Positions 1-64,000 of a stretch of DNA of 64,000 nt are shown piece after piece. Below the pieces are notes generated by a model. It worked only from the letters and a program-made list of their open reading frames with translations, was not told the origin of the DNA and did no database searches. A program made the translations under genes and the position numbers. The stretch's first letter is position 1, and every line of letters begins with the position of its first letter. The DNA is from Flavobacteriales bacterium (GTDB lineage Bacteria; Bacteroidota; Bacteroidia; CAIKAF01), in contig JAKRSD010000027.1 of assembly GCA_022402535.1 (NCBI GenBank), positions 1-64,000 on the forward strand. Reading direction: 5' to 3'.

Positions 1-436
1 GATTTATTTTTTATTATCAGCATGAAACTGTCAACTTTTTTTAGGCACTATCAAAGGAACAAGGATGAAGGAAAGTTTAATTTGAAAATGTGCTAATGAA
101 TCCATGTGCTGATGTGCTAATTTCGAAGCCCTGATTTCGATTGCTCTAGGACGAGAAATTAATTTGAAAATTTATTCCGCTATTGGTTACTACTACGTGC
201 GCCGCTTCGCTTTGCGCTTTGCTTCGTGCGTTGCATGCCCACGAAAGGTTTCGGGGCTGCACTTCGGGCAATTATTACGCTGCGCTCCGGAAAATTTATT
301 CTGCTTTGCTAAATGCTCCGCTCTGGAAAAAAATGATTAGGAGTTTTTTAGTCTAAATACTCAATACTAAATACTTTTTAAAATACTCATTCCAATTAAC
401 CGATAACAAACAAACAACATTCAAAAAACAATCCGC
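1..436. other. Intergenic region with repeat-like words, no gene
   Basis: No convincing coding frame. Bases 53-125 contain the phrases AACAAGGATGAAGGA, AGTTTAAT and GTGCTGATGTGCTAAT, which recur in the intergenic DNA near 58.1 kb and 59.9 kb. Bases 200-330 are a GC-richer stretch with repeated TTTGC/CGCTTTGC words. Bases 350-400 repeat AATACT. I see no tRNA-like or hairpin-terminator structure here. Confidence 0.6.
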
Positions 437-444
437 TACCTTTG
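437..444 (+). promoter_or_regulatory. Bacteroidota -7 promoter element (TACCTTTG) of murB
   Basis: TACCTTTG matches the phylum consensus TAnnTTTG exactly. Only six bases separate it from the murB ATG, so a start of transcription at the usual distance would give a leaderless or nearly leaderless mRNA. Confidence 0.65.
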
Positions 445-450
445 TCCATC

Positions 451-1470
451 ATGAATTTTCAACAGAACGTTTCATTAAAACCGCATAACACATTCGGCAT
501 ATCGTCAATGGCCGAATGGTTTGGAACATGTGCCAGTCCAGAAGAATGGGCGGAATCCCTGCATGTTGCGGCAGATAAAAAAATGCCCGTTTTCATACTC
601 GGCGGAGGAAGCAATATTTTATTTACCCGCAATGTAGAAGGCCTTGTCTTGCAAAATACCCTGCCCGGCATTTCGGTGGTGAAGGAAGAAGAAGAGCTTT
701 ACCATGTGAAAGCCGGTGGAGGAGTGAACTGGCACAGCTTTGTGATGCATTGTGTACAGAACGGGTATGCCGGGGTAGAAAATCTTTCGCTGATTCCGGG
801 TTCGGTGGGGGCGGGACCTATGCAAAACATCGGAGCGTATGGTGTGGAACTTAAAGATGTGTTCCATTCGCTTACGGCATTACACCGAAAAACGGGCGAA
901 ATCAAAACATTTACATTATCCGAATGTGAATTTGACTACCGGAGCAGCATTTTCAAAACTCATGCACGGGACGAGTTTGTGATTTTGGAAGTAACCTTTT
1001 TACTCCGCAAAACACCGGTGTTTAATACCTCTTACGGAGCCATAGAACAGGAGTTGGAAAAGATGGGCGTGAAGGATTTAAGTCTGCGTGCGGTAAGTGA
1101 TGCAGTGATTCAAATCCGGCGTTCCAAATTGCCTGACCCGGTCCAAATCGGGAATGCCGGCAGTTTTTTCAAAAATCCATCCATTCCTTCGGTATTATTT
1201 TCCCGTTTGAAAGCGGAGTATCCCGAAATTCCCGGGTATCCCTCCACACAGGAAGGTTTCGTAAAAACCGCCGCCGGCTGGCTCATAGAACAATGCGGAT
1301 GGAAAGGATACCGCAAAAACGATTTTGGCGTGCATAAAAATCAGGCGTTGGTATTGGTGAATTATGGCCATGCCACGGGCGAAGAAATCTACTCCCTGAG
1401 CGGTGAAATCATTGAATCCGTAAAGGAAAAATTCGGCATTGAACTGGAGCGGGAAGTGAATGTGTATTAA
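451..1470 (+). CDS. murB: UDP-N-acetylenolpyruvoylglucosamine reductase MurB
   Basis: Cytoplasmic flavoenzyme that reduces UDP-GlcNAc-enolpyruvate to UDP-MurNAc with NADPH, the second committed step of peptidoglycan precursor synthesis. The 339-residue protein shows the FAD-binding stretch GGGSNILF, the SLIPGSVGAGPMQNIGAYG segment, the proton-donor serine in GNAGSFFKNP, and a C-terminal GIELEREV segment carrying the catalytic Glu. The Asn-Gln-Ala stretch near residue 295 and the length fit the E. coli-like (type I) form. I chose the ATG at 451 over an in-frame TTG at 442, because the TTG lies inside the TACCTTTG promoter element and could not be on the transcript. It is transcribed alone; the next gene is on the other strand. 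Confidence 0.96.
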   Translation: MNFQQNVSLKPHNTFGISSMAEWFGTCASPEEWAESLHVAADKKMPVFILGGGSNILFTRNVEGLVLQNTLPGISVVKEEEELYHVKAGGGVNWHSFVMHCVQNGYAGVENLSLIPGSVGAGPMQNIGAYGVELKDVFHSLTALHRKTGEIKTFTLSECEFDYRSSIFKTHARDEFVILEVTFLLRKTPVFNTSYGAIEQELEKMGVKDLSLRAVSDAVIQIRRSKLPDPVQIGNAGSFFKNPSIPSVLFSRLKAEYPEIPGYPSTQEGFVKTAAGWLIEQCGWKGYRKNDFGVHKNQALVLVNYGHATGEEIYSLSGEIIESVKEKFGIELEREVNVY

Positions 1471-1579
1471 GGATAGTATTTAGTAGTAAGTATTTAGAAT
1501 TAAGACTTTATGATATGACCGGGGAAAAGGTTTGCGGATAATTAAGTTCTTTATAGGTGAATTATTTGTAAAGAACATG

Positions 1580-1864
1580 CTAGCGAAACCAATTACGTTC
1601 TATGACTTCAGTTACTAAAGGGCCATAAAATTTATTTTCAATTTCTGCATCCCAAAAATTCATATGATACGAACCTTCAAACCAATATTCTTCATCTTTT
1701 GTAATTGGGCGACTTTGAGAAAGTCCCAGTTCTGTTAGATTACATGCAATTTCAATTGCATTGATGAAAAAAATATCAATTTCTCTTGAGGAATTCTTCA
1801 ATCTTTCAGATAAAGTATATTGTCTAAGTGCCGAAATTATTTCTTTGATTTCTGAGTCTGTCAT
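1580..1864 (-). CDS. Hypothetical protein, 94 residues
   Basis: I do not recognise a family. The protein is soluble-looking and mixed in charge, with an N-terminal helical part and an aromatic-rich C-terminal half (EEYWFEGSYHMNFW). No signal peptide, membrane segment or cysteine pair is seen. It sits in a low-GC patch between murB and an insertion sequence, with another unrecognised minus-strand gene on the far side of the element, so the patch may be acquired DNA. That it is a real gene rests on a full open frame with no competing frame. Confidence 0.5.
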   Translation of the reverse strand: MTDSEIKEIISALRQYTLSERLKNSSREIDIFFINAIEIACNLTELGLSQSRPITKDEEYWFEGSYHMNFWDAEIENKFYGPLVTEVIERNWFR

Positions 1865-1991
1865 TCGGAATTCTATTTTGTCTTAATTTTTGATTTGTAA
1901 CAATGGTATTGCGTTCGGGCGGGTTTAGCTTCGCTAACTTTCAGTTCGGAGCACAAAACTATCAACCAGTTCTGAATTGAATAAAAGCACA

Positions 1992-2020
1992 ATCCCGAAT
2001 GCTCCTAAAATCCGCATGTT
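1992..2020 (+). repeat. Left terminal inverted repeat of the IS
   Basis: Pairs with 3631-3659; the two mismatches are at positions 9 and 12 counted from the outer end. The sequence begins ATCCCGAATGCTCC. Confidence 0.85.
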
Positions 2021-2036
2021 ATTGTTAATAAAAATG

Positions 2037-2065
2037 TGCAAAGCCTTACATGGTAAGGCTTTGCA
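2037..2065 (+). terminator. Strong hairpin between IS end and transposase start
   Basis: Perfect 13-bp arms (TGCAAAGCCTTAC at 2037-2049, its complement at 2053-2065) with a 3-base loop, followed by TTTTT. It has the form of an intrinsic terminator on the + strand and lies 46 bases before the transposase ATG. Such structures in IS leaders are known to block transcription or translation entering from outside; that role here is inference. Confidence 0.7.
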
Positions 2066-2111
2066 TTTTTAGAATTTTCACCTAATTTGGTGTTGCACAA
2101 AACTCTATAAC

Positions 2112-3404
2112 ATGAAAGTAGTAAAATCTGGTGATTTATCCGCATTCGGAGGTTTAAATTTTGTTTTTGAAAGTCTTAACAACTTAGGAATCAATAGAAT
2201 TGTTGATAAAAATCTTCCAACTCTTAAATGCAACAGTAAATATTCCTGGACCGATGTGTTTTATTCTTTCATGTCAATTTATTTCTGTGGCGGTGACTGC
2301 ATCGAAGATTTAAATATAAATCTTCGACATCATCTGCATAACAATCCAATGTTTAAGCTTCCCAGTCCCGACACCGTCCTCAGGCGTTTGTCATCCCTTG
2401 CCGTGCCTACCCGGAAATGTTTTACCCAAAGGGGAAGTGTCGAACATGAGTATTGTACAAACGATACGGCAATGGATGTTAATCTTCGTATTTTAAAAAA
2501 AATGGGGGTGTTTAAAAGCAGTGAACTGACGCTGGATTATGACAACACGATTATTTTTAGTGAAAAAAAGGACTGTAAAATGACCTATAAAAGAGATTAC
2601 GGCTACCAGCCGGGCGTATGTACGGTCAATGAAGAACATATACTGTATGTCGAGAACAGAAACGGTAACTCTGACGCCAAATCCTTTCAGGTTCAGAGTC
2701 TGGAAAGGATATTCAATGCACTTGATGCACGGGGCATCAAAAAAGTAAAACATTTCAGGGCTGATGCGGCCTCCTATCAGTATGAGATAATCAAGCTGCT
2801 GGCCCGTAAGACAGACTTTTTTTATGTGGGATGCAGAAACAGTTATGTGGAAAAGTACTTTACCCGGATTGATAAATGGTCAAAAACATCTGATGCGTTC
2901 GGTGAGCTTGAAGTGGGGAGTATTATGATAAATCCATTTTCCAAAAACGCAACAAAAGACGGTGAAACGCCCGCCTCATACAGGCTGCTGGTTAAACGCA
3001 GAAAGTTGAAAAGCGGGCAGATGAACATAATTACCCAGGATGCATACGAATACAGGGCGGTTTTAAGCAATAATTTCGAAATGGAAGATCTTGAACTTGC
3101 CGCTTTTTATGCGAAGAGGGGCAATATGGAAAAACAATTTGACATTTTAAAAAATGACTTCGGCTGGCAGAAAATGCCTTTCTCTAATTTAAACGAAAAC
3201 CTCGTTTTTCTTTATTTCTCAGCAATCTGCAGAAATCTTTATCATCATATCATCTGCAGTTTTTCCAAGACCGTAAAATACCTGAAACCAGAATACCGCA
3301 TTAAAAAATTCATTTTCAGGTTTATCATTCTTCCTTCAAAATGGATCATACAGGGGCGGCAATATAAACTGAGGATTTATTCAAATAAAGACTGTTTTAC
3401 CTGA
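2112..3404 (+). CDS. IS1380-family DDE transposase
   Basis: 430-residue transposase that would cut and join the element's ends. Candidate catalytic triad: Asp in LDYDNT (about residue 141), Asp in FRADAASY (about 217) and Glu in GNMEKQF (about 339), followed by the Lys six residues on that is typical of DDE enzymes. The N-terminal 100 residues are the helical DNA-binding part, and the C-terminal 60 residues are basic and aromatic. The frame is intact from ATG to stop with no frameshift, so the element may still be active. It is the only gene in the IS and is transcribed rightward. Confidence 0.9.
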   Translation: MKVVKSGDLSAFGGLNFVFESLNNLGINRIVDKNLPTLKCNSKYSWTDVFYSFMSIYFCGGDCIEDLNINLRHHLHNNPMFKLPSPDTVLRRLSSLAVPTRKCFTQRGSVEHEYCTNDTAMDVNLRILKKMGVFKSSELTLDYDNTIIFSEKKDCKMTYKRDYGYQPGVCTVNEEHILYVENRNGNSDAKSFQVQSLERIFNALDARGIKKVKHFRADAASYQYEIIKLLARKTDFFYVGCRNSYVEKYFTRIDKWSKTSDAFGELEVGSIMINPFSKNATKDGETPASYRLLVKRRKLKSGQMNIITQDAYEYRAVLSNNFEMEDLELAAFYAKRGNMEKQFDILKNDFGWQKMPFSNLNENLVFLYFSAICRNLYHHIICSFSKTVKYLKPEYRIKKFIFRFIILPSKWIIQGRQYKLRIYSNKDCFT

Positions 3405-3715
3405 AAAGGCTGATTTAATCCCCAAACATGAAATAAAAACAGAAAATACAAGGTCTAAATTAATTTTAGACCCCAAAAACGTGTCCCGTAAATCCAAAAT
3501 AAGGATTGATGAACAGAATTTTTCGCGGAAATCGTCAAAATAAACTTCCAAAGATGAGTTTAGGACAATTTTAGTGGTATCAAAAAAGAAAAAACAGAAT
3601 TATCTCCGTTTCTTGGAAAAATAAAAAAGCAACATGCGGATTTTAGGTGCTTTCGGGATCATTTAACGACTGAACCGCCACTTTTGGGTAGGTGCTGTTA
3701 TGTGCAGTATTCATT
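3405..3715. other. Non-coding right end of the IS and flank
   Basis: About 225 bp of AT-rich IS tail without a gene, then the right terminal repeat and 56 bp of flank. A small hairpin (GGTCTAAA at 3452-3459 and its complement at 3465-3472) lies 48 bases after the transposase stop; it lacks a T-run, so I do not call it a terminator. Confidence 0.6.
3631..3659 (-). repeat. Right terminal inverted repeat of the IS
   Basis: Reverse complement begins ATCCCGAAAGCACC and matches the left end at 27 of 29 positions. Confidence 0.85.
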
Positions 3716-4291
3716 TCAATTCGGTTTTATATTATAACCAAGTCGTGTGCATTCGTCGACATATTTTTTCCTGAATAATTCCGAGTCGAACCCACCTAAT
3801 TTTTTCTCCTTGGTTTTTAAAACTTCAAGCTCTTCGTATATTAAATTCAAGCAATATGGGATTACTTCCTCATTTGCTATAGAAAGTAGTTGTTGAAAGT
3901 CAGGGCGAACGCTAAAGTGTCCTACATTGAAATTGTCAGGAGCAGGAGGAAGTCCAAAGCTGGAACGTCCAGAAACGCGTTTGGCGAATCTGAATGGATA
4001 TCTCGGTTTTCCATCAGGTTTTGCATGGCTTTCAATTAGTTCGAAATCTATCCATAAATGTTCAATTGTCCCTCCATAATTACCACTCAATCTTTCACAA
4101 AGAATTACAAAGACATCTCTTAAGGAAGATCCGATTTTGTCCGTTCGCATGTCAACCATATTTGCGTGAAGTCCAACTTTCATTTCTCTTGATTTAGATG
4201 TTAGGTCTTTAGATATTGCACATAACTTGTTTATAAGCCTGATAAAATCAGACAAATACAACACCCATTTGTTGGATAAGCCTGAAAACAA
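3716..4291 (-). CDS. Hypothetical protein, 191 residues
   Basis: Family not recognised. It is a soluble-looking protein with a basic N-terminal third, a central segment rich in aromatic and charged residues (HLWIDFEL, RYPFRFAKR), and a C-terminal helical part ending in a Lys/Glu-rich coiled-coil-like stretch. No signal peptide or transmembrane helix. Together with the 94-residue gene at 1580-1864 it flanks the IS1380 element. The start is uncertain: the first 30 residues are hydrophobic-aromatic, and a Met near residue 37 is an alternative. Confidence 0.5.
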   Translation of the reverse strand: MFSGLSNKWVLYLSDFIRLINKLCAISKDLTSKSREMKVGLHANMVDMRTDKIGSSLRDVFVILCERLSGNYGGTIEHLWIDFELIESHAKPDGKPRYPFRFAKRVSGRSSFGLPPAPDNFNVGHFSVRPDFQQLLSIANEEVIPYCLNLIYEELEVLKTKEKKLGGFDSELFRKKYVDECTRLGYNIKPN

Positions 4292-4331
4292 TCAGGGTTT
4301 ATTTTGTTAAAAGTAGAAATTTTTGGTAATA

Positions 4332-4453
4332 GTATCAGGTATCGAGTATCAGGTATCAGGATATTGTATCCAAGAACAAAAGAACATTCAAACAAAAGAA
4401 CAGCCGAACACAAGAACATTCAAACATAAGAACATTCAAACACAAGAACATTC
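4332..4453. repeat. Short tandem word repeats between genes
   Basis: Bases 4332-4360 repeat GTATCAGGTATCGA-like words. Bases 4372-4453 hold about five imperfect copies of AAGAACATTCAAACA. The array runs right up to the stop codon of the minus-strand receptor gene. Related AAAGAACAACCGAACA words occur at 60072-60110. Units touch with no spacer, so this is not a CRISPR array. Confidence 0.7.
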
Positions 4454-6903
4454 TAAAAACCTTCATCCATATCCATGCCGCCCCCGCCGCCGCCACGGTT
4501 TCGGCGGTTTCCGACTTCCTGTTTGCCCAGTTTAAAGGTTACGGTAAGGGTGGCCACCCGGGTTTCGCGTTTGCGGTACACATTGGCCGTAAATCCTTCT
4601 CCTGCTGAGTTTATGGCAAATCTGCGGGTGTTGAAAATATCGGTTACACCCAGATTTACGGAAATTCGGTTTTGCCAGAAATCTCTTTTGATTCCCGCAT
4701 CAATTCCCCACATGGATCGGGCCACACCCTGGGGAGCCGCCTGCGGAGCCCAGTAATTCAGGCTCAACTGGGCATCGGTTCCTTTCAGGAATTTCCAGTT
4801 GGAAATCACTCTCGCAAATCCGCTGATACTGTTGTTATTCAAATCGCCAAACGTGTTTGACGAAGACAACTGAAAGTAATACAGATTGATATTGGCCGTA
4901 ATGTTCCACCATTTGAATAATTCATTCCGCGAAATAATTTCAAGTCCTCCGCTTTGGCCGTAGCCTACGTTTTCATGTGTCGTGTAAGAAATAGCTTCCA
5001 GGGAATCCACCCGGCGGAAACGGCTCATCACATCCTTCGTGTAGCGGTAATACACCGCACCGGATATGTAATGTTTTTTGGTAGTGTAACTCACATTAAA
5101 TTCTCCCGAGTTAATGTATTCCGGATTCAGATTCGGATTGCCGGTCATCAGGTTTACGGGGTCTGAATAATCGGTAAAAGGATTCAGGCTGTTAATCCAA
5201 GGTCGGTTTATACGGCGGCTGTATCCCAAGCGGAGTTCCCAGCCGGCTTTGGGTTTGTAGGCAATATGCGCCGAAGGGAAAAAGCCGATATACTTTTTGC
5301 TGTTTTTTTCCTGTGTGGTTACCAGATCGGTGTTGATGAATGTCTGTTCCACACGCAAACCGGCTTTATATCCCCATTGGGGTTTGAAACTGTGCGAAAA
5401 CGTGAAATATCCGGCATATACCTGCTCGTGATACACAAACCGGTTGGTGATATTGGCATCATTGCGGAATTCGCCCGAGGAAAAATCAAAACTTTCTGAA
5501 CGGAAATCGTTGTCGTTATGGCGGACGGTGCCTTTCAATCCCACTTCCAGCACCATGTTTTTGCGCAGCGGTTCTGTGAAATCGGCCTGTGCGGTGGTAA
5601 TACCAAACGACGAAATTCTGTCTGTATTTTGACGTGCTCTCGGGGTATTCAGCCAGCTTCCGAGCGTATCGTACATTACGTTTTCGTATTGTGCATTTTC
5701 GGGTCCGTCGTTACCCGAATAGGCTAAATCTACGGTGAGTTCGCGGCCTTTTTTCACAAAGGTGTGTTTCCAGTTCCCGTTCAGGTCGTAGTTCAATCCG
5801 TTTCGGGTTTCGCCGGCATTTCTGTCCATCAGGTACTGACCGATTTGGTCGCTGTTCATAAACAGATAGCTGTTTGTGCTCAGGTTGGTATTGTAGTTAT
5901 ACCCGAATGAACCGGAAACTGAAAAGGTGTTTTTCTGGTTGGGATAAAAATCAAATCCTGCCCGGGCCAGGTGATTGCCTCCTTTGCGGAGTCCCTGATT
6001 GGTCTGATCTACAAAGAATGCCGAATCGCCCCTGAAAAAAGCATTTTGTGTATATCCATCATTCCAGTTGTTGTTGTAACGGTAGGAGTAGTTGGTAAAA
6101 AAATTAAATTTTTTGTCGCGGTAGTTCAACGTAAAAGCCGCATTGTATTTATCGCGGGTTCCGGCGCTTAATGCCAGTGAGCCGTTCAATCCTTTTTTAC
6201 GGTCTTTTTTTAGTTTGATGTTGATGATACCCGCCATACCGTCGGCATCGTATTTGGCGGAAGGATTTGTAATGATTTCCACACTTTCAATAGATGAAGC
6301 GGGAATGCCGTCTAATATGGCTTTGCGGCTGGAACCGCTCAATCCCGAAGGTCTTCCGTCAATCAAAATAATCACACCTTCGCTGCCGCGCAGGCTGATA
6401 TTTCCGTCAATATCCACATTTACCGAAGGTACGTTGGAAAGTACATCAGCCGCGGAACCGCCCTGATTGGTCAGGTTTTTACTTACATCGTACACCTTTT
6501 TGTCAATGTCTAAAGTAATCAGGTCTTTTTCACCTTCTACCTGCACCACGTTCAGATTTTTTTCGGAGGGTTTAAGAAAGAGTGTGCCCACATTGATCTG
6601 CAGGTTGGGAGGCATAAGCGAAACCGAATCTTTTCGAAAAGAACCGTAACCGATAAAGTTTACCGAAATGGAATACATACCGGGACTCAGGTTTTCCAAT
6701 ACAAATTCGCCCATTTTATCCGTAATGGTTCCGGTTACCAGATTGGGGCCTTTATAGAGAGATACCGTGGCATATTCCACGTTTTTTTTGGTGTTGAAAT
6801 CTTTAATTGTTCCGGCTATTTTTCCGGGTCCGCCGGGGTTTTGGCCCATCAGCAGTTGTGAAGATACCAGAAAAAAGAATGTATAAAACAGTGTAAATTT
6901 CAT
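4453..6903 (-). CDS. TonB-dependent receptor-like outer-membrane protein
   Basis: 816-residue outer-membrane protein of the type with a carboxypeptidase-regulatory-like domain, a plug and a beta-barrel. Signal peptide ends MGQ at about residue 21. The CarboxypepD_reg-like domain (about 28-115, GTIKDFNTKKN then GEFVLENLSPG) is followed by a plug (about 125-225; VLSNVPSVNVD, GVIILIDGRP, IETITNPSAKYD-like) and a long barrel of aromatic-alternating strands. The start at 6903 is preferred over an upstream Met at 6921: MKFTLFY gives a clean signal peptide, and GAATTTTG, one base from the TAnnTTTG consensus, lies 5 bases before it. The C-terminus is odd: after the barrel comes a Gly run and MDMDEGF. 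The substrate cannot be read from sequence, and no SusD partner is nearby. Confidence 0.88.
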   Translation of the reverse strand: MKFTLFYTFFFLVSSQLLMGQNPGGPGKIAGTIKDFNTKKNVEYATVSLYKGPNLVTGTITDKMGEFVLENLSPGMYSISVNFIGYGSFRKDSVSLMPPNLQINVGTLFLKPSEKNLNVVQVEGEKDLITLDIDKKVYDVSKNLTNQGGSAADVLSNVPSVNVDIDGNISLRGSEGVIILIDGRPSGLSGSSRKAILDGIPASSIESVEIITNPSAKYDADGMAGIINIKLKKDRKKGLNGSLALSAGTRDKYNAAFTLNYRDKKFNFFTNYSYRYNNNWNDGYTQNAFFRGDSAFFVDQTNQGLRKGGNHLARAGFDFYPNQKNTFSVSGSFGYNYNTNLSTNSYLFMNSDQIGQYLMDRNAGETRNGLNYDLNGNWKHTFVKKGRELTVDLAYSGNDGPENAQYENVMYDTLGSWLNTPRARQNTDRISSFGITTAQADFTEPLRKNMVLEVGLKGTVRHNDNDFRSESFDFSSGEFRNDANITNRFVYHEQVYAGYFTFSHSFKPQWGYKAGLRVEQTFINTDLVTTQEKNSKKYIGFFPSAHIAYKPKAGWELRLGYSRRINRPWINSLNPFTDYSDPVNLMTGNPNLNPEYINSGEFNVSYTTKKHYISGAVYYRYTKDVMSRFRRVDSLEAISYTTHENVGYGQSGGLEIISRNELFKWWNITANINLYYFQLSSSNTFGDLNNNSISGFARVISNWKFLKGTDAQLSLNYWAPQAAPQGVARSMWGIDAGIKRDFWQNRISVNLGVTDIFNTRRFAINSAGEGFTANVYRKRETRVATLTVTFKLGKQEVGNRRNRGGGGGGMDMDEGF

Positions 6904-6982
6904 CGCGGCAAAATTCATCATTAAAACAGGCTTTCAGGCAGGCTTTTCATTTTTTAACCCTTTTTTAGCAAGAAAATCGGTG

Positions 6983-7867
6983 TCAGCGCAATTTTCGGAG
7001 GGCAAATTTGAGTGCAGGTTTCAAAAATACGGCGACCAATATGAGCGAGGTACCTACATAAAAGGTCAGGTTCAGGTCTTTACTTTCGCCCAGAAAGGCG
7101 ATGGCCAGAAGAATTCCATAAACCGGTTCCAGGTTAATGGCCAGATTGGATTTAAACGCCGAAATGTAGCGCAATGCATTGAGCGAAAGCATGTAGGGCA
7201 GGGTAGTGCAGCCCACCGCCAATAAAATTAAAAGGAAAAAATCCTGTCGGCCCGGAACCAACATTTCTGCCGAAAGGCCTTCCACCGTGAAAGGAATAAT
7301 CAGCGTCAGGAATAGAAAACCGGTGCCCAATTCAATAAACGAAACCGCTTTTCCTTCGTATTCGCCCAAATATTTTTTGTTCAGGGTAGAAAAAAGGGCA
7401 GCCAGAAAAGCGGCGGCAATACCCCAAATCAACCCTTTGGTATACACTTCGTTTACACTGAAAATCATTCCGATGCCGACAATTACCAATATGCCCAGCA
7501 GCATATCTGTAAAATTAAATCTTGTTCGTGTAATTGCCGGTTCCAGAATGGAAGCAAAAAGGCTGGAAGTGGCTAATGCACTCAGGGCGAGCGATGCATT
7601 AGAATATTTTATGCTTCCGTAAAAAGCAACCCAATGCAAAGCCACCAAAATCCCGATTCCGCCGAAAGTAGCTGCCCTGCGGGCGGGTATTTTGCGGATG
7701 GCCATAATAAGCCCCGGAATAAGCAGAAAACTGGCGCAGGTAATCCACATGCGATGCCATACCAACAGCATTTCGCCGTAAGAAATCAGTTTGCCCAAAA
7801 TGGCCGTAAAACCCCATAAAAATATGGCGAAGTGCAAACCCAGATAGGCTTTGTTTTCAGCTTTCAT
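6983..7867 (-). CDS. EamA/DMT-family permease
   Basis: 294-residue inner-membrane protein with about ten hydrophobic segments arranged as two repeated five-helix halves, the layout of drug/metabolite (EamA) transporters. The first half has HFAIFLWGFTAILGK and the second has GIAAAFLAALFSTLNKKY, equivalent positions in the duplicated domain. The substrate is unknown; family members export metabolites or amino acids. The ATG lies seven bases after a perfect TACCTTTG element. The receptor gene downstream starts 80 bp after this gene ends and has its own promoter-like element. Confidence 0.9.
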   Translation of the reverse strand: MKAENKAYLGLHFAIFLWGFTAILGKLISYGEMLLVWHRMWITCASFLLIPGLIMAIRKIPARRAATFGGIGILVALHWVAFYGSIKYSNASLALSALATSSLFASILEPAITRTRFNFTDMLLGILVIVGIGMIFSVNEVYTKGLIWGIAAAFLAALFSTLNKKYLGEYEGKAVSFIELGTGFLFLTLIIPFTVEGLSAEMLVPGRQDFFLLILLAVGCTTLPYMLSLNALRYISAFKSNLAINLEPVYGILLAIAFLGESKDLNLTFYVGTSLILVAVFLKPALKFALRKLR

Positions 7868-7874
7868 GCGGGCG

Positions 7875-7882
7875 CAAAGGTA
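7875..7882 (-). promoter_or_regulatory. -7 promoter element (TACCTTTG) of the DMT permease
   Basis: Exact TAnnTTTG match on the minus strand with seven bases to the ATG, which predicts a leaderless or almost leaderless transcript, as for murB. Confidence 0.6.
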
Positions 7883-7992
7883 ATGGGGAAATCGGATTTA
7901 CCGAGCGTGTATTTTTATGAGTTATACTTTAAGGAAGGTTAATGATTGAGGCTTTATCAAACAAATTAATCACATTTGCAGTTAAACAAATC

Positions 7993-8526
7993 ATGCACGG
8001 ATATTATGCAGGCATATTGGGCATTCCGGTTTCGGCACAAAAAGCCGAAATAAAAGCCGCATACCGTAAATTGGTGAAGAAATACCATCCGGACGTAAAT
8101 CCTGATCCCAAAGCCAAAGAAAAGTTTCAGGAAATAAAAAAAGCGTATGAGTTTTTGTTGAATGTGCCTTATTCAGCACAGATTATTACTCCGCAGAATC
8201 CGCATGTTTCCAGAAAAACAACCGATGACAAAAAGAAGGAAGAACGTAGAATCCGTGCCGAAAAACTAAAAAAGCAAAAAGCCCGTCAGGAAGCGGAATC
8301 CTGGGCAAAGTTTAAAGGTTCGTGCAGAATGTGGGGCTTAGTTTTTATTGCACTTACCGGATATTTTTCCATTGTGGCCGTATGTATTGAAAATATCAGA
8401 GAATACCCATACACGGGCTATGAAAAAGAAGTGCAAAACCCGGAATTCAGCGTGGCGGTAAGTCTTTTTGTGATAGGTATTTTTACCTTTTTAATGTATC
8501 GGTTCTACCGTTTTTTGCGCAGCTGA
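7993..8526 (+). CDS. J-domain protein with C-terminal membrane helices
   Basis: 177-residue protein. Residues 4-60 form a DnaJ J-domain ([18 protein letters not shown] with the HPD tripeptide that stimulates Hsp70 ATPase, and KAYEFLL). A Lys/Glu/Arg-rich linker follows, then two hydrophobic helices at about 113-134 and 150-175. It is therefore probably a membrane-anchored DnaK co-chaperone, not a full DnaJ: there is no zinc-finger or substrate-binding domain. I start at 7993 because the J-domain begins immediately and CACATTTG, close to the promoter consensus, lies upstream at 7973-7980; the in-frame ATG at 7942 precedes that element. Its stop abuts the murF-alr stop on the other strand. Confidence 0.85.
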
Positions 8527-11010
8527 TCAGTCTTTCAGATACACTCTTTTAACTCTGGGCGATATGCCCGTAAGAATTTCATAAGGAATGGTGCCGCACC
8601 ACTTTGCAATCTGTTCTATCGGCAATTCGGGGCCAAATAAAATCACTTCATCACCTTCGCGGGCATCGCAACCCGTAATATTTACCATTACCATATCCAT
8701 GCACACTTTACCGATTACCGGATATAGTTTCCCTGCTATATATACCTGTCCTTTTCCCATTCCCAAATCTCTGCGGTATCCATCGGCGTAGCCCACGGGC
8801 AGCGTGGCAATCCGGGAGTCGGATTCGATAATTCCTGCGCGGTTATATCCGACGGTTTCACCTTTGGGCACGTTGCGGATTTGGGTAATGATGGTTTTAA
8901 ACCGAAGCACGGGCTTCAGCAAGGGTCTCAGCACTTCGGAAGACGTAATGCCGTACATGCCGATACCCAGTCTCACCATATCCATTTTGGCTTCCAGAAA
9001 ATTGGAAATGGCCGCCGAGTTCGCAATATGTTTCAGAAAAGGATACCCAGTAATGGTTTCAATGTTTTTGGCAGTGTTATTCAACAGTTGGATTTGATGC
9101 AGGGTAAAGTCTTTATCTTCCAAATTTTCTGATGATACCAGATGCGAAAACACCGAGGTGATTTTTAAGTGGGGATTTTTTGCAATTCGTTTGGCCGCCT
9201 CTTTGGCTTCTTCGGGAGAAAAACCGAGTCGGTGCATGCCGGTATCCACTTTTAAATGAATAGATAACGGCGCCTCTGGAGAAATGCGGTTAAGTTCTTC
9301 TATAAAATATTCCAGACTTCTAAAGCTGAAGATTTCAGGCTCCAGGCGGTTTTCCAATAACCTGGAAACAGAAGGTCTGCCCGGATTCATCACCATAATC
9401 GGCAGATCTATTCCTGCTTTTCTGAGTTCCGTGCCTTCGTCGGTATAAGCAACCGCCAGATAATCGATATTTAAAAACTTCAAATGATTGGCAATATCAA
9501 TGCTTCCAGTACCATATGAAAACGCTTTCACCATAGCCATGATACGCGTGTTTTCACCGGCCATTTTTTTAAACACTTTCACATTGTGTCCCAGCGCATC
9601 CAAATCTACTTCAAGCAGGGTTTCGTGTTTTTGCTGTTCCAAAAATGCTACAATTTTTTGGGGATGATATTCATGAATGCCTTTCACCAGAATGGCTTCC
9701 TGCGAAAATTCTGAAAACGGAAAAAGATTTAGAAAATCTTCCGTATTCATGTAGGAATATACATTGCCCGAAAACAGTTGTTTGAATCCGGTAATTTCTT
9801 TCCCTATAAGTATAGTTTTATCAAGGTGAAATGAGTTCACCAGTTGGCTGGCTTGTGAATAGGATTCTCCGGCAGCGTGTCCATGCAAACGGATATCAGT
9901 CAGGATCAATGATCGTTTTTTGAAACCCGGCAAAAAAGCCAAAGCCTGCAAAGCCATCCGCAGGGAGGATAAATCGGCGGAATAGGTATCGTTGAGCAGC
10001 GTGCAGCCGTTCATTCCCGATACTCTCTGCATGCGCATTTCAGCAGAACGCAGTTCTGAAAAACGTTGAATAACCCCCGGTGTGAGCATGCCTTCTTTAT
10101 AACAAAAAGCAGCACAATGACAGGCATTTTCAAGCGAAGCTTCGTCAGAAAAGGGAACATGAATGGTTATAATTTCGGGATTTCCTACAGATTGAAGTTT
10201 CAGTATCGTACTTCCGTATTTGGATGCTTCTTTTTTTATGAAGATGTCTATATCATTCAAATCTGAATAGGACCACACATAACTGCGCGATGCAATTTTG
10301 TTTTGGGTGATTAATTCAGATTCGGGCGTGTTTTCTTTGTGATGGATAAAATATTCAGTCTCTGAAAAAAGAAGCATTTTTTCCTGAACCAGGTGTTCTA
10401 CATTATTGAAATTTTCGAGATGGGCTTCCCCGATATGTGTAAAAATGCCTGCATCAGGCTGAATCCAATCCTGCACGTGCTGCATTTCGCCGGGTTCTGA
10501 AATGCCCGCTTCTATTATGGCCCATTCATCTTCTGATGAAAGCGTGAGTAAAGACAAAGGAATACCCAGAGATGAATTAAAACTTCCGGGGCTGGATTTT
10601 ACTTTATACTCTGCCGATAATAAAAAATGAAGCCATTCTTTAGTGATGGTTTTTCCGTTACTGCCGGTTATGGCCAATACTTTTCCTTTAAATTCAGATC
10701 GATGCTGTTTTGCCCAATTCTGCAGGGCTTGCAATGTGTTATCCGTTTGAAGAAATACGGCATCCGGAAAATCGGAAAGTGCTATATTTTCAGAAACCAA
10801 AAAATACCGTCCGCCTTTGTCATAAACCTGTTTTATGTAGGAATGTCCGTTTCCGGAAGGGGTTTTTAACGCGATAAAAAGCGTTTGCTCCGGATGGATA
10901 ATTTTACGGCTGTCATAAGCCAATTCCGAAATCAGGGCATCGGCACGGACAATGCCGTGCACTTGTGCATCTAAAACGTGGGCTATATGTTGCAGCGAAA
11001 AATGATACAT
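8527..11010 (-). CDS. murF-alr: Bifunctional MurF ligase / alanine racemase
   Basis: 827-residue fusion. The N-terminal half (about 1-450) is UDP-MurNAc-tripeptide:D-Ala-D-Ala ligase, with the ATP-binding GSNGKT at 116-121 and Mur-ligase motifs such as IEAGISEPGEM. The C-terminal half (from about 460) is alanine racemase, with the PLP lysine in MVKAFSYG, the MHRLGF stretch, GYNRAG and CMDMVMV. The racemase makes D-Ala and the ligase adds D-Ala-D-Ala to the peptidoglycan precursor, so one polypeptide serves two steps of the same pathway. The fusion is characteristic of Bacteroidota. The ATG follows directly on the T-run of a terminator hairpin, so expression may depend on readthrough from the gene upstream. 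Confidence 0.95.
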   Translation of the reverse strand: MYHFSLQHIAHVLDAQVHGIVRADALISELAYDSRKIIHPEQTLFIALKTPSGNGHSYIKQVYDKGGRYFLVSENIALSDFPDAVFLQTDNTLQALQNWAKQHRSEFKGKVLAITGSNGKTITKEWLHFLLSAEYKVKSSPGSFNSSLGIPLSLLTLSSEDEWAIIEAGISEPGEMQHVQDWIQPDAGIFTHIGEAHLENFNNVEHLVQEKMLLFSETEYFIHHKENTPESELITQNKIASRSYVWSYSDLNDIDIFIKKEASKYGSTILKLQSVGNPEIITIHVPFSDEASLENACHCAAFCYKEGMLTPGVIQRFSELRSAEMRMQRVSGMNGCTLLNDTYSADLSSLRMALQALAFLPGFKKRSLILTDIRLHGHAAGESYSQASQLVNSFHLDKTILIGKEITGFKQLFSGNVYSYMNTEDFLNLFPFSEFSQEAILVKGIHEYHPQKIVAFLEQQKHETLLEVDLDALGHNVKVFKKMAGENTRIMAMVKAFSYGTGSIDIANHLKFLNIDYLAVAYTDEGTELRKAGIDLPIMVMNPGRPSVSRLLENRLEPEIFSFRSLEYFIEELNRISPEAPLSIHLKVDTGMHRLGFSPEEAKEAAKRIAKNPHLKITSVFSHLVSSENLEDKDFTLHQIQLLNNTAKNIETITGYPFLKHIANSAAISNFLEAKMDMVRLGIGMYGITSSEVLRPLLKPVLRFKTIITQIRNVPKGETVGYNRAGIIESDSRIATLPVGYADGYRRDLGMGKGQVYIAGKLYPVIGKVCMDMVMVNITGCDAREGDEVILFGPELPIEQIAKWCGTIPYEILTGISPRVKRVYLKD

Positions 11011-11042
11011 AAAAAAAAGGTTCGGCGAAATTACCGAACCTT
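11011..11042 (-). terminator. Intrinsic terminator / possible attenuator before murF-alr
   Basis: On the minus strand, arms AAGGTTCGG and CCGAACCTT (11034-11042 and 11017-11025) enclose an 8-base loop and run into eight T. It ends the DNA-binding-protein gene (stop at 11065) and finishes exactly at the murF-alr ATG (11008-11010). Confidence 0.9.
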
Positions 11043-11064
11043 TTCTATTTAGTAGTATGAGGAA

Positions 11065-12015
11065 TTAAACAATAATGTTAATTATATCATTGTTTACCTT
11101 TTCACGTTTGATTTTGCCTCTTTTCGTCAGGCTGATAAGCGTAGAAGAGATGGCTTGAGTAATCTTACGTTTATCGCCGTTTTCGCTGAAACGTTTGATT
11201 ACCGCTTCTGTAATTTCACCGGTGCTCATTCCTTTGTTAGCTTCTTGTAATACGGTGGTAATTTTAGATGCTAATGTTTCAGCATTACCATTTTTAGCTT
11301 TTGCCGCAGGTTTAGCTTCCGATTTTACGGGCGCTTTTTTCTCTGCTTTTTTTACTGCCTTTTTTTCTTTTTTGGCCGCTACTTTTTTAACCGCTTTTTT
11401 CACGGCTGCTTTTTTGGGTGCTTTTGCTTTTTTAGCTGCCGGTTTAGCGGTTTCCGTTTTTACGGCAACGGCTTCGGCCGGTGCAGCAGCCTGTACTTTT
11501 GCAGCTGCTTTTACGCCGGGTTTACGACCTCTTTTACCGGGTACTTTTTTCACGGCTGCTTTTACCGCCGCTTTTTTCACACCGGGTTTACGACCTCTTT
11601 TTTTAGGGGCTTCAGTAGCTGCTTTAGGAGCAGCCACTTTTACGGCTTTTGCTTTGGTTGTTTTATTTTTAGATCCGGGTTTGCGTCCTCTTTTCTTAGG
11701 AGCAGCAGGTTCTGCAGCCGCTTGTTTTGCTGCATTTTTTACGCCAGGTTTACGTCCTCTTTTTTTAGGGGCAGTCGGCTCTGTAACCGCCGCTTTTTTT
11801 ACACCCGGCTTGCGTCCTCTTTTCTTAGGTGCTTCAGCAGGTGTGCCTGTTGAACCCAGCTCAGATAACAATGAGGATATCTGGCTTTTTTTGTTATTGA
11901 TTTCATGAATTCGACTTTCTAAAATGTCAATTTCTTCATCATAATCTTTCAGCCTTTCACGTAGGCTTTTCAGTACAATAGCGGCCTGTGAGCCGGATAA
12001 ATTTAAAGACTTCAT
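11065..12015 (-). CDS. AT-hook / histone-H1-like DNA-binding protein
   Basis: 316 residues in three parts. An N-terminal coiled coil (about 15-55, LRERLKDYDEEIDILE) is followed by a long Lys/Ala/Pro-rich disordered region with five copies of KRGRKPG, an AT-hook-like core, and then further AKKA repeats. The C-terminal 70 residues (ETLASKITTVLQEANKGMS through the final NDIINIIV) look like a small winged-helix domain. The likely role is a nucleoid-associated DNA-bending or compacting protein in the cytoplasm; this is inference from composition and motifs. Its own TAAGTTTG promoter lies at 12040-12047, and a terminator follows the gene. The winged-helix assignment (HARE-HTH-like) is tentative. 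Confidence 0.8.
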   Translation of the reverse strand: MKSLNLSGSQAAIVLKSLRERLKDYDEEIDILESRIHEINNKKSQISSLLSELGSTGTPAEAPKKRGRKPGVKKAAVTEPTAPKKRGRKPGVKNAAKQAAAEPAAPKKRGRKPGSKNKTTKAKAVKVAAPKAATEAPKKRGRKPGVKKAAVKAAVKKVPGKRGRKPGVKAAAKVQAAAPAEAVAVKTETAKPAAKKAKAPKKAAVKKAVKKVAAKKEKKAVKKAEKKAPVKSEAKPAAKAKNGNAETLASKITTVLQEANKGMSTGEITEAVIKRFSENGDKRKITQAISSTLISLTKRGKIKREKVNNDIINIIV

Positions 12016-12039
12016 TATTTAACCCTTTTTTATTTGGAA

Positions 12040-12047
12040 CAAACTTA
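12040..12047 (-). promoter_or_regulatory. -7 promoter element (TAAGTTTG) of the H1-like gene
   Basis: Exact TAnnTTTG match on the minus strand, 24 bases before the ATG. Confidence 0.55.
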
Positions 12048-12197
12048 AATAATTATATAACACATTACCTAATAAAATGTTGATTTTTAAAATATAAACA
12101 GCAAAATTTATTTAAACCGCAAATGGTAATTCATGCCCAATTGCCTGTTTTTACTGAAATGATACTTGTTATTAATAAATAAGAAAAGGTGTAATTC

Positions 12198-12776
12198 CTA
12201 TTTGTTTTTTCGCAAGATTCTGCACTCTCTGCATAAAGGGATGTACAAATCTTTTTCGCCCAGAAGCACTAATTTATCATCGGAAGATAAACGATGACTG
12301 AAATTGGCTGTATATCCACAGTCGACACACACCGCGTGTACTTTGGTGATTTCTTCGGCGATGGCCATGATATTTGGCATCGGTCCGAAAGGTAATCCCA
12401 GATAATCCATGTCGAGCCCGGCTACAATTACCCGGATTCCTTTGTCGGCGAGTTGACTGCATACTTCCGTCAATCCTAAATCAAAAAACTGAGCTTCGTC
12501 TATACCCACCACATCGGCATCACAAGCTAATAAAGGGATATTGGCTGAAGAAGGAACCGGAGTGGATAAAATGCGATTTTCATTATGCGAAACCACCTCG
12601 TTTTCCGCATATCGGATATCAATTTCAGGTTTGAAAATTTCAACTTTTTGTTTGGCAATTTTTGCCCGTTTAATACGACGGATCAATTCTTCGGTTTTTC
12701 CGGAATACATACTGCCGCAAACGACTTCTATACGTCCTCTTTTTCCCTGAAAATTTAAATTGTTCTCCGGATACAT
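12198..12776 (-). CDS. tdk: Thymidine kinase
   Basis: Cytoplasmic salvage enzyme that phosphorylates thymidine to dTMP with ATP. The 192-residue protein has a P-loop GSMYSGKT at 21-28, the DEAQFF Walker-B-like motif near residue 92, the lasso region between GLDMDYLG and PMPNIMA, and two Cys pairs (CVDC, CREC) that bind structural zinc in type II enzymes. Length is normal. It is separated from the H1-like gene by about 180 bp without recognised features and is probably transcribed alone. Confidence 0.95.
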
Positions 12777-12893
12777 CTGCTTTTTTCTGACGGCACAAGT
12801 TTAACTTAATTTTTCTAATTGCCCTGCACACGTTTTTATTTCATTGAAAATAGGGGACTTATATGTCATCTGTATTAAACATGTATGGTTGAT

Positions 12894-12901
12894 TACTTTT
12901 G
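12894..12901 (+). promoter_or_regulatory. -7 promoter element (TACTTTTG)
   Basis: Exact TAnnTTTG match upstream of the 235-residue gene, predicting a leader of about 60 bases. Confidence 0.5.
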
Positions 12902-12968
12902 GCAGCTTGACTGAATTGATTTTGAAATTTTTGTTTGATTTGAACGTTTTTTAGTCAAAAAATTAGCG

Positions 12969-13676
12969 ATGAAAAAGGAACAGATAGTAGATAATTTAGA
13001 AAAGTTATTGATGGCAATTCACCGCGAAGTAGTGGTAATCCGCGATGCCGATGCCCGAATGCCTAAACATGAAATGGATAAAACGTTATCTAATATCAGG
13101 GCGCTATATGAGCAGTTTACGGTGTTAAACTACCTGAATACATTTGGAGAAGAAGAACCCAAGCAGGCTCCTGAACCCCTGATTGAATCGGTTCCCGAAC
13201 CGAAAAAACCTCAGCCTGATGAAAAACTTCAGCCTGTTCAGGAATCACCATTTGAGCCCATTATAGAAACGGTTCAGCAACCCCAATCTACCGAAGTGAA
13301 AAAGAATGATGAAACGCCGGTGTTTACGCAAACAAAACCTGTTGTGGATAATATTCCCGTTAAGGCTGCTGAAACTAAAGCCTCACAAACAGAGATAACA
13401 CCGGCCAAAGAACTTACACTGGGCGATAAATTAAGGCTTCAGAAATTGCAGGATTTAAACAAAGGGATTTCCATGGCCGATAAATTTTTGTTCATGAACG
13501 ATCTGTTTAAAGGAGAAAATGCCACTTTAAAAGAAGCGGTAGATATGTTGAATCGATTATCCACCGCTGAAGAAGCAGAGCGCTATCTGAACAGTTTAAG
13601 TTTGGCGTACGGATGGGAAGAAAATCCGAAAACTGAAAAAAAATTCAGAGAATTGGTATCGCGAAAATTTCAATAA
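12969..13676 (+). CDS. Conserved Bacteroidota protein of unknown function
   Basis: 235 residues. The N-terminal 55 residues are helical and charged. Residues about 60-155 are a Pro/Glu/Gln/Lys-rich linker, probably disordered. The C-terminal 80 residues form a compact helical domain (GISMADKFLFMNDLFKG, then ATLKEAVDMLN and YGWEENP) of a kind I associate with uncharacterised Bacteroidota proteins. No signal peptide or membrane helix, so it is cytoplasmic. Its stop codon is followed without a gap by the ATG of the exported M28 peptidase, so the two are one operon. I cannot assign a function. Confidence 0.75.
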   Translation: MKKEQIVDNLEKLLMAIHREVVVIRDADARMPKHEMDKTLSNIRALYEQFTVLNYLNTFGEEEPKQAPEPLIESVPEPKKPQPDEKLQPVQESPFEPIIETVQQPQSTEVKKNDETPVFTQTKPVVDNIPVKAAETKASQTEITPAKELTLGDKLRLQKLQDLNKGISMADKFLFMNDLFKGENATLKEAVDMLNRLSTAEEAERYLNSLSLAYGWEENPKTEKKFRELVSRKFQ

Positions 13677-14948
13677 ATGAAGCGTCTCAATCTACTATTT
13701 TTTGCCCTTTTTCTGTTTTTGTTTTCGGGTCTTAATGCCCAGAATAAAGAACAGGCCCGTATATGGATTGATACATTGGCATCGCCCTTTATGAAAGGAA
13801 GGGGCTATGCCCACAAAGGCGATCAGATTGCCGCAGATTATTTGGCCGGCGAAATGAAAAAGCTGGGATTAAATCCTTTTTTCAAGGGTAAATCCTTTTT
13901 GCAGCCCTTCACCCATTCCGTAAATGTGTTTGAAAAAGAACAGGAGCTTTATATTGGTAACCGAAAAATGAAACCCGGTTATGAATTTATACTCAGCCCG
14001 TTCAGTGGTAATGTGCAGGGGAATTTTAAACCTGTAATATATAAGGATGCAGAAATTGAAAATATAAAAGCCCTGCTGGCAAAAGAAAAATCATTCAAAA
14101 AAAAGGCAATAGTTTTATGGCCTTCCCATGCTGAAATGGTGAAAAAAGCCAATGCGGCCATTGCGGAATGTTTAGCCAAAACGGAGGCCGTAATACTGAT
14201 TAATCCTACGAAACTTACCTGGTCTGTTTCCGATTTTTTGGTAAATGGAAAAGCCGTTTTTGAAGTGGGCGCAAAATATATAGAGGATTTCTCTCCTAAT
14301 TCCAAGCTTAAACTAACCAGCCGTTCTGAATTTCAAAAAACGTATGTAAGCAATAATGTGGGCGGCTATATTGAAGGAGCCATTAAAGACACATTTATTT
14401 TGTTTACGGCGCATTATGACCACCTGGGAATGATGGGCAGTGCATTGTTTGCCGGAGCCAGCGATAATGCCAGCGGAACCGCCATGATGCTGGATTTGGC
14501 TTCTTATTATTCAGGACAATCCAAGCCGAAATATTCTTTGTTGTTTCTAGCTTTTGCGGGAGAAGAAGCGGGCCTGAAAGGTTCCCGTTATTTTGTGGAA
14601 TCACAACCCGATTTTTTGAAAAAAATACGATTTGTCATGAATATTGATCTGATGGGCGGAGGCTCTATCGGTTCCACCGTGGTAAACGGAACGGTTCATC
14701 CTGCTGAGTTTGACAGAATGGTGGCAATCAATGAGCAATATCAACTGTTGGGCAGGGTAAAAGCCCGGGGTAAAGCCGCAAACAGCGATCATTATTGGTT
14801 TTCGGAAAAAGGTGTTCCGGCTTTTTTTATGTATGCCGAAGGAGATGTAACGGCTTATCATGATGTTGACGATACCCGCGAAAATTTACCGCTGACCCGA
14901 TATAACGAACTGTTTTTGCTGCTCCGTTATTTCATCGACGGGTTTTAA
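13677..14948 (+). CDS. Exported M28-family zinc metallopeptidase
   Basis: 423 residues. The signal peptide ends LNAQ at about residue 22. The C-terminal half holds the M28 di-zinc site: His in TAHYDHLG, bridging Asp in ASDNASG, the Glu pair in GEEAG, Asp in NIDLMGG and a late His in AYHDVDD. The middle (about 90-220) is an insert like a protease-associated domain. Members are amino- or carboxypeptidases acting in the periplasm or outside the cell. The ATG directly follows the stop of the preceding gene (TAA-ATG), so expression is coupled to it. Confidence 0.9.
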   Translation: MKRLNLLFFALFLFLFSGLNAQNKEQARIWIDTLASPFMKGRGYAHKGDQIAADYLAGEMKKLGLNPFFKGKSFLQPFTHSVNVFEKEQELYIGNRKMKPGYEFILSPFSGNVQGNFKPVIYKDAEIENIKALLAKEKSFKKKAIVLWPSHAEMVKKANAAIAECLAKTEAVILINPTKLTWSVSDFLVNGKAVFEVGAKYIEDFSPNSKLKLTSRSEFQKTYVSNNVGGYIEGAIKDTFILFTAHYDHLGMMGSALFAGASDNASGTAMMLDLASYYSGQSKPKYSLLFLAFAGEEAGLKGSRYFVESQPDFLKKIRFVMNIDLMGGGSIGSTVVNGTVHPAEFDRMVAINEQYQLLGRVKARGKAANSDHYWFSEKGVPAFFMYAEGDVTAYHDVDDTRENLPLTRYNELFLLLRYFIDGF

Positions 14949-14955
14949 ACATCGC

Positions 14956-14983
14956 AAAAAAAAAGCGGGTTATTTCACCCGCT
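14956..14983 (-). terminator. Intrinsic terminator overlapping the end of efp
   Basis: On the minus strand, AGCGGGT (14983-14977), a 6-base loop, ACCCGCT (14970-14964), then a T-run at 14963-14956. The efp stop codon lies at the loop and second arm, so the last efp codons form the first arm. Confidence 0.85.
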
Positions 14984-15533
14984 CCATATATTCTCCCGTT
15001 TCCGGATTTACTTTTATTCGTTCTCCATTGTTAATGAACAGCGGAACCCGTATTTCAGCTCCGGTTTCTAATGTGGCCGGTTTCATGGTGTTGGTGGCGG
15101 TATCGCCCTTCACACCGGGTTCTGTATATGTTACTTCCAGTTCCACACTTTTGGGCGGTTTGGCATAAACCGGACTGTCGTTATCATCAAAAGAAACAAT
15201 GACCATCAGTCCTTCTTTCAAAAATTGGGCACTGTCACCAAATAAGTTTTCATCAACATAAATCTGATCGAAAGTGGTGGTATCCATACATACGATGGCA
15301 TTTCCGTCTTTGTACAGATATTGCAGTTCGCGCTCTTCCACGCGTACAATTTCCACTTCTTCATCGGGACGAAAACGGTTTTCGCCGATTTTACCGGATT
15401 TTACATTCCGCATTTTAGCCTGATAAAAGGCCCTCAGGTTTCCCGGTGTGCGGTGAATCAGTTCGGTAATCACATACAAATCTCCGTTGTATTTGATAAA
15501 ATTACCGTTCGACATATCAGATGCTTTAGCCAT
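14970..15533 (-). CDS. efp: Translation elongation factor P
   Basis: 187-residue ribosome-binding factor that relieves stalling at polyproline. It has the usual three-barrel layout: KOW-like domain 1-65, then two OB domains, and the C-terminal signature region RIKVNPETGEYMERV. The loop that reaches the peptidyl-transferase centre reads HRTPGNLRAF, placing Asn32 where E. coli has the modified Lys34 and Pseudomonas has a rhamnosylated Arg. Neither of the classical modified residues is at the tip. A TATTTTTG promoter lies 19 bases upstream of the ATG. It is transcribed convergently with the M28 peptidase gene. Confidence 0.95.
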   Translation of the reverse strand: MAKASDMSNGNFIKYNGDLYVITELIHRTPGNLRAFYQAKMRNVKSGKIGENRFRPDEEVEIVRVEERELQYLYKDGNAIVCMDTTTFDQIYVDENLFGDSAQFLKEGLMVIVSFDDNDSPVYAKPPKSVELEVTYTEPGVKGDTATNTMKPATLETGAEIRVPLFINNGERIKVNPETGEYMERVK

Positions 15534-15552
15534 ATTGTATTTTTTTCGGCCC

Positions 15553-15560
15553 CAAAAATA
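15553..15560 (-). promoter_or_regulatory. -7 promoter element (TATTTTTG) of efp
   Basis: Exact TAnnTTTG match on the minus strand, 19 bases from the efp ATG. Confidence 0.55.
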
Positions 15561-15658
15561 AGCTCATATTTTTCAAATAAAACAGATTCTAAGGTTTATT
15601 TGCAAGAATGTGATTTTAGAGATTTCGAATTTTCTACATTACTTTGCCACCAATCCGC

Positions 15659-17635
15659 ATGAAAAGTATTTTAAAAGAGCTTGAAATTAGAGGAACTCCG
15701 GAACTCAGTACGGAAAAACTCACCGTTTTGGTTGCCATGCTAAGACCCAAAAATGGGAGTACCCAGCAGGCAGAGGCGGCTTTTTCTGAAATGCTTCAGT
15801 TATTAAAAGAAAATCCGGATATCACGGAAAATCTGCAATGGCATATCCGAAATCTGATTCTTCAGGGAGATATTGAGCAGGTTTTGTCCGAAAGTGGTGT
15901 CGCAGAGGGAGGAAGTTTCTTTTCGGAATTCTGGAACCGACTTGGGAATATATTTCTTCCGGAATTAAAAAAGCCCGGAGATCTGGGTGAAATTATCCGT
16001 ACCGTTTTTTACAAAAAAGACGATTACCGATGGGTTACCGAAATTTCGGATGTATATTGGATTGAACTGTTTGAACTTTTGGGGCTGAGGTTGAAAACCA
16101 ATGCCAAAGAAGAAGTACGTAATATTTTTGACGCGGCTTCGGTGCTTTCATACAGACTTTGTGGGAATATTCTGGCAAAACAATTCAAAGAATATGACCA
16201 GTATCGGAAAACAGAACAGTCTCCTTTTTTTAAACAGAATAAGGAATTAGAACTTTTTAGGACCAAATTCGAAAAAGGGGAGTCACTCAGAGGAGGAGGG
16301 CAGCGTTTTTTTGAAGAGTTGGAAAAATGCCGCCTCGCCATTGAAAAAATCAAAAGAGACCGGGCTCAGATGGGGGCTGGACTTCAACAGACATTTTTAC
16401 TGGTGAAATTTGAGCGGCAGGTAGCCCGTTTAAAGATTATAACGGCCGTATTGGATGATGAAGTTCCCGTTGATATTCAGCGTACGGTATTGTTTTTTAA
16501 ACGGATTGTATATTTCGAATCTCGAAAAAACAGGTTGTTGCCATTAATATCGGATAATTTCGGTTTGTTGGCGTTTCAAATTTCTGAACATAAAAGCCAT
16601 ACGGGCGAACATTATATCACATCTACCCGAAAAGAATATTTTCAGTTTTTCCGTTCGGCTTGCGGCGGTGGAATTTTTGCGGCATCCATGGGTATCATCA
16701 AAATCATGATTCACCATTTGCATCTGGCGTTGTTTTGGCAGCATTTCTGGTATTCCATCAATTATGCCATCGGCTTCGTGGGTATTCATGTTACCGGTTC
16801 CACATTGGCCACCAAGCAGCCTTCCATGACCGCTGCAGCACTTGCCAGTTCGCTCGATGTGCAGAAAAAAGGAATCGTGGCGCCCGAAGAGATTGCCATC
16901 ACATTCGGTAAGGTGTGGCGGAGCCAGTTTATTGCTTTTGTGGGTAATCTGTTGGTTACTTTTCCCGTAGCTTTTCTGTTTGCGTTTTTATACGATATCA
17001 TTGCAGGACATCCCATTGCATCCGGCGAAGATGCTCAAAAGCTGATCGCCGAACAGAATTTTCTGGCCACTCCGGTGTATTTGTTTGCATCGGTAACCGG
17101 CATTATGCTTTTCATTTCAGGAACCATTTCAGGCTTTTACGATAACCTGGTGTTGTTTGCAAAAATCCCCGAGAGAATAGCCAATCACCCGGTACTAAAT
17201 AAATTTCTGCCCAAAAAATGGATGCCTGGAATTGCCAATTATACCCGCAATAATTTAGGTTCATTAGCGGGAAATATAGCTTTAGGTTTTTTATTGGGTT
17301 TCCCTTCTTTTTTTGGAAATATACTGGGTATTCCCATTGATATCCGGCACATTACCATTTCTACGGCACATTATGCCATAGGCATTTACGGGTCATTTTT
17401 TAATCCCGACTGGTACCATTTGATTGGCGCATTATTGGGAATCGTTATTATCGGTTTTATGAATTTTGCCATAAGTTTCGGGTTGGCATTTCTGGTCGCC
17501 ATTAAATCAAGAAACATCCGTTTTCAAGGCTTTTTGCGCATTCCATTATTTATATTCCGCTATTTCAGAATGTACCCCAAAGATTTCTTTTTTCCTCCTT
17601 CCAAAGAGAGAACTCCGGATGATTTGAATTTTTAG
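15659..17635 (+). CDS. PF10136-type membrane protein (called site-specific recombinase)
   Basis: 658 residues. The N-terminal half (about 1-330) is soluble and helical; the C-terminal half has about six to seven transmembrane segments with Gly-rich turns, ending in a basic tail (KDFFFPPSKERTPDD). The overall plan and segments such as the WFxxLGNIFLPEL-like stretch near residue 100 match the family databases name site-specific recombinase (Gcr). Nothing resembling a tyrosine or serine recombinase catalytic site is visible, so the name is probably misleading. I start at the ATG at 15659, 12 bases after ACTTTG; an in-frame TTG at 15644 overlaps that element. Confidence 0.75.
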   Translation: MKSILKELEIRGTPELSTEKLTVLVAMLRPKNGSTQQAEAAFSEMLQLLKENPDITENLQWHIRNLILQGDIEQVLSESGVAEGGSFFSEFWNRLGNIFLPELKKPGDLGEIIRTVFYKKDDYRWVTEISDVYWIELFELLGLRLKTNAKEEVRNIFDAASVLSYRLCGNILAKQFKEYDQYRKTEQSPFFKQNKELELFRTKFEKGESLRGGGQRFFEELEKCRLAIEKIKRDRAQMGAGLQQTFLLVKFERQVARLKIITAVLDDEVPVDIQRTVLFFKRIVYFESRKNRLLPLISDNFGLLAFQISEHKSHTGEHYITSTRKEYFQFFRSACGGGIFAASMGIIKIMIHHLHLALFWQHFWYSINYAIGFVGIHVTGSTLATKQPSMTAAALASSLDVQKKGIVAPEEIAITFGKVWRSQFIAFVGNLLVTFPVAFLFAFLYDIIAGHPIASGEDAQKLIAEQNFLATPVYLFASVTGIMLFISGTISGFYDNLVLFAKIPERIANHPVLNKFLPKKWMPGIANYTRNNLGSLAGNIALGFLLGFPSFFGNILGIPIDIRHITISTAHYAIGIYGSFFNPDWYHLIGALLGIVIIGFMNFAISFGLAFLVAIKSRNIRFQGFLRIPLFIFRYFRMYPKDFFFPPSKERTPDDLNF

Positions 17636-17702
17636 AATTCCCTATTTTTCCTGTAAATCGGGTGTTATTTAATCGAAGTATTTTTTTATTCCTGAAAAAA
17701 TG

Positions 17703-17710
17703 TAGATTTG
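17703..17710 (+). promoter_or_regulatory. -7 promoter element (TAGATTTG) of the THX gene
   Basis: Exact TAnnTTTG match, 22 bases before the ATG at 17733. Confidence 0.6.
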
Positions 17711-17732
17711 TGAAACACTAAACTTAATTCTT

Positions 17733-18050
17733 ATGGGAAAAGGCGATAAAAAATCGAAACAAGGCAAACGCTTTCTAGGGTCATATGGAGTTACCAGAAA
17801 ACGCAAAAAGAAAAATGCGGTGGTGGTTTCAGCTAAACCTGCTAAAGAGAAAAAAGTAAAAGCCGTTGCGGAAGAAGCTCCCGAGGTGAAACCTGCAGCC
17901 GTGAAAAAAGAAAAAGCGGAACCAAAGCCAAAGGCGGAACCGAAAGCAAAAGCAGAACCCAAACCCAAGGCCCCCAAAAAAGAAGCGGCTGAAAAAACCA
18001 AGGCCGAGCCCAAAGCAAAGGCTGCACCGAAAAAGAAAAAAGAAGAATAA
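17733..18050 (+). CDS. 30S ribosomal protein THX with H1-like tail
   Basis: 105 residues. The first 27 (GKGDKKSKQGKRFLGSYG then RKRKKK) match the small-subunit protein bTHX, a short basic peptide that in Thermus fills a cavity in the 30S head. Residues 28-105 are a low-complexity Lys/Ala/Pro/Glu tail with repeats of EPKAKA/EPKPKA, like a histone-H1 C-terminus, so the protein is much longer than the roughly 30-residue Thermus form. Monocistronic: it has its own promoter and a strong terminator eleven bases after the stop. The function of the tail is unknown. Confidence 0.85.
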   Translation: MGKGDKKSKQGKRFLGSYGVTRKRKKKNAVVVSAKPAKEKKVKAVAEEAPEVKPAAVKKEKAEPKPKAEPKAKAEPKPKAPKKEAAEKTKAEPKAKAAPKKKKEE

Positions 18051-18060
18051 TGTAAATAGA

Positions 18061-18085
18061 AACCGGCAAAATAGCCGGTTTTTTT
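18061..18085 (+). terminator. Intrinsic terminator after the THX gene
   Basis: AACCGGC (18061-18067), a 6-base loop, GCCGGTT (18074-18080), then a run of T to 18085. Confidence 0.9.
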
Positions 18086-18144
18086 ATACCCGACTTTCAC
18101 GCGATTTCCTCATCTTCGTACCCGTTTTAAAGATAATTACACAA

Positions 18145-19839
18145 ATGAATCGCCAGTTAATAGAATGTGTTCCTAATTTTTCAGAAGGAAGAGATGAATC
18201 AGTACTTGCCCGCATAGCCGAAGCGGTAAAAAGTGTGGATGGGGTTAAACTGTTGGATGTAGATCCGGGTAAAGCCACACACCGTACGGTATTTACGTTT
18301 GTGGGTGAACCGGCTCAGGTGATTGAAGCGGCCTTCCGTGCAATCAAAACGGCTTCTGAACTTATTGATATGAGCAAACACAGCGGCGAGCATCCCCGTA
18401 TGGGTGCAACCGATGTTTGTCCTTTGGTACCTATAGCCGGAATTTCTATGGAAGAAACCGTGGAATGGGCCAATAAACTGGCGAAGCGGGTAGGCGAGGA
18501 GCTGCATATTCCGGTGTATATGTATGAATTTGCGGCCACTTCGCCCCAGAGAAAAAACTTAGCGAACATCCGATCGGGAGAATACGAAGGTTTTAAAGAT
18601 AAAATTCTGCTTCCGGAATGGAAACCTGATTACGGACCACAGGTGTTTAATGCTAAATCAGGCGCAACGGTTATCGGAGCCCGCAATTTTTTGGTGGCCT
18701 ATAACATCAATTTAAACACTACGTCTACACGACGTGCCAATGCCATCGCTTTTGATGTGCGCGAAAAAGGCCGTGCCAAAAGAGAAGGAGATCCTGTAAC
18801 CGGTAAACCCGTTCTGGATGATAATGGAGAACCCGTTTTTGAACCGGGTTTATTAAAGTCAGTAAAAGCCATAGGCTGGTTTATTGAAGAATATGGCATT
18901 GCTCAAATTTCCATGAACCTGACCGACATCACCGTTTGTAGTGTTCATGAGGCTTATGAAGCCGTGAAATTAAAATCGGAAGAAAGAGGTGTTCGCGTTA
19001 CCGGCTCTGAATTGGTGGGATTAATTCCGAAACAGGCTCTGTTGGATGCCGGCCGTTTTTACCTGAATATGCAGAAACGTTCTGCCGGAATTCCTGAAGA
19101 AGAAATTATAAAAATTGCCGTAAAATCATTGGGTCTGGATGAACTCAAACCTTTTGAACCCCGAAGAAAGGTGATTGAATATGTGATGGAAGAGGAAGGA
19201 CAGAACAAACTGGTGGATATGAAAGTAAGCGAGTTTGTGAATGTTACTTCTTCCGAAATGCCGGCTCCTGGCGGTGGTTCCGTGGCTGCATTGGCAGGTT
19301 CGTTGGGGGCCGCATTGGGCACCATGGTGGCTAATCTTTCTTCGCATAAACGAGGCTGGGACGACCGTTGGGAATTTTTCGCCGAATATGCCCAAAAAGG
19401 CATGTCCATACAGCAGGAACTGGTTTTTCTGGTGGATGAAGACACCAATTCCTTCAATAAACTGATGGATGCTTTCCGACTGCCAAATGGCAGCGAACAG
19501 GAAAAATCGGTAAGAAAAGCGGCTATTCAGGCGGCCACAATTTATGCTGCTGAAATTCCATTCAACGTGATGGAAACTTCATTAAAAGCCTATGAAATAC
19601 TCAAAGCCATGGCCGAACATGGAATGGAAAGTTCAATTTCGGATGTGGGTGTGGGTGTGCTTTGTATCAGAACCTGCGTGTCGGGTGCATGGCTCAATGT
19701 GCGCATCAATACGCAAAGCATTACCGACGAACAGGTGAAAAATAATCTACTTCAAAAAGGACTGGAAGTTGAAAAACGTTCGGAACAATATTCGGCTGAA
19801 ATTTTAGCCATCGTCAATAAAAAAATAGATAAAGCCTGA
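18145..19839 (+). CDS. ftcD: Glutamate formimidoyltransferase / formimino-THF cyclodeaminase
   Basis: 564-residue bifunctional enzyme of histidine breakdown. The N-terminal part (about 1-310; ECVPNFSEGRD, SGEHPRMGATDVCP) transfers the formimino group from formiminoglutamate to tetrahydrofolate. The C-terminal part (about 355-550; EMPAPGGGSVAALAG) releases ammonia to give 5,10-methenyl-THF. The two-domain order is that of the animal and Bacteroidota enzyme. No other hut gene lies in the window, so it is not in a local histidine-utilisation operon. Start chosen at the ATG just before RQLIECVPNFS. Confidence 0.95.
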   Translation: MNRQLIECVPNFSEGRDESVLARIAEAVKSVDGVKLLDVDPGKATHRTVFTFVGEPAQVIEAAFRAIKTASELIDMSKHSGEHPRMGATDVCPLVPIAGISMEETVEWANKLAKRVGEELHIPVYMYEFAATSPQRKNLANIRSGEYEGFKDKILLPEWKPDYGPQVFNAKSGATVIGARNFLVAYNINLNTTSTRRANAIAFDVREKGRAKREGDPVTGKPVLDDNGEPVFEPGLLKSVKAIGWFIEEYGIAQISMNLTDITVCSVHEAYEAVKLKSEERGVRVTGSELVGLIPKQALLDAGRFYLNMQKRSAGIPEEEIIKIAVKSLGLDELKPFEPRRKVIEYVMEEEGQNKLVDMKVSEFVNVTSSEMPAPGGGSVAALAGSLGAALGTMVANLSSHKRGWDDRWEFFAEYAQKGMSIQQELVFLVDEDTNSFNKLMDAFRLPNGSEQEKSVRKAAIQAATIYAAEIPFNVMETSLKAYEILKAMAEHGMESSISDVGVGVLCIRTCVSGAWLNVRINTQSITDEQVKNNLLQKGLEVEKRSEQYSAEILAIVNKKIDKA

Positions 19840-19898
19840 GGCAGGTTAAATCTGTATTAAAGACGGGTTATACCGGGCGTTTTTATGCTAAACTCAAT

Positions 19899-19906
19899 TA
19901 CATTTA
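19899..19906 (+). promoter_or_regulatory. Near-consensus -7 element (TACATTTA) of pafA
   Basis: One mismatch to TAnnTTTG at the last base, four bases before the ATG. If used, the mRNA would be leaderless. Confidence 0.35.
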
Positions 19907-19910
19907 TCGC

Positions 19911-21515
19911 ATGAAAAAAATAGTGGTTTCTCTTTCGGTATGGATGTTTGTTTCTGTTTTGGCTTGGGCTCAACCCCGACAGCCTAAGCTGGTTGTAGGA
20001 ATTGTGGTAGATCAGATGCGATACGATTACCTTTATTCTTTTTCTCACCTGTATGGCAATGAAGGCTTTGCCAGGTTGCTGAAAAACGGACAGGTATTTC
20101 ATGATGTGCATTATAATTATATCCCTACCTACACTGGGCCTGGTCATGCTTCGGTATATACGGGAACTTCTCCGGCTGTGCACGGCATAGCTGCCAATGA
20201 CTGGTTTGATGTTTCCACTAATAAATCGGTGTATTGTACCGATGATGCTTCAGTAACCACCGTGGGAAATCCCACACCGGGAGTCTCCATGTCGCCTGCC
20301 AATTTGTTGGTTCCTACGGTAACCGACCAGTTCAAATCAAAACCCGGAAACGGAAAGGTGATTGCCGTTGCCTTGAAAGACCGCGGAGCCATTCTTCCCG
20401 GAGGCAAAAAAGCAGATGCCGCTTATTGGTTCGATGCCAAAACCGGGAATTTTATTTCTTCCACCTATTACATGCAGACTTTGCCAAAATGGGTCAATGA
20501 TTTTAATGCGCTGAAAAAATGGGATACCTATCTGAATTCGGTATGGAATCTGTCTCTTCCGGTTGAAACCTATAGAAATGTACCGGACGAAACGGCTTTT
20601 GAAAAACCGTTAAAAGGAACCACAAAAGCCGTTTTTCCTTATGATTTAAAGGAAATAAGAACGAAGAATACGAATCCGGGATTAATTAATACAACGCCTT
20701 TCGGGAATTCTATTACGCTCGATTTTGCCCGCGAAATCATCAAAAATGAAAAATTAGGGACTGACGATGTACCTGATTTTATTTCCATCAGTTTCAGTTC
20801 TCCCGATTATATCGGGCACCAGTTTGGTCCGCACTCTTTAGAGTTAATGGACACCTACGCCCGTTTTGACAGAGAACTTGCCGTGTTTTTTAAAGAGCTC
20901 GATAAAAATATCGGTTGGGATAATCTGTTGTTGTTCATTACTTCTGATCACGGAGCAGCTGATGTGCCCGGTTTTTCAAAAACAGGCGGATATTATAACA
21001 TGGGCGAATACACTGATTTTCTTGGGAAAAAGTTCGAAAAAGAGTACGGTAAGAACATCATTCTGAAAGAAGAGAATGACCAGTTATACGTGGATAAAAA
21101 TTGGATTATACAGAAAGGAATTTCTTGGGAAAAAGTACATGCAGATATCATTTCATGGACGGATGAAAAATGGTTTTTAGGCGCTTTTATTCCTGATAGA
21201 AACCTGAATTGCGATATGCCGGAAGAAATCTGTTCCCGTATTCAGCGGGGTTTTGCCCGCGGCCGAAGCGGAGATATATGGATTATAGCCCGTCCAAATT
21301 GGCTTCCGGTGCATTATGAAGGCGGAGGTACCACCCACGGCAGTCCGTATGTTTACGACACCCACGCTCCGTTGATATTTACGGGAATGGGAATTACTCC
21401 CTCAAACCGGTATGAACGAATGAGTATAACCGACATTGCGCCCACGGTGGCTTCTTTTTTGGGACTTCCTTTGCCGGCAGGGGCTACGGGAAAACCGGTT
21501 CAGTTAAAGCCATAA
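19911..21515 (+). CDS. pafA: Alkaline phosphatase PafA
   Basis: 534-residue exported phosphomonoesterase. Signal peptide ends LAWAQ at 21. Active-site features of the PafA class are visible: metal-ligand Asp in VVDQMRYDY, nucleophile Thr in TYTGPGHAS (about residue 75), the phosphate-contacting Asn in AANDWFD and the Lys-x-Arg in LKDRGA, then metal ligands in SSPDYIGHQFGP, TSDHGAA and a late His in THGSPY. Family members are periplasmic, often independent of phosphate control, and release phosphate from many monoesters. It stands alone between ftcD and the Bat operon. A weak hairpin (21534-21551, no T-run) follows it. Confidence 0.93.
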   Translation: MKKIVVSLSVWMFVSVLAWAQPRQPKLVVGIVVDQMRYDYLYSFSHLYGNEGFARLLKNGQVFHDVHYNYIPTYTGPGHASVYTGTSPAVHGIAANDWFDVSTNKSVYCTDDASVTTVGNPTPGVSMSPANLLVPTVTDQFKSKPGNGKVIAVALKDRGAILPGGKKADAAYWFDAKTGNFISSTYYMQTLPKWVNDFNALKKWDTYLNSVWNLSLPVETYRNVPDETAFEKPLKGTTKAVFPYDLKEIRTKNTNPGLINTTPFGNSITLDFAREIIKNEKLGTDDVPDFISISFSSPDYIGHQFGPHSLELMDTYARFDRELAVFFKELDKNIGWDNLLLFITSDHGAADVPGFSKTGGYYNMGEYTDFLGKKFEKEYGKNIILKEENDQLYVDKNWIIQKGISWEKVHADIISWTDEKWFLGAFIPDRNLNCDMPEEICSRIQRGFARGRSGDIWIIARPNWLPVHYEGGGTTHGSPYVYDTHAPLIFTGMGITPSNRYERMSITDIAPTVASFLGLPLPAGATGKPVQLKP

Positions 21516-21562
21516 TCCGTTTTATTATTAATAACACAGAAATTCCTGTGTAAGTTAACAAT

Positions 21563-21592
21563 CTTTAACCGCTTCTTAAGTAAGTGTTAAAG
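21563..21592 (+). promoter_or_regulatory. Imperfect 30-bp palindrome upstream of the moxR-bat promoter
   Basis: CTTTAAC (21563-21569) pairs with GTTAAAG (21586-21592), and the centre CTTAAG-like core adds further pairs; 11 of 15 half-site positions are complementary. It ends 21 bases before the TACATTTG element, where an activator or repressor dimer could bind. That function is inference. Confidence 0.4.
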
Positions 21593-21613
21593 CCTTGAAC
21601 CAATTGGGGCATC

Positions 21614-21621
21614 TACATTTG
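21614..21621 (+). promoter_or_regulatory. -7 promoter element (TACATTTG) of the moxR-bat operon
   Basis: Exact TAnnTTTG match. An ATG at 21623 is in frame with moxR but only two bases away, so it would lie upstream of the expected transcription start; this supports the later ATG at 21695. Confidence 0.6.
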
Positions 21622-21694
21622 TATGCATGCAAAATACGGGGTTCGTTTCGTATTTTCTTTGCAGTCAGCTTCACTTTATTACACACTTTTTTAT

Positions 21695-22690
21695 ATGACG
21701 GAAACAACCGATTTAAGAGAACTGAATGAGCGTATTGCTGAAAAAAGCCGCTTTCTGGATCTGGTAAATAAAGAAATGGAAAAGGTAATCATAGGCCAAA
21801 ACACCATGGTGGACAGGCTATTGATTGCATTGCTTTCCGATGGTCATATTTTATTGGAAGGCGTTCCCGGTTTAGCCAAAACCTTAGCCGTTAAATCGCT
21901 GGCAGCCTGTATCCGTGCCGATTTCAGCCGTATTCAGTTTACCCCCGATTTATTACCTGCCGACGTATTGGGTACGGTAATTTATAATCAGAAAAGCGAA
22001 TCGTTCAGCACGAAAAAAGGGCCCATTTTTGCCAACTTCGTATTGGCCGATGAAATAAACCGTGCCCCCGCCAAAGTGCAGGCAGCCCTTTTGGAAGCTA
22101 TGCAGGAACGACAGGTAACGTTGGGTGATACCACATATAAATTACCGGCTCCGTTTTTGGTTTTAGCCACCATGAACCCCATAGAGCAGGAGGGAACGTA
22201 TCCGTTGCCCGAAGCCCAGGTAGACCGTTTTATGCTCAAAGTGGTACTTGATTATCCATCGCCCGAAGAAGAGCAGAAAATCATCCGCCTCAATATGGCT
22301 AAAAACTTTCCGGTGATTAATCCGGTGCTCACTCCTCAGGACATCTTAGAAGCCCGAACGGTGGTAAAAGATGTCTATATGGATGAAAAAATTGAAAAAT
22401 ACATTGTAGATATCATATTTGCTACCCGTATACCTGAAGATTACAAACTCAGCAAATTCAAAGGATTGTTGAGTTTCGGAGCTTCCCCACGGGGCGGTAT
22501 CAGTCTCGCCATGGCAGCCAAAGCTCATGCATTTATAAACCGCAGGGGATATGTGGTTCCTGAAGATGTGAGAGCAGTTTGCGCGGATGTGCTCAGACAC
22601 CGTATCGGACTTACGTATGAGGCCGAAGCCGAAAACATAACCACTTCGGATGTAATCCGCGATATTTTAAATCATGTGGAAGTACCCTGA
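21695..22690 (+). CDS. MoxR-family AAA+ ATPase
   Basis: 331-residue cytoplasmic ATPase. Walker A GVPGLAKT at 56-63, Walker B VLADEINRAP, sensor-1 region LATMNPIEQEGTYPLPEAQ, and the second AAA lid with SFGASPRGG. MoxR proteins act as chaperones that work with VWA-domain partners; here it heads a run that encodes DUF58 and two VWA proteins. Start at 21695 because the earlier in-frame ATG at 21623 is too close to the promoter and would add 24 unconserved residues. 10 bp separate it from the next gene. Confidence 0.93.
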   Translation: MTETTDLRELNERIAEKSRFLDLVNKEMEKVIIGQNTMVDRLLIALLSDGHILLEGVPGLAKTLAVKSLAACIRADFSRIQFTPDLLPADVLGTVIYNQKSESFSTKKGPIFANFVLADEINRAPAKVQAALLEAMQERQVTLGDTTYKLPAPFLVLATMNPIEQEGTYPLPEAQVDRFMLKVVLDYPSPEEEQKIIRLNMAKNFPVINPVLTPQDILEARTVVKDVYMDEKIEKYIVDIIFATRIPEDYKLSKFKGLLSFGASPRGGISLAMAAKAHAFINRRGYVVPEDVRAVCADVLRHRIGLTYEAEAENITTSDVIRDILNHVEVP

Positions 22691-22700
22691 TGCATTTTGA

Positions 22701-23573
22701 ATGGAAACTGCCGAACTGCTAAAAAAAGTACGAAAAATTGAAATTAAGGCCCGAGGCCTTTCTACCCAGCAATTTGCCGGCGAATACCATAGTGCCTTCA
22801 AAGGCAGGGGCATGTCGTTCAGCGAAGTGAGGGAATATCAGTATGGCGATGACATTCGCTCGATTGATTGGAATGTAACGGCCCGCATGAATCATCCGTA
22901 CATCAAAGTGTTTTCGGAAGAAAGAGAATTGAATGTGATGTTGTTGATTGATGTGAGCGGCTCAGGCTTATTCGGTACCCGTAAAAACATCAAAAAAGAC
23001 CAGATTACCGAGTTGGCTGCCGTAATCGGATTTTCGGCGTTGAACAATAACGATAAAATCGGAGCTTTGCTTTTCACCGATAAAGTGGAAAAATTTATTC
23101 CGCCACGAAAAGGAAAACAACATATTCTCCGCATCATCCGCGATTTAATTGAATTTGAACCGGAAAGCACACAAACCGATGTTTCGGCAGGGTTGCGATA
23201 TTTCAGAAATGTGATAAAAAAACGCAGTACGGCCATTGTGATATCCGACTTTTTATCGCCCGATTTTTCGGATGCGCTCAAAATTACGGCCCGTAAACAC
23301 GACGTGGTGGCGCTGCATATCACAGACCCCGCAGAAGGCGAATTACCCGATGTGGGGCTCGTTCCCTTTTCTGACCCTGAAACGGGTTTGGTACGTATGG
23401 TGGATACTTCCAACAAAAAAACGGCAACGCTTTACAAAGCGGCTTATCTGCAAAGAAAAGACCGCCTTAGAAATACTTTTATGAAAAGCCGTGTGGATTT
23501 TGCTGAAATTCCTACGGATGGTTCATACATAAGAGAATTGATGAATCTGTTCAAAAAACGAGAAAGAAAATAA
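22701..23573 (+). CDS. DUF58 (VWA-like) protein of the Bat operon
   Basis: 290-residue cytoplasmic protein. The DUF58 signature lies at about 45-60 (YQYGDDIRSIDWNVTARM), followed by a von Willebrand A-like fold with a metal-site motif in LLIDVSGSG (DxSxS) near residue 77 and SDFLSPDF later. It is a constant partner of MoxR ATPases. The stop TAA is followed at once by the GTG start of the next gene. Confidence 0.92.
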   Translation: METAELLKKVRKIEIKARGLSTQQFAGEYHSAFKGRGMSFSEVREYQYGDDIRSIDWNVTARMNHPYIKVFSEERELNVMLLIDVSGSGLFGTRKNIKKDQITELAAVIGFSALNNNDKIGALLFTDKVEKFIPPRKGKQHILRIIRDLIEFEPESTQTDVSAGLRYFRNVIKKRSTAIVISDFLSPDFSDALKITARKHDVVALHITDPAEGELPDVGLVPFSDPETGLVRMVDTSNKKTATLYKAAYLQRKDRLRNTFMKSRVDFAEIPTDGSYIRELMNLFKKRERK

Positions 23574-24557
23574 GTGAACCTGCGAGTTATCATATCATCC
23601 GTTTTGGTTTTATGTGTTTTGGGAATTACATCCCAGGCGCAGAATATTCAGGTTTCTGCAGGATTGGACACCAATGCCATTATGATCGGTCAACAGTTTC
23701 GGCTGAAACTTCGTGTGCAACACCCAGCCAACGGAGTCGTTGTATGGCCCTATCTGAAAGATACGCTTACCAAGGGAGTAGAAATTGTGGACATAGAAAA
23801 AACGGATACCACTTTTTCAACCGATAAAAGTCAGATTACCTATTCGGCAGGATATATTCTGACATCCTTCGACAGTGGAGTGTATGCCATTCCGCCTATT
23901 CCGTTTTCTTTTACCCGGGGCAGAGACACGGAAACGGTGTATTCTAATCTGCTCAATATTTCGGTTTTTCGTCCGGAAGTGGATACCACACAGGAAATAC
24001 GCGATATAAAAGGCCCCGCTGAAATTCCGTTTGACTGGAAAGAAGCGCTTCCGTATGTAATAGGCGGCTTTGCGGTGATTCTGTTTGTCGTGCTGATGGT
24101 TTGGTTCATCCGCAGACAAATAGCCAAACGAAAAGCAGCCCGTGCCCAAGAGCCGCAGGAGCCTATCATTGTTATACCTCCGCATGAAATGGCCCAAAAA
24201 GCCTTACAGGAATTGAGAGAAAAACAACTGTGGCAAAGGGGCAAAACCAAAGAATACTATACTGAACTCACCGATATTCTCCGCATTTATATCCGAGATC
24301 GTTTTGATGTGGATGCCCCCGAAATGGTTTCCGAAGAAATTATCCGCCGATTGAAATTTAAACCCATAGCCGCCACGCAACGCGAGGTATTGGCTTCGCT
24401 TTTACAATTGGCCGATATGGTAAAGTTTGCCAAGTTAAATCCAGGCACTTTTGAAAATGAGGAATGCCTGAATACGGCGCTGTTGTTCGTAGAAAATACC
24501 CGACCTGTCGATTCAGAAAGCGAAAAAGAGAAAGGAGGAGAAGCCGATGAACATTGA
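23574..24557 (+). CDS. Bat-operon single-pass membrane protein
   Basis: 327 residues, start codon GTG immediately after the DUF58 stop; no later Met would keep the signal peptide. Signal peptide ends SQAQ at about 22. A beta-rich periplasmic domain (about 24-155), similar in plan to a piece of BatD, precedes one transmembrane helix (about 162-183) and a basic cytoplasmic tail ending in a helical domain (KEYYTELTDILRIYIRDRF). Its place between DUF58 and batA is standard for Bacteroidota. It overlaps batA by 11 bp. Likely role: linking cytoplasmic MoxR/DUF58 to the periplasmic Bat complex (inference). Confidence 0.82.
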   Translation: MNLRVIISSVLVLCVLGITSQAQNIQVSAGLDTNAIMIGQQFRLKLRVQHPANGVVVWPYLKDTLTKGVEIVDIEKTDTTFSTDKSQITYSAGYILTSFDSGVYAIPPIPFSFTRGRDTETVYSNLLNISVFRPEVDTTQEIRDIKGPAEIPFDWKEALPYVIGGFAVILFVVLMVWFIRRQIAKRKAARAQEPQEPIIVIPPHEMAQKALQELREKQLWQRGKTKEYYTELTDILRIYIRDRFDVDAPEMVSEEIIRRLKFKPIAATQREVLASLLQLADMVKFAKLNPGTFENEECLNTALLFVENTRPVDSESEKEKGGEADEH

Positions 24558-25548
24558 TATTTCGTTTGCCCATCCGCAGTTATTCTGGTTGCTGCTGATC
24601 ATTCCCATTTTAGCGGTGCATTATTGGGTTTATCGCAAAAAAAGAAGAGCCTCCGTTAGCCTTTCTACCTTATCTGTTTTTGAAAATATTCCCCGCACAC
24701 TGAAAGAAAAAACAGCCGGAATTCCTTTTGTCTTGCGCCTGTTGGCTATTGCCCTGTTCATTATGGCTCTTGCCAGGCCTCGTGGTTCCGTGGGAATACG
24801 CGACGTGAAAACGGAAGGTATCGACATCATGTTTGCACTGGATATTTCGGCATCCATGTTGGCAAAAGATTTTAAACCCGACCGCCTTCAGGCGAGTAAA
24901 GAAATAGCGGTGGACTTTATCAAAAAAAGACCGGATGACCGCATCGGGCTGGTAATTTTTGCCGGTGAAAGTTTTACCCAATGTCCGCTTACTTCAGATC
25001 ACTCGGTATTGATTAACCTGTTTTCTGACGTGAAAACAGGCATGGTACAGGACGGAACCGCCATAGGCGACGGATTGGCAACGGCCGTGAGCCGCTTGAA
25101 AAATTCCACATCCAAAAGTAAAGTGATAATTCTTCTTACCGATGGAGTGAATAACCGGGGAAACATTGCCCCCGTTACCGCGGGCGAAATAGCCAAAACA
25201 TTTGGTGTACGTGTATATTCAATTGGTGTGGGAACCATGGGAAAAGCATTGTCTCCCGTGGCCATGTACATGGATGGCGCTTATCAATACGATTATATTG
25301 ACGTAAAGATTGACGAGCCTACACTTACCCAAATTTCTGAAGTAACCGGAGGCCGCTATTTCCGTGCTACGGACAATGAATCGCTGAAAGATATTTACAC
25401 GGAAATTGATCAGATGGAGAAAACACTTTTCAAGGTAAAAGAGTTTGAACATAAACCCGACCGCTACTTTTGGGTATTGGCGGCAGGTTTACTGTTTCTG
25501 TTGTTGGAGTTTATTCTTAAAAACACCGTGTACAGGGGGATACCGTAA
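24547..25548 (+). CDS. batA: BatA, VWA-domain membrane protein
   Basis: 333 residues. An N-terminal hydrophobic segment (10-28), a second near 60-77, a VWA domain of about 90-290 with an intact metal-ion site (D99, S101, S103 of DISAS; later Thr and Asp in LLTDGVN), and a C-terminal transmembrane helix (about 308-326). The VWA domain probably faces the periplasm between the helices. The Bat proteins were named for aerotolerance in Bacteroides. GGAG precedes the ATG, and the start overlaps the end of the previous gene. Confidence 0.93.
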   Translation: MNIDISFAHPQLFWLLLIIPILAVHYWVYRKKRRASVSLSTLSVFENIPRTLKEKTAGIPFVLRLLAIALFIMALARPRGSVGIRDVKTEGIDIMFALDISASMLAKDFKPDRLQASKEIAVDFIKKRPDDRIGLVIFAGESFTQCPLTSDHSVLINLFSDVKTGMVQDGTAIGDGLATAVSRLKNSTSKSKVIILLTDGVNNRGNIAPVTAGEIAKTFGVRVYSIGVGTMGKALSPVAMYMDGAYQYDYIDVKIDEPTLTQISEVTGGRYFRATDNESLKDIYTEIDQMEKTLFKVKEFEHKPDRYFWVLAAGLLFLLLEFILKNTVYRGIP

Positions 25549-26579
25549 TGAGTTTTACCGATAAGAATATCATATGGCTGTTGCTGCTGCTGATTCCGCT
25601 TTCGCTGATAGCAGTGAGAACCTGGCGTTTGCGCAAAAAACGGATGAATCAGTTTGCCGAACCCCTTTTGTTTGTCCGGATTGCGCCCTTGGTGGTGTAT
25701 AAAAGACTGGCTGTAAAATCTACCATTATACTATGTGTTTTCGGGTTGTTGATTTTTGCCTTATCGGGTCCTCGGTTCGGAGCCGTGAATGAAGTGACGG
25801 TGAAAAAATCAGCAGATATTGTGATAGCACTTGATGTTTCCCGTTCTATGTTGGCGGAAGATGTACAACCCACTCGATTACAACGGGCAAAATTGGCTAT
25901 TTCTACCTTGTTTAAAAAGCTGAAAGGTGATCGAATTGCCCTCGTGGTTTTTGCGGGTGATGCTTATATTCAATTGCCGCTGACCAATGATTACAGTGCA
26001 GGAGAAATGTTTTTGGATGCCGTAAATCCCGAATTGATTCCCGTGCAGGGTACAGCACTTGCTGCCGCCATTCAAAAATCAAGAGATTGTTTTACACAGG
26101 CAAAATCAGAGGATTTGAATAGAGCCATTATCCTGATTACGGATGGGGAAAATCATGAAGATGACCCCGTAGAACAGGCAAAATTGGCTAAAGAAGAAGG
26201 AGTGGTGATTTATACGGTGGGTGTGGGAGACCCCAAAGGAACACCCATTCCTGTTTATCAGAATAATCTGGTGGTGGGATATAAAACAGACAAAAGCGGA
26301 TCTACCGTGGTATCAAAGCTGAATGATAAAATTCTGATGGACATCGCAGCGGCTTCAGGAGGGATCTATATTCACGGAAACAATACCGTGGCGGCTCTTG
26401 ATCGTATTTTGAAAGAAATTGAAAAATTAGACAGAAAAGAAACGGCCGTTACCCGATATACGGAAAACGAAAACCGATTTCAATTTTTTGTGGCTTTTGC
26501 TTTGGTATTACTCATTCTGGAATATTTAATTTCGGAAAGAAGGTCATTGAAAAAACGATTTAATAGAATTTTTGAATGA
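25548..26579 (+). CDS. batB: BatB, VWA-domain membrane protein
   Basis: 343 residues and a paralogue of BatA with the same plan: helices near 8-24 and 56-73, a VWA domain with metal-site residues D96, S98 and S100 (DVSRS) and LITDGENHEDD, and a C-terminal helix near 315-331. Its ATG shares one base with the batA stop (TAATG), so translation is coupled. It probably assembles with BatA. Confidence 0.93.
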   Translation: MSFTDKNIIWLLLLLIPLSLIAVRTWRLRKKRMNQFAEPLLFVRIAPLVVYKRLAVKSTIILCVFGLLIFALSGPRFGAVNEVTVKKSADIVIALDVSRSMLAEDVQPTRLQRAKLAISTLFKKLKGDRIALVVFAGDAYIQLPLTNDYSAGEMFLDAVNPELIPVQGTALAAAIQKSRDCFTQAKSEDLNRAIILITDGENHEDDPVEQAKLAKEEGVVIYTVGVGDPKGTPIPVYQNNLVVGYKTDKSGSTVVSKLNDKILMDIAAASGGIYIHGNNTVAALDRILKEIEKLDRKETAVTRYTENENRFQFFVAFALVLLILEYLISERRSLKKRFNRIFE

Positions 26580-27259
26580 GGAGTGTGAGATTCAGTTTTA
26601 TCGTTCCGTTTTTGTTGTGGGCTTTTACAGCACAGGCCCAGAACGCAAATAAATTAATGCGCGAAGGTTTGCTTGCCTACAAAAAAGGGGAGTATGGCGC
26701 TGCTATGGAAAAGTATAATGAAGCCATGAAAAAAGATGCAGACCGCAATCTGGCAAACTATAACATGGGAGCGGCTTACTATAAAGCCGGAAAACCCGAC
26801 AGTGCGCTTATGTATTGGCAATCTGTGGCCACCAACGAAAAAGATAAGAATCTGCAATCCAAAGCCTGGCATAACATCGGTAATTCTTTTGCTAAACAAA
26901 AACAATATGATAAGGCCGTGGAAGCCTATAAACGTTCATTAAAATTGAATCCGGAAGACGAAGATACCCGTTATAATCTGGCGTACTCCCAGCGGCAGAT
27001 GCAGCAACAACAGCAACAACAACAGCAACAACAACAGCAACAACAGCAAAATCAGCAACAGCAAAATCAAGAAAAGCAAAACGAGAAAAAAGAAGAGAAT
27101 AAAAACGATAAAGAAGATAAACAGGAGAATAAAGAAAACATGACCAAAGAAGAAGCCGAGCGGATGATGAAAGCCTTAGATAATAAAGAGAAAGAACTGC
27201 ACGAACGCAAAAAAGCGAAAGGAGACGGAACGCCCGTAACTCCTGAAAAAGACTGGTAA
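26576..27259 (+). CDS. batC: BatC, exported TPR protein with polyglutamine
   Basis: 227 residues. Signal peptide ends TAQAQ at about 22. Three tetratricopeptide repeats lie at about 27-135 (YNMGAAYYKAG, WHNIGNSFAKQ, YNLAYSQRQ). Then come 16 consecutive Gln, Asn, four Gln, and a highly charged Lys/Glu/Asn tail. TPRs suggest a scaffold for the other Bat proteins in the periplasm. It overlaps batB by four bases (ATGA). The Gln tract is encoded by mixed CAG/CAA codons. Confidence 0.9.
   Translation: MRSVRFSFIVPFLLWAFTAQAQNANKLMREGLLAYKKGEYGAAMEKYNEAMKKDADRNLANYNMGAAYYKAGKPDSALMYWQSVATNEKDKNLQSKAWHNIGNSFAKQKQYDKAVEAYKRSLKLNPEDEDTRYNLAYSQRQMQQQQQQQQQQQQQQQQNQQQQNQEKQNEKKEENKNDKEDKQENKENMTKEEAERMMKALDNKEKELHERKKAKGDGTPVTPEKDW
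27002..27070 (+). repeat. CAA/CAG microsatellite encoding polyglutamine in batC
   Basis: Sixteen CAG/CAA codons in a row (27002-27049), an AAT, four more, AAT, and CAA. Length change by slippage would stay in frame. Confidence 0.9.
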
Positions 27260-27277
27260 CATTTAAAAAATTGGACA

Positions 27278-29095
27278 ATGAAAAGAGTTATCGGAATAGT
27301 TATCTTAATGTTCAGCATCTGCACACAGATGTTTGCACAGGAATTTACTGCTTCGGTTTCAAAGAAAAATATAAGTACGGGTGAGCGTTTTCGGTTAACT
27401 TATACCATCCGTAATCGAAATATTGAATCACTCACTTTGCCTAAACTTTCTGATTTTTCCGTAGTCGGCGGACCTTATCAAAGTACGTCAACCCAAATAA
27501 TTAATGGTGCGGTAAGTTCCACATCTTCCATTGCGTATGATTTGGTGGCCAATACACCCGGAAATTATCTTATAGGAGGTGCCGTGATGAAAAGCGATGG
27601 CAAGTCATACACTTCCAATGCATTAGAAATTACGGTGGTGAAAGGAACTGCGCAAACTCCCAATAACGCACCCCGCCAAGATCCCTTTAATCCGTTCGGT
27701 AATCAGACTCAAAAACAGGAAACTGCCAGAACACACAGCAAAGACGATTTATTTGTGCTTACCATATTGAATAAAAATTCAGCATATCCGGGTGAACCGA
27801 TTACGGTTACGTACAAAATATACAGCCAATATCCGCAGATAAATATTGAAGAAATTAAGTTCCCTGATTATAAAGACGCCTGGATTAATGAACTCAAAGA
27901 AAGCGGTGATAAAAATTTCAGCCGTGAGGTTTATAATGGCAGGAATTATAATGTAGCCGTTTTGCAGAAAAGTCTTTTTATTCCGCAGCGTGCCGGAGAT
28001 ATTGATATCAAAGCGGTAACCGCCCGTGTTTTGGTTCAATACACCGAACGTTCGGGTAATTTTTGGGAAGATTTTTTTGGAGGCGGAAAAACCAAACAAC
28101 AGCGGATTGATGTAAGTGGGAATCCCGTAACCCTCAAAGTGAAAAGTTTTCCCGAAAATGGTAAACCTTCAGGTTTTAAAGGAGCTACGGGCGATTTTAA
28201 GATGGAAGTTTCCATGGATAAGAATTCAATTTCGGTAAATGATGCGTTGAATTTAAAATTGAAAATATCGGGTTCAGGAAACCTCAATCTGATTGATGCA
28301 CCCGATGTTGAATTTCCTAATGCCTTTGAAAGTTATGACCCCAAATCCTCCGAAAAAATTACGGCAAAGGCCGATGGTATCACCGGTTCAAAAACGTTTG
28401 ATTATCTCTTGGTAGCCCGCACACCCGGAGAATATAAAATCAATCCGATTGCTTTTTCGTATTTTAATCCCAAAACGGCCCAATATCAAACTGTGTATTC
28501 AGACACGTTATACATAGAAGTGAAAGGGGATGCAGCGGGAGGAACGGTCTATAATCCCGAAGGAAATGTTACGGAAAATCTGGCCGAAGATATCCGTTAC
28601 ATCAAAACGGAATCGTTGAAACAAAATGTTTTTACAGGATTTTTCGGAAGCCTTGTTTTTGTTATATTATTCCCTTTACTTGTTTTATTGACTGTGCTTT
28701 TATGGCTTTTCAGAACAAAGATTCGGGATTTCAGAAACGATACCACACGTAAAAAAGTAAGAGAAGCCGATTCTGTTGCCGTAAAGCGACTTCGTAAAGC
28801 GGCAGAACTACAAAAATCGGGTAATCGCACCGCTTTTTATGAAGAATGTTACCGGGCCGTGATTCAATATCTTCAGGATAGTCTGGATGTAGAGTTGGCT
28901 TCTTTGTCGGGTTCGAAAGTTGGCGAGGCATTGAAAAAGAAAAACATTCGTGAAGAATTGGGAAAAGAAGCCTCAGAAATTCTTTCTGCCTGTGAGTTTT
29001 CGCGTTTTGCGCCAGCCGGTTCGGGCAGCGAATTGGCCGATTTTCATACCCGTTGCATTCAGTTTATCACCCAAATGGAGGAACGTAAATCATGA
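27278..29095 (+). CDS. batD: BatD, exported beta-domain protein with C-terminal membrane anchor
   Basis: 605 residues. Signal peptide ends MFAQ at 21. About 420 residues of repeated Ig-like beta domains (SVSKKNISTGERF, LNKNSAYPGEPITVTYK, MDKNSISVNDALNLKL) each open with an S/N-x-S-x-G-type start typical of BatD. One or two hydrophobic segments lie near 450-475, followed by a cytoplasmic helical tail (AVIQYLQDSLDVELASL) like that of the 327-residue protein in the same operon. It probably holds the complex in the periplasm. 18 bp separate it from batC, and it overlaps batE by four bases. Confidence 0.92.
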   Translation: MKRVIGIVILMFSICTQMFAQEFTASVSKKNISTGERFRLTYTIRNRNIESLTLPKLSDFSVVGGPYQSTSTQIINGAVSSTSSIAYDLVANTPGNYLIGGAVMKSDGKSYTSNALEITVVKGTAQTPNNAPRQDPFNPFGNQTQKQETARTHSKDDLFVLTILNKNSAYPGEPITVTYKIYSQYPQINIEEIKFPDYKDAWINELKESGDKNFSREVYNGRNYNVAVLQKSLFIPQRAGDIDIKAVTARVLVQYTERSGNFWEDFFGGGKTKQQRIDVSGNPVTLKVKSFPENGKPSGFKGATGDFKMEVSMDKNSISVNDALNLKLKISGSGNLNLIDAPDVEFPNAFESYDPKSSEKITAKADGITGSKTFDYLLVARTPGEYKINPIAFSYFNPKTAQYQTVYSDTLYIEVKGDAAGGTVYNPEGNVTENLAEDIRYIKTESLKQNVFTGFFGSLVFVILFPLLVLLTVLLWLFRTKIRDFRNDTTRKKVREADSVAVKRLRKAAELQKSGNRTAFYEECYRAVIQYLQDSLDVELASLSGSKVGEALKKKNIREELGKEASEILSACEFSRFAPAGSGSELADFHTRCIQFITQMEERKS

Positions 29096-29844
29096 AAAAG
29101 ATACTTTCTTTCGCATTCATTGTGTTCATGCTGACCGGTTTTGGTAAAGCACAATCCCAAACGGAGTTTAATGGAGCCAATGCGTTATACAACCAAGGAA
29201 AATACAAGGAAGCCTTACAAATATATGGCAGTTTAACCGAGAAATATCCCCAAGAGTTCAAGGTTTGGTATAACTTGGGAAATGCTGCATTCAAAACAGG
29301 AAATATAGGGGCAAGTATTGCCGCATACCGCAAAGCCTTAAAATTAAATCCGCTGGATGCGGATGTGAAAAACAATCTGGAATTTGTTTTTCAGAAAACC
29401 GCTGATAAAATGGAACCGCCATCCAAAAGTTTTGTCGTGCTGCTTACAGATAAAGTGGCAGGTTATCTTTCTTCGGGAGAATGGGCTTTTATTACTTTGC
29501 TGATATCGGTATTCGCATGTTTGTTTTTTATGATGTACATTTTCATCCGAAATTACCGGCTGAAAAAAATCGGGCTTTTTTCTTCCGTTTTATTGTGGAT
29601 ATTGGCTTTCTCAGCCTTTACCATGGCGGCTCACAGGTATTATTACACTTTAGATTCTGATGTGGTGATAACGGCCTCATCGGTGTATATCACGGGAGAA
29701 CCCACCGAAAATGGAACACGCCTTATTCTTCTGCACGAAGGGGCAACCCTCAAATGGAAAGGTGGCGAAGGGGAATGGTTTAAAGTGCAGCTTCCCAACG
29801 GAACCCTCGGTTATATAAAAAACACAGACGCCGTGCTGATTTAA
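29092..29844 (+). CDS. batE: BatE, TPR and SH3-like membrane protein
   Basis: 250 residues. A signal peptide (to about 20, GKAQ), TPRs at about 24-100 (NALYNQGKYKEALQIYG, WYNLGNAAFKTG), two transmembrane helices (about 125-145 and 160-180), and a C-terminal bacterial SH3-like domain (about 190-250, TGEPTENGTRLILLHEG to GYIKNTDAV) that may bind cell wall or a partner. It is the last canonical Bat gene and is translationally coupled to batD through ATGA. Confidence 0.92.
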   Translation: MKKILSFAFIVFMLTGFGKAQSQTEFNGANALYNQGKYKEALQIYGSLTEKYPQEFKVWYNLGNAAFKTGNIGASIAAYRKALKLNPLDADVKNNLEFVFQKTADKMEPPSKSFVVLLTDKVAGYLSSGEWAFITLLISVFACLFFMMYIFIRNYRLKKIGLFSSVLLWILAFSAFTMAAHRYYYTLDSDVVITASSVYITGEPTENGTRLILLHEGATLKWKGGEGEWFKVQLPNGTLGYIKNTDAVLI

Positions 29845-29855
29845 TTTCCAACCAA

Positions 29856-30344
29856 TTGAAAATAGGAATCCTTTCAGATACACACAGCCATTTGGACGAC
29901 CGTTTTTTGAAGTTTTTTGAAAACTGCGATGAACTCTGGCATGCAGGTGATATAGGTTCCACGGAAATATTTCATAAAATCGAAAAATTTAAACCTACGA
30001 TTTGGGTTTACGGAAATATTGACGGAGCCGAAATCCGTTTGTTATGTCCGCACGAAAAGGTTTTTGAACGAGCGGGCTTGAAAGTCTTTATGACCCATAT
30101 AGCGGGTTATCCGACACGATATAATGCGTTTGCAAAAGCAAATATCTTACAGCATAAACCTGATATGGTCATCTGTGGGCATTCTCATATTTTGAAGGTT
30201 ATATATGATTCGCAATTTAATCACCTGCATATAAATCCGGGTGCGGCAGGAAATCACGGATGGCACAAAGTGCGAACCGCCGTAAGGTTTGACATTGTGA
30301 ACGGGAAGCCCGCTAATATGGAGCTTTTCGAATTGCCCCGTTAG
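29856..30344 (+). CDS. YfcE/MJ0936-type metallophosphoesterase
   Basis: 162-residue cytoplasmic phosphodiesterase-like enzyme. Metal-site motifs: SDTHSH at the N-terminus, HAGDIGS, YGNIDG, MTHIAGYP, and GHSHILK followed by NPGAAG. The start is TTG at 29856: the family begins MKIGILSDTH, and no ATG lies between the batE stop and this motif. The gene follows batE by 11 bp and is probably carried on the same mRNA. The physiological substrate is unknown. The stop is 9 bp from the stop of DUF4293 on the other strand, without a visible terminator. Confidence 0.88.
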   Translation: MKIGILSDTHSHLDDRFLKFFENCDELWHAGDIGSTEIFHKIEKFKPTIWVYGNIDGAEIRLLCPHEKVFERAGLKVFMTHIAGYPTRYNAFAKANILQHKPDMVICGHSHILKVIYDSQFNHLHINPGAAGNHGWHKVRTAVRFDIVNGKPANMELFELPR

Positions 30345-30353
30345 TAGTGAATG

Positions 30354-30833
30354 TTATCGGATACGATCGATAGAACGAACCAGATTCTCGTCTTTTTTTA
30401 TGGCTCGGATAGCTAAAAATAAACTTACGGCAGCCAACACGGGAAATATCAAACCGATAGATTTTAAAGGAGAAAGCACATAGGAAAGTTCCGTGAATAT
30501 TTTTCCCTGACCATTGAAAAGAACATTTACCATCAGCAAGGTTTCCAGCACAGCCACCAGAATACAAAGCCAGCCTATCTTCATCTGTAATTTTCTGTTT
30601 TTATATAATAACAAAGACGCAAATGAGCAGAGTATAACGAAAGCCCCCGTTAGAGCTACAGCTACATCGGGCGAAATAAAGCTGACGCCTTCCGGTTTAT
30701 GCCATTGTCCACCCAGTAAAGTCATTTTTACATAAGAACTTTCCAAAGAATAAAAGCCATAGGGTATCCATATCAGTAATGTCTGAATGAAAGCGGCAAC
30801 TATAAAATAAACAGTTTGAATTCGTTGAATCAT
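30354..30833 (-). CDS. DUF4293 membrane protein
   Basis: 159 residues starting MIQRIQTVYF, the DUF4293 hallmark, with four transmembrane helices (about 5-25, 57-78, 85-103 and 118-138). The function is unknown. The family is confined to Bacteroidota and usually sits divergent from or next to rho, as here. TACCTTCG, one base off the promoter consensus, lies upstream on the minus strand. Confidence 0.88.
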   Translation of the reverse strand: MIQRIQTVYFIVAAFIQTLLIWIPYGFYSLESSYVKMTLLGGQWHKPEGVSFISPDVAVALTGAFVILCSFASLLLYKNRKLQMKIGWLCILVAVLETLLMVNVLFNGQGKIFTELSYVLSPLKSIGLIFPVLAAVSLFLAIRAIKKDENLVRSIDRIR

Positions 30834-31048
30834 GATAATGTATATTCGTGGATGCCGAAGGTACTAAGTTTTTTTATTTGTGATTCGGAATTGGCCTATG
30901 GCATTGTGTACAAAGGTTAAAATTGGCGCAGAAAGTTTGCCGTTCTGGAAATTGTTGTATCATTGCAGTGTCTTTAGTGCACGATTTATCAATAATCATG
31001 TCTCGCACTAATTTTTAATATCACATAAATCATACATTACTTGTTCTT
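30834..31048. promoter_or_regulatory. Divergent intergenic region between DUF4293 and rho
   Basis: 215 bp that must hold promoters for both genes. The DUF4293 side has TACCTTCG on the minus strand. I found no exact TAnnTTTG for rho and no convincing hairpin. Because rho genes are commonly autoregulated in their leaders, the long leader may be functional; that is inference. Confidence 0.4.
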
Positions 31049-32875
31049 ATGTTCCGAACAGAAGAATTGAATTCCAAATTATTGCCTGAGTTAAAGGAAA
31101 TTGCGAAAGAGTTAGGAATCAAAAAATATCACTTCATGAAAAAAGGGGAGTTGGTGGAATTGATTTTAGCAACGAATCCCTCATCAGGAGCCTCTGAAAA
31201 TGTATCAAACGCACCTGTTGAAAAGCAGGAAGAGGCAAACTCCGAAAAGAAAAAAAGAAGCCGCATACGCACCGGAACCTCTTCAGGCCCTGAGCGTGTA
31301 GGCACCAGCAATGTGGCAAAAGTTCATCTTGAAAAAGATCCTTCTGCATTACAGTTTCCCGATGATGACGATGAAATTTCATTGCCAGCCGATCCGGTAG
31401 AAGAAAATTCATTTTTTCCTGAAGCCGCAGATAAATCTTCAGAAATTATTTCAGGTGCTGAAATCGCTTCTGAAGCAGAAGATAAATCAGAAGAATCGGA
31501 AGAAGAAGAGGTTGAAGAACCTAAAGAAAAACCGTTTCGCGCCGCCGAAAACCGCAATCCCTATCAGGGCGGGGGGGAGCGCAAAGAGTTTAAACCCCGC
31601 AGCGAGTTTCAAAAACAACCCTACGAACCCCGCGAAAACAGACCTCAGCAAAATCGTTTCCAACAAAATCAGCCGCAATTTCAAAACCGTAATAATCCGG
31701 GACAAAATCCGGGTTATCAGCAGCAGCCGCAGGTTCCCCAGGAACCGCAGTTTAGTTTTGAAGGCATGGTGGAAAGCGAAGGAGTCCTCGAAATTATGCC
31801 CGATGGATACGGATTTTTACGTTCCTCGGATTATAATTACCTGAGTTCGCCCGATGATGTTTACGTATCTCAATCGCAGATAAAACTCTTCGGTCTTAAA
31901 ACCGGCGACACGGTGGTCGGCTCCATCCGTCCGCCCAAAGAGGGAGAAAAATATTTCCCGTTGATTAAAATCAGTGAAATCAACGGATTGGAACCCGCCC
32001 AAATGCGCGACCGTATTCCGTTTGACTTTTTGACTCCGCTTTTCCCGTATGAGAAATTGAAACTCACCGGACACAAACAGGAGAGTTTATCATCCCGTGT
32101 GGTGGATTTATTTACGCCCATCGGAAAAGGACAGCGCGGTTTGATTGTGGCCCAGCCCAAAACGGGTAAAACCATGCTGCTCAAAGAAGTAGCCAATGCC
32201 ATTGCGGCCAATCACCCCGAGGTATATCTGATTATTCTCTTGATTGATGAACGTCCGGAAGAGGTAACCGATATGGCCCGCAGCGTAAATGCCGAAGTGA
32301 TTGCTTCTACGTTTGATGAGCCCGCCGAGCGCCACGTACGTATTGCCAATATTGTGTTAGAAAAAGCCAAACGCCTTGTAGAGTGCGGACATGATGTGGT
32401 TATCCTTTTGGATTCCATCACCCGACTGGCCAGAGCACACAATACGGTTTCTCCGGCTTCGGGTAAGGTATTATCGGGTGGTGTGGACAGCAATGCCCTG
32501 CACAAACCGAAAAAATTCTTTGGAGCTGCCCGTAAAATTGAAGATGGCGGATCGCTTACCATATTAGCGACGGCATTAACGGATACAGGTTCCAAAATGG
32601 ACGAGGTGATTTTTGAAGAGTTTAAAGGTACCGGTAACATGGAGCTTCAGCTCGACCGCAAAATTGCCAATAAGCGGATTTATCCTGCCATTGATATCAC
32701 GGCTTCCAGCACCCGCCGCGACGATTTACTCGTGGCCAAAGAAGCCCTCAGCCGCATCTGGATTTTGCGTAACCACTTGAGCGATATGACTCCTGTTGAA
32801 GCCATGGAATTTGTGAAGGATCGTATCCGCCACACCAAAACCAACGAAGAGTTTATGTTCTCGATGAACGGATAA
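31049..32875 (+). CDS. rho: Transcription termination factor Rho with long disordered insert
   Basis: 608 residues. An N-terminal Rho_N helix bundle (1-47) is followed by about 185 residues of low complexity, first acidic ([13 protein letters not shown]) and then Gln/Asn/Arg/Pro-rich ([13 protein letters not shown]). The RNA-binding cold-shock-like domain (about 237-310, [14 protein letters not shown]) and the hexameric ATPase/translocase follow (Walker A AQPKTGKT near 370, [14 protein letters not shown]-loop and R-loop region). E. coli Rho is 419 residues, so the insert accounts for the excess. A similar disordered region in Bacteroides thetaiotaomicron Rho is known to drive condensate formation. 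DUF4199 follows after 7 bp. Confidence 0.96.
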
Positions 32876-32882
32876 GAGTTAA

Positions 32883-33377
32883 ATGCAAAAAAATAAAACA
32901 CTACTCAACGGCTTTTTTGCCGCAGCGCTGTTTTTTATATGGAAAATGTTCGTGTTGTTCATAGGCAAACAGCACGATTGGCTGGCATCCTTTCCGGGTG
33001 GACCATTGTTGCTGCTCACGGGCATTTTCATTTTTCTTTCCATCGTCAGATCTTCCACGCCTGAAGCCTCGTTTACCGATGATTTTAAATCAGGGGCACG
33101 CACGGCTTTGTCAGCAGCTATTCTTGCCGGCTTGTTTGTGTATGTATATTATGCGTTTTTCGATCCGGAATTTATGCCTATCCGCATTCAGCAGAATATT
33201 GAAAATGCCAGAAATTCGGGTGTTTCAGAAGATGATTTACTCAAAGCGGAAGAAGACATGCAGAAGTTTTTTGCGCCGTTCACATACTCCACGCTTACGG
33301 TTTCTGCCACGGCTTTTTTCGGAATGGCTTTTTCGCTGATTGTTTCGGGATTGAAGCGTGCATTTAAGGTGTTATAG
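32883..33377 (+). CDS. DUF4199-type membrane protein
   Basis: 164 residues with four hydrophobic helices (about 8-27, 38-55, 75-93 and 135-157) and a charged loop between helices three and four (RIQQNIENARNSGVSEDDL), the typical DUF4199 plan. The function is unknown. Its ATG comes seven bases after the rho stop, so it is probably cotranscribed with rho. Confidence 0.78.
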   Translation: MQKNKTLLNGFFAAALFFIWKMFVLFIGKQHDWLASFPGGPLLLLTGIFIFLSIVRSSTPEASFTDDFKSGARTALSAAILAGLFVYVYYAFFDPEFMPIRIQQNIENARNSGVSEDDLLKAEEDMQKFFAPFTYSTLTVSATAFFGMAFSLIVSGLKRAFKVL

Positions 33378-33445
33378 TCTTCCATAAAAATGTTTTAATC
33401 AGCTTTTCAGTCACTCAATCGGTCAGTGAACCGCTTTTACTTTGT

Positions 33446-33453
33446 TATCTTTG
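33446..33453 (+). promoter_or_regulatory. -7 promoter element (TATCTTTG) of argS
   Basis: Exact TAnnTTTG match, 18 bases before the argS ATG. It excludes the in-frame TTG at 33442 as the start. Confidence 0.6.
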
Positions 33454-33471
33454 CCGCCAATTCAGCGAATC

Positions 33472-35262
33472 ATGACAGAAATTTTAAAATCGGCTTCTGC
33501 CGAAATTCTCAATACCTTATTTTCAGAAAAACTAAATCAGGACAATCGTTTTACATCTGCTGATTTTCTGATTAATACGCCTCCTGCGGATTTTCCCGGC
33601 GATTTAACGGTGGTTTTGTTTCCCGTTGCCAAAAGGGTTTCCGCCTCTCCGGTAGATTTGGGCAATGCTCTTGGCGAAGCATTGATGAAGCGTTTTTCGG
33701 AGCTCGCTTCTTTTGAAGTGGTAAAAGGATTTTTAAACCTCACGTATGCTGATTCATACCGCTTACAGGTATTCAACAACGTATATGCATCTATAGACAC
33801 GCTGTGGCAAAAACCACTTCCCGGTGCCGAAGCTGTTATGGTGGAATATCCTTCTCCCAATACCAATAAACCTTTGCATTTGGGCCATTTGCGTAACGTG
33901 TTTTTAGGACATTCTCTTTCGCGCATTTTAGAGGCCGATGGAAAAAAAGTGATTCCTGTATGTCTGTTTAACGACCGCGGCGTGCATATATGCAAAAGCA
34001 TGGTGGCCCGTCAGAAATTCATGCCGAACGAAACACCCGCATCTACCGGCATGAAACCCGATAAGTTTGTGGGAGAATGTTATGTGAAATTTTCCAACGC
34101 CTACAAAGAAGAAGTGGATGCGCTCGTAGCCACGGGAATTTCTAAAGAAGTAGCCGAAAAACAGGCCCCGCTTCAGAAAGAAGTGGAAGCCATGCTTATC
34201 CAATGGGAAGAAAATGACCCTGCCGTTCGCGCCTTATGGTCCGAAATGAATGGCTGGTGTTACGAGGGTATGCAGGTTACGTTTGACCGGCTGGGTATTT
34301 CGTTCGAAAAGAAATATTACGAATCTGAAATTTACAACATCGGTAAAGAAACCGTAAATGAAGGTTTGGAAAAAGGCGTTTTTTATACCCGCGAAGACGG
34401 CAGTGTATGGGTAAACCTTACCGATTGCGGCCTAGATGAAAAAGTGGTGTTACGCGCCAACGGTACCTCTATTTACATCACCCAGGATATTGCCATTGCA
34501 TACCAGAAACAGAAAGATTTTGAGTTCAATCAGTCGGTTTATGTGGTGGGAAATGAGCAGGATTATCACTTTAAGGTGTTGTTCGAAATATTGAAACGGT
34601 TGGGCATGAAAGCCGCCGACAAACTCTTTCATCTTTCCTATGGGATGGTGGAACTGCCCACAGGTAAAATGAAATCCCGCGAAGGAAAAGTGGTGGATGC
34701 CGACGATTTACTTGACGAAATGGTGGAAATTGCCCGCCAGAAAGCCGAATATGCCGGAAAAACAGGCGATTTCACGGGAGAAGAAAAGCAGGAATTATTC
34801 CGCCAGATCGGGTATGGGGCCTTGCGTTATTTCATTCTGAAAGTAGATCCAAAGAAAAAAATGATTTTTAATCCGGAAGAATCCATCGATATGCAGGGAA
34901 ATACCGGACCGTTTATTCAATATACTCATGCCCGTTGCCGCTCTCTGCTCAGAAAAGCCGGCAGTGTGGGCAATTCGTATGGAGGGTATATTCCTTTGGA
35001 TAAAGAATGGAAAATTGTGCGCCGCATAGCTGAACTTCCTGAGTTGATTAAAATGGCTTCCAAACAGATGGATCCTTCTTCGTTAGCCGCTTTTTCGTTT
35101 GAAACGGCAAAGGAATTTAATCAGTTTTATCAGGAAATTTCCATTCTGAACGAGGGCAGCGAAGATGCCCGTAATTTCCGCCTCATGCTTACGGATTTAA
35201 CGGCAAAAGCCTTGAAGAAATCCTTGTATCTGCTGGGTATAGAGGCTCCGGAGCGGATGTAG
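33472..35262 (+). CDS. argS: Arginyl-tRNA synthetase
   Basis: 596 residues, class I aminoacyl-tRNA synthetase charging tRNA-Arg in the cytoplasm. N-terminal Add-1 tRNA-binding domain (about 1-110), catalytic domain with the HIGH equivalent in PLHLGHLRN and the family motif EYPSPNTNKP before it, GKMKSREG as the KMSKS-like loop, and a C-terminal anticodon-binding helical domain with the terminal signature LYLLGIEAPERM. Start at the ATG 18 bases after the promoter. The stop is one base from the stop of the T9SS protein on the other strand. Confidence 0.96.
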   Translation: MTEILKSASAEILNTLFSEKLNQDNRFTSADFLINTPPADFPGDLTVVLFPVAKRVSASPVDLGNALGEALMKRFSELASFEVVKGFLNLTYADSYRLQVFNNVYASIDTLWQKPLPGAEAVMVEYPSPNTNKPLHLGHLRNVFLGHSLSRILEADGKKVIPVCLFNDRGVHICKSMVARQKFMPNETPASTGMKPDKFVGECYVKFSNAYKEEVDALVATGISKEVAEKQAPLQKEVEAMLIQWEENDPAVRALWSEMNGWCYEGMQVTFDRLGISFEKKYYESEIYNIGKETVNEGLEKGVFYTREDGSVWVNLTDCGLDEKVVLRANGTSIYITQDIAIAYQKQKDFEFNQSVYVVGNEQDYHFKVLFEILKRLGMKAADKLFHLSYGMVELPTGKMKSREGKVVDADDLLDEMVEIARQKAEYAGKTGDFTGEEKQELFRQIGYGALRYFILKVDPKKKMIFNPEESIDMQGNTGPFIQYTHARCRSLLRKAGSVGNSYGGYIPLDKEWKIVRRIAELPELIKMASKQMDPSSLAAFSFETAKEFNQFYQEISILNEGSEDARNFRLMLTDLTAKALKKSLYLLGIEAPERM

Positions 35263-35263
35263 A

Positions 35264-37912
35264 TTATTTGCGGACAATTTTTCGCACATACGAAGTCCCG
35301 TCGGCATCTTTGATTTCGACCATATAAATTCCTGCGCTCAAAGCCGATAAATCTATTTGAAATGTTTCATCACTGCAATGCTGCATTTGTTGAACGGTTT
35401 TGCCTTGAATGGAAAGTAAGGCAATGGTTTTGCATCCGTAGATTCCACTTGTTCTAATCTGTATCATATTATCCGTGGGCACAGGCCAAACTTCAATGCT
35501 TACCTTATTTTCTGCGATTTGCTCATTACTGAGTGTGCTCAAATCTAATCCCGATGGAAAAGATTGGGTATCGTACCAGTTTTGGATAATTTCGGGATAG
35601 GAGCAGAGGTCGCCCAATATAAAATCGAGCTGAGAGGTAGATGAATTTTTACGTAAGGTGGTAAATGCCCAGGTTATGTCAATTTCGCTGCCGGGTAATA
35701 AAGTGAAGGGACCTGTACGACCTAATCCTTTTGATAAATTTAAATCTAATGCGGGACTTCCAGGCATTGGATTGAAGCCGGTCCAGTAAAATCCGGGATC
35801 AATATTTTGAGTGCTGGTGAAATCAGGGTCAGAATTTCCGGGCATGGCATGGGTAGATAATACGGTCTGATTCCATAAGGGATTCAGAAATCCGTTTCCT
35901 CCATAATACTGAGGGCTATGAAAATTGCTTAAGTAAACCAGATTGTAGAAGTGGTTAAAAGGGGTTTCAACATCACCGCTAAAATCAGGATATATAAAAC
36001 CGCTAAGGTTTCTTTGTCCATTGCTGTTCAGTAGAATAATAGATTCAAAAATGTCACGGGTTCCTAATTGTTGTTCTGTATTTATAATTTCATTTTCGTC
36101 GGGTGAATAAAAATAAAACGCATGTTGTTTTACACAGGAACCGATCATTTTTCTTTTTTCGTTAAAACCTCCATAAGATAAATTACCAACAAATAAACTA
36201 TCCAGTGTTACGGGCGAACGATTAATAACCTTTAAATCCCAAAACAAGGTATAGTTTATTAAATCGTTCACTCCTGTGGCCGAATCATTTTCAAATCCAT
36301 AAATCATATTTACGTTTTCTACATTCAAAGAAAAATATATTGAATCATCTGTTAAAGGACCATCATTATTTACAAACCAAACAGCAAAATCACCTTTAAT
36401 ATCCGGATAATCGCCATGTTCGGGATTGTAAATTCCATCATTATTAAAATCAATGTATGGCGCATGAGTAATACAACCCTGTAAAGGGTTTCCGGGCCAA
36501 TTGGTAATGCTGTGATGGATTTGCAGGCTTCCGTTCTGTATGTTGCCCTGTTGAAAATGATATTTGAAATTTTCAATATCTAGTCGGTTAGCATCAAATA
36601 TTTGATTGTAAAACAAGACATTCGAAGTATGTGATTCAGGAATTATTGAAATAGTTCCCGGCATAAAATACCTTTGAGAGGTTGCATAGTTATCAATTAC
36701 TGAAATCCAATTATTACTTCCTGCTTTTTTTGCTGCAATAAATAAATTAGATGACCCTAACAGCGGATATTCCGGATTACTTTTAAGTGATAGTTGAGAT
36801 TGATGATTGTTCCAATTCTGCCCAAAAATGCTGGAATAATTTCTAATATTTACCTGCAAACCGGCAGAACCAATATCAAAATTATTATATGGTGTATCAT
36901 GATTCATGTAATAAAATGAAGAAAAGTTTACATGAGGGATATAATTTCCATAATCGGTTATGCACAATTTAGTTGAAAAAATCGAATACGCCTTTCCTTC
37001 AGTGCCTATGGCAATATAATTGCCCTTTTGGGAATCCTGATAAAATGTTTCACCTGTTTGGATGTTGGCAAAACACAATTTGTCATAATAAACCCAAAGA
37101 TTCCCATTATTATCTTTTGTGAGTTGATTACATTCTGTAAACCTTCTTCTATGGTCGTAAGGGAATATTAATGCAGGACTGACCAGTTGATTATTATATA
37201 AAATATACAATTTCCTGCCCTGTTTTATCCAAATGTATCCATCAGGAGATTGATAAGCTACAGAATAGATAGAATTAGCCTCTGCGGTGGGAATGATTTG
37301 CCAAAGATTTCCAAATTTAATAGATATGGAGTTTGGGTGAAAGACAAATAGCCGGTTTCCAACAACTGATGAATTTAAAACAGAATCAGATGCAATTAAT
37401 GAATTTTGCGTATTTATACTGCTCCATCCAGTGATATTATTATACAGAAATAACCCTTTATTTGTGGATACGTAAAGCGTACCGGTTGGGCTAAAATTTA
37501 TATTCCCGGCTATCAAATCGGGATTACCCATATCTGTAGGTGTAAATTGATTACAATCGGGTTGTATTTTAAAAACACCCAAATCTCCCGCAGAAATATA
37601 TACGTTATTGAAATAGGTAGTAATATTATATCCTTTATTGTTATTCAATCCTGTAAAAGACTGTGGTAAACAACTGTTTGCATGGTTAAATGCCTGAAAG
37701 TTGCCCTCACCATATTTTAATACACCTGTACTGAGTTTAAACCACAAATTATTTTGATAATCAATTACAGGAACATGATTTAATGTGCCACCGATTAACG
37801 GTAATTGAATTTCTGTGGTGTTGTAATTCAATTGAGCTTTAGATGAAACAAAGCAAAAAATCAAAAAACAGCTAACCAGATATTTTTTAAGATAATAAAC
37901 AGTAGGTTTCAT
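35264..37912 (-). CDS. Exported propeller-like protein with T9SS type A sorting domain
   Basis: 882 residues. The signal peptide ends SSKAQ at about 27. The N-terminal 320 residues have repeated W-rich units (NNLWFKLSTGVLKYGEG, GYIWIKQGRKLYI, GNLWVYYDKLCF) like two-component-regulator-type beta-propeller blades. The middle (about 330-780) has EF-hand-like DFNNDGIYNPEHGDYPDI and beta-sandwich-looking sequence. The last 75 residues (VEVWPVPTDN to YVRKIVRK) are a T9SS type A C-terminal domain, so it should be exported across the outer membrane and attached or released. The function is unknown. The gene is AT-rich compared with neighbours. Confidence 0.85.
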   Translation of the reverse strand: MKPTVYYLKKYLVSCFLIFCFVSSKAQLNYNTTEIQLPLIGGTLNHVPVIDYQNNLWFKLSTGVLKYGEGNFQAFNHANSCLPQSFTGLNNNKGYNITTYFNNVYISAGDLGVFKIQPDCNQFTPTDMGNPDLIAGNINFSPTGTLYVSTNKGLFLYNNITGWSSINTQNSLIASDSVLNSSVVGNRLFVFHPNSISIKFGNLWQIIPTAEANSIYSVAYQSPDGYIWIKQGRKLYILYNNQLVSPALIFPYDHRRRFTECNQLTKDNNGNLWVYYDKLCFANIQTGETFYQDSQKGNYIAIGTEGKAYSIFSTKLCITDYGNYIPHVNFSSFYYMNHDTPYNNFDIGSAGLQVNIRNYSSIFGQNWNNHQSQLSLKSNPEYPLLGSSNLFIAAKKAGSNNWISVIDNYATSQRYFMPGTISIIPESHTSNVLFYNQIFDANRLDIENFKYHFQQGNIQNGSLQIHHSITNWPGNPLQGCITHAPYIDFNNDGIYNPEHGDYPDIKGDFAVWFVNNDGPLTDDSIYFSLNVENVNMIYGFENDSATGVNDLINYTLFWDLKVINRSPVTLDSLFVGNLSYGGFNEKRKMIGSCVKQHAFYFYSPDENEIINTEQQLGTRDIFESIILLNSNGQRNLSGFIYPDFSGDVETPFNHFYNLVYLSNFHSPQYYGGNGFLNPLWNQTVLSTHAMPGNSDPDFTSTQNIDPGFYWTGFNPMPGSPALDLNLSKGLGRTGPFTLLPGSEIDITWAFTTLRKNSSTSQLDFILGDLCSYPEIIQNWYDTQSFPSGLDLSTLSNEQIAENKVSIEVWPVPTDNMIQIRTSGIYGCKTIALLSIQGKTVQQMQHCSDETFQIDLSALSAGIYMVEIKDADGTSYVRKIVRK

Positions 37913-37937
37913 AAGCAGGAAGTTATAAGTTACACTA

Positions 37938-37945
37938 CAAACTTA
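37938..37945 (-). promoter_or_regulatory. -7 promoter element (TAAGTTTG) of the propeller gene
   Basis: Exact TAnnTTTG match on the minus strand, 25 bases from the ATG. Confidence 0.55.
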
Positions 37946-38014
37946 ACATACCTGTTAAAGTTTTAAAATAACATTTTTTCAGTCTTATCGGACAATTACC
38001 GCAGTACGATAACC

Positions 38015-38281
38015 TTAAGCTTTGGGCAGCACTTTAAACACAAACGGGCTTTTTCCGTATTGTTCGCCTTCGCCTTCCAGTTCAATTTCGGGCGTGGTTT
38101 CCACGGTAACCCGTTTTCCTTTCAATATCTGGATATGTTTGTTTTTGGTGAACGTGCCATTGCCCAGATCAATTCCTGGTTTTGAAATGTCTTTTATTAA
38201 TGTAACTGCTTTATAGCCTTCGTTAAGTGAAATTTGGTAATGAAATAGGTAAGCAAAAACTTTGTGTTCAAAATGTTTAGT
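38015..38281 (-). pseudogene. C-terminal remnant of a diacylglycerol/lipid kinase
   Basis: An open frame of 88 codons with no start, ending in TAA at 38015. It reads AVTLIKDISKPG, NGTFTKNKHIQILKGK, RVTVETTPEIELEGEGE and SPFVFKVLPKA, which fits the C-terminal lobe of YegS/BmrU-type lipid kinases, where the last strand ends in a FEVLPKA-like tail. The N-terminal kinase domain with GGDGT is missing; upstream is gldA at once, and an in-frame stop precedes the open part. A short internal loss near SKPGIDLGNG is likely. I read it as a decayed gene. Confidence 0.6.
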
Positions 38282-38316
38282 TTAATCCAATTCGGATTTG
38301 TAGTATCCTCCAAATG

Positions 38317-39225
38317 CTACTTCTTCGTCAACGAACGGAACACATCTTCCAGGTTTTGTTCTGATTTTTTTACGGTGAGCAGCGTCAATCCTTCTTTTAC
38401 GGCCAATTGAAACAGGTCGGTGCGGATATCGAATTGCGTATCGGCTTCTATCACATAGGCATTTGCACCGGCGGTTTCTACCCGGCGTACTCCCTTAATC
38501 TGCTTGATTTTCTGCGTATCCACGGGTTTGTCGTATTCCGCATAAAAAGTGTGGGTGCTGATTTTGTTTTTGCGCAGGGCATCCATTTTATCGTCTGCCG
38601 CCAATTTTCCCTGATTAATGATAATCACCCGCCCGCAGATGGCCTCCACTTCCTGCATGATGTGGGTGGAAAGCATCACCGTTTTTTCGCGCCCCAGCTC
38701 AATAATCAGTTGGCGTATATCGGCCAATTGATTGGGATCCAATCCCGAAGTGGGTTCGTCGAGAATTAGCACCTGAGGGTCGTGAATCAGGGCCTGTGCC
38801 AAACCCACACGCTGTTTGTAGCCTTTAGAAAGCTGTCCGATTTTTTTGTGTTGTTCGGGGGTAAGTCCGGTGATGCCCACCATATCATTTACCCGGGCTG
38901 TTTTGTTTTTCAGTCCGTAAATGCCCGCAATAAATTCCAGATATTCCTTCACATACATGTCGAAATAAAGCGGATTGCTTTCGGGCAGATAGCCCACGGA
39001 ACGTTTTACAGCTTCGGATTCTTCGTTCACATCAAACCCGCATACGGTGGCTTTTCCTTCGGTTTGCGGAATATATCCGGTAAGGATTTTCATCATGGTG
39101 GATTTCCCGGCACCGTTAGGCCCCAGAAAACCAACGATTTCGCCGGTTTTAATTTCAAAAGAGATATTGTCAAGAGCCTTTTGGTCGCCGTATAACTTGG
39201 TAATTTGTCGGACAGTGATGGACAT
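38317..39225 (-). CDS. gldA: Gliding-motility ABC transporter ATPase GldA
   Basis: 302-residue ABC ATPase. Walker A GPNGAGKST at about 35-43, Q-loop LPESNPLY, signature LSKGYKQRVG, Walker B VLILDEPTSGLD, H-loop STHIM, and a C-terminal extension ending in QNLEDVFRSLTKK. This matches GldA, the ATPase that works with the GldF-GldG permease in gliding flavobacteria; gldF and gldG are not next to it. Related ABC-2 ATPases are close, so the exact role is less certain than the class. Confidence 0.8.
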   Translation of the reverse strand: MSITVRQITKLYGDQKALDNISFEIKTGEIVGFLGPNGAGKSTMMKILTGYIPQTEGKATVCGFDVNEESEAVKRSVGYLPESNPLYFDMYVKEYLEFIAGIYGLKNKTARVNDMVGITGLTPEQHKKIGQLSKGYKQRVGLAQALIHDPQVLILDEPTSGLDPNQLADIRQLIIELGREKTVMLSTHIMQEVEAICGRVIIINQGKLAADDKMDALRKNKISTHTFYAEYDKPVDTQKIKQIKGVRRVETAGANAYVIEADTQFDIRTDLFQLAVKEGLTLLTVKKSEQNLEDVFRSLTKK

Positions 39226-39305
39226 TGTGAAAATTTAATGCAAAAATGAATGAATAAAACGGAAAAGCTTGTGCAATTTTGTAGAGTTTCCGTAAAAGTA
39301 GAAAA

Positions 39306-40598
39306 ATGACCGCATATCCGGATATTCCGTTGGCCGAACGCATGCGCCCCCGAACCATTCACGATTACATCGGACAGGCACATCTGTTGGGGAATAACGG
39401 TCCCATTGCTGGTATGTTGAAGTCCGGCGTGTTGCCTTCCCTGTTGTTTTGGGGACCGCCGGGCACGGGAAAAACCACGCTGGCCCTGTTACTGGCCGAA
39501 GAATTCAAACGTCCGTTTTTTCAGTTGAGTGCCATCAGTGCCGGAGTGAAGGATGTGCGCGAAGTATTGGACAGTGCCTCTAAGCAGGGCATGTTTTCTA
39601 CCTCCGGTAAACCGGTGTTGTTTATTGATGAAATTCACCGGTTCAGCAAATCGCAGCAGGACAGTCTGCTGGGTGCGGTGGAAAAAGGCGTGGTCACCCT
39701 GATCGGAGCCACTACCGAAAATCCTTCGTTTGAAGTGATTCCCGCCTTATTGTCGCGCTGTCGTGTGTATGTGCTGGAATCCCATTCGGCCGAAGAACTC
39801 AAAGAAATTGCCCTTAGGGCGGTGAAAGAGGATGACTATTTATCCGGCATTGATATTCAAATCACTGAATGGGATGCTCTTTTGCGTGTTTCGAGCGGAG
39901 ATGCCCGAAAACTGCTGAATGCGTTGGAACTGGCTGTGGGCATGTATGCCGAATCGGGGGCCGTGGTGTTGGACAATGAAAAAATTACCCGTGCGGTTAC
40001 GGAGCAGATAAGCCGATATGACAAATCGGGCGAAATGCATTACGATATCATTTCGGCATTCATCAAATCGGTGCGGGGCAGCGACCCCGATGCGGCCGTG
40101 TATTGGCTGGCCCGCATGCTGAATGGGGGAGAAGACGTGAAATTTATTGCCCGCAGGCTGATGATTCTGGCGGCGGAAGATATCGGTCTGGCGAATCCGC
40201 AGGCCTTGGTGGTGGCCAATAATACGCTTCAGGCGGTATCGGTAATCGGTATGCCCGAATCCAGAATTATACTTTCCCAGACGGCCATTTATCTGGCATT
40301 GAGCGCCAAGAGCAATTCGGCTTATAAAGCCATTAATCAGGCTATGGATTTTGCCCAAAAATCCGGCGATCTGCCTGTTCCCTTGTATTTAAGAAATGCA
40401 CCCACCAAACTCATGAAAGAGTTGGGATACGGAGAAGAATATCATTATCCGCATGATTTTGAAGGTAATTTTACGCCACAGGAATACCTGCCCAAAGAAA
40501 TCAGCGGAACCCGTTTTTATCAATCGGGTAAAAACCGCATGGAAGAAGAATTTCAAAAACGGCTTGCACAACTTTGGAAAGACAAATATTCGGAATGA
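39306..40598 (+). CDS. rarA: Replication-associated recombination protein A
   Basis: 430-residue AAA+ ATPase (RarA/MgsA/WRNIP1) acting at stalled replication forks. Starts PLAERMRPRTIHDYIGQ; Walker A GPPGTGKTT near 50-58, Walker B LFIDEIHRF, sensor 1 GATTENPSFEV, arginine finger SRC, and a C-terminal tetramerisation domain with GSDPDAAVYWLARML and YHYPHDFEGNF. The metallophosphoesterase gene overlaps its stop by four bases. Confidence 0.96.
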   Translation: MTAYPDIPLAERMRPRTIHDYIGQAHLLGNNGPIAGMLKSGVLPSLLFWGPPGTGKTTLALLLAEEFKRPFFQLSAISAGVKDVREVLDSASKQGMFSTSGKPVLFIDEIHRFSKSQQDSLLGAVEKGVVTLIGATTENPSFEVIPALLSRCRVYVLESHSAEELKEIALRAVKEDDYLSGIDIQITEWDALLRVSSGDARKLLNALELAVGMYAESGAVVLDNEKITRAVTEQISRYDKSGEMHYDIISAFIKSVRGSDPDAAVYWLARMLNGGEDVKFIARRLMILAAEDIGLANPQALVVANNTLQAVSVIGMPESRIILSQTAIYLALSAKSNSAYKAINQAMDFAQKSGDLPVPLYLRNAPTKLMKELGYGEEYHYPHDFEGNFTPQEYLPKEISGTRFYQSGKNRMEEEFQKRLAQLWKDKYSE

Positions 40599-41611
40599 TG
40601 AAGTGGGGGTTCACGGTTATCTTATCGGGAATTTTACTTTCCGCCCCGGCGCAAAAAGTCATCTATTCCGATTGGGGAATTCCGCAGGCAGGAAAACCCC
40701 GGTTTGCTTTTGTCCACATTACGGATATTCACATCGGGGAAGCCGCTGCCGAAGGAGATTACGGAACACCCGGCTGGCTTGATGCACCGCCTGACATAAC
40801 ACAGGAAGGTTATTCGGCCCAACGCCTGCGCAAATCGGTGGAATGGATAAACCGGCATGCCGCCGAGCATAATATTCAATGGGTTATGGTTACCGGCGAT
40901 TTAACCGACAGCGGAGAACTCTCGGAGTTTTTGAAATGCCGCGAAATATTGGATCTGCTCACGATTCCGTACGTTCCGGTGATTGGCAACCATGATGTAT
41001 GGCCTTATACCCGAAATTCGGAATCGGTCCATCCCTGCGGAGATTCGTTGTTGAATAAGGTGTTTGCCGACCAATTTTTTAAACTAAGCCGCACGTTTGA
41101 AAATTGGCATGACGGAACCCGACTTATCCGAACCTATAATCCCGAACGGAATCAGTACAATTATCTGCAGAATTATTCCTTTTCAGAAGGGGATGCGCAG
41201 TTCATCGTTACGGATTTCGGCACCCGAAAACATGCGGGAAAGGGCGAACCCGGCGTGGGACCCAGAGCCGATTTACATGATTTTGAAGGAGGTACTTTGC
41301 CCTGGCTTCAGCAGCAATTGGCGCAACTGCCCGCAAACATAAAACAGGTGTATATTTTTTCGCACTGGCCCATGATGAAAGAGCCCATCAATTTTCATTT
41401 TGCCTTCAGTTATGCGAAGTACAAACGCATTGCCCACGTGTTGTATCCGCACAGAAATAAATTAGCCTATTGGCTTTCAGGGCATATTCATCGCAGACAT
41501 GTGCAGTCTATAACCCTGCCCGGCCAAAGCGAAGAAATCATGGTCTGTGTGGAAACTTCGGCCAATAAAAAACACGAGGAAGGTTATTTTCGCATTATCC
41601 GGGTGTGGTAA
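40595..41611 (+). CDS. Exported calcineurin-like metallophosphoesterase
   Basis: 338 residues. Start at the ATG overlapping the rarA stop (ATGA); ATG at 40598 is an alternative. The signal peptide ends SAPAQ near 20. Di-metal motifs in order: HITDIHIG, VTGDLTDSG, VIGNHDVWP, FSHWPMM and SGHIHRR. It probably hydrolyses a phosphodiester in the periplasm or at the surface; the substrate is unknown. Its last 17 bp overlap the end of aroE on the other strand. Confidence 0.88.
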   Translation: MMKWGFTVILSGILLSAPAQKVIYSDWGIPQAGKPRFAFVHITDIHIGEAAAEGDYGTPGWLDAPPDITQEGYSAQRLRKSVEWINRHAAEHNIQWVMVTGDLTDSGELSEFLKCREILDLLTIPYVPVIGNHDVWPYTRNSESVHPCGDSLLNKVFADQFFKLSRTFENWHDGTRLIRTYNPERNQYNYLQNYSFSEGDAQFIVTDFGTRKHAGKGEPGVGPRADLHDFEGGTLPWLQQQLAQLPANIKQVYIFSHWPMMKEPINFHFAFSYAKYKRIAHVLYPHRNKLAYWLSGHIHRRHVQSITLPGQSEEIMVCVETSANKKHEEGYFRIIRVW

Positions 41612-42347
41612 CTGGTTCCGGATTCCAAAGTTTCCAGGAGGCTTCGGCCTGTATCCGCAGCATTTTTTCACCGTTGAGCGTAGTGGCTTCCCGCTCCATT
41701 CCTTCGTGCAAAAAGCCGGTCATGGGCGGGTTGTAGATTAAATCGAACAGCACATGCATATCTGAAATTCCCTCGTAGGGTATCTGCGGTTTTTGTTCAA
41801 TATGGGGAAACATGCCCACAGGAGTACAGTTGATAATCAGTTTATTACGGCGGATGATTTCTTCTGTTAGTTCATCATACGACAGGGTATTTTCTGCTTT
41901 TTCTCTGGAAACAAATTGCACTTCCATCCCGGTTTTTTGTAGAAAATAAGCCACCGTTTTGGCGCTTCCTCCCGAACCTAAAATGAGTGCGGAAGTCATG
42001 TACCATTCCAGATGAGGTTTGAGGGTTTCGGAAATGCCGTAAATATCCGTGTTGTACCCGGTGGTTTTTCCGTTTTGAATCACTAAGCAGTTAACCGAAC
42101 CGATTTCCTTCGCCACGGGATGCACTTCATCCAAAAAAGGTATGACGGATTCTTTGTAGGGAATGGTAACATTCAACCCGCATAAACCGGGATGTTCAGC
42201 AATGAGTTGGTGAAACTCTTCTATCGATTGCAGTTCGAAATTTTGATACTTGGTATTGGCAATATGTTCCCGTTCAAATTTTCGGGTAAAATAATCCTTG
42301 GAAAAGGAATGGGATAACGGTTTTCCTATGAGGCCGAAAAGGCGCAT
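41595..42347 (-). CDS. aroE: Shikimate dehydrogenase
   Basis: 250-residue NADPH-dependent enzyme of aromatic amino-acid synthesis, reducing 3-dehydroshikimate. Substrate site GKPLSHSFS at the N-terminus, catalytic Lys in NVTIPYKE, Asp in GYNTDIYG, dinucleotide-binding LGSGGSAKTV, and NCTPVGMFP with the late YNPPMT motif. The ATG overlaps the DUF368 stop by one base, so it is in an operon with DUF368 and probably the genes before it. Confidence 0.95.
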   Translation of the reverse strand: MRLFGLIGKPLSHSFSKDYFTRKFEREHIANTKYQNFELQSIEEFHQLIAEHPGLCGLNVTIPYKESVIPFLDEVHPVAKEIGSVNCLVIQNGKTTGYNTDIYGISETLKPHLEWYMTSALILGSGGSAKTVAYFLQKTGMEVQFVSREKAENTLSYDELTEEIIRRNKLIINCTPVGMFPHIEQKPQIPYEGISDMHVLFDLIYNPPMTGFLHEGMEREATTLNGEKMLRIQAEASWKLWNPEPVTTPG

Positions 42348-43285
42348 CAGGCTTTGGTGTTGAGTTTTTGCGAAATGCGCTCAATGCCAAAAACGAGGGT
42401 AAAACCGAGCAGTGCCAGTCCGATGGATAGCAGAATCTGCGGATCCTGTTGTAATATTTCTTCGTAAGCCGCGGGGCTGATGCTTTCTTCTAAAAAGGGA
42501 ACTTCTTCGCCTTTGGAATTTATACGGGTTTCCAATACTTTTTTCCAGGGCCATACTTTATTCAGCGAGCCGATCATAAACCCGGTGAGTAAAGCCAGTG
42601 TAGCTTGATGAAAACGTTTGAACATGAAAGAAACCACCCGGGCAAAGCTCAACAAACCCACCAGACAGCCCGCTCCGAAAAAGAAGATGACTTCAAAATC
42701 CATGGATTTAAGTGAATCCATGATAAATTGGTATTTTCCCATGAGCAACAGAATAAAACTGCCCGAAATACCGGGGAGAATCATGGCGCAGATGGCAATG
42801 GCTCCGCTGAAAAAGATAACGGGATTACTGTTAGCGGTTTCAGAGGGAGCGGCAATGGTGATGATGTAAGCGATTACAGTTCCGATAAGAAACAATACCA
42901 CACTCTGCACATCCATTTTTTTCATGCTTTTGGCCACAAATACGGTAGAAGCCAAAATCAGCCCGAAAAAGAAAGACCAAACGGGAATGGGGTAATTTTT
43001 TAACAGGCCCGTAATTACGCCGGCCAACGTAACGACCGATGTGCCGATTCCTGCCAATAACACCCCCATGAAAAAAATGTTGGCTTTCTCAAAAGCGGCT
43101 TTAAATTTTCCGGTGAAAAACAATTTTAACGCTTCGGGCACGGAGCGTATGCTGTTGATGAGTTCTTCGTATATACCGGTGATAAAAGCAATGGTTCCGC
43201 CACTTACGCCCGGAACCACATCGGCTGCTCCCATGCCCATTCCTTTCAGATAAAGGAATACATAGTCTTTAATGCTTCGTTTCAA
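42347..43285 (-). CDS. DUF368 membrane protein
   Basis: 312 residues with about eight to nine transmembrane helices. The N-terminal hallmark GMGMGAADVVPGVSGGTIAF and the second repeat ICAMILPGISGSFILL are the paired P-G-x-S-G motifs of DUF368. Family members have been implicated in undecaprenyl-phosphate (C55-P) recycling across the membrane; that would fit a cell-wall role but is knowledge of the family, not visible here. Two bases separate it from the rhodanese gene. Confidence 0.92.
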   Translation of the reverse strand: MKRSIKDYVFLYLKGMGMGAADVVPGVSGGTIAFITGIYEELINSIRSVPEALKLFFTGKFKAAFEKANIFFMGVLLAGIGTSVVTLAGVITGLLKNYPIPVWSFFFGLILASTVFVAKSMKKMDVQSVVLFLIGTVIAYIITIAAPSETANSNPVIFFSGAIAICAMILPGISGSFILLLMGKYQFIMDSLKSMDFEVIFFFGAGCLVGLLSFARVVSFMFKRFHQATLALLTGFMIGSLNKVWPWKKVLETRINSKGEEVPFLEESISPAAYEEILQQDPQILLSIGLALLGFTLVFGIERISQKLNTKA

Positions 43286-43287
43286 AA

Positions 43288-43605
43288 TTATAATACCTGA
43301 ATTTGAGGATTAATTTCTTCCTGCCAGGCCAAAAGGCCTCCGGATAGATTAATGAGATTGGAGTATCCCTTTTCGGCAGATAAATAGCGGATCATTTTCT
43401 CGGAACGGCCTCCTGCTTTGCAGTGTATCACCACTTTTTTATCCGAAGGAATTTCATCCAGCCTCGAAAGCACTTCGCCCATAGGGATATGTTTCCCGTT
43501 GATGTTTCCGGTTTCAAATTCCAGTTTTTCCCGAATGTCAACCAGCAGGAAATCTTCGCCGGAATCCATCCAGTTTTTGAGTTCTTGAACTGTAATTTCG
43601 TTCAT
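43288..43605 (-). CDS. Rhodanese-like single-domain protein
   Basis: 105 residues, one rhodanese domain: LVDIREKLEFETGNI, catalytic Cys in HCKAGGRS, and GLLAWQ at the end. Cytoplasmic; carries sulfane sulfur as a persulfide or acts as a phosphatase-like Cys protein. It lies 25 bp after comA and just before DUF368 on one likely mRNA. Proximity to a sulfonate-forming enzyme may be meaningful but is not proof. Confidence 0.92.
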   Translation of the reverse strand: MNEITVQELKNWMDSGEDFLLVDIREKLEFETGNINGKHIPMGEVLSRLDEIPSDKKVVIHCKAGGRSEKMIRYLSAEKGYSNLINLSGGLLAWQEEINPQIQVL

Positions 43606-43630
43606 GCGTATTTCAATCTAATTGGAAAAA

Positions 43631-44467
43631 CTATCCGTTTTCTTCGTCGTCGTTGTATTCGTCTTCGGTTCCGTCTTCATTGAGCTGCACATATTTTTCG
43701 CGCAATTCCTGCGGAAGATGAAGGAAGAATGTATCGCCCCGCATACCCAGGCGCAGCGTTTCCAATGAAATTACCTCATCGGGGGCAATATTTCCCAGGT
43801 TTACATCTGAGCCTAACAGTTTGATAAAATAGGCCTGTTGCGCTTTATTCGGCGCTTCCCATAAGATGCTGTCTTTGGGGATTTTGTTCAGGATTTTATT
43901 AATTAAGGCTACGTGCGGTTTTCCTCCGGGACGATAAATACCAACGGTTCCGCTTTCGCGGGCTTCGGCAATCACTTTCCAGGCTCCGGCTTCCAGCTCG
44001 GTTTCCATCATCTGTTTCCAACGGTTGGGCGCGATGAAAATGCCCGCTTCCTTGGAACCTACCTCCGAAAATACTTTAAAATCTTTGGAAAGGTCTTTGA
44101 TGAGCTTCAGTTTTTCTTCGGGTTTCAGGCGTATGGAACCGTCAGAAATTTCAGCCGTGCTCAGTTTTAATTTTTTGAGCAGTTTGATGTAATCGCGAAA
44201 CATATCGCGCACCAGAAAGGCTTCAAAAAAAGTACCGCCCAGATAGGGCTGAATATTGGCCGATTTGTAAAGTTCAATTTTTTCTTCGAGTCGGTTGGTT
44301 ACGTAGGATGTACCAAAGCCCAACTTTACAAAATCGATACAATGTCCCGAAGATTCGATGAGGTCTTCTGCCTGACGCAGACTGAGACCTTTATCCATAA
44401 CCATGGTTACGCCGGCATTCCGGGGTTTGGTTCCTCTGTCGGGAACATAGGGGAGTTTTATTTTCAT
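43631..44467 (-). CDS. comA: Phosphosulfolactate synthase (ComA family)
   Basis: 278 residues. ComA adds sulfite to phosphoenolpyruvate to give (R)-phospho-3-sulfolactate, the first step of one coenzyme M pathway. A TIM-barrel enzyme with the motifs GVTMVMDKG near the N-terminus, DFVKLGFGTS, YLGGTFFEA, EISDGSIRL, FSEVGSKE, ILWEAPNKAQQ and LGNIAPDEVISLE. The acidic C-terminal tail (EDEYNDDEENG) is an add-on. No ComB, ComC or sulfopyruvate genes are next to it. In Bacteroidota, which make sulfonolipids and other sulfonates, it may feed a different sulfonate; that is inference. Confidence 0.88.
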   Translation of the reverse strand: MKIKLPYVPDRGTKPRNAGVTMVMDKGLSLRQAEDLIESSGHCIDFVKLGFGTSYVTNRLEEKIELYKSANIQPYLGGTFFEAFLVRDMFRDYIKLLKKLKLSTAEISDGSIRLKPEEKLKLIKDLSKDFKVFSEVGSKEAGIFIAPNRWKQMMETELEAGAWKVIAEARESGTVGIYRPGGKPHVALINKILNKIPKDSILWEAPNKAQQAYFIKLLGSDVNLGNIAPDEVISLETLRLGMRGDTFFLHLPQELREKYVQLNEDGTEDEYNDDEENG

Positions 44468-44530
44468 TGAAAATGAATTTTAGTTTACCTTACATTTCGG
44501 TGAACGGATTCCAGAAATGTGCCCGCAAAT

Positions 44531-45940
44531 TTAGAAATTGTAAAGACGCAAAACGGCAGGATGGTTCGAAAGTTCAGGAAAGAGTTTAATAAAGTCTTCC
44601 AAAAAATGGGGGTGTTTTTGGTAGGCTTCCTGTAGGGTTTCGCCTCCAAATACAGTGTCGCCCGCCAATAACTGGTAGGCCCCCCAACGGTAGAGCATTT
44701 CTGCATCATCCGGATTGTGCTTTACTCCTTCATAAATCACTTCGATGGCCTTTTCTGTATTTCCATTCAGAAAAAGGGTTTCGGCATAATTTGCCCAAAA
44801 ATCTTTCCAGGGAAGGTCGAACGAATGAAGGAACTCATAGACTTCAATGGCATCGTGGTAAATGCCTAAGTCTTTTTTGATATCCCCGTAATATAGAATG
44901 GCTTCCAGATTGGTGTCGTCATGTTTGAATGCAGTTTCCAGATAGGGAAGGGCTTCGGAGCTACGGCCCATCTGATCCAGTACAACCCCGATGCCCATAA
45001 ACGCATCGGAATAATCCGGTTCTTTGGCAATAGCCTGTTTGTAATAGTGAATGGCACTGTCGAATTCGCGCATATGCTCGAAACATTCGCCCAATGCAAA
45101 GTACAATCCCGCCGAAGGTTCCTCGCGGTTTAATACTTCTTTGTATACCTCGGCAGCTTCCTCATACCGCTCAAGCTCCATCAGGGTTTCTCCTTTGTGC
45201 AGATACCCTTCTATGTAATTTTCATTGGCCGTGATACTGAAATCAAAGGCTTCAATGGCTTTTTCGTATTGTTTGAGTTCCACCAGTAAAATGCCCAGAT
45301 AAGCCCAGGCCAGGTGGTTGTATGGATCTGAATTAATGAGCGATTCGAGGAATTGAGCCGTTTTTTCTTTTTCTTCCAGCGAACAAACCTGACAACAAAA
45401 TAGCAGCTCCAGATAAGCCATATCATTGTAGTTGTTTACCCGGATAGCCTTCTTTAAACTTTTAATGGCTTCGCCAAAATGACCGTTGTTCTGATATTCG
45501 TTGGCAATGTCAATATACACATAATCATGCTCTTCGGGATCCAGATAATTCAGCGCTTCCAGATAACAATCTACGGCATTGCGGAATTCACCTTTGTCGG
45601 AATAGACTTCAGCTTTCAACAGAAAAATATCGGGATTGCCGGTTTCCACCGATTGAATTTCGTCTAAGAGGGCAATGGCTTCATCATATTTCTTTTTGCG
45701 GATGAGTACCTGCGATTTACGGATTCTTAACTCGGTAGAAAAAGGATGTTGGGCAAGACCCATATTAATCACTTTTTCGGCTTTGGATATTTTATTTTTA
45801 GAGAGGTAATGGTCGAAAAATTCTTCAAAACGGTCTGCATCAAAAAATGATACTTCGTTGTTTTTCAATAGCTTTTCAAAAGCTTCCAAGTCTTGTGAAA
45901 ATTGCTCCTCATTGCGTTCATACTCTTCGTTCATACTCAT
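44531..45940 (-). CDS. Tetratricopeptide-repeat protein
   Basis: 469 residues of almost continuous TPRs from about 45 to 440 (for example KKYDEAIALLDEI, GHFGEAIKSLKKAI, KQYEKAIEAFDFSI, REFDSAIHYYKQAI). There is no signal peptide, so it is a cytoplasmic scaffold. The acidic N-terminus precedes the repeats. It has its own TAGCTTTG promoter and is followed after 63 bp by comA, so it may head the run comA-rhodanese-DUF368-aroE. The partner is unknown. Confidence 0.88.
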   Translation of the reverse strand: MSMNEEYERNEEQFSQDLEAFEKLLKNNEVSFFDADRFEEFFDHYLSKNKISKAEKVINMGLAQHPFSTELRIRKSQVLIRKKKYDEAIALLDEIQSVETGNPDIFLLKAEVYSDKGEFRNAVDCYLEALNYLDPEEHDYVYIDIANEYQNNGHFGEAIKSLKKAIRVNNYNDMAYLELLFCCQVCSLEEKEKTAQFLESLINSDPYNHLAWAYLGILLVELKQYEKAIEAFDFSITANENYIEGYLHKGETLMELERYEEAAEVYKEVLNREEPSAGLYFALGECFEHMREFDSAIHYYKQAIAKEPDYSDAFMGIGVVLDQMGRSSEALPYLETAFKHDDTNLEAILYYGDIKKDLGIYHDAIEVYEFLHSFDLPWKDFWANYAETLFLNGNTEKAIEVIYEGVKHNPDDAEMLYRWGAYQLLAGDTVFGGETLQEAYQKHPHFLEDFIKLFPELSNHPAVLRLYNF

Positions 45941-45974
45941 CCTTTATTCGTTATAAATGGAACATACTTCTCTG

Positions 45975-45982
45975 CAAAGCTA
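45975..45982 (-). promoter_or_regulatory. -7 promoter element (TAGCTTTG) of the TPR gene
   Basis: Exact TAnnTTTG match on the minus strand, 34 bases before the ATG. Confidence 0.55.
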
Positions 45983-46239
45983 CAACATTTAATCGGGGTG
46001 GTTTATTTGCCGCTTTTTGAGTTTTAAACAGGAAACGGCACAATGGATGTTTTAGTTTAAAAGGCACAATACTAACGGGTTAAAAATTTGTTATCATGTA
46101 GAATACATCAACCGGGAATAATGAAGGGATTGGAATATTAAGTCTATGTTGTTGATTTTGTGAAATATGCTTTGAGGTTGCGAGGTTCATGTTCATTCAA
46201 AATTTTTCAACACTAAATAAGGTTTACCGCTATACTCTG

Positions 46240-46247
46240 TACTTTTG
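46240..46247 (+). promoter_or_regulatory. -7 promoter element (TACTTTTG) of glmM
   Basis: Exact TAnnTTTG match, 18 bases before the ATG at 46266. It overlaps an in-frame TTG at 46245, which therefore cannot be the start. Confidence 0.6.
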
Positions 46248-46265
46248 CGCTCTATTTTTCAGCCC

Positions 46266-47693
46266 ATGACATTAATTAAAAGTATTTCAGGAATCAGAGG
46301 AACCATCGGAGGTAAACCGGGAGAAAGCCTTACTCCCTTAGATTTGGTGAAATATTCAGGAGCTTATGCATCCATCATAAAATCTTCAGTAGGTAACCGA
46401 AAAGCCAAAGTAGTAATCGGCAGAGACGGAAGAATTTCAGGTCCCATGGTATCCGAATTGGTTATTCAGACCTTGGTGGCATCCGGCATTCAGGTGATTG
46501 ATTTGGGATTATCTACCACGCCTTCGGTAGAAATGGCCGTAACGGGGCTTGCTGCCGACGGGGGCATCATTCTTACCGCAAGCCACAACCCCAAACAGTG
46601 GAATGCACTTAAACTGTTGAATAATAAAGGCGAATTTATTTCGGCATCCGAAGGTGAAGCGCTGTTGCAAAAAGCAGAAAATGAGCAGTTTGATTTTGTG
46701 GATGTCAATCATCTGGGTACTGTAGAAAAATATGAAGGAGGCTATATCCGCGAACATATCGAAGCCATTTTGGCATTGCCTTACGTGAATAAAGAATCCA
46801 TTGAAAATGCCGGTTTCAAAATCGTGGTGGATGCCATCAATTCATCGGGCGGAATAGCGGTTCCGATGCTTTTGGAAGCCCTGGGCGTTAAAGAAGTGGT
46901 CTGTTTAAATGCCATACCTGACGGACAGTTTGCGCATAATCCCGAACCTTTGCCTGAGCACCTGACCGAATTATGCGAAATGGTGGTGAAACATCAGGCA
47001 CATCTGGGGATTTCTGTAGATCCGGATGTGGACAGACTGGCCATGATTTGCGAAAATGGAGAACCCTTCGGTGAAGAATATACACTGGTTTCCGTGGCTG
47101 ATTTTATGCTCCGCCACAAAGTGGGTAATACGGTTTCAAATCTTTCTTCTTCCAGAGCATTACGCGACGTAACCGAAAAAGCGGGCGGCAAATATTTTGC
47201 CGCGGCAGTGGGCGAGGTGAATGTGGTGGAAAAAATGAAAAGCGAACATGCCGTAATCGGAGGCGAAGGAAACGGGGGCGTTATTTTACCCGATTTGCAT
47301 TACGGAAGAGATGCATTGGCAGGTATTGCCTTGTTTTTAACCCTGCTGGCTCAGGAAAAAAAGCCGGTTTCGGTGCTGAAAGCGACCTATCCGCCGTATT
47401 ATATTTCTAAAAATAAAATTGAACTTTCGCCCGAAATGGATGTGGATCATGTGCTTCGTTCGGTAGAAGAAAAATATGCCAAGTTTGACGTGAACACGAT
47501 TGACGGGGTGAAAATTGATTTTGAAAATGAATGGGTACATCTGCGTAAATCCAATACAGAGCCCATTATCCGCATTTATGCCGAAAGTGCATCGGAAGTA
47601 ACTGCCGATACCCTGGCAAACAAAATCATATCCGATATCCGCGAAATTATACGAAGCGGAGCGGAGCATGGAGAAACACGGAATAAATCATAA
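46266..47693 (+). CDS. glmM: Phosphoglucosamine mutase
   Basis: 475 residues. Converts glucosamine-6-P to glucosamine-1-P, the entry to UDP-GlcNAc for peptidoglycan. N-terminal SISGIRGTIGG, catalytic phosphoserine loop ILTASHNPKQWNA near 100, metal-binding DPDVDRLA, sugar loop GGEGNGG and phosphate-binding SNTEPIIRIYAE. A phosphoglucomutase/phosphomannomutase specificity is possible, but this type in Bacteroidota is usually GlmM. Transcribed from its own promoter; cysS follows after 76 bp with a separate promoter-like element. Confidence 0.9.
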   Translation: MTLIKSISGIRGTIGGKPGESLTPLDLVKYSGAYASIIKSSVGNRKAKVVIGRDGRISGPMVSELVIQTLVASGIQVIDLGLSTTPSVEMAVTGLAADGGIILTASHNPKQWNALKLLNNKGEFISASEGEALLQKAENEQFDFVDVNHLGTVEKYEGGYIREHIEAILALPYVNKESIENAGFKIVVDAINSSGGIAVPMLLEALGVKEVVCLNAIPDGQFAHNPEPLPEHLTELCEMVVKHQAHLGISVDPDVDRLAMICENGEPFGEEYTLVSVADFMLRHKVGNTVSNLSSSRALRDVTEKAGGKYFAAAVGEVNVVEKMKSEHAVIGGEGNGGVILPDLHYGRDALAGIALFLTLLAQEKKPVSVLKATYPPYYISKNKIELSPEMDVDHVLRSVEEKYAKFDVNTIDGVKIDFENEWVHLRKSNTEPIIRIYAESASEVTADTLANKIISDIREIIRSGAEHGETRNKS

Positions 47694-47769
47694 AATCTCG
47701 CTAAACCTGGGTATCTGTTTATAGATTCCGGTGCTATTTTGTTACTTTAGCCCCGTTTACAAAATCAAC

Positions 47770-49263
47770 ATGAATCAGGATTTGTTTTTATATAATTCCA
47801 TTGGCGGACAAAAAGTAAAGTTTGAACCCATAAATCCTCCTTTTGTGGGCATGTATGTGTGCGGACCTACCGTATACAGTGATGTGCATCTGGGAAATTG
47901 CCGTACGTTCCTCACGTTCGATTTGCTTTACCGCTACTTAACCCATCTGGGATATAAAGTTCGTTATGTAAGAAATATTACCGATGCGGGTCATTTGGAA
48001 AATGATGCCGATGCCGGAGAAGATAAAATTGCCAAAAAAGCCCGTCTGGAAGAATTGGAACCCATGGAAATTGTACAACGCTACACGGTAGGATTCCGCC
48101 ATGTTATGGGGTTATTCAATATGCTTCCGCCCAGTATAGAGCCTACGGCTACCGGGCATATTGTGGAGCAGATTGAAATGGTAAAAAAAATCATGGAGAA
48201 AGGTTTGGCCTATGAAGTAAACGGCTCCGTGTATTTTGATGTAATCAAATATCAGGAACAGTTTAAAAACTATGGAGAACTTTCGGGTCGTAAGATTGAT
48301 GAACTGATAGCGGGAGCCGGTGCCGAAAAAAGAACCTTGGAAGGACAGGATGAAAAGCGCAATCCGGTGGATTTTGCCATCTGGAAAAAGGCCTCTCCCT
48401 ATCATATTATGCGTTGGGTATCGCCCTGGGGCGAAGGTTTTCCGGGCTGGCATTTGGAGTGTTCGGCCATGAGTACCAAATACCTGGGCGAAGAATTTGA
48501 TATTCACGGTGGCGGTATGGATCTTAAATTCCCTCACCATGAAGCCGAAATAGCCCAAAATAATGCCTGCTGCAACCACGGCGGACCGAGGATTTGGTTG
48601 CATTCCAATATGTTAACCGTTAACGGAAAACGGATGGGTAAATCGGAAGGAAACGCCTTTCTTCCCGAAGAGTTGTTCGCCGGAAGTCATCCATTACTGA
48701 CCAAAGGATACAGTCCCATGACGGTCAGGTTTTTTATGCTGCAGGCGCATTACCGCAGCACATTGGATTTTTCTAATGAAGCGTTACATGCCGCCGAAAA
48801 AGGCTTTAAGCGGATAACCGATGCCGTTAACCTGTTGGCTTCACTTAAATCCGGCGTCGCTTCTGATTTCAATTGGAAACAGTGGGAATCCGAAGTGTAT
48901 GCCGCCATGAATGACGATTTGAACAGTCCCGTGGCTATTGCCCACTTGTTTGAAGCTGCCAAAAGAATCAATTCCATTTCGGAAGGAAAAGAATCGGTTT
49001 CAAAAGAAGATTTGGAAAGAATACAATATTTTATTCCTGTTTTTCTGCAGGATGTATTAGGCATCCGCAATGAAAATATGGCTGCCGGCAACGAAGAAAA
49101 TACGGTGGATGGATTGATGCAGCTGATTATCAACTTAAGGAATGAGGCCCGTTTCCGTAAAGATTTCCAGACCTCGGATATTATCCGCGACAGCCTGAAA
49201 GAAGTAGGAATTCAGTTGAAGGACGGAAAAGAAGGCACCGGTTGGGAAAAAACAACATCTTAA
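47770..49263 (+). CDS. cysS: Cysteinyl-tRNA synthetase
   Basis: 497 residues, class I synthetase. HIGH equivalent in [12 protein letters not shown], zinc ligands in the [12 protein letters not shown] and HHEAE segments, [13 protein letters not shown], and KMSKS equivalent RMGKSEGN; C-terminal helical anticodon domain. Start at the ATG at 47770: an upstream in-frame ATG at 47731 precedes TACTTTAG (47743-47750), which is one base off the promoter consensus. It heads a likely operon with the QC-like lipoprotein (4 bp on), the secreted unknown and the GMC oxidoreductase. Confidence 0.95.
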
Positions 49264-49267
49264 TTTC

Positions 49268-50269
49268 ATGAAAAAATCGATTGGTATATATTCTTTTTTG
49301 GCAGCGTTTTCGGGTCTGGTTTTGCTTTCCTGCGGGGACGGTAAAACGCCGGATAAACCCAAACCTACCGCACCGCCCACACAAACCGTTCAGAAAGAAT
49401 ATGTGGCTCCGCCTGATTTTAATGCAGACAGTGCATTCAATCAGATAAAAAAACAGGTTTCTTTCGGCCCCAGAATACCAAACACGGAAGCGCAAAAAAA
49501 ATGTGCGGACTGGCTCGCCAATACACTGAGAAAATACACGAAAGATGTAATTGTACAGGAAGCCGTTGTTACGGCTCATACCGGAGAACAGTTGCCTATG
49601 TATAACATCATGGCCCGGTTCAAACCGGAATCTTCCAACCGGATTTTACTTTGTGCGCACTGGGATACTCGTCCTTTTGCCGATATGGATAAGTCAGACA
49701 AAAAAGCCCGTTTCGACGGCGCTGATGACGGGGGAAGCGGTACGGCCGTTTTGCTTGAAATTGCCCGTATTATTTCAGAAACGCCACCGGAGGCCGGTAT
49801 TGATATCGTATTGTTTGATGTGGAAGATTACGGCACCAACGAAGGCGGAACCGATTCCTATTGCCTGGGTTCGCAGTATTGGGGTAAAAATCCACCCGTG
49901 GCAGGTTATTTTGCCAAATACGGCATACTGCTCGATATGGTGGGAGCCAAAGGTGCCCGTTTTGCCAAGGAGGGTTATTCGATGCAGGTGGCCCCTTCCG
50001 TTGTGGAAAAAGTATGGAGTACGGCTGCCCGCCTGGGTTATGGAGATATTTTCACGCAGGAACTTGCGCCTGCCGTTACCGATGATCACTATTTTGTAAG
50101 AAAATACACGGGAATTCCCTGTATTGACATCATTAACTATGGAAAACATAATAATGAAAACGGGTTTGGTCCGCATTGGCACACCCGCAATGACAACCTT
50201 TCCAATATTGATAAAAACATACTGAAAGCCGTTGGCCACACCGTGCTGGATGTAATTTATAACGAATAA
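49268..50269 (+). CDS. Glutaminyl-cyclase-like M28 lipoprotein
   Basis: 333 residues. A lipoprotein signal ends LLSC at 22, followed by a Pro/Lys/Thr linker. The M28 fold from about 60 carries the zinc-site pattern of type II glutaminyl-peptide cyclotransferases: LLCAHWDTRP, ADDGGSGTAV, LFDVEDYG, LLDMVGAKGARF, TDDHYFV and PHWHTRNDNLSNID. The single late His and the TDDH/WHT pair fit QC better than aminopeptidases. It would convert N-terminal Gln of exported proteins to pyroglutamate in the envelope. 4 bp after cysS. Confidence 0.85.
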   Translation: MKKSIGIYSFLAAFSGLVLLSCGDGKTPDKPKPTAPPTQTVQKEYVAPPDFNADSAFNQIKKQVSFGPRIPNTEAQKKCADWLANTLRKYTKDVIVQEAVVTAHTGEQLPMYNIMARFKPESSNRILLCAHWDTRPFADMDKSDKKARFDGADDGGSGTAVLLEIARIISETPPEAGIDIVLFDVEDYGTNEGGTDSYCLGSQYWGKNPPVAGYFAKYGILLDMVGAKGARFAKEGYSMQVAPSVVEKVWSTAARLGYGDIFTQELAPAVTDDHYFVRKYTGIPCIDIINYGKHNNENGFGPHWHTRNDNLSNIDKNILKAVGHTVLDVIYNE

Positions 50270-50290
50270 TTTTTAAAATAAACAGATACC

Positions 50291-50842
50291 ATGATTCGCT
50301 TTTCAGTTTTTGCTTTGTTCTTGATTCCTGCTTCTATACTAGCTCAAACGCCAAACAATGCCATTCCCAAAGAAATGGGCTTTGCTGTTTCCGTGAAAGG
50401 GGATACCCTTTTTGGAGAAGTAAACTACATGAAAAAAACGGGCTATAGACAAACCATGCAGGTTCGTATTGATGAGCAGACACAAAAAACGTGTAATCCC
50501 AAACAGTATTCATACATCAAAGCCGGTGAGAATGTATTTGAATCTTTCTTTGTGCCCGGAGGAGAAGATAAGCAGTTTTTTTGGTTGAAAACCGGAGGTA
50601 AAATATTCCTGTATGAATACCAGTATGAAATGTATCAACTGAATACTACAGTCACTAAATCTGAATATTACATCAGAACCAAAGGCTCAGAGGAATTGAC
50701 CAAACTGAACCCCAACAACTTTAAAAAGAAAGTGGGTGAATTGGTTGCCGACAATGCGAAAGTGTCAGAAATGATTTCTGCCAAAGACACTAAATTTGAG
50801 GCATTAGAGGAAATCATCACCCTATACAATAAAGAGAATTAA
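50291..50842 (+). CDS. Exported hypothetical protein
   Basis: 183 residues, family not recognised. The signal peptide ends SILAQ at about 19. The mature part is beta-rich (VSVKGDTLFGEVNYMKK, IDEQTQKTCNPKQYSY, FFWLKTGGKIFLYEYQYEMYQ) and the last 45 residues are helical and charged. One Cys, no membrane anchor; probably periplasmic. 21 bp after the cyclase gene and 11 bp before the GMC oxidoreductase, so it is in the same operon. Confidence 0.75.
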   Translation: MIRFSVFALFLIPASILAQTPNNAIPKEMGFAVSVKGDTLFGEVNYMKKTGYRQTMQVRIDEQTQKTCNPKQYSYIKAGENVFESFFVPGGEDKQFFWLKTGGKIFLYEYQYEMYQLNTTVTKSEYYIRTKGSEELTKLNPNNFKKKVGELVADNAKVSEMISAKDTKFEALEEIITLYNKEN

Positions 50843-50853
50843 TATAGTTTGCC

Positions 50854-52428
50854 ATGGAACTGAAACAGGAGTATGATTATGTGATTATCGGATCCGGTTT
50901 TGGAGGTTCTGTGGCCGCTTTGCGCCTCAGCGAAAAGGGCTATTCCGTATTGGTGATTGAAAAAGGAAAATGGTACGATGCCAAAGATTTTCCCAAGACT
51001 AACTGGAATTTCAGGAAATGGTTGTGGCTTCCTTCGCTGCGCCTGTTTGGTATCATGAAACTCACTTATTTCCGTCATATTGCCGTACTCAGCGGAGTGG
51101 GAGTGGGCGGAGGTTCGTTGGTGTATGCCAATACGCTTCCAAGGCCTAAAAAAGGATTTTTTAATCACGGAAGTTGGGCAAATCTGGCCGATTGGGAAAA
51201 CGAACTGGACGAACATTATAAAACGGCTCTTCGCATGCTGGGAGCGGTTAAAAACCCGTATATGGGTCCGGCAGATAATGCCTTGAAATCGGTTTCAGAA
51301 AAAGCGAATCTCACAAATCATTTTGAACCCACCCATGTGGCGGTATTGTTCGGTTCCAAACCTGATACGGTGGTTCCCGATCCTTTTTTTGACGGCAAAG
51401 GTCCCGAACGGGTAACCTGCAATTACTGCGGAAAATGCATGACCGGCTGCCCCAATAATTCTAAAAATACACTCGATAAAAATTACCTGCATCTGGCTCA
51501 GGGACTCGGAGCGCAAATTCTTGCGGAACAGGAAGTGAAAGATGTAAAACCCCTTGACGGCGAATCAGGAAAAACGGGATACGTTATTCGTTTTCAGTCC
51601 AGTACGCAATGGTTTTCGCGATCGCAGACCGTGAAAGCCAAAGGCGTAGTATTTGCCGGCGGTGTATTGGGTACGCTTCCTTTGTTGCTTCGTTTGTGCC
51701 GCAATTCGTTGCCCCGCATCAGCAAGCGCCTCGGATATGATATCCGTTCCAACAATGAGGCCCTCATCGGCATCACTACGCCCAACAATTCGTTGGATTT
51801 ATCCAAAGGCATTGCCATCGGTTCTATTGTAGAGGTGGATGAAAACAGCCACCTGGAGCCCTGTCGTTATGGAAACGGTTCGGGAGCCTGGCGGCCCGTG
51901 ATGATGCCGGCCATAAATGAGCCGAATTTCTTCAAACGGATTTCAAAACTTACCGTGAAAATAGTATCGGCTCCACTTGCCTGGCTGCGTGTGTATGCCG
52001 TAAAAGATTTTGGAAAAAGCACCGTGTTTCTGTTGTTCATGCAGAGTATTGACAGTACTATCCGCTTTCGTAAATCCATCTGGGGAACCAGTTCGGCCGT
52101 TTCCACGGGTACGGCTCCCACGGCATTTATAAATAAAGCCCACGAACTATCGGAAATGTATGCCCGCGAAATCAACGGTAAACCGCTCACCATTTTTACC
52201 GAAACCCTTACGGGGATTCCTTCCACGGCGCATATTCTGGGCGGCTGTGTGATGGGCGAAAGCCCTGAAACGGGTGTGATTGATAAAAACAACCGGGTAT
52301 TTGGCTACGAAAATATGATGGTTTGCGACGGTTCTATGATATCGGCCAACCCGGGTGTGAATCCCTCGCTGAGCATTACGGCCATTTCAGAGCGGGCCAT
52401 GAGTTTGATTCCGGCAAAAGGGCAATAG
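50854..52428 (+). CDS. GMC-type flavin oxidoreductase with CxxCxxCxxxCP motif
   Basis: 524 residues, without a signal peptide. FAD-binding IIGSGFGGSVAALRL at about 10-24 with VIEKG, the GMC region GVGVGGGSLVYANTL, and the C-terminal GMC block with HILGGCVMG, CDGSMISANPGVNPS and ITAISERAM. Closest in plan to cholesterol-oxidase-like GMC enzymes. At about 190-201 lies CNYCGKCMTGCP, which has exact 4Fe-4S ferredoxin spacing, followed by NNSKNTLDKNYL. Related GMC proteins have a similar Cys cluster; whether it binds iron-sulfur is unknown to me. Substrate unknown. Its stop is followed by a short intergenic repeat word (52422-52445). Confidence 0.85.
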   Translation: MELKQEYDYVIIGSGFGGSVAALRLSEKGYSVLVIEKGKWYDAKDFPKTNWNFRKWLWLPSLRLFGIMKLTYFRHIAVLSGVGVGGGSLVYANTLPRPKKGFFNHGSWANLADWENELDEHYKTALRMLGAVKNPYMGPADNALKSVSEKANLTNHFEPTHVAVLFGSKPDTVVPDPFFDGKGPERVTCNYCGKCMTGCPNNSKNTLDKNYLHLAQGLGAQILAEQEVKDVKPLDGESGKTGYVIRFQSSTQWFSRSQTVKAKGVVFAGGVLGTLPLLLRLCRNSLPRISKRLGYDIRSNNEALIGITTPNNSLDLSKGIAIGSIVEVDENSHLEPCRYGNGSGAWRPVMMPAINEPNFFKRISKLTVKIVSAPLAWLRVYAVKDFGKSTVFLLFMQSIDSTIRFRKSIWGTSSAVSTGTAPTAFINKAHELSEMYAREINGKPLTIFTETLTGIPSTAHILGGCVMGESPETGVIDKNNRVFGYENMMVCDGSMISANPGVNPSLSITAISERAMSLIPAKGQ

Positions 52429-52818
52429 GCATTAGGCAAGAGTTGTCTTAATGCTAATATTAGACCGCTTTACTCAAAAAAAAGTTATCGAATTATCGAA
52501 AAAGGGAGTGCAATAGACTTCTTCCAATTTTTCCGACATACGCATGAAAATGTTATTTTTCTTTTGCATTGATATACTTACGTTTGTCAGGCAGATGTTA
52601 AAAACGGCTGATTTTGTCCGGATAAAAATAAAATGCATGCCATATATTAGCCAAACCAATATCACTTCAACACCCTATGAGAGTTAATTTTCTGATAGAC
52701 AACACTTCAAGACCGGAATTTATTGGGGGCAGGCTTTTGTACTCTGATATTATTATCGCTTTTACTTCGTGTGGGTGTTATCACCTAAACGGAACGGTAT
52801 ATACCCTTAAAAAGAGAA

Positions 52819-52847
52819 GGAGGTGCAAGTCGTAGACTGACACCTCC
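52819..52847. repeat. Interrupted hairpin, GGAGGTG ... CACCTCC
   Basis: Outer arms of 7 bp (52819-52825 and 52841-52847) and inner arms AGTC/GACT around a 3-base loop, separated by a 2x2 mismatch. There is no T-run after it on either strand, so it is more likely an operator or RNA structure than a terminator. Confidence 0.6.
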
Positions 52848-52850
52848 CTC

Positions 52851-52882
52851 CGGCGCTTTAAATTTGCACACTCAAAGCGCCG
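52851..52882 (+). promoter_or_regulatory. Inverted repeat enclosing the TAAATTTG promoter of the beta-helix gene
   Basis: Perfect 9-bp arms CGGCGCTTT (52851-52859) and AAAGCGCCG (52874-52882) with 14 bases between them. TAAATTTG, an exact TAnnTTTG, lies at 52859-52866, that is, inside the repeat. A protein bound to the arms would cover the promoter. The transcript from this promoter would have a leader of about 125 bases. Confidence 0.6.
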
Positions 52883-52997
52883 TAAAGGTAGGAAAAAGAA
52901 AGCAGCACACAGAAATATGTGGTGGCGTTCGTGTTTCAATGATGGAATGTTGGTCAAACGCCCGCTCCAATTAAACAAATTTTACCAATACGTTATT

Positions 52998-55900
52998 ATG
53001 AAAAATCAAATTTTTAAAGCAGCCACATTGGCCGTTTGTATATTTATATCAGACTTTACTTTGTATGCCCAGGAAGGAGGGGCGCAATCAGGACCGAATA
53101 TACAGCCCTTGTGCAATTCCCAGTTTACCTTTGAACCATGTATGAATCTGGTCAGAAATCCTTCGTTTTCTATTTATGTGCCCGGTACAAGCCCCGTGTG
53201 GGATGCTTTGCACAACATATCGGGAGCCTGCCCCTGGACAACGGCCATTAAAACAAACCCGGCTGAAACCCATACTTCTGACATTCATGCCGGTACTCCA
53301 AATGTTTTTCATCAGGACATAACCTATGCTTCCAATTCTGTTCCTGCGAATTTTGCGGGTTCATCTACCGACGAAGTGCCTAACACGGTATGCGGCGAAG
53401 ATGATCAATACTACAATAACGGGTCGGGAAACATACAGGCTTATGCCGGATTGTACGGGTATGCAACTACCATTAACGGATTAGATGGTACACCCTATTC
53501 ATACAGTGATTACCGTGAATTTATCCAGCAGAAACTTTCTGCACCGTTGACTGCCGGCAAAACCTATACGGTAAACATACGGGTTAAACTGGGCACAAAC
53601 AGTAACCGTGCGGTTCCGCTGGGCATTCTGTTTTCGCCTGTCAGACCCGATTATCCGGCACAGACCGGATACACGGGTGTGGTTTCGACAGCCGGAGGAA
53701 CCCTTTTGTCTATTCCTGCGGTAAGCAACAAAACCACATGGCAGACGGTAACCTTTTCGTACACGCATACGGGTGCTCCCATGCAGTACATTACCATCGG
53801 AAACTTTAAAACAGATGCGCAGCTTACTTCAGATGGCGAAATTACCACCGTGCCTCCTTCGGCATCAACGGGGCAGCAGGTTTTCGCGTATTACTTTATA
53901 GACGATATAGCCGTTTTTGAAACCGGAGAGGTCTGTTGTCAGGCATCATCAAACACGGGCTTTGCCCCCTGTGCCTACCCCACGGTAAATACCCTGCAGC
54001 CCCAGATAGGCGGCAGCGAAAACGGATGTGCGGCAAATACCTATACGGTGCTTAATGCAGGCCAGTATCCGGCAGGGACGCTGTTTACCTGGACGTACAG
54101 CGTGCCCGGGGGCACACCCGTAACGGGTTCGGGGACAAGTTTTTCGCTCAATGCGTCACAAACCGCAGCCGGGGGGCTGCTTACCCTTACGGCCACACCG
54201 CCCTACGGCTGCCCCGCCGAAACCAAGCTGCAGATTAAAAGCTGCTGCGTACCTGACGGCTACACCGGCAACAATGCCACCACCTACCTGGCCACCGGGG
54301 CTCCCGGCAGCAACAAAGCCTCCGACATGCTTGCCCACTTTGGCGGTACAGTTCCTTTTTATGCACAAATTGCTATTAACGGGCTTTTTACCGTAGATGT
54401 TGATTTAAGCTGGGTAGATGTTGATGCACGCTTCGGACCTGATGCTAAAGTAGTGTTGGATAATAACCAGCAATTTAATATAAACCGCTCACACCTGTAT
54501 GCCTGCGACAAAATGTGGCAGGGTATTGAAGCCGACCATATATCAGAAAATGTAAACATTTTTAAATCACTTGTAGAGCATGCTTATGTGGCTGTAAATT
54601 CAATATCGGGGGCTGATATTTATCTTTCGGGAAACACATTTAACAGAAACCAGACCCATGTGGGTGTTTCGTTGTTTACGGGAGTACACCCCGCAAAAAT
54701 TGATAATAACGTGTTTACCTGCGAGGATCTGATTGCAGGCACACTTTTACCCCTGCCCCAGCCACTCCAAAATCAACATACCGGGTTTGGTATATCGGCT
54801 TTTGGCGTGGGAACCCTTAATATCGGTATTGATCCGGTTGGCGGTGGTGTATATCAGACAAATTACTTCCGGTTTGCCTCTACACACGTTATGGCCGTGG
54901 GAGCGGGTGTGAATATTAAAAACTGTAATTTTACGAAAATGCTTAACTGGCAGGCTCCCACGCTGGCTGCCGGCGGACAGCTTAATGTGGTGAACGGGGT
55001 TGCCGTGTGTGCATACGGCCCCACCGGAAATGCATCTCAACAGCTTAGCGTAGGCGGTTTTGCCACAGGCGATGGCTGCTATTTTGAAGGTATTTGGCCC
55101 GGTAATAATGTTAGGGGAGCCGGAGTGGTTACAACAGACAACATACATGTATCTGTGGCCGGCAACAGTTTCAAATGGCTCAAATATGGCGTGGCGGTTA
55201 ACAAACTCACCGGCTGGCAGACGGTTTCTGGCACCACGGTTACCCAAAATATTCAGAATCTTAATGTAAAAAACAATAATTTTTACCATATTGATTCCTC
55301 TGCTGTATATGGAGTAGTTTATCAAAGGGCAAGTGTATCGGTAATCGACAATATATTTGAGAGTATATGGCACAAAGGAATTTATTTCGGAAATATTTTT
55401 CCCTCCAAATTCACTTCTTACCTTATACAAAATAATGATATTAAAGGTGAAACATGGACTGCCGGTATTCATACCATAAACTGCAGCAGAACCCGCATCT
55501 TAAATAATCATGTGGGTGTAGATTCCCACACCGCTGCATGGTTTGCCTTAAACCCCAGAACACACTATGGTATACGCACGGAGGGATGCGGTAATGTGCA
55601 GATTATAGATAACAAAATAGACCTGGACAATACCACACCCACCGCAGCCGTATTTAACAACAGTACCTACCTGAAACTGCAAGGCATAAACGTGGCCGCC
55701 TGCCCCGGTGCCACCGTGTGCAACAACGAAATGCAGACCCTTGGCACCGGTATGCGCTTTATGCTCAATAATGCCGGCATACGCATACGCCTCAATAAAA
55801 TGTTCAGCCTGCATACGGGTATAGATCTTTATCAGGCCAATATCCAAAATCCGGGTATAAGTACCCAGGGGGATGATAAAGCTTCGGATAACCAATGGAA

Positions 55901-56909
55901 CAATATCCTTGGAGGTAATACCACCCGCCGCATTGTGGGTAATTACAGCGCTTCATTTGATTACAAATACCGGAGTCAGTCTTTACCCAATCAGTCATCC
56001 GTACCCGCCGGAAACTGGAATCCGCAAAATTTTACAGGACTTTCTCCTTACGTTCAAGGTGTAACCTTCACCAAAACGGTCAATAACAGCACTCAGTTTG
56101 TTACCTGCACGGGGCAGAGCGTGGCCAGTATGGAAGAATTGAGCCAGATGCGCCAGGCCATGTTTGGCGATATTGTGGACGGTACCATGCAATATGAAGC
56201 GGAAACGGAAGAAGCACTGAAGTATTTTGATGAAAAAACGGCCTATACCGAACTGAAATACGACAGTGCATTATGGGCCGGCAGCTTGCAGGCCGATGAT
56301 AAGTTTCGTAATTTCGTAGAGATGAAGGAAACGGAGAACATCGGGCGTATGGGAGATGTATTTAGCCATGTATTGAATGCGGATAAAGCCGCAGCTTTGC
56401 AGGTCCTGGCTACCATAAACACCGGCACCGATGTGGAGGGATACGAAAAAACAGTTGCTGATATTTACATACGCCGCTGGATGAACGACACGGTATCCTT
56501 TGATAGCACTGAAATTGAGCAGCTGGGCCTGATTGCCAACATGGATTATGAAACGGGCGGTCCGGCCGTATTGGCAGCCCGGGTGCTTTTGGGCGGTGAT
56601 GCTCTTGACTTTGAGACCAAGAGCCAAACAATTGATGACGATTTTACGGATGCAGAAGAACCGCTTATTCAGATATACCCCAATCCGGTATCCGATGTAA
56701 TCGGTTTCAGGATGATGGGCGAACCCGAAGCATTCACTTTCCGTCTATTTACCATGCAAGGTATGGTTGTTTTAGAGCGGCAGATGAAGGAAGGGGAGTT
56801 GCATACCGGTATCGGTGTGCATCACCTGATGAAAGGGGTCTATTATTATGAAATACAAACCCAAAGCGGTAAACTTCAGAACGGAAAGTTGATAGTGATG
56901 ACAAATTAA
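52998..56909 (+). CDS. T9SS-exported beta-helix protein (1303 residues)
   Basis: Signal peptide ends TLYAQ near 25. Residues about 45-310 form a jelly-roll-like domain opening NLVRNPSFSIY and closing YFIDDIAVFE, a plan shared with the two shorter proteins downstream. About 330-420 is a PKD/Ig-like stretch in GC-rich DNA. About 450-1000 is a right-handed parallel beta-helix with NosD/pectate-lyase-like rungs (ISGADIYLSGNTF, NVKNNNFYHIDSS, IDNIFESIWHKG, TRILNNHVGVD, VQIIDNKIDLDN). Then an acidic helical part and a type A sorting domain (IYPNPVSDVIGF to GKLIVMTN). Probably surface-attached or released; the role in polysaccharide binding or adhesion is inference. Start at the Met with a signal peptide; an upstream in-frame ATG at 52917 adds no signal peptide. 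Confidence 0.85.
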   Translation: MKNQIFKAATLAVCIFISDFTLYAQEGGAQSGPNIQPLCNSQFTFEPCMNLVRNPSFSIYVPGTSPVWDALHNISGACPWTTAIKTNPAETHTSDIHAGTPNVFHQDITYASNSVPANFAGSSTDEVPNTVCGEDDQYYNNGSGNIQAYAGLYGYATTINGLDGTPYSYSDYREFIQQKLSAPLTAGKTYTVNIRVKLGTNSNRAVPLGILFSPVRPDYPAQTGYTGVVSTAGGTLLSIPAVSNKTTWQTVTFSYTHTGAPMQYITIGNFKTDAQLTSDGEITTVPPSASTGQQVFAYYFIDDIAVFETGEVCCQASSNTGFAPCAYPTVNTLQPQIGGSENGCAANTYTVLNAGQYPAGTLFTWTYSVPGGTPVTGSGTSFSLNASQTAAGGLLTLTATPPYGCPAETKLQIKSCCVPDGYTGNNATTYLATGAPGSNKASDMLAHFGGTVPFYAQIAINGLFTVDVDLSWVDVDARFGPDAKVVLDNNQQFNINRSHLYACDKMWQGIEADHISENVNIFKSLVEHAYVAVNSISGADIYLSGNTFNRNQTHVGVSLFTGVHPAKIDNNVFTCEDLIAGTLLPLPQPLQNQHTGFGISAFGVGTLNIGIDPVGGGVYQTNYFRFASTHVMAVGAGVNIKNCNFTKMLNWQAPTLAAGGQLNVVNGVAVCAYGPTGNASQQLSVGGFATGDGCYFEGIWPGNNVRGAGVVTTDNIHVSVAGNSFKWLKYGVAVNKLTGWQTVSGTTVTQNIQNLNVKNNNFYHIDSSAVYGVVYQRASVSVIDNIFESIWHKGIYFGNIFPSKFTSYLIQNNDIKGETWTAGIHTINCSRTRILNNHVGVDSHTAAWFALNPRTHYGIRTEGCGNVQIIDNKIDLDNTTPTAAVFNNSTYLKLQGINVAACPGATVCNNEMQTLGTGMRFMLNNAGIRIRLNKMFSLHTGIDLYQANIQNPGISTQGDDKASDNQWNNILGGNTTRRIVGNYSASFDYKYRSQSLPNQSSVPAGNWNPQNFTGLSPYVQGVTFTKTVNNSTQFVTCTGQSVASMEELSQMRQAMFGDIVDGTMQYEAETEEALKYFDEKTAYTELKYDSALWAGSLQADDKFRNFVEMKETENIGRMGDVFSHVLNADKAAALQVLATINTGTDVEGYEKTVADIYIRRWMNDTVSFDSTEIEQLGLIANMDYETGGPAVLAARVLLGGDALDFETKSQTIDDDFTDAEEPLIQIYPNPVSDVIGFRMMGEPEAFTFRLFTMQGMVVLERQMKEGELHTGIGVHHLMKGVYYYEIQTQSGKLQNGKLIVMTN

Positions 56910-56918
56910 AACAGGCAG

Positions 56919-56952
56919 GCAAGGGGAGAGTTTGGCTTTCCCCTTGCTTTAT
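56919..56952 (+). terminator. Intrinsic terminator after the beta-helix gene
   Basis: GCAAGGGG (56919-56926) and CCCCTTGC (56940-56947), followed by TTTATT. It ends 10 bp before the next ATG, so the next gene is either read through or has a promoter overlapping this structure. Confidence 0.85.
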
Positions 56953-56956
56953 TAAA

Positions 56957-58114
56957 ATGAAAAAAGGACTTTACATATTATTACTATCCGTTTTCTTTAA
57001 TAAAGGATATGGGCAGAATTTGGTGCAGAACGGAAGTTTTGAAGATACTATTACTTGCGCAACTTTGATAGATAATCACCTTACACATTGGAAAAGTATA
57101 AACACTGTAGATTGGTACAGTAATTGCTTGGGAATAACAGATTTGTGGCCAGAGTTGAATTCTTTCAACCCTACCTTACCCGTTAGCGGCAGTAATATTG
57201 CCGGGATTGGATATGCTCATAATGCAACGATTCCTGATTATTATGAGATCCTTTATCAGCCTCTTTTGGCAGAGTTGGAACCAGCTAAATTTTATTGTTT
57301 TTCGTGTTGGGTAAAATCTGGAAAAATTCAGGGGTACATCTCCAATTTTGTGCAGGTTTATTTTTCTGTGATTGAAATCGATTCTTCAGTTCTCTTGGGC
57401 GGAAACCTCAATCCCCAAGTTGTTCACCCGAATATTGTTGAAGATTACATAAACTGGACCGAAATCAAAGGCGGTTTTATTTCAGATTCAGCTCTCAAAA
57501 TAATGTATATAGGTCCTATATCTCATCAAAGTATACAAACATCTCCGAATCCATTCAGCTCAGATATTCTTTTAAAAGATTTCTCGTATTATTTTTTGGA
57601 TGAGATTTCCTTGTATAAAATGAATGTGCCATTATTCAGTAGCAGTTTCACCTGCGAATCAGGTCAGTTTTCAGCATCCGTTTCCGGTGCCGACAGCGTG
57701 CGCTGGTACCGCAACGGGCAGCTGTTTTCGACGCAGGCCGGTATTGTCATTACCAACCCAGAGCCGGGCGAGAGCCTCATGGCTGAGTATTTTCTGTGTA
57801 ACTATACCTTTACCGATACGCTCACGGTTCCGCCCTGCACGGTGCCTGAACCGGAGTTCCCCAATATCATCACCCCCAACGGCGATGGCGTAAATGATGC
57901 CTTTACCGTTGAGCATCTGCCCCCGGGCAGTTCGCTCATCATCTACAACCGCTGGGGCAACGAGGTATTCCGCACGGCCCACTACAACAATACCTGGCAG
58001 GGCACAACCGAAACTTTTGGAATCGAAACTAAAGTCAGTGACGGTACGTATTTTTATGTACTCATTACACAGGAAGGGAGACAGTATAAGGGGACGGTAA
58101 CTGTCGTTAAGTAG
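56957..58114 (+). CDS. T9SS type B-sorted exported protein (copy 1)
   Basis: 385 residues. The signal peptide ends KGYGQ at 20. An N-terminal jelly-roll-like domain (NLVQNGSFEDT at 21-31, WVKSGKI, YFLDEISLYK near 220) is followed by an Ig/PKD-like domain (VSGADSVRWYRNGQLF) and a type B T9SS sorting domain (FPNIITPNGDGVND, IYNRWGNEVF, YFYVLITQEG, KGTVTVVK), the kind called gliding-motility-associated C-terminal domain. The N-terminal part is AT-rich and the last 440 bp GC-rich, and the latter is nearly the same DNA as the end of the gene at 58705. The function is unknown; the N-terminal domain may bind carbohydrate. Confidence 0.85.
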   Translation: MKKGLYILLLSVFFNKGYGQNLVQNGSFEDTITCATLIDNHLTHWKSINTVDWYSNCLGITDLWPELNSFNPTLPVSGSNIAGIGYAHNATIPDYYEILYQPLLAELEPAKFYCFSCWVKSGKIQGYISNFVQVYFSVIEIDSSVLLGGNLNPQVVHPNIVEDYINWTEIKGGFISDSALKIMYIGPISHQSIQTSPNPFSSDILLKDFSYYFLDEISLYKMNVPLFSSSFTCESGQFSASVSGADSVRWYRNGQLFSTQAGIVITNPEPGESLMAEYFLCNYTFTDTLTVPPCTVPEPEFPNIITPNGDGVNDAFTVEHLPPGSSLIIYNRWGNEVFRTAHYNNTWQGTTETFGIETKVSDGTYFYVLITQEGRQYKGTVTVVK

Positions 58115-58118
58115 AGGT

Positions 58119-58310
58119 TTAAAAAGAACAAGGATAAAGGAGTAAGGATGAAGGACAGTTTAATGTGCTGATTAACCAATGTGCTGATTTAACAATTAAT
58201 TTGAAAATTTGGTGATTTGAAAATTTGATGATGGAACTGTTGACATGACATTAACAATTAACAGATAACCATTAACAGATAACAATTAACCGCCAACCCA
58301 CCCACAACCA
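58119..58310. repeat. Word-like intergenic repeat (copy B)
   Basis: Contains AAGAACAAGGATAAAGGAG, AAGGATGAAGGACAGTTTAA, TGTGCTGATT, AATTTGAAAATTT, and AACAGATAACCATTAAC units. The same phrases occur at 53-125 and 59893-59975. No coding potential. Confidence 0.75.
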
Positions 58311-58316
58311 TTGAAC

Positions 58317-58658
58317 ATGAAAACAATGAAACAAGAGAACAACATATACATAGGCGGCGATGCCGTGGATTTTGAAAGCAAAATGGGTGATCCCTTACAG
58401 GAAGAGGAAAACCTTGAAGCCATGATTTCCGTTTATCCGAACCCTACTTACGGATATATAAACTTTTTAACCGAAAACATGGACCTGGGCTTTCATTTTA
58501 CAATGTATACGACGGAAGGAGTAAAGGTGTTTGATAAATACCTGAATACCCCTTCGCCCATTGAGATTTTTGATATATCTCAAGGTCTTTATCTTTATGA
58601 GATAAGAACGGCGGATATGAAAAAGAAAACGGGAAAATTAGTGATAATGAAAAACTGA
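58317..58658 (+). CDS. Orphan T9SS type A sorting domain, no signal peptide
   Basis: 113 residues. Starts with a short hydrophilic segment, then GGDAVDFESKMGDP, which resembles GGDALDFETKSQ just before the sorting domain of the 1303-residue protein, then a complete type A domain (VYPNPTYGYINF, YTTEGVKVFDKY, GLYLYEIRT, GKLVIMKN). Without a signal peptide it cannot reach the periplasm by Sec. It is therefore either the 3' remnant of a paralogue of the beta-helix protein or a donor piece for domain exchange. ATG at 58317 is the likely first start; a TTG at 58311 is possible. Confidence 0.65.
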   Translation: MKTMKQENNIYIGGDAVDFESKMGDPLQEEENLEAMISVYPNPTYGYINFLTENMDLGFHFTMYTTEGVKVFDKYLNTPSPIEIFDISQGLYLYEIRTADMKKKTGKLVIMKN

Positions 58659-58662
58659 TCAA

Positions 58663-58693
58663 TATGCGGGCGGGGTTAAATTCCGCCCGCATA
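58663..58693 (+). terminator. Strong hairpin after the orphan sorting domain
   Basis: TATGCGGGCGG (58663-58673) and its perfect complement (58683-58693) around a 9-base loop, then TACTTTT. It ends 11 bp before the next ATG. Similar in position and form to the structure at 56919. Confidence 0.8.
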
Positions 58694-58704
58694 TACTTTT
58701 AAAT

Positions 58705-59877
58705 ATGAAAAAATGGTGTTACATAGGTTTATTGGGTTTTGTTTGTTTAAATGTTTCCGGCCAAAATTTAATTACTAACGGAGGATTTGAAGATACTGTG
58801 TCTTGCCCAATAATGGCAACTCAAATTAATCTTTCTGTAAATTATAATGGCATTAACACCTGCGATTATTTTAATCGTTGTTCATTAAATCCAAACGCTG
58901 TTCCTGAAACTAATTTTGTTTCTCCCCTATCGCCGGCCAGCGGGGATGCCATGGTGGGAATACTTTACCTCAAAGACCCGAATTATTTTTATCGGGAAGT
59001 AATATGGGCCAAATTACCTAACAAATTAAAAAAAGGTTCGTTTTATTGCTTCAGTTCTCAAGTAGCATCGTGTAGAACCTGCAATTTTTTTTCAAATCCC
59101 TTTGAGGTATTATTCAGCATGGATACCATACCCCAAAACAACTTTTTAACTGAGGCCACCTTCAACTTTTTACCTCAAATTTCTTTTAAGAATCCGGTTA
59201 CCAATACCGAAGATTGGAAGGAAATTAAAAGCGGCATGATTGCCTCCGAGGAATATCAATATTTTTATATAGGTAGGCTGTTGATTAGTGAAGACACGCT
59301 TATTTTAAATCCCAATTACGATGGATCTGAATTTTACAGATACTCCGTTTATTTTTTCATTGACGATTTACAGCTCACGGAAATCAGCCGTCCGGAGTTT
59401 CAATATACGCATACCTGCGAGGGTGCGGCCTTGGCCGCTTCCGTTTCCGGTGCCGACAGCGTGCGCTGGTACCGCAACGGGCAGCTGTTTTCGCAGCAGC
59501 CAAACATACTACTCCCCGATATACAATCCGGTGAGAGCCTCATGGCCGAGTATTTTCTGTGCAACTACACCTTTACCGATACGCTCACCGTGCCGCCCTG
59601 CACGGTGCCTGAGCCGGAGTTCCCCAATATCATTACCCCCAACGCAGACGGGGTAAACGATGTATTCGTAATAGAACAACTGGCCGCCGGCAGTACGCTG
59701 GTTATCTATAACCGCTGGGGCAGCGAGGTTTTCCGCAGTACAAACTACGCCAACACCTGGCAGGGCCAAACCGAAACGTTCGGAATTGAAACAAAAGTAC
59801 CCGACGCCACGTATTTTTATGTACTCATCACACAGGAAGGGAAACAGTATAAGGGGACGGTAACGGTCGTTAAGTAG
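58705..59877 (+). CDS. T9SS type B-sorted exported protein (copy 2)
   Basis: 390 residues, a paralogue of the product of 56957-58114. The signal peptide ends NVSGQ at 20; the N-terminal domain NLITNGGFEDT to FFIDDLQLTE is clearly related but well diverged and has its own Cys pattern (SCRTCNF). The C-terminal 148 residues, from VSGADSVRWYRNGQLF through the type B sorting domain, are almost identical in protein and DNA to copy 1; a 54-bp block is unchanged (57677-57730 and 59440-59493). Likely surface or released protein; no recognisable enzyme motif. Confidence 0.85.
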   Translation: MKKWCYIGLLGFVCLNVSGQNLITNGGFEDTVSCPIMATQINLSVNYNGINTCDYFNRCSLNPNAVPETNFVSPLSPASGDAMVGILYLKDPNYFYREVIWAKLPNKLKKGSFYCFSSQVASCRTCNFFSNPFEVLFSMDTIPQNNFLTEATFNFLPQISFKNPVTNTEDWKEIKSGMIASEEYQYFYIGRLLISEDTLILNPNYDGSEFYRYSVYFFIDDLQLTEISRPEFQYTHTCEGAALAASVSGADSVRWYRNGQLFSQQPNILLPDIQSGESLMAEYFLCNYTFTDTLTVPPCTVPEPEFPNIITPNADGVNDVFVIEQLAAGSTLVIYNRWGSEVFRSTNYANTWQGQTETFGIETKVPDATYFYVLITQEGKQYKGTVTVVK

Positions 59878-59892
59878 AGGTAAGACGAAAAT

Positions 59893-60110
59893 ATTAAAAA
59901 GAACAAGGATGAAGGAGCAAGGATAAAGGACAGTTTAATGTGCTGATGAATCAATATGCTGATGTGCTGATGATACTATTGCCTACTGCCTATTGCCTCC
60001 TGCCTATTAATGTGCTGATGATACTATTGCCTCCTGCCTATTGCCTCCTGCCTATTAACAGATAACCATAAACAACCGAACAAAAGAACAACCGAACAAA
60101 AGAACAATTC
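59893..60110. repeat. Word-like intergenic repeats (copy C)
   Basis: AAGAACAAGGATGAAGGAG and AGTTTAATGTGCTGATG as in copies A and B, followed by ATTGCCTCCTGCCT-type tandem words (59976-60056) and two AACCGAACAAAAGAACA units (60072-60105). It lies between the convergent ends of the type B gene and hflX. Complementary GGCAATAGGC words occur at 52422-52445. Confidence 0.75.
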
Positions 60111-60119
60111 TTAATCCAT

Positions 60120-61325
60120 CTAGTACAATAATTCTCCCGGATACTTCTCTTTGTGGATCTGCACGGCGATATCGTACAGTTTCTTTTTCAGTTCTTCGGT
60201 GTTTTCTTTTTCTAAAGCCGAAATAAATACACAGGGGGTGTTTTCGGCGGCCATATAACTGCGTTTGAGCTCGGCTAATGAGGATTTTTGTTCTTCGCCG
60301 TTTTGCTCAAATTCTGGGAGTTCCTCATTTTCGTAGGCATCAATTTTATTGAACACCAATATGGTGGGTTTATCCAAGGCATTGATGTCTTCCAGTGTGC
60401 GTTTTACCACGGCAATATGATCTTCAAACTGCGGATGCGAAACATCCACCACATGCAGCAGGATGTCGGCTTCGCGCACCTCGTCCAACGTGCTTTTAAA
60501 CGATTCTACGAGGCGGGTGGGCAACTTGCGTATGAATCCCACCGTGTCTGACAACAGAAAGGGCAGATTTTCGATGGTAACTTTGCGCACGGTGGTGTCC
60601 AGTGTGGCAAACAGTTTATTGTCGGCATACACTTCGCTTTTGGAAAGCATACGCATGATAGTGCTTTTGCCCACATTGGTATAACCCACCAGGGCTACGC
60701 GCACCATATTCCCACGGCTTTTGCGCTGGGTGGCCATGGTGCGGTCAATATTGCGGAGTTTTTCGCGAAGCAGCGATATGGTATGCTGAATGGCCCGGCG
60801 GTCGCTCTCAATCTGGCTTTCACCGGGACCGCGCATACCGATTCCTCCTTTTTGTCTTTCTAAGTGGGTCCACATACGCGTAAGACGCGGCAGCAGGTAT
60901 TGCAACTGCGCCAGCTGTACCTGTGTTTTGGCATGTGCCGTCTGCGCCCTTGCGGCAAAAATATCCAGAATCAGTGTGGTTCTGTCGAGTACTTTAACGC
61001 CTTCAAAAATGCGCTCCAGGTTTTTTACCTGCGTGGGGGTGAGTTCATCGTCAAAAACAATGATATCAACCGCTTCGGCTTTAACAAACTCGGCAATTTC
61101 TTCCGCTTTTCCTTTACCCACAAACGTGGCCGTGTTGGGACGGTCCGTTTTCTGAACAAAACGTTTCACGGTATGACCGCCGGCGGTAAGCATAAGGAAT
61201 TCCAGCTCATCGAGGTATTCGTTGAGTTTCTTTTCGGGCTGACCGGGCATAATCAGACCCACCAATACCGCTTTTTCTATTTTTTCAGCCTCCAACAGGA
61301 AATCAGTTTTTGATGTGTTTTTCAA
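60120..61325 (-). CDS. hflX: Ribosome-associated GTPase HflX
   Basis: 401 residues. The N-terminal HflX domain (VGLIMPGQPEKKLNEYLDEL, TFVGKGKAEEI) is followed by a coiled-coil segment and ERQKGGIGMRGPGES, then the GTPase (G1 GYTNVGKST near 210, G2 ATLDTTVR, G3 DTVGFIRKLP, G4 NKID, G5 SAL). It rescues or splits stalled ribosomes. The start is TTG at 61325, which overlaps the end of the cytochrome gene by 23 bp; no ATG precedes the conserved EKAVLVGL region, so a non-ATG start is required, though its exact place is uncertain. Confidence 0.93.
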   Translation of the reverse strand: MKNTSKTDFLLEAEKIEKAVLVGLIMPGQPEKKLNEYLDELEFLMLTAGGHTVKRFVQKTDRPNTATFVGKGKAEEIAEFVKAEAVDIIVFDDELTPTQVKNLERIFEGVKVLDRTTLILDIFAARAQTAHAKTQVQLAQLQYLLPRLTRMWTHLERQKGGIGMRGPGESQIESDRRAIQHTISLLREKLRNIDRTMATQRKSRGNMVRVALVGYTNVGKSTIMRMLSKSEVYADNKLFATLDTTVRKVTIENLPFLLSDTVGFIRKLPTRLVESFKSTLDEVREADILLHVVDVSHPQFEDHIAVVKRTLEDINALDKPTILVFNKIDAYENEELPEFEQNGEEQKSSLAELKRSYMAAENTPCVFISALEKENTEELKKKLYDIAVQIHKEKYPGELLY

Positions 61326-61626
61326 TATAATCGGCCACTTCGGCTATCTGGGATTCGCTCAATACGTCTTTATACGCCGGCATGATTCCTCCCGACGAAC
61401 CGTTGGTGATAATCGGAATCATTTCAGCGGGTGTCAGCTTGGAATCTGTAAGATCTTTTGCTCCCGAAAGCCCCATTTTGCCATTACTACCGTGGCAACG
61501 GGCACATTGTTTATCGTAATTCTCTTTTCCGGCATGAGCGGTTGTAGCGGGTTCTGCGTTTTCATTTCCTCCGCAGGAAACCAATATGAAACCGAATGCG
61601 GCAAGTATAATCAGACTTTTTTTCAT
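61303..61626 (-). CDS. Cytochrome c lipoprotein, single heme
   Basis: 107 residues. Starts MKKSLIILAAFGFILVSC, a lipoprotein signal with lipidation Cys near 18, then a short linker and a class I cytochrome c domain: heme motif CARCH, axial Met candidate in GGIMPAYK, C-terminal helix SQIAEVADYIEKH. Anchored in the envelope, it probably passes electrons to an oxidase. I prefer the Met at 61626 over an in-frame ATG 33 bases earlier, which gives a worse signal. 5 bp after the membrane gene; overlaps hflX. Confidence 0.9.
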   Translation of the reverse strand: MKKSLIILAAFGFILVSCGGNENAEPATTAHAGKENYDKQCARCHGSNGKMGLSGAKDLTDSKLTPAEMIPIITNGSSGGIMPAYKDVLSESQIAEVADYIEKHIKN

Positions 61627-61631
61627 AAAAT

Positions 61632-62063
61632 TTAGTTGATGATGGTCCATGTACCCCATGGAATACGGGATAAAATCAAAATGAAAGCAATGAGATAAAA
61701 GATGGCCGTTTTACGGTTTTTGGCGGCATCGCCTTCAGCTCTTTTACCCAAGGAAAATCCAACGGTAGCAACTATGGCGGCAATCAGCATTACCGAAATG
61801 TGTTCCACGGCCAAAAAGCGGGAGGTGGAATCTTTCATGATTTCGCCCATAGGTTGCTCGCTAAACATGGGAACCACTTTCTGAACATATAAGATCAAGC
61901 CCAATATCACCTGAATATGCAAAAATCCCATAGCGGCAGCAAACACCCCTTTGGAATAGGGTTTATTGCCCGATGCTCCCATAAAACCTTTTATGATGGC
62001 AAATAACATCAGTCCTAATACGATAAACGGCAGTCCGGAATGCGCTTTTACTAAAATATTCAT
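61632..62063 (-). CDS. Four-helix membrane protein, possibly heme-binding
   Basis: 143 residues with four transmembrane helices (about 8-27, 40-62, 90-108 and 120-138). Conserved-looking His at 8, 49 and 93 sit in or next to helices and could ligate heme; similar proteins in Bacteroidota are labelled cytochrome b-like, without proof that I know of. The next gene, 5 bp on, encodes a cytochrome c lipoprotein, which supports a role in electron transfer (inference). Confidence 0.7.
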   Translation of the reverse strand: MNILVKAHSGLPFIVLGLMLFAIIKGFMGASGNKPYSKGVFAAAMGFLHIQVILGLILYVQKVVPMFSEQPMGEIMKDSTSRFLAVEHISVMLIAAIVATVGFSLGKRAEGDAAKNRKTAIFYLIAFILILSRIPWGTWTIIN

Positions 62064-62189
62064 GTTGTTTAATTTTTTGCGAAGTTCATCATTTTAAATG
62101 AATGTAGGGAAAGGTGTGGTTATTTTCGGACATCAAAAGTCGGAGAAACATTTTAACGGGTAACTTTTTGCGAATACGGGCTGTCCTGC

Positions 62190-62197
62190 TAACTTCG
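62190..62197 (+). promoter_or_regulatory. Near-consensus -7 element (TAACTTCG) of the amidohydrolase
   Basis: One base from TAnnTTTG, 18 bases before the ATG at 62216. Confidence 0.3.
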
Positions 62198-62215
62198 CCA
62201 ACCTATCCGAAATGT

Positions 62216-64000
62216 ATGTCGAAAATCAAATCAGTTGTATTAAAAGGGTGTTTATCCGTAGTGCTTTTTTCGGTGGGGATTGCCGCTTATGCGCAGAGCA
62301 CTTTTCCCGTGAATGGAATCAGCAGCGAAGATAAAAGCCTGTATGCCCTTACTAATGCCCGTTTATTTATTGAACCCGGCAAAGTAGAAACCGACGCCGT
62401 ATTGCTTTTTTCCGAAGGAAAAATAGTGAAAGCCGGTAAAGGGATTCCCGTGCCTAAACATGCCGTGGTTACTGACCTGAAAGGGGCTTTTGTATATCCT
62501 TCTTTTATTGAATTATTTTCTGATTATGGTATTGATTCACCCAAAGAAGAATCGGGCAGGGGCTATGAAAGCATCCGCAAAGGCGCTTATGCCTGGAATG
62601 ATGCATTGCGTTCGGATTTCCGTGCGGCAGAACATTTTAATCCTGATGAAGAAAAAGCAGCCGAATGGCGCAAACTGGGTTTTGGAGCGGTGTTAACCCA
62701 TCGCCGGAACGGAATATTAAGAGGCGCCGGGGCTTTGGTAACCACAGGAAACGGTAGCGCAAATACCGAACTGCTGGAAGCTAATCTTTCAATGGGGGCT
62801 TCTTTTCAGAAAGGCACTTCAAAACAAAATTATCCGGGTTCGCTTACGGGTGCCATAGCGCTGCTCCGACAAACGTTTTACGATGCCGAATGGTATGCGG
62901 TTCACGGCAAAAAGATTGAACGCAATCTTTCGCTGGAATCTTTACAGCAGTTTATGAAAAAGCCCTTTCTGTTTGAAGGGATTGATAAATACGATTTGTT
63001 GCGCTTCAAAAAAATTGCGGATGAATTTAAACTCACGTTCATTTCCCGAGGAAACGGCGATGAATACCAACGGGCCGAAATCATTAAACAGGAAGGAATC
63101 CGTGTGGCTCTTCCGCTTAATTTTCCGCAGGCTCCCGATGTAAACGATCCGTATGATGCGCTCCGGGTTTCACTGGCCGATTTAAAACATTGGGAAAACG
63201 CCCCTTTTACCCCCCTTTTGCTGCATAATGCCGGGGTTGAATTCGCGCTGACTTCACAGGGGTTGAAGCCCGCAGACCGTGGGAAATTTATGGAAAGAAT
63301 CCGCCTCATCGTAAAAAACGGCTATCCCAAAGAAAAAGCATTGGCTTCGCTCACCGCATTACCTGCATCTTGGCTGGGTTACGAAAATCAATTAGGCGTG
63401 CTGAAAGCAGGCGCTTTGGCTAACTTTTTTATTGCCACGGGCGATATTTTTGAAGATTCTTCCGTGATGGTTTCCCATTGGATTCAGGGGGTAAAATATT
63501 CGCTGAACGAAATTCCCGAAACCGATGTACGGGGTACGTTTTCGCTTACACTGCCTGACGGGAAGGCGATTTCGGTGAAGGTGAAAGGCTTTATCCAAAA
63601 CCCCAAAGCCGATTTTTCGGCGGTTGATTCTTCCAAAGTAACGGGTACTTTCTCCGTCAGCGGTAGCCGGGTGTTAATTACCGTTTCCGGAAAAGATTCG
63701 GCCTCGGTGTATCGCTTGGAAGGAAATGCCACATCCGAACGTTGGCAGGGAAAAGGGCTTGATTCCCAAGGAAAGTTATTCAACTGGTCTGCCCCAAAAA
63801 CGGAACCCTATCAAGCTGAAAAACCGAAAGAAAAAGAAGAAAATACCCGCAAACCGGGCACCGTTTGGTATCCGCAGGTAGCTTATGGTTTTGAAGAAAT
63901 CCCCTCCACAAACCGGTATGTGTTGAAAAACGGAACCCTGTGGACGGGAGAAAAAGAAGGCATTCTGAAGGAAACCGACATTCAGTTTGCTGACGGAAAA
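62216..64000 (+). CDS. Exported amidohydrolase-family protein (partial, 5' part)
   Basis: 595 codons, open to the window edge, so the stop is not seen. The signal peptide ends AAYAQ near 26. The start of an amidohydrolase composite domain (YALTNARLFIEPGKVETDAVLLFSEGK) is followed by FVYPSFIELFSDYGI and LTGAIALLRQTFYDAEWY, the layout of the large imidazolonepropionase-like exported amidohydrolases of Bacteroidota. A second composite-domain start (VLKNGTLWTGEKEGIL) appears at the very end, so at least 400 residues with the second domain should follow. The usual HxH metal pair is not in the first half. Substrate unknown. Confidence 0.82.
   Translation, partial: MSKIKSVVLKGCLSVVLFSVGIAAYAQSTFPVNGISSEDKSLYALTNARLFIEPGKVETDAVLLFSEGKIVKAGKGIPVPKHAVVTDLKGAFVYPSFIELFSDYGIDSPKEESGRGYESIRKGAYAWNDALRSDFRAAEHFNPDEEKAAEWRKLGFGAVLTHRRNGILRGAGALVTTGNGSANTELLEANLSMGASFQKGTSKQNYPGSLTGAIALLRQTFYDAEWYAVHGKKIERNLSLESLQQFMKKPFLFEGIDKYDLLRFKKIADEFKLTFISRGNGDEYQRAEIIKQEGIRVALPLNFPQAPDVNDPYDALRVSLADLKHWENAPFTPLLLHNAGVEFALTSQGLKPADRGKFMERIRLIVKNGYPKEKALASLTALPASWLGYENQLGVLKAGALANFFIATGDIFEDSSVMVSHWIQGVKYSLNEIPETDVRGTFSLTLPDGKAISVKVKGFIQNPKADFSAVDSSKVTGTFSVSGSRVLITVSGKDSASVYRLEGNATSERWQGKGLDSQGKLFNWSAPKTEPYQAEKPKEKEENTRKPGTVWYPQVAYGFEEIPSTNRYVLKNGTLWTGEKEGILKETDIQFADGK

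Follow-up and report, generated by a model that had tools for sequence, protein, structure and literature searches.

The closest described systems to the gene studied here are three. The ComA-ComB pair of coenzyme M biosynthesis in M. jannaschii (ComA structure 1qwg) belongs to the same two families as the pair described below, and its ComA is alike in fold and motifs; unlike that archaeon, our organism is bacterial and has no ComC-family match, and the product that we propose is cysteate for a lipid. B. subtilis also carries both families, and its ComA homologue (1u83) is the closest solved relative by sequence; sulfolactate is used as a store in the spores of this species. Unlike B. subtilis, the genome studied here also carries CFAT (cysteate-C-fatty acyltransferase). 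This enzyme, called CapB in the CapA-CapB-CapC capnine pathway of Capnocytophaga and Ornithobacterium, is common to both systems, whereas CapA would be replaced in our genome, by hypothesis, by ComA and ComB. Extracts of PMC10191378 name two cysteate sources, CapA and a relative of archaeal cysteate synthase, and cite PMC9304779 for the archaeal-type synthase in Alistipes; the main text of that paper contains neither "archaeal" nor "CapA". Links of sulfonolipids to gliding motility, to inflammation and to the development of choanoflagellates have been described, including in the same extracts of PMC10191378.

We analysed a window of 64,000 nucleotides (the whole stretch of contig JAKRSD010000027.1 presented above) together with the genome of the Flavobacteriales bacterium that carries it (G000; 32 contigs, 3.41 Mb). 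The comA gene occupies minus-strand positions 43631-44467, starts with ATG and encodes 278 amino acids; plus-strand frame 1 over the same positions is interrupted by stops. Its assignment to the phosphosulfolactate synthase family, made in the preliminary description from motifs, is borne out by a match to the full PF02679 model (E = 1.3e-87, 293.7 bits for a cut-off of 25.2, model positions 2-243 of 243), by the nearest solved structures in sequence (1u83, E = 9.7e-49, then 1qwg, E = 2.7e-42) and by the predicted fold (mean pLDDT 83.2), for which Foldseek ranks 1qwg first (E = 8.7e-23) and 1u83 second (E = 1.4e-21). In sequence alignments, the motifs DFVK, GGTxFE, EVGxK, RESG, EAPxKxQ and ETLRxGxRxDTF are common to this protein and both solved synthases, and invariant columns are present among 15 related ComAs. 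It is the single ComA match of the genome, and the nearest ComAs in named genomes are mostly those of Flavobacteriales, with other Bacteroidota. The protein remains under the cut-off of TIGR03849, the NCBIfam equivalog model of archaeal ComA (arch_ComA; 259.5 bits for 280), a shortfall that would weaken the label of archaeal ComA equivalog, not membership of the Pfam family. The same shortfall could favour a different role, that of an enzyme or scaffold that has the ComA fold and makes no phosphosulfolactate, like plant HSA32, a ComA homologue that is a heat-stress protein of unclear chemistry. However, the motifs common to both solved synthases and the presence of ComB in 173 of the 183 ComA genomes of the class make such a role very improbable. 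Judging from family and motifs, we are highly confident that ComA would make phosphosulfolactate from phosphoenolpyruvate (PEP) and sulfite. A second, divergent ComA was observed in another genome, G003 (L068:9350-10303, plus strand; 28% identity to the ComA of G000); it does not have the DKG and RESG motifs, yet passes the Pfam ComA model.

The neighbours previously named, a TPR protein, a rhodanese, DUF368 and aroE, were all found again with Pfam and NCBIfam models. They form with comA a run on the minus strand: the TPR protein immediately upstream (44531-45940, 469 aa), comA, a single-domain rhodanese 25 bases after it (43288-43605, 105 aa; PF00581), a member of the DUF368/polyprenyl-phosphate transporter family (42347-43285, 312 aa; NF052564, 413.2 bits for a cut-off of 400) and aroE, of the shikimate dehydrogenase family (41595-42347, 250 aa; PF08501; TIGR00507 171.4 bits, below the cut-off of 200.2). 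The successive gaps are 63, 25, 2 and -1 bases. We then compared 122 ComA loci, of which 117 yielded an anchor and a few may be one contig twice (e.g. L121 and L193, whose contigs are equal in length). A TPR homologue is immediately upstream of comA in 93 of the 117 loci and a rhodanese immediately downstream in 42, with AroE and DUF368 within six genes in 39 and 28 loci, respectively. The TPR gene is thus nearer to a constant partner of comA than the rhodanese. The adjacent rhodanese, formerly read as a hint of sulfur handling, gains little from this comparison, and we dropped it as a functional partner because of the low count of 42 loci. AroE was also dropped as a disguised sulfolactate dehydrogenase, as it keeps by eye the usual residues of what we take to be the shikimate-site motif.

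Among the families tallied over the 117 loci, no recurrent pathway gene was found around comA; in family f24, for example, the neighbourhood is a run of 4-alpha-glucanotransferase, ComA and a starch-synthase-domain protein. ComB is near comA in none of the 117 loci. Three loci have CFAT nearby; among them, L121 and L193 are apparently one contig, and L193 and L194 had been added to the set because CFAT lay close to ComA. An operon of comA with CFAT or ComB was not seen across these loci. Promoter-like sites numbered 10, for 9.7 in shuffled sequences. The second gene downstream of comA encodes a DedA-family protein (e.g. L194:557-1225, minus strand) in 19 of the 117 loci and DUF368 in 22 other loci; both families include polyprenyl-phosphate transporters.

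That no coenzyme M gene lies beside comA holds at the locus itself, but the genome has a comB at another place (contig C22, 40082-40747). This sole match to PF04029 (E = 5.2e-73) also matches the PDB structures 2yyv (E = 5.8e-41) and 1vr0, and it is under the NCBIfam equivalog cut-offs (TIGR00298, 136.6 bits for 175.05). A search of the genome for the ComC family (Ldh_2, PF02615) gave no match. In the phylum sample, Ldh_2 was detected in only 27 of 64 ComA genomes, which we counted against the lipid route. Whether Ldh_2 of ComA genomes acts as ComC is doubtful: the only protein examined (L160), not a clear ComC, has sulfolactate dehydrogenase as its best NCBIfam model, with 265.7 bits for a cut-off of 500, and a malate dehydrogenase as its nearest structure. 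The surroundings of ComB were examined in 16 loci (e.g. L032:8467-9546): gcvT (aminomethyltransferase) immediately precedes it in 13 of them and, counting those, is at most two genes upstream in 14.

The genome contains three matches to the BioF/Kbl-type model. L152 is a glycine C-acetyltransferase and L154 is BioF-like, beside an apparent bioB. The third, L153, scores 581 bits with PDB 28eh (cysteate-C-fatty acyltransferase), 572 with 7u7h and 227 with serine palmitoyltransferase. We take 7u7h, which the PDB names only "7-keto-8-aminopelargonate synthetase-like enzyme", to be the SulA protein from Alistipes finegoldii. Extracts of PMC9304779 give Lys281' as a residue specific to SulA, with which Lys280 of our protein aligns; in our tree, all 47 CFATs retain this lysine and the KBL outgroup does not. 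By these comparisons, L153 is a clear candidate for CFAT/CapB/SulA, the first sulfonolipid enzyme. Since the genome encodes a CFAT with the SulA lysine, the organism probably produces the first intermediate of sulfonolipid synthesis and hence needs cysteate.

We then looked for the known cysteate sources. Three PALP-fold proteins were found in the genome: L155 (455 aa, CBS-type), L156 (threonine-synthase type) and L157 (D-cysteine-desulfhydrase-family type). No protein exceeds the CapA cut-off; the best, L155, scores 451.8 bits for 600 with CapA and 486.2 bits with cystathionine beta-synthase (CBS; cut-off 510.25). In a tree of 16 rows, it falls on the CBS side, in a branch from which seven CapA candidates are split (support 98/96). 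Because CapA is a relative of CBS, L155 might conceivably make cysteate itself. For the archaeal-type cysteate synthase, the best TIGR03844 score in the genome is 23.7 bits for 324.9. L156 was rejected for this role with this score; it fits threonine synthase models best, without reaching the cut-offs of these. The search suggested in the preliminary description thus returned comB and CFAT, and neither the ComC family nor CapA nor an archaeal-type cysteate synthase over cut-off.

These results point to the following route. ComA would join sulfite and phosphoenolpyruvate into (R)-phosphosulfolactate, as its family and motifs suggest, and the unlinked ComB would dephosphorylate this product to sulfolactate, as expected from its family and from the co-occurrence described below. 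A dehydrogenase would then convert sulfolactate to sulfopyruvate, and a general aminotransferase sulfopyruvate to L-cysteate; the genes for these two steps were not found. In Methanosarcina, according to extracts of PMC12713407, an aspartate aminotransferase acts on the sulfopyruvate/cysteate pair. Finally, CFAT, recognized by sequence, would catalyse the first committed step of sulfonolipid synthesis, the condensation of cysteate with a fatty acyl group. In genomes with both ComA and CFAT, ComA and ComB would stand in for CapA, the phosphoserine-dependent cysteate synthase of another branch, and in the absence of CapA they probably start a route to cysteate from PEP and sulfite.

The distribution of these genes was studied in a class sample (217 genomes) and a phylum sample (247 genomes, 186 of them outside the class of our genome), with the CFAT of G000 as query at E <= 1e-90, a threshold that could miss more distant CFATs outside the class. 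In the class, ComA was detected in 183 genomes and ComB in 177: 173 genomes share both, 10 have ComA alone, 4 have ComB alone and 30 have neither. Eight of the ten genomes with ComA alone (all but 294 and 322) and two of the four with ComB alone (364 and 374) are less than 90% complete. ComA and ComB therefore travel together within the class. In the phylum sample, ComA is over cut-off in 64 genomes, all 64 of which have ComB, and ComB in 134. ComB is common without ComA outside the class (70 genomes, none with CFAT) and so probably has another use there. In ComA genomes, it is likely that ComB acts on phosphosulfolactate, the product of ComA.

CFAT was detected in 191 class genomes, 175 of them with ComA; 8 genomes have ComA without CFAT, 16 have CFAT without ComA and 18 have neither (Fisher test, P = 2e-11). 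For ComB and CFAT, the corresponding counts are 171 with both, 6 with ComB only, 20 with CFAT only and 20 with neither. A few of these CFAT matches are weak: G348 (1.3e-91), G361 (6.0e-98, in two pieces) and G319 (1.2e-118). In the phylum sample, 55 of the 89 CFAT genomes have ComA. Outside the class, all 31 CFAT genomes (out of 186) have it, and the 34 CFAT genomes without it all belong to three families of the class, f4, f5 and f6; CapA was tested in eight of these, seven being positive and one (G064) negative. CapA was called in 7 of the 217 class genomes, all with CFAT and without ComA; five of the calls are over the curated cut-off, and two are below it (546 and 508 bits), adjoining CFAT and grouping with the five. 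In the ComA genomes of the class, the highest CapA-model match is that of G250, with 489.3 bits; in a tree that included this protein and left out most other lower-scoring matches, it falls with CBS. The archaeal-type synthase was sought in 77 genomes (17 without ComA, 16 of them with CFAT, and 60 with ComA and CFAT) and was over cut-off in one, G369, which has CFAT and no ComA; none of the 60 was positive. The earlier proposal that the product of ComA could supply a sulfonolipid head group is thus supported, indirectly, by the presence of CFAT, by the missing CapA and archaeal-type synthase, and by the co-occurrence of ComA, ComB and CFAT. We lean slightly towards sulfonolipid as the main destination of the ComA product.

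Exceptions are found in both directions. Eight CFAT genomes of the class have neither ComA nor CapA nor the archaeal-type synthase (064, 291, 364, 374, 378, 381, 396 and 402); ComB is present in 364, 374 and 381, with 364 being 69% and 374 86% complete. Conversely, eight ComA genomes of the class have no CFAT at this threshold (272, 277, 292, 333, 370, 377, 379 and 416). Four of them (272, 333, 370 and 416), with a completeness of at least 99%, carry both ComA and ComB, as do the 9 of 40 ComA genomes outside the class that have no CFAT match at this threshold (003, 008, 050, 058, 147, 155, 195, 199 and 200). Such genomes are in keeping with another reading, in which ComA and ComB make sulfolactate as an end product (a solute, an exported metabolite or a store) and the cysteate of sulfonolipids comes from another enzyme; so are the absence of a ComC-family match in G000 and the matches of the B. 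subtilis control to both ComA and ComB searches. However, sulfolactate as an end product leaves unexplained why CFAT occurs outside the class only with ComA (31 of 31), and why neither the seven CapA genomes nor the single genome with an archaeal-type synthase has ComA. We regard it as rather unlikely. The complete scheme, from ComA and ComB through cysteate to a sulfonolipid made by CFAT, is by a small measure the explanation that we would favour.

The three genes could also co-occur by lineage history, all being ancestral and having disappeared jointly from some branches for unconnected reasons. ComA, ComB and CFAT are jointly absent from 17 of the 217 class genomes, in at least 7 families: f55 (7 genomes), f12 (4), f2, f66 (a 0.5-Mb genome), f80, f84 and f98 (one each), plus G420. 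In f2, genome G002 has none of ComA, ComB, CFAT and Ldh_2, and the five other sampled members have all four; it is a natural case of joint loss. Genome counts share ancestry, which inflates the statistics, and the association is smaller at the family level (66 families; Fisher P = 9e-4, or 4.7e-5 if f4, f5, f6 and f96 are counted as having a cysteate source), where any positive member counts, G420 is excluded and families were read from lists by hand. As a control, we used hits to the CapA/CBS model, present in 191 of the 217 genomes and almost exclusively CBS. This control is also linked to ComA (odds ratio of 6.6, P = 7e-5) and to CFAT (5.4, P = 0.001); part of the ComA-CFAT signal is therefore lineage. 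Nevertheless, the odds ratio between CFAT and ComA reaches 24.6 in the same genomes, CBS is kept in 9 of the 17 genomes of joint absence, and CFAT is retained in the seven CapA genomes from which ComA is gone. Shared history as the whole explanation is therefore improbable, even if the CFATs of CapA lineages, which form one clade, agree with it. This clade (ten rows, including seven CapA genomes; support 99/94) lies amid the CFATs of ComA lineages, so the swap to CapA would represent about one evolutionary event. With a root outside the class, ComA would look ancestral from this tree, whose root (KBL outgroup) is on a long branch. We tentatively propose, at somewhat under even confidence, that ComA and ComB are a third route to cysteate, and the ancestral and (in both samples) commonest source for sulfonolipids in Bacteroidota, replaced once by CapA, in the branch of f4, f5 and f6.

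ComA itself is ordinary in the class (183 of 217 genomes), and its role in sulfonolipid synthesis may be new. Our literature search, which did not cover key capnine papers that may mention the route, found nothing tying ComA or phosphosulfolactate synthase to sulfonolipids; in the extracts retrieved, matches to sulfolactate with sulfonolipid concern sulfoquinovose, and the match to cysteate, sulfopyruvate and Bacteroidetes is a gene table. If the proposed route is true, the characterised CapA route serves only part of the CFAT-bearing lineages, and in many others PEP and sulfite are the starting material of the sulfonate group, through enzymes that are classed with coenzyme M biosynthesis in methanogens. 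The route would also offer a reason for the abundance of ComA genes in Bacteroidota.

Finally, in two genomes outside the class (G179 and G219), CFAT is the C-terminal part of a protein of about 1,110 amino acids (L221:2972-6352, plus strand; L222:4571-7897, minus strand). These fused proteins also contain AMP-binding (acyl ligase) and phosphopantetheine carrier domains, as if the enzyme loaded its own acyl group.
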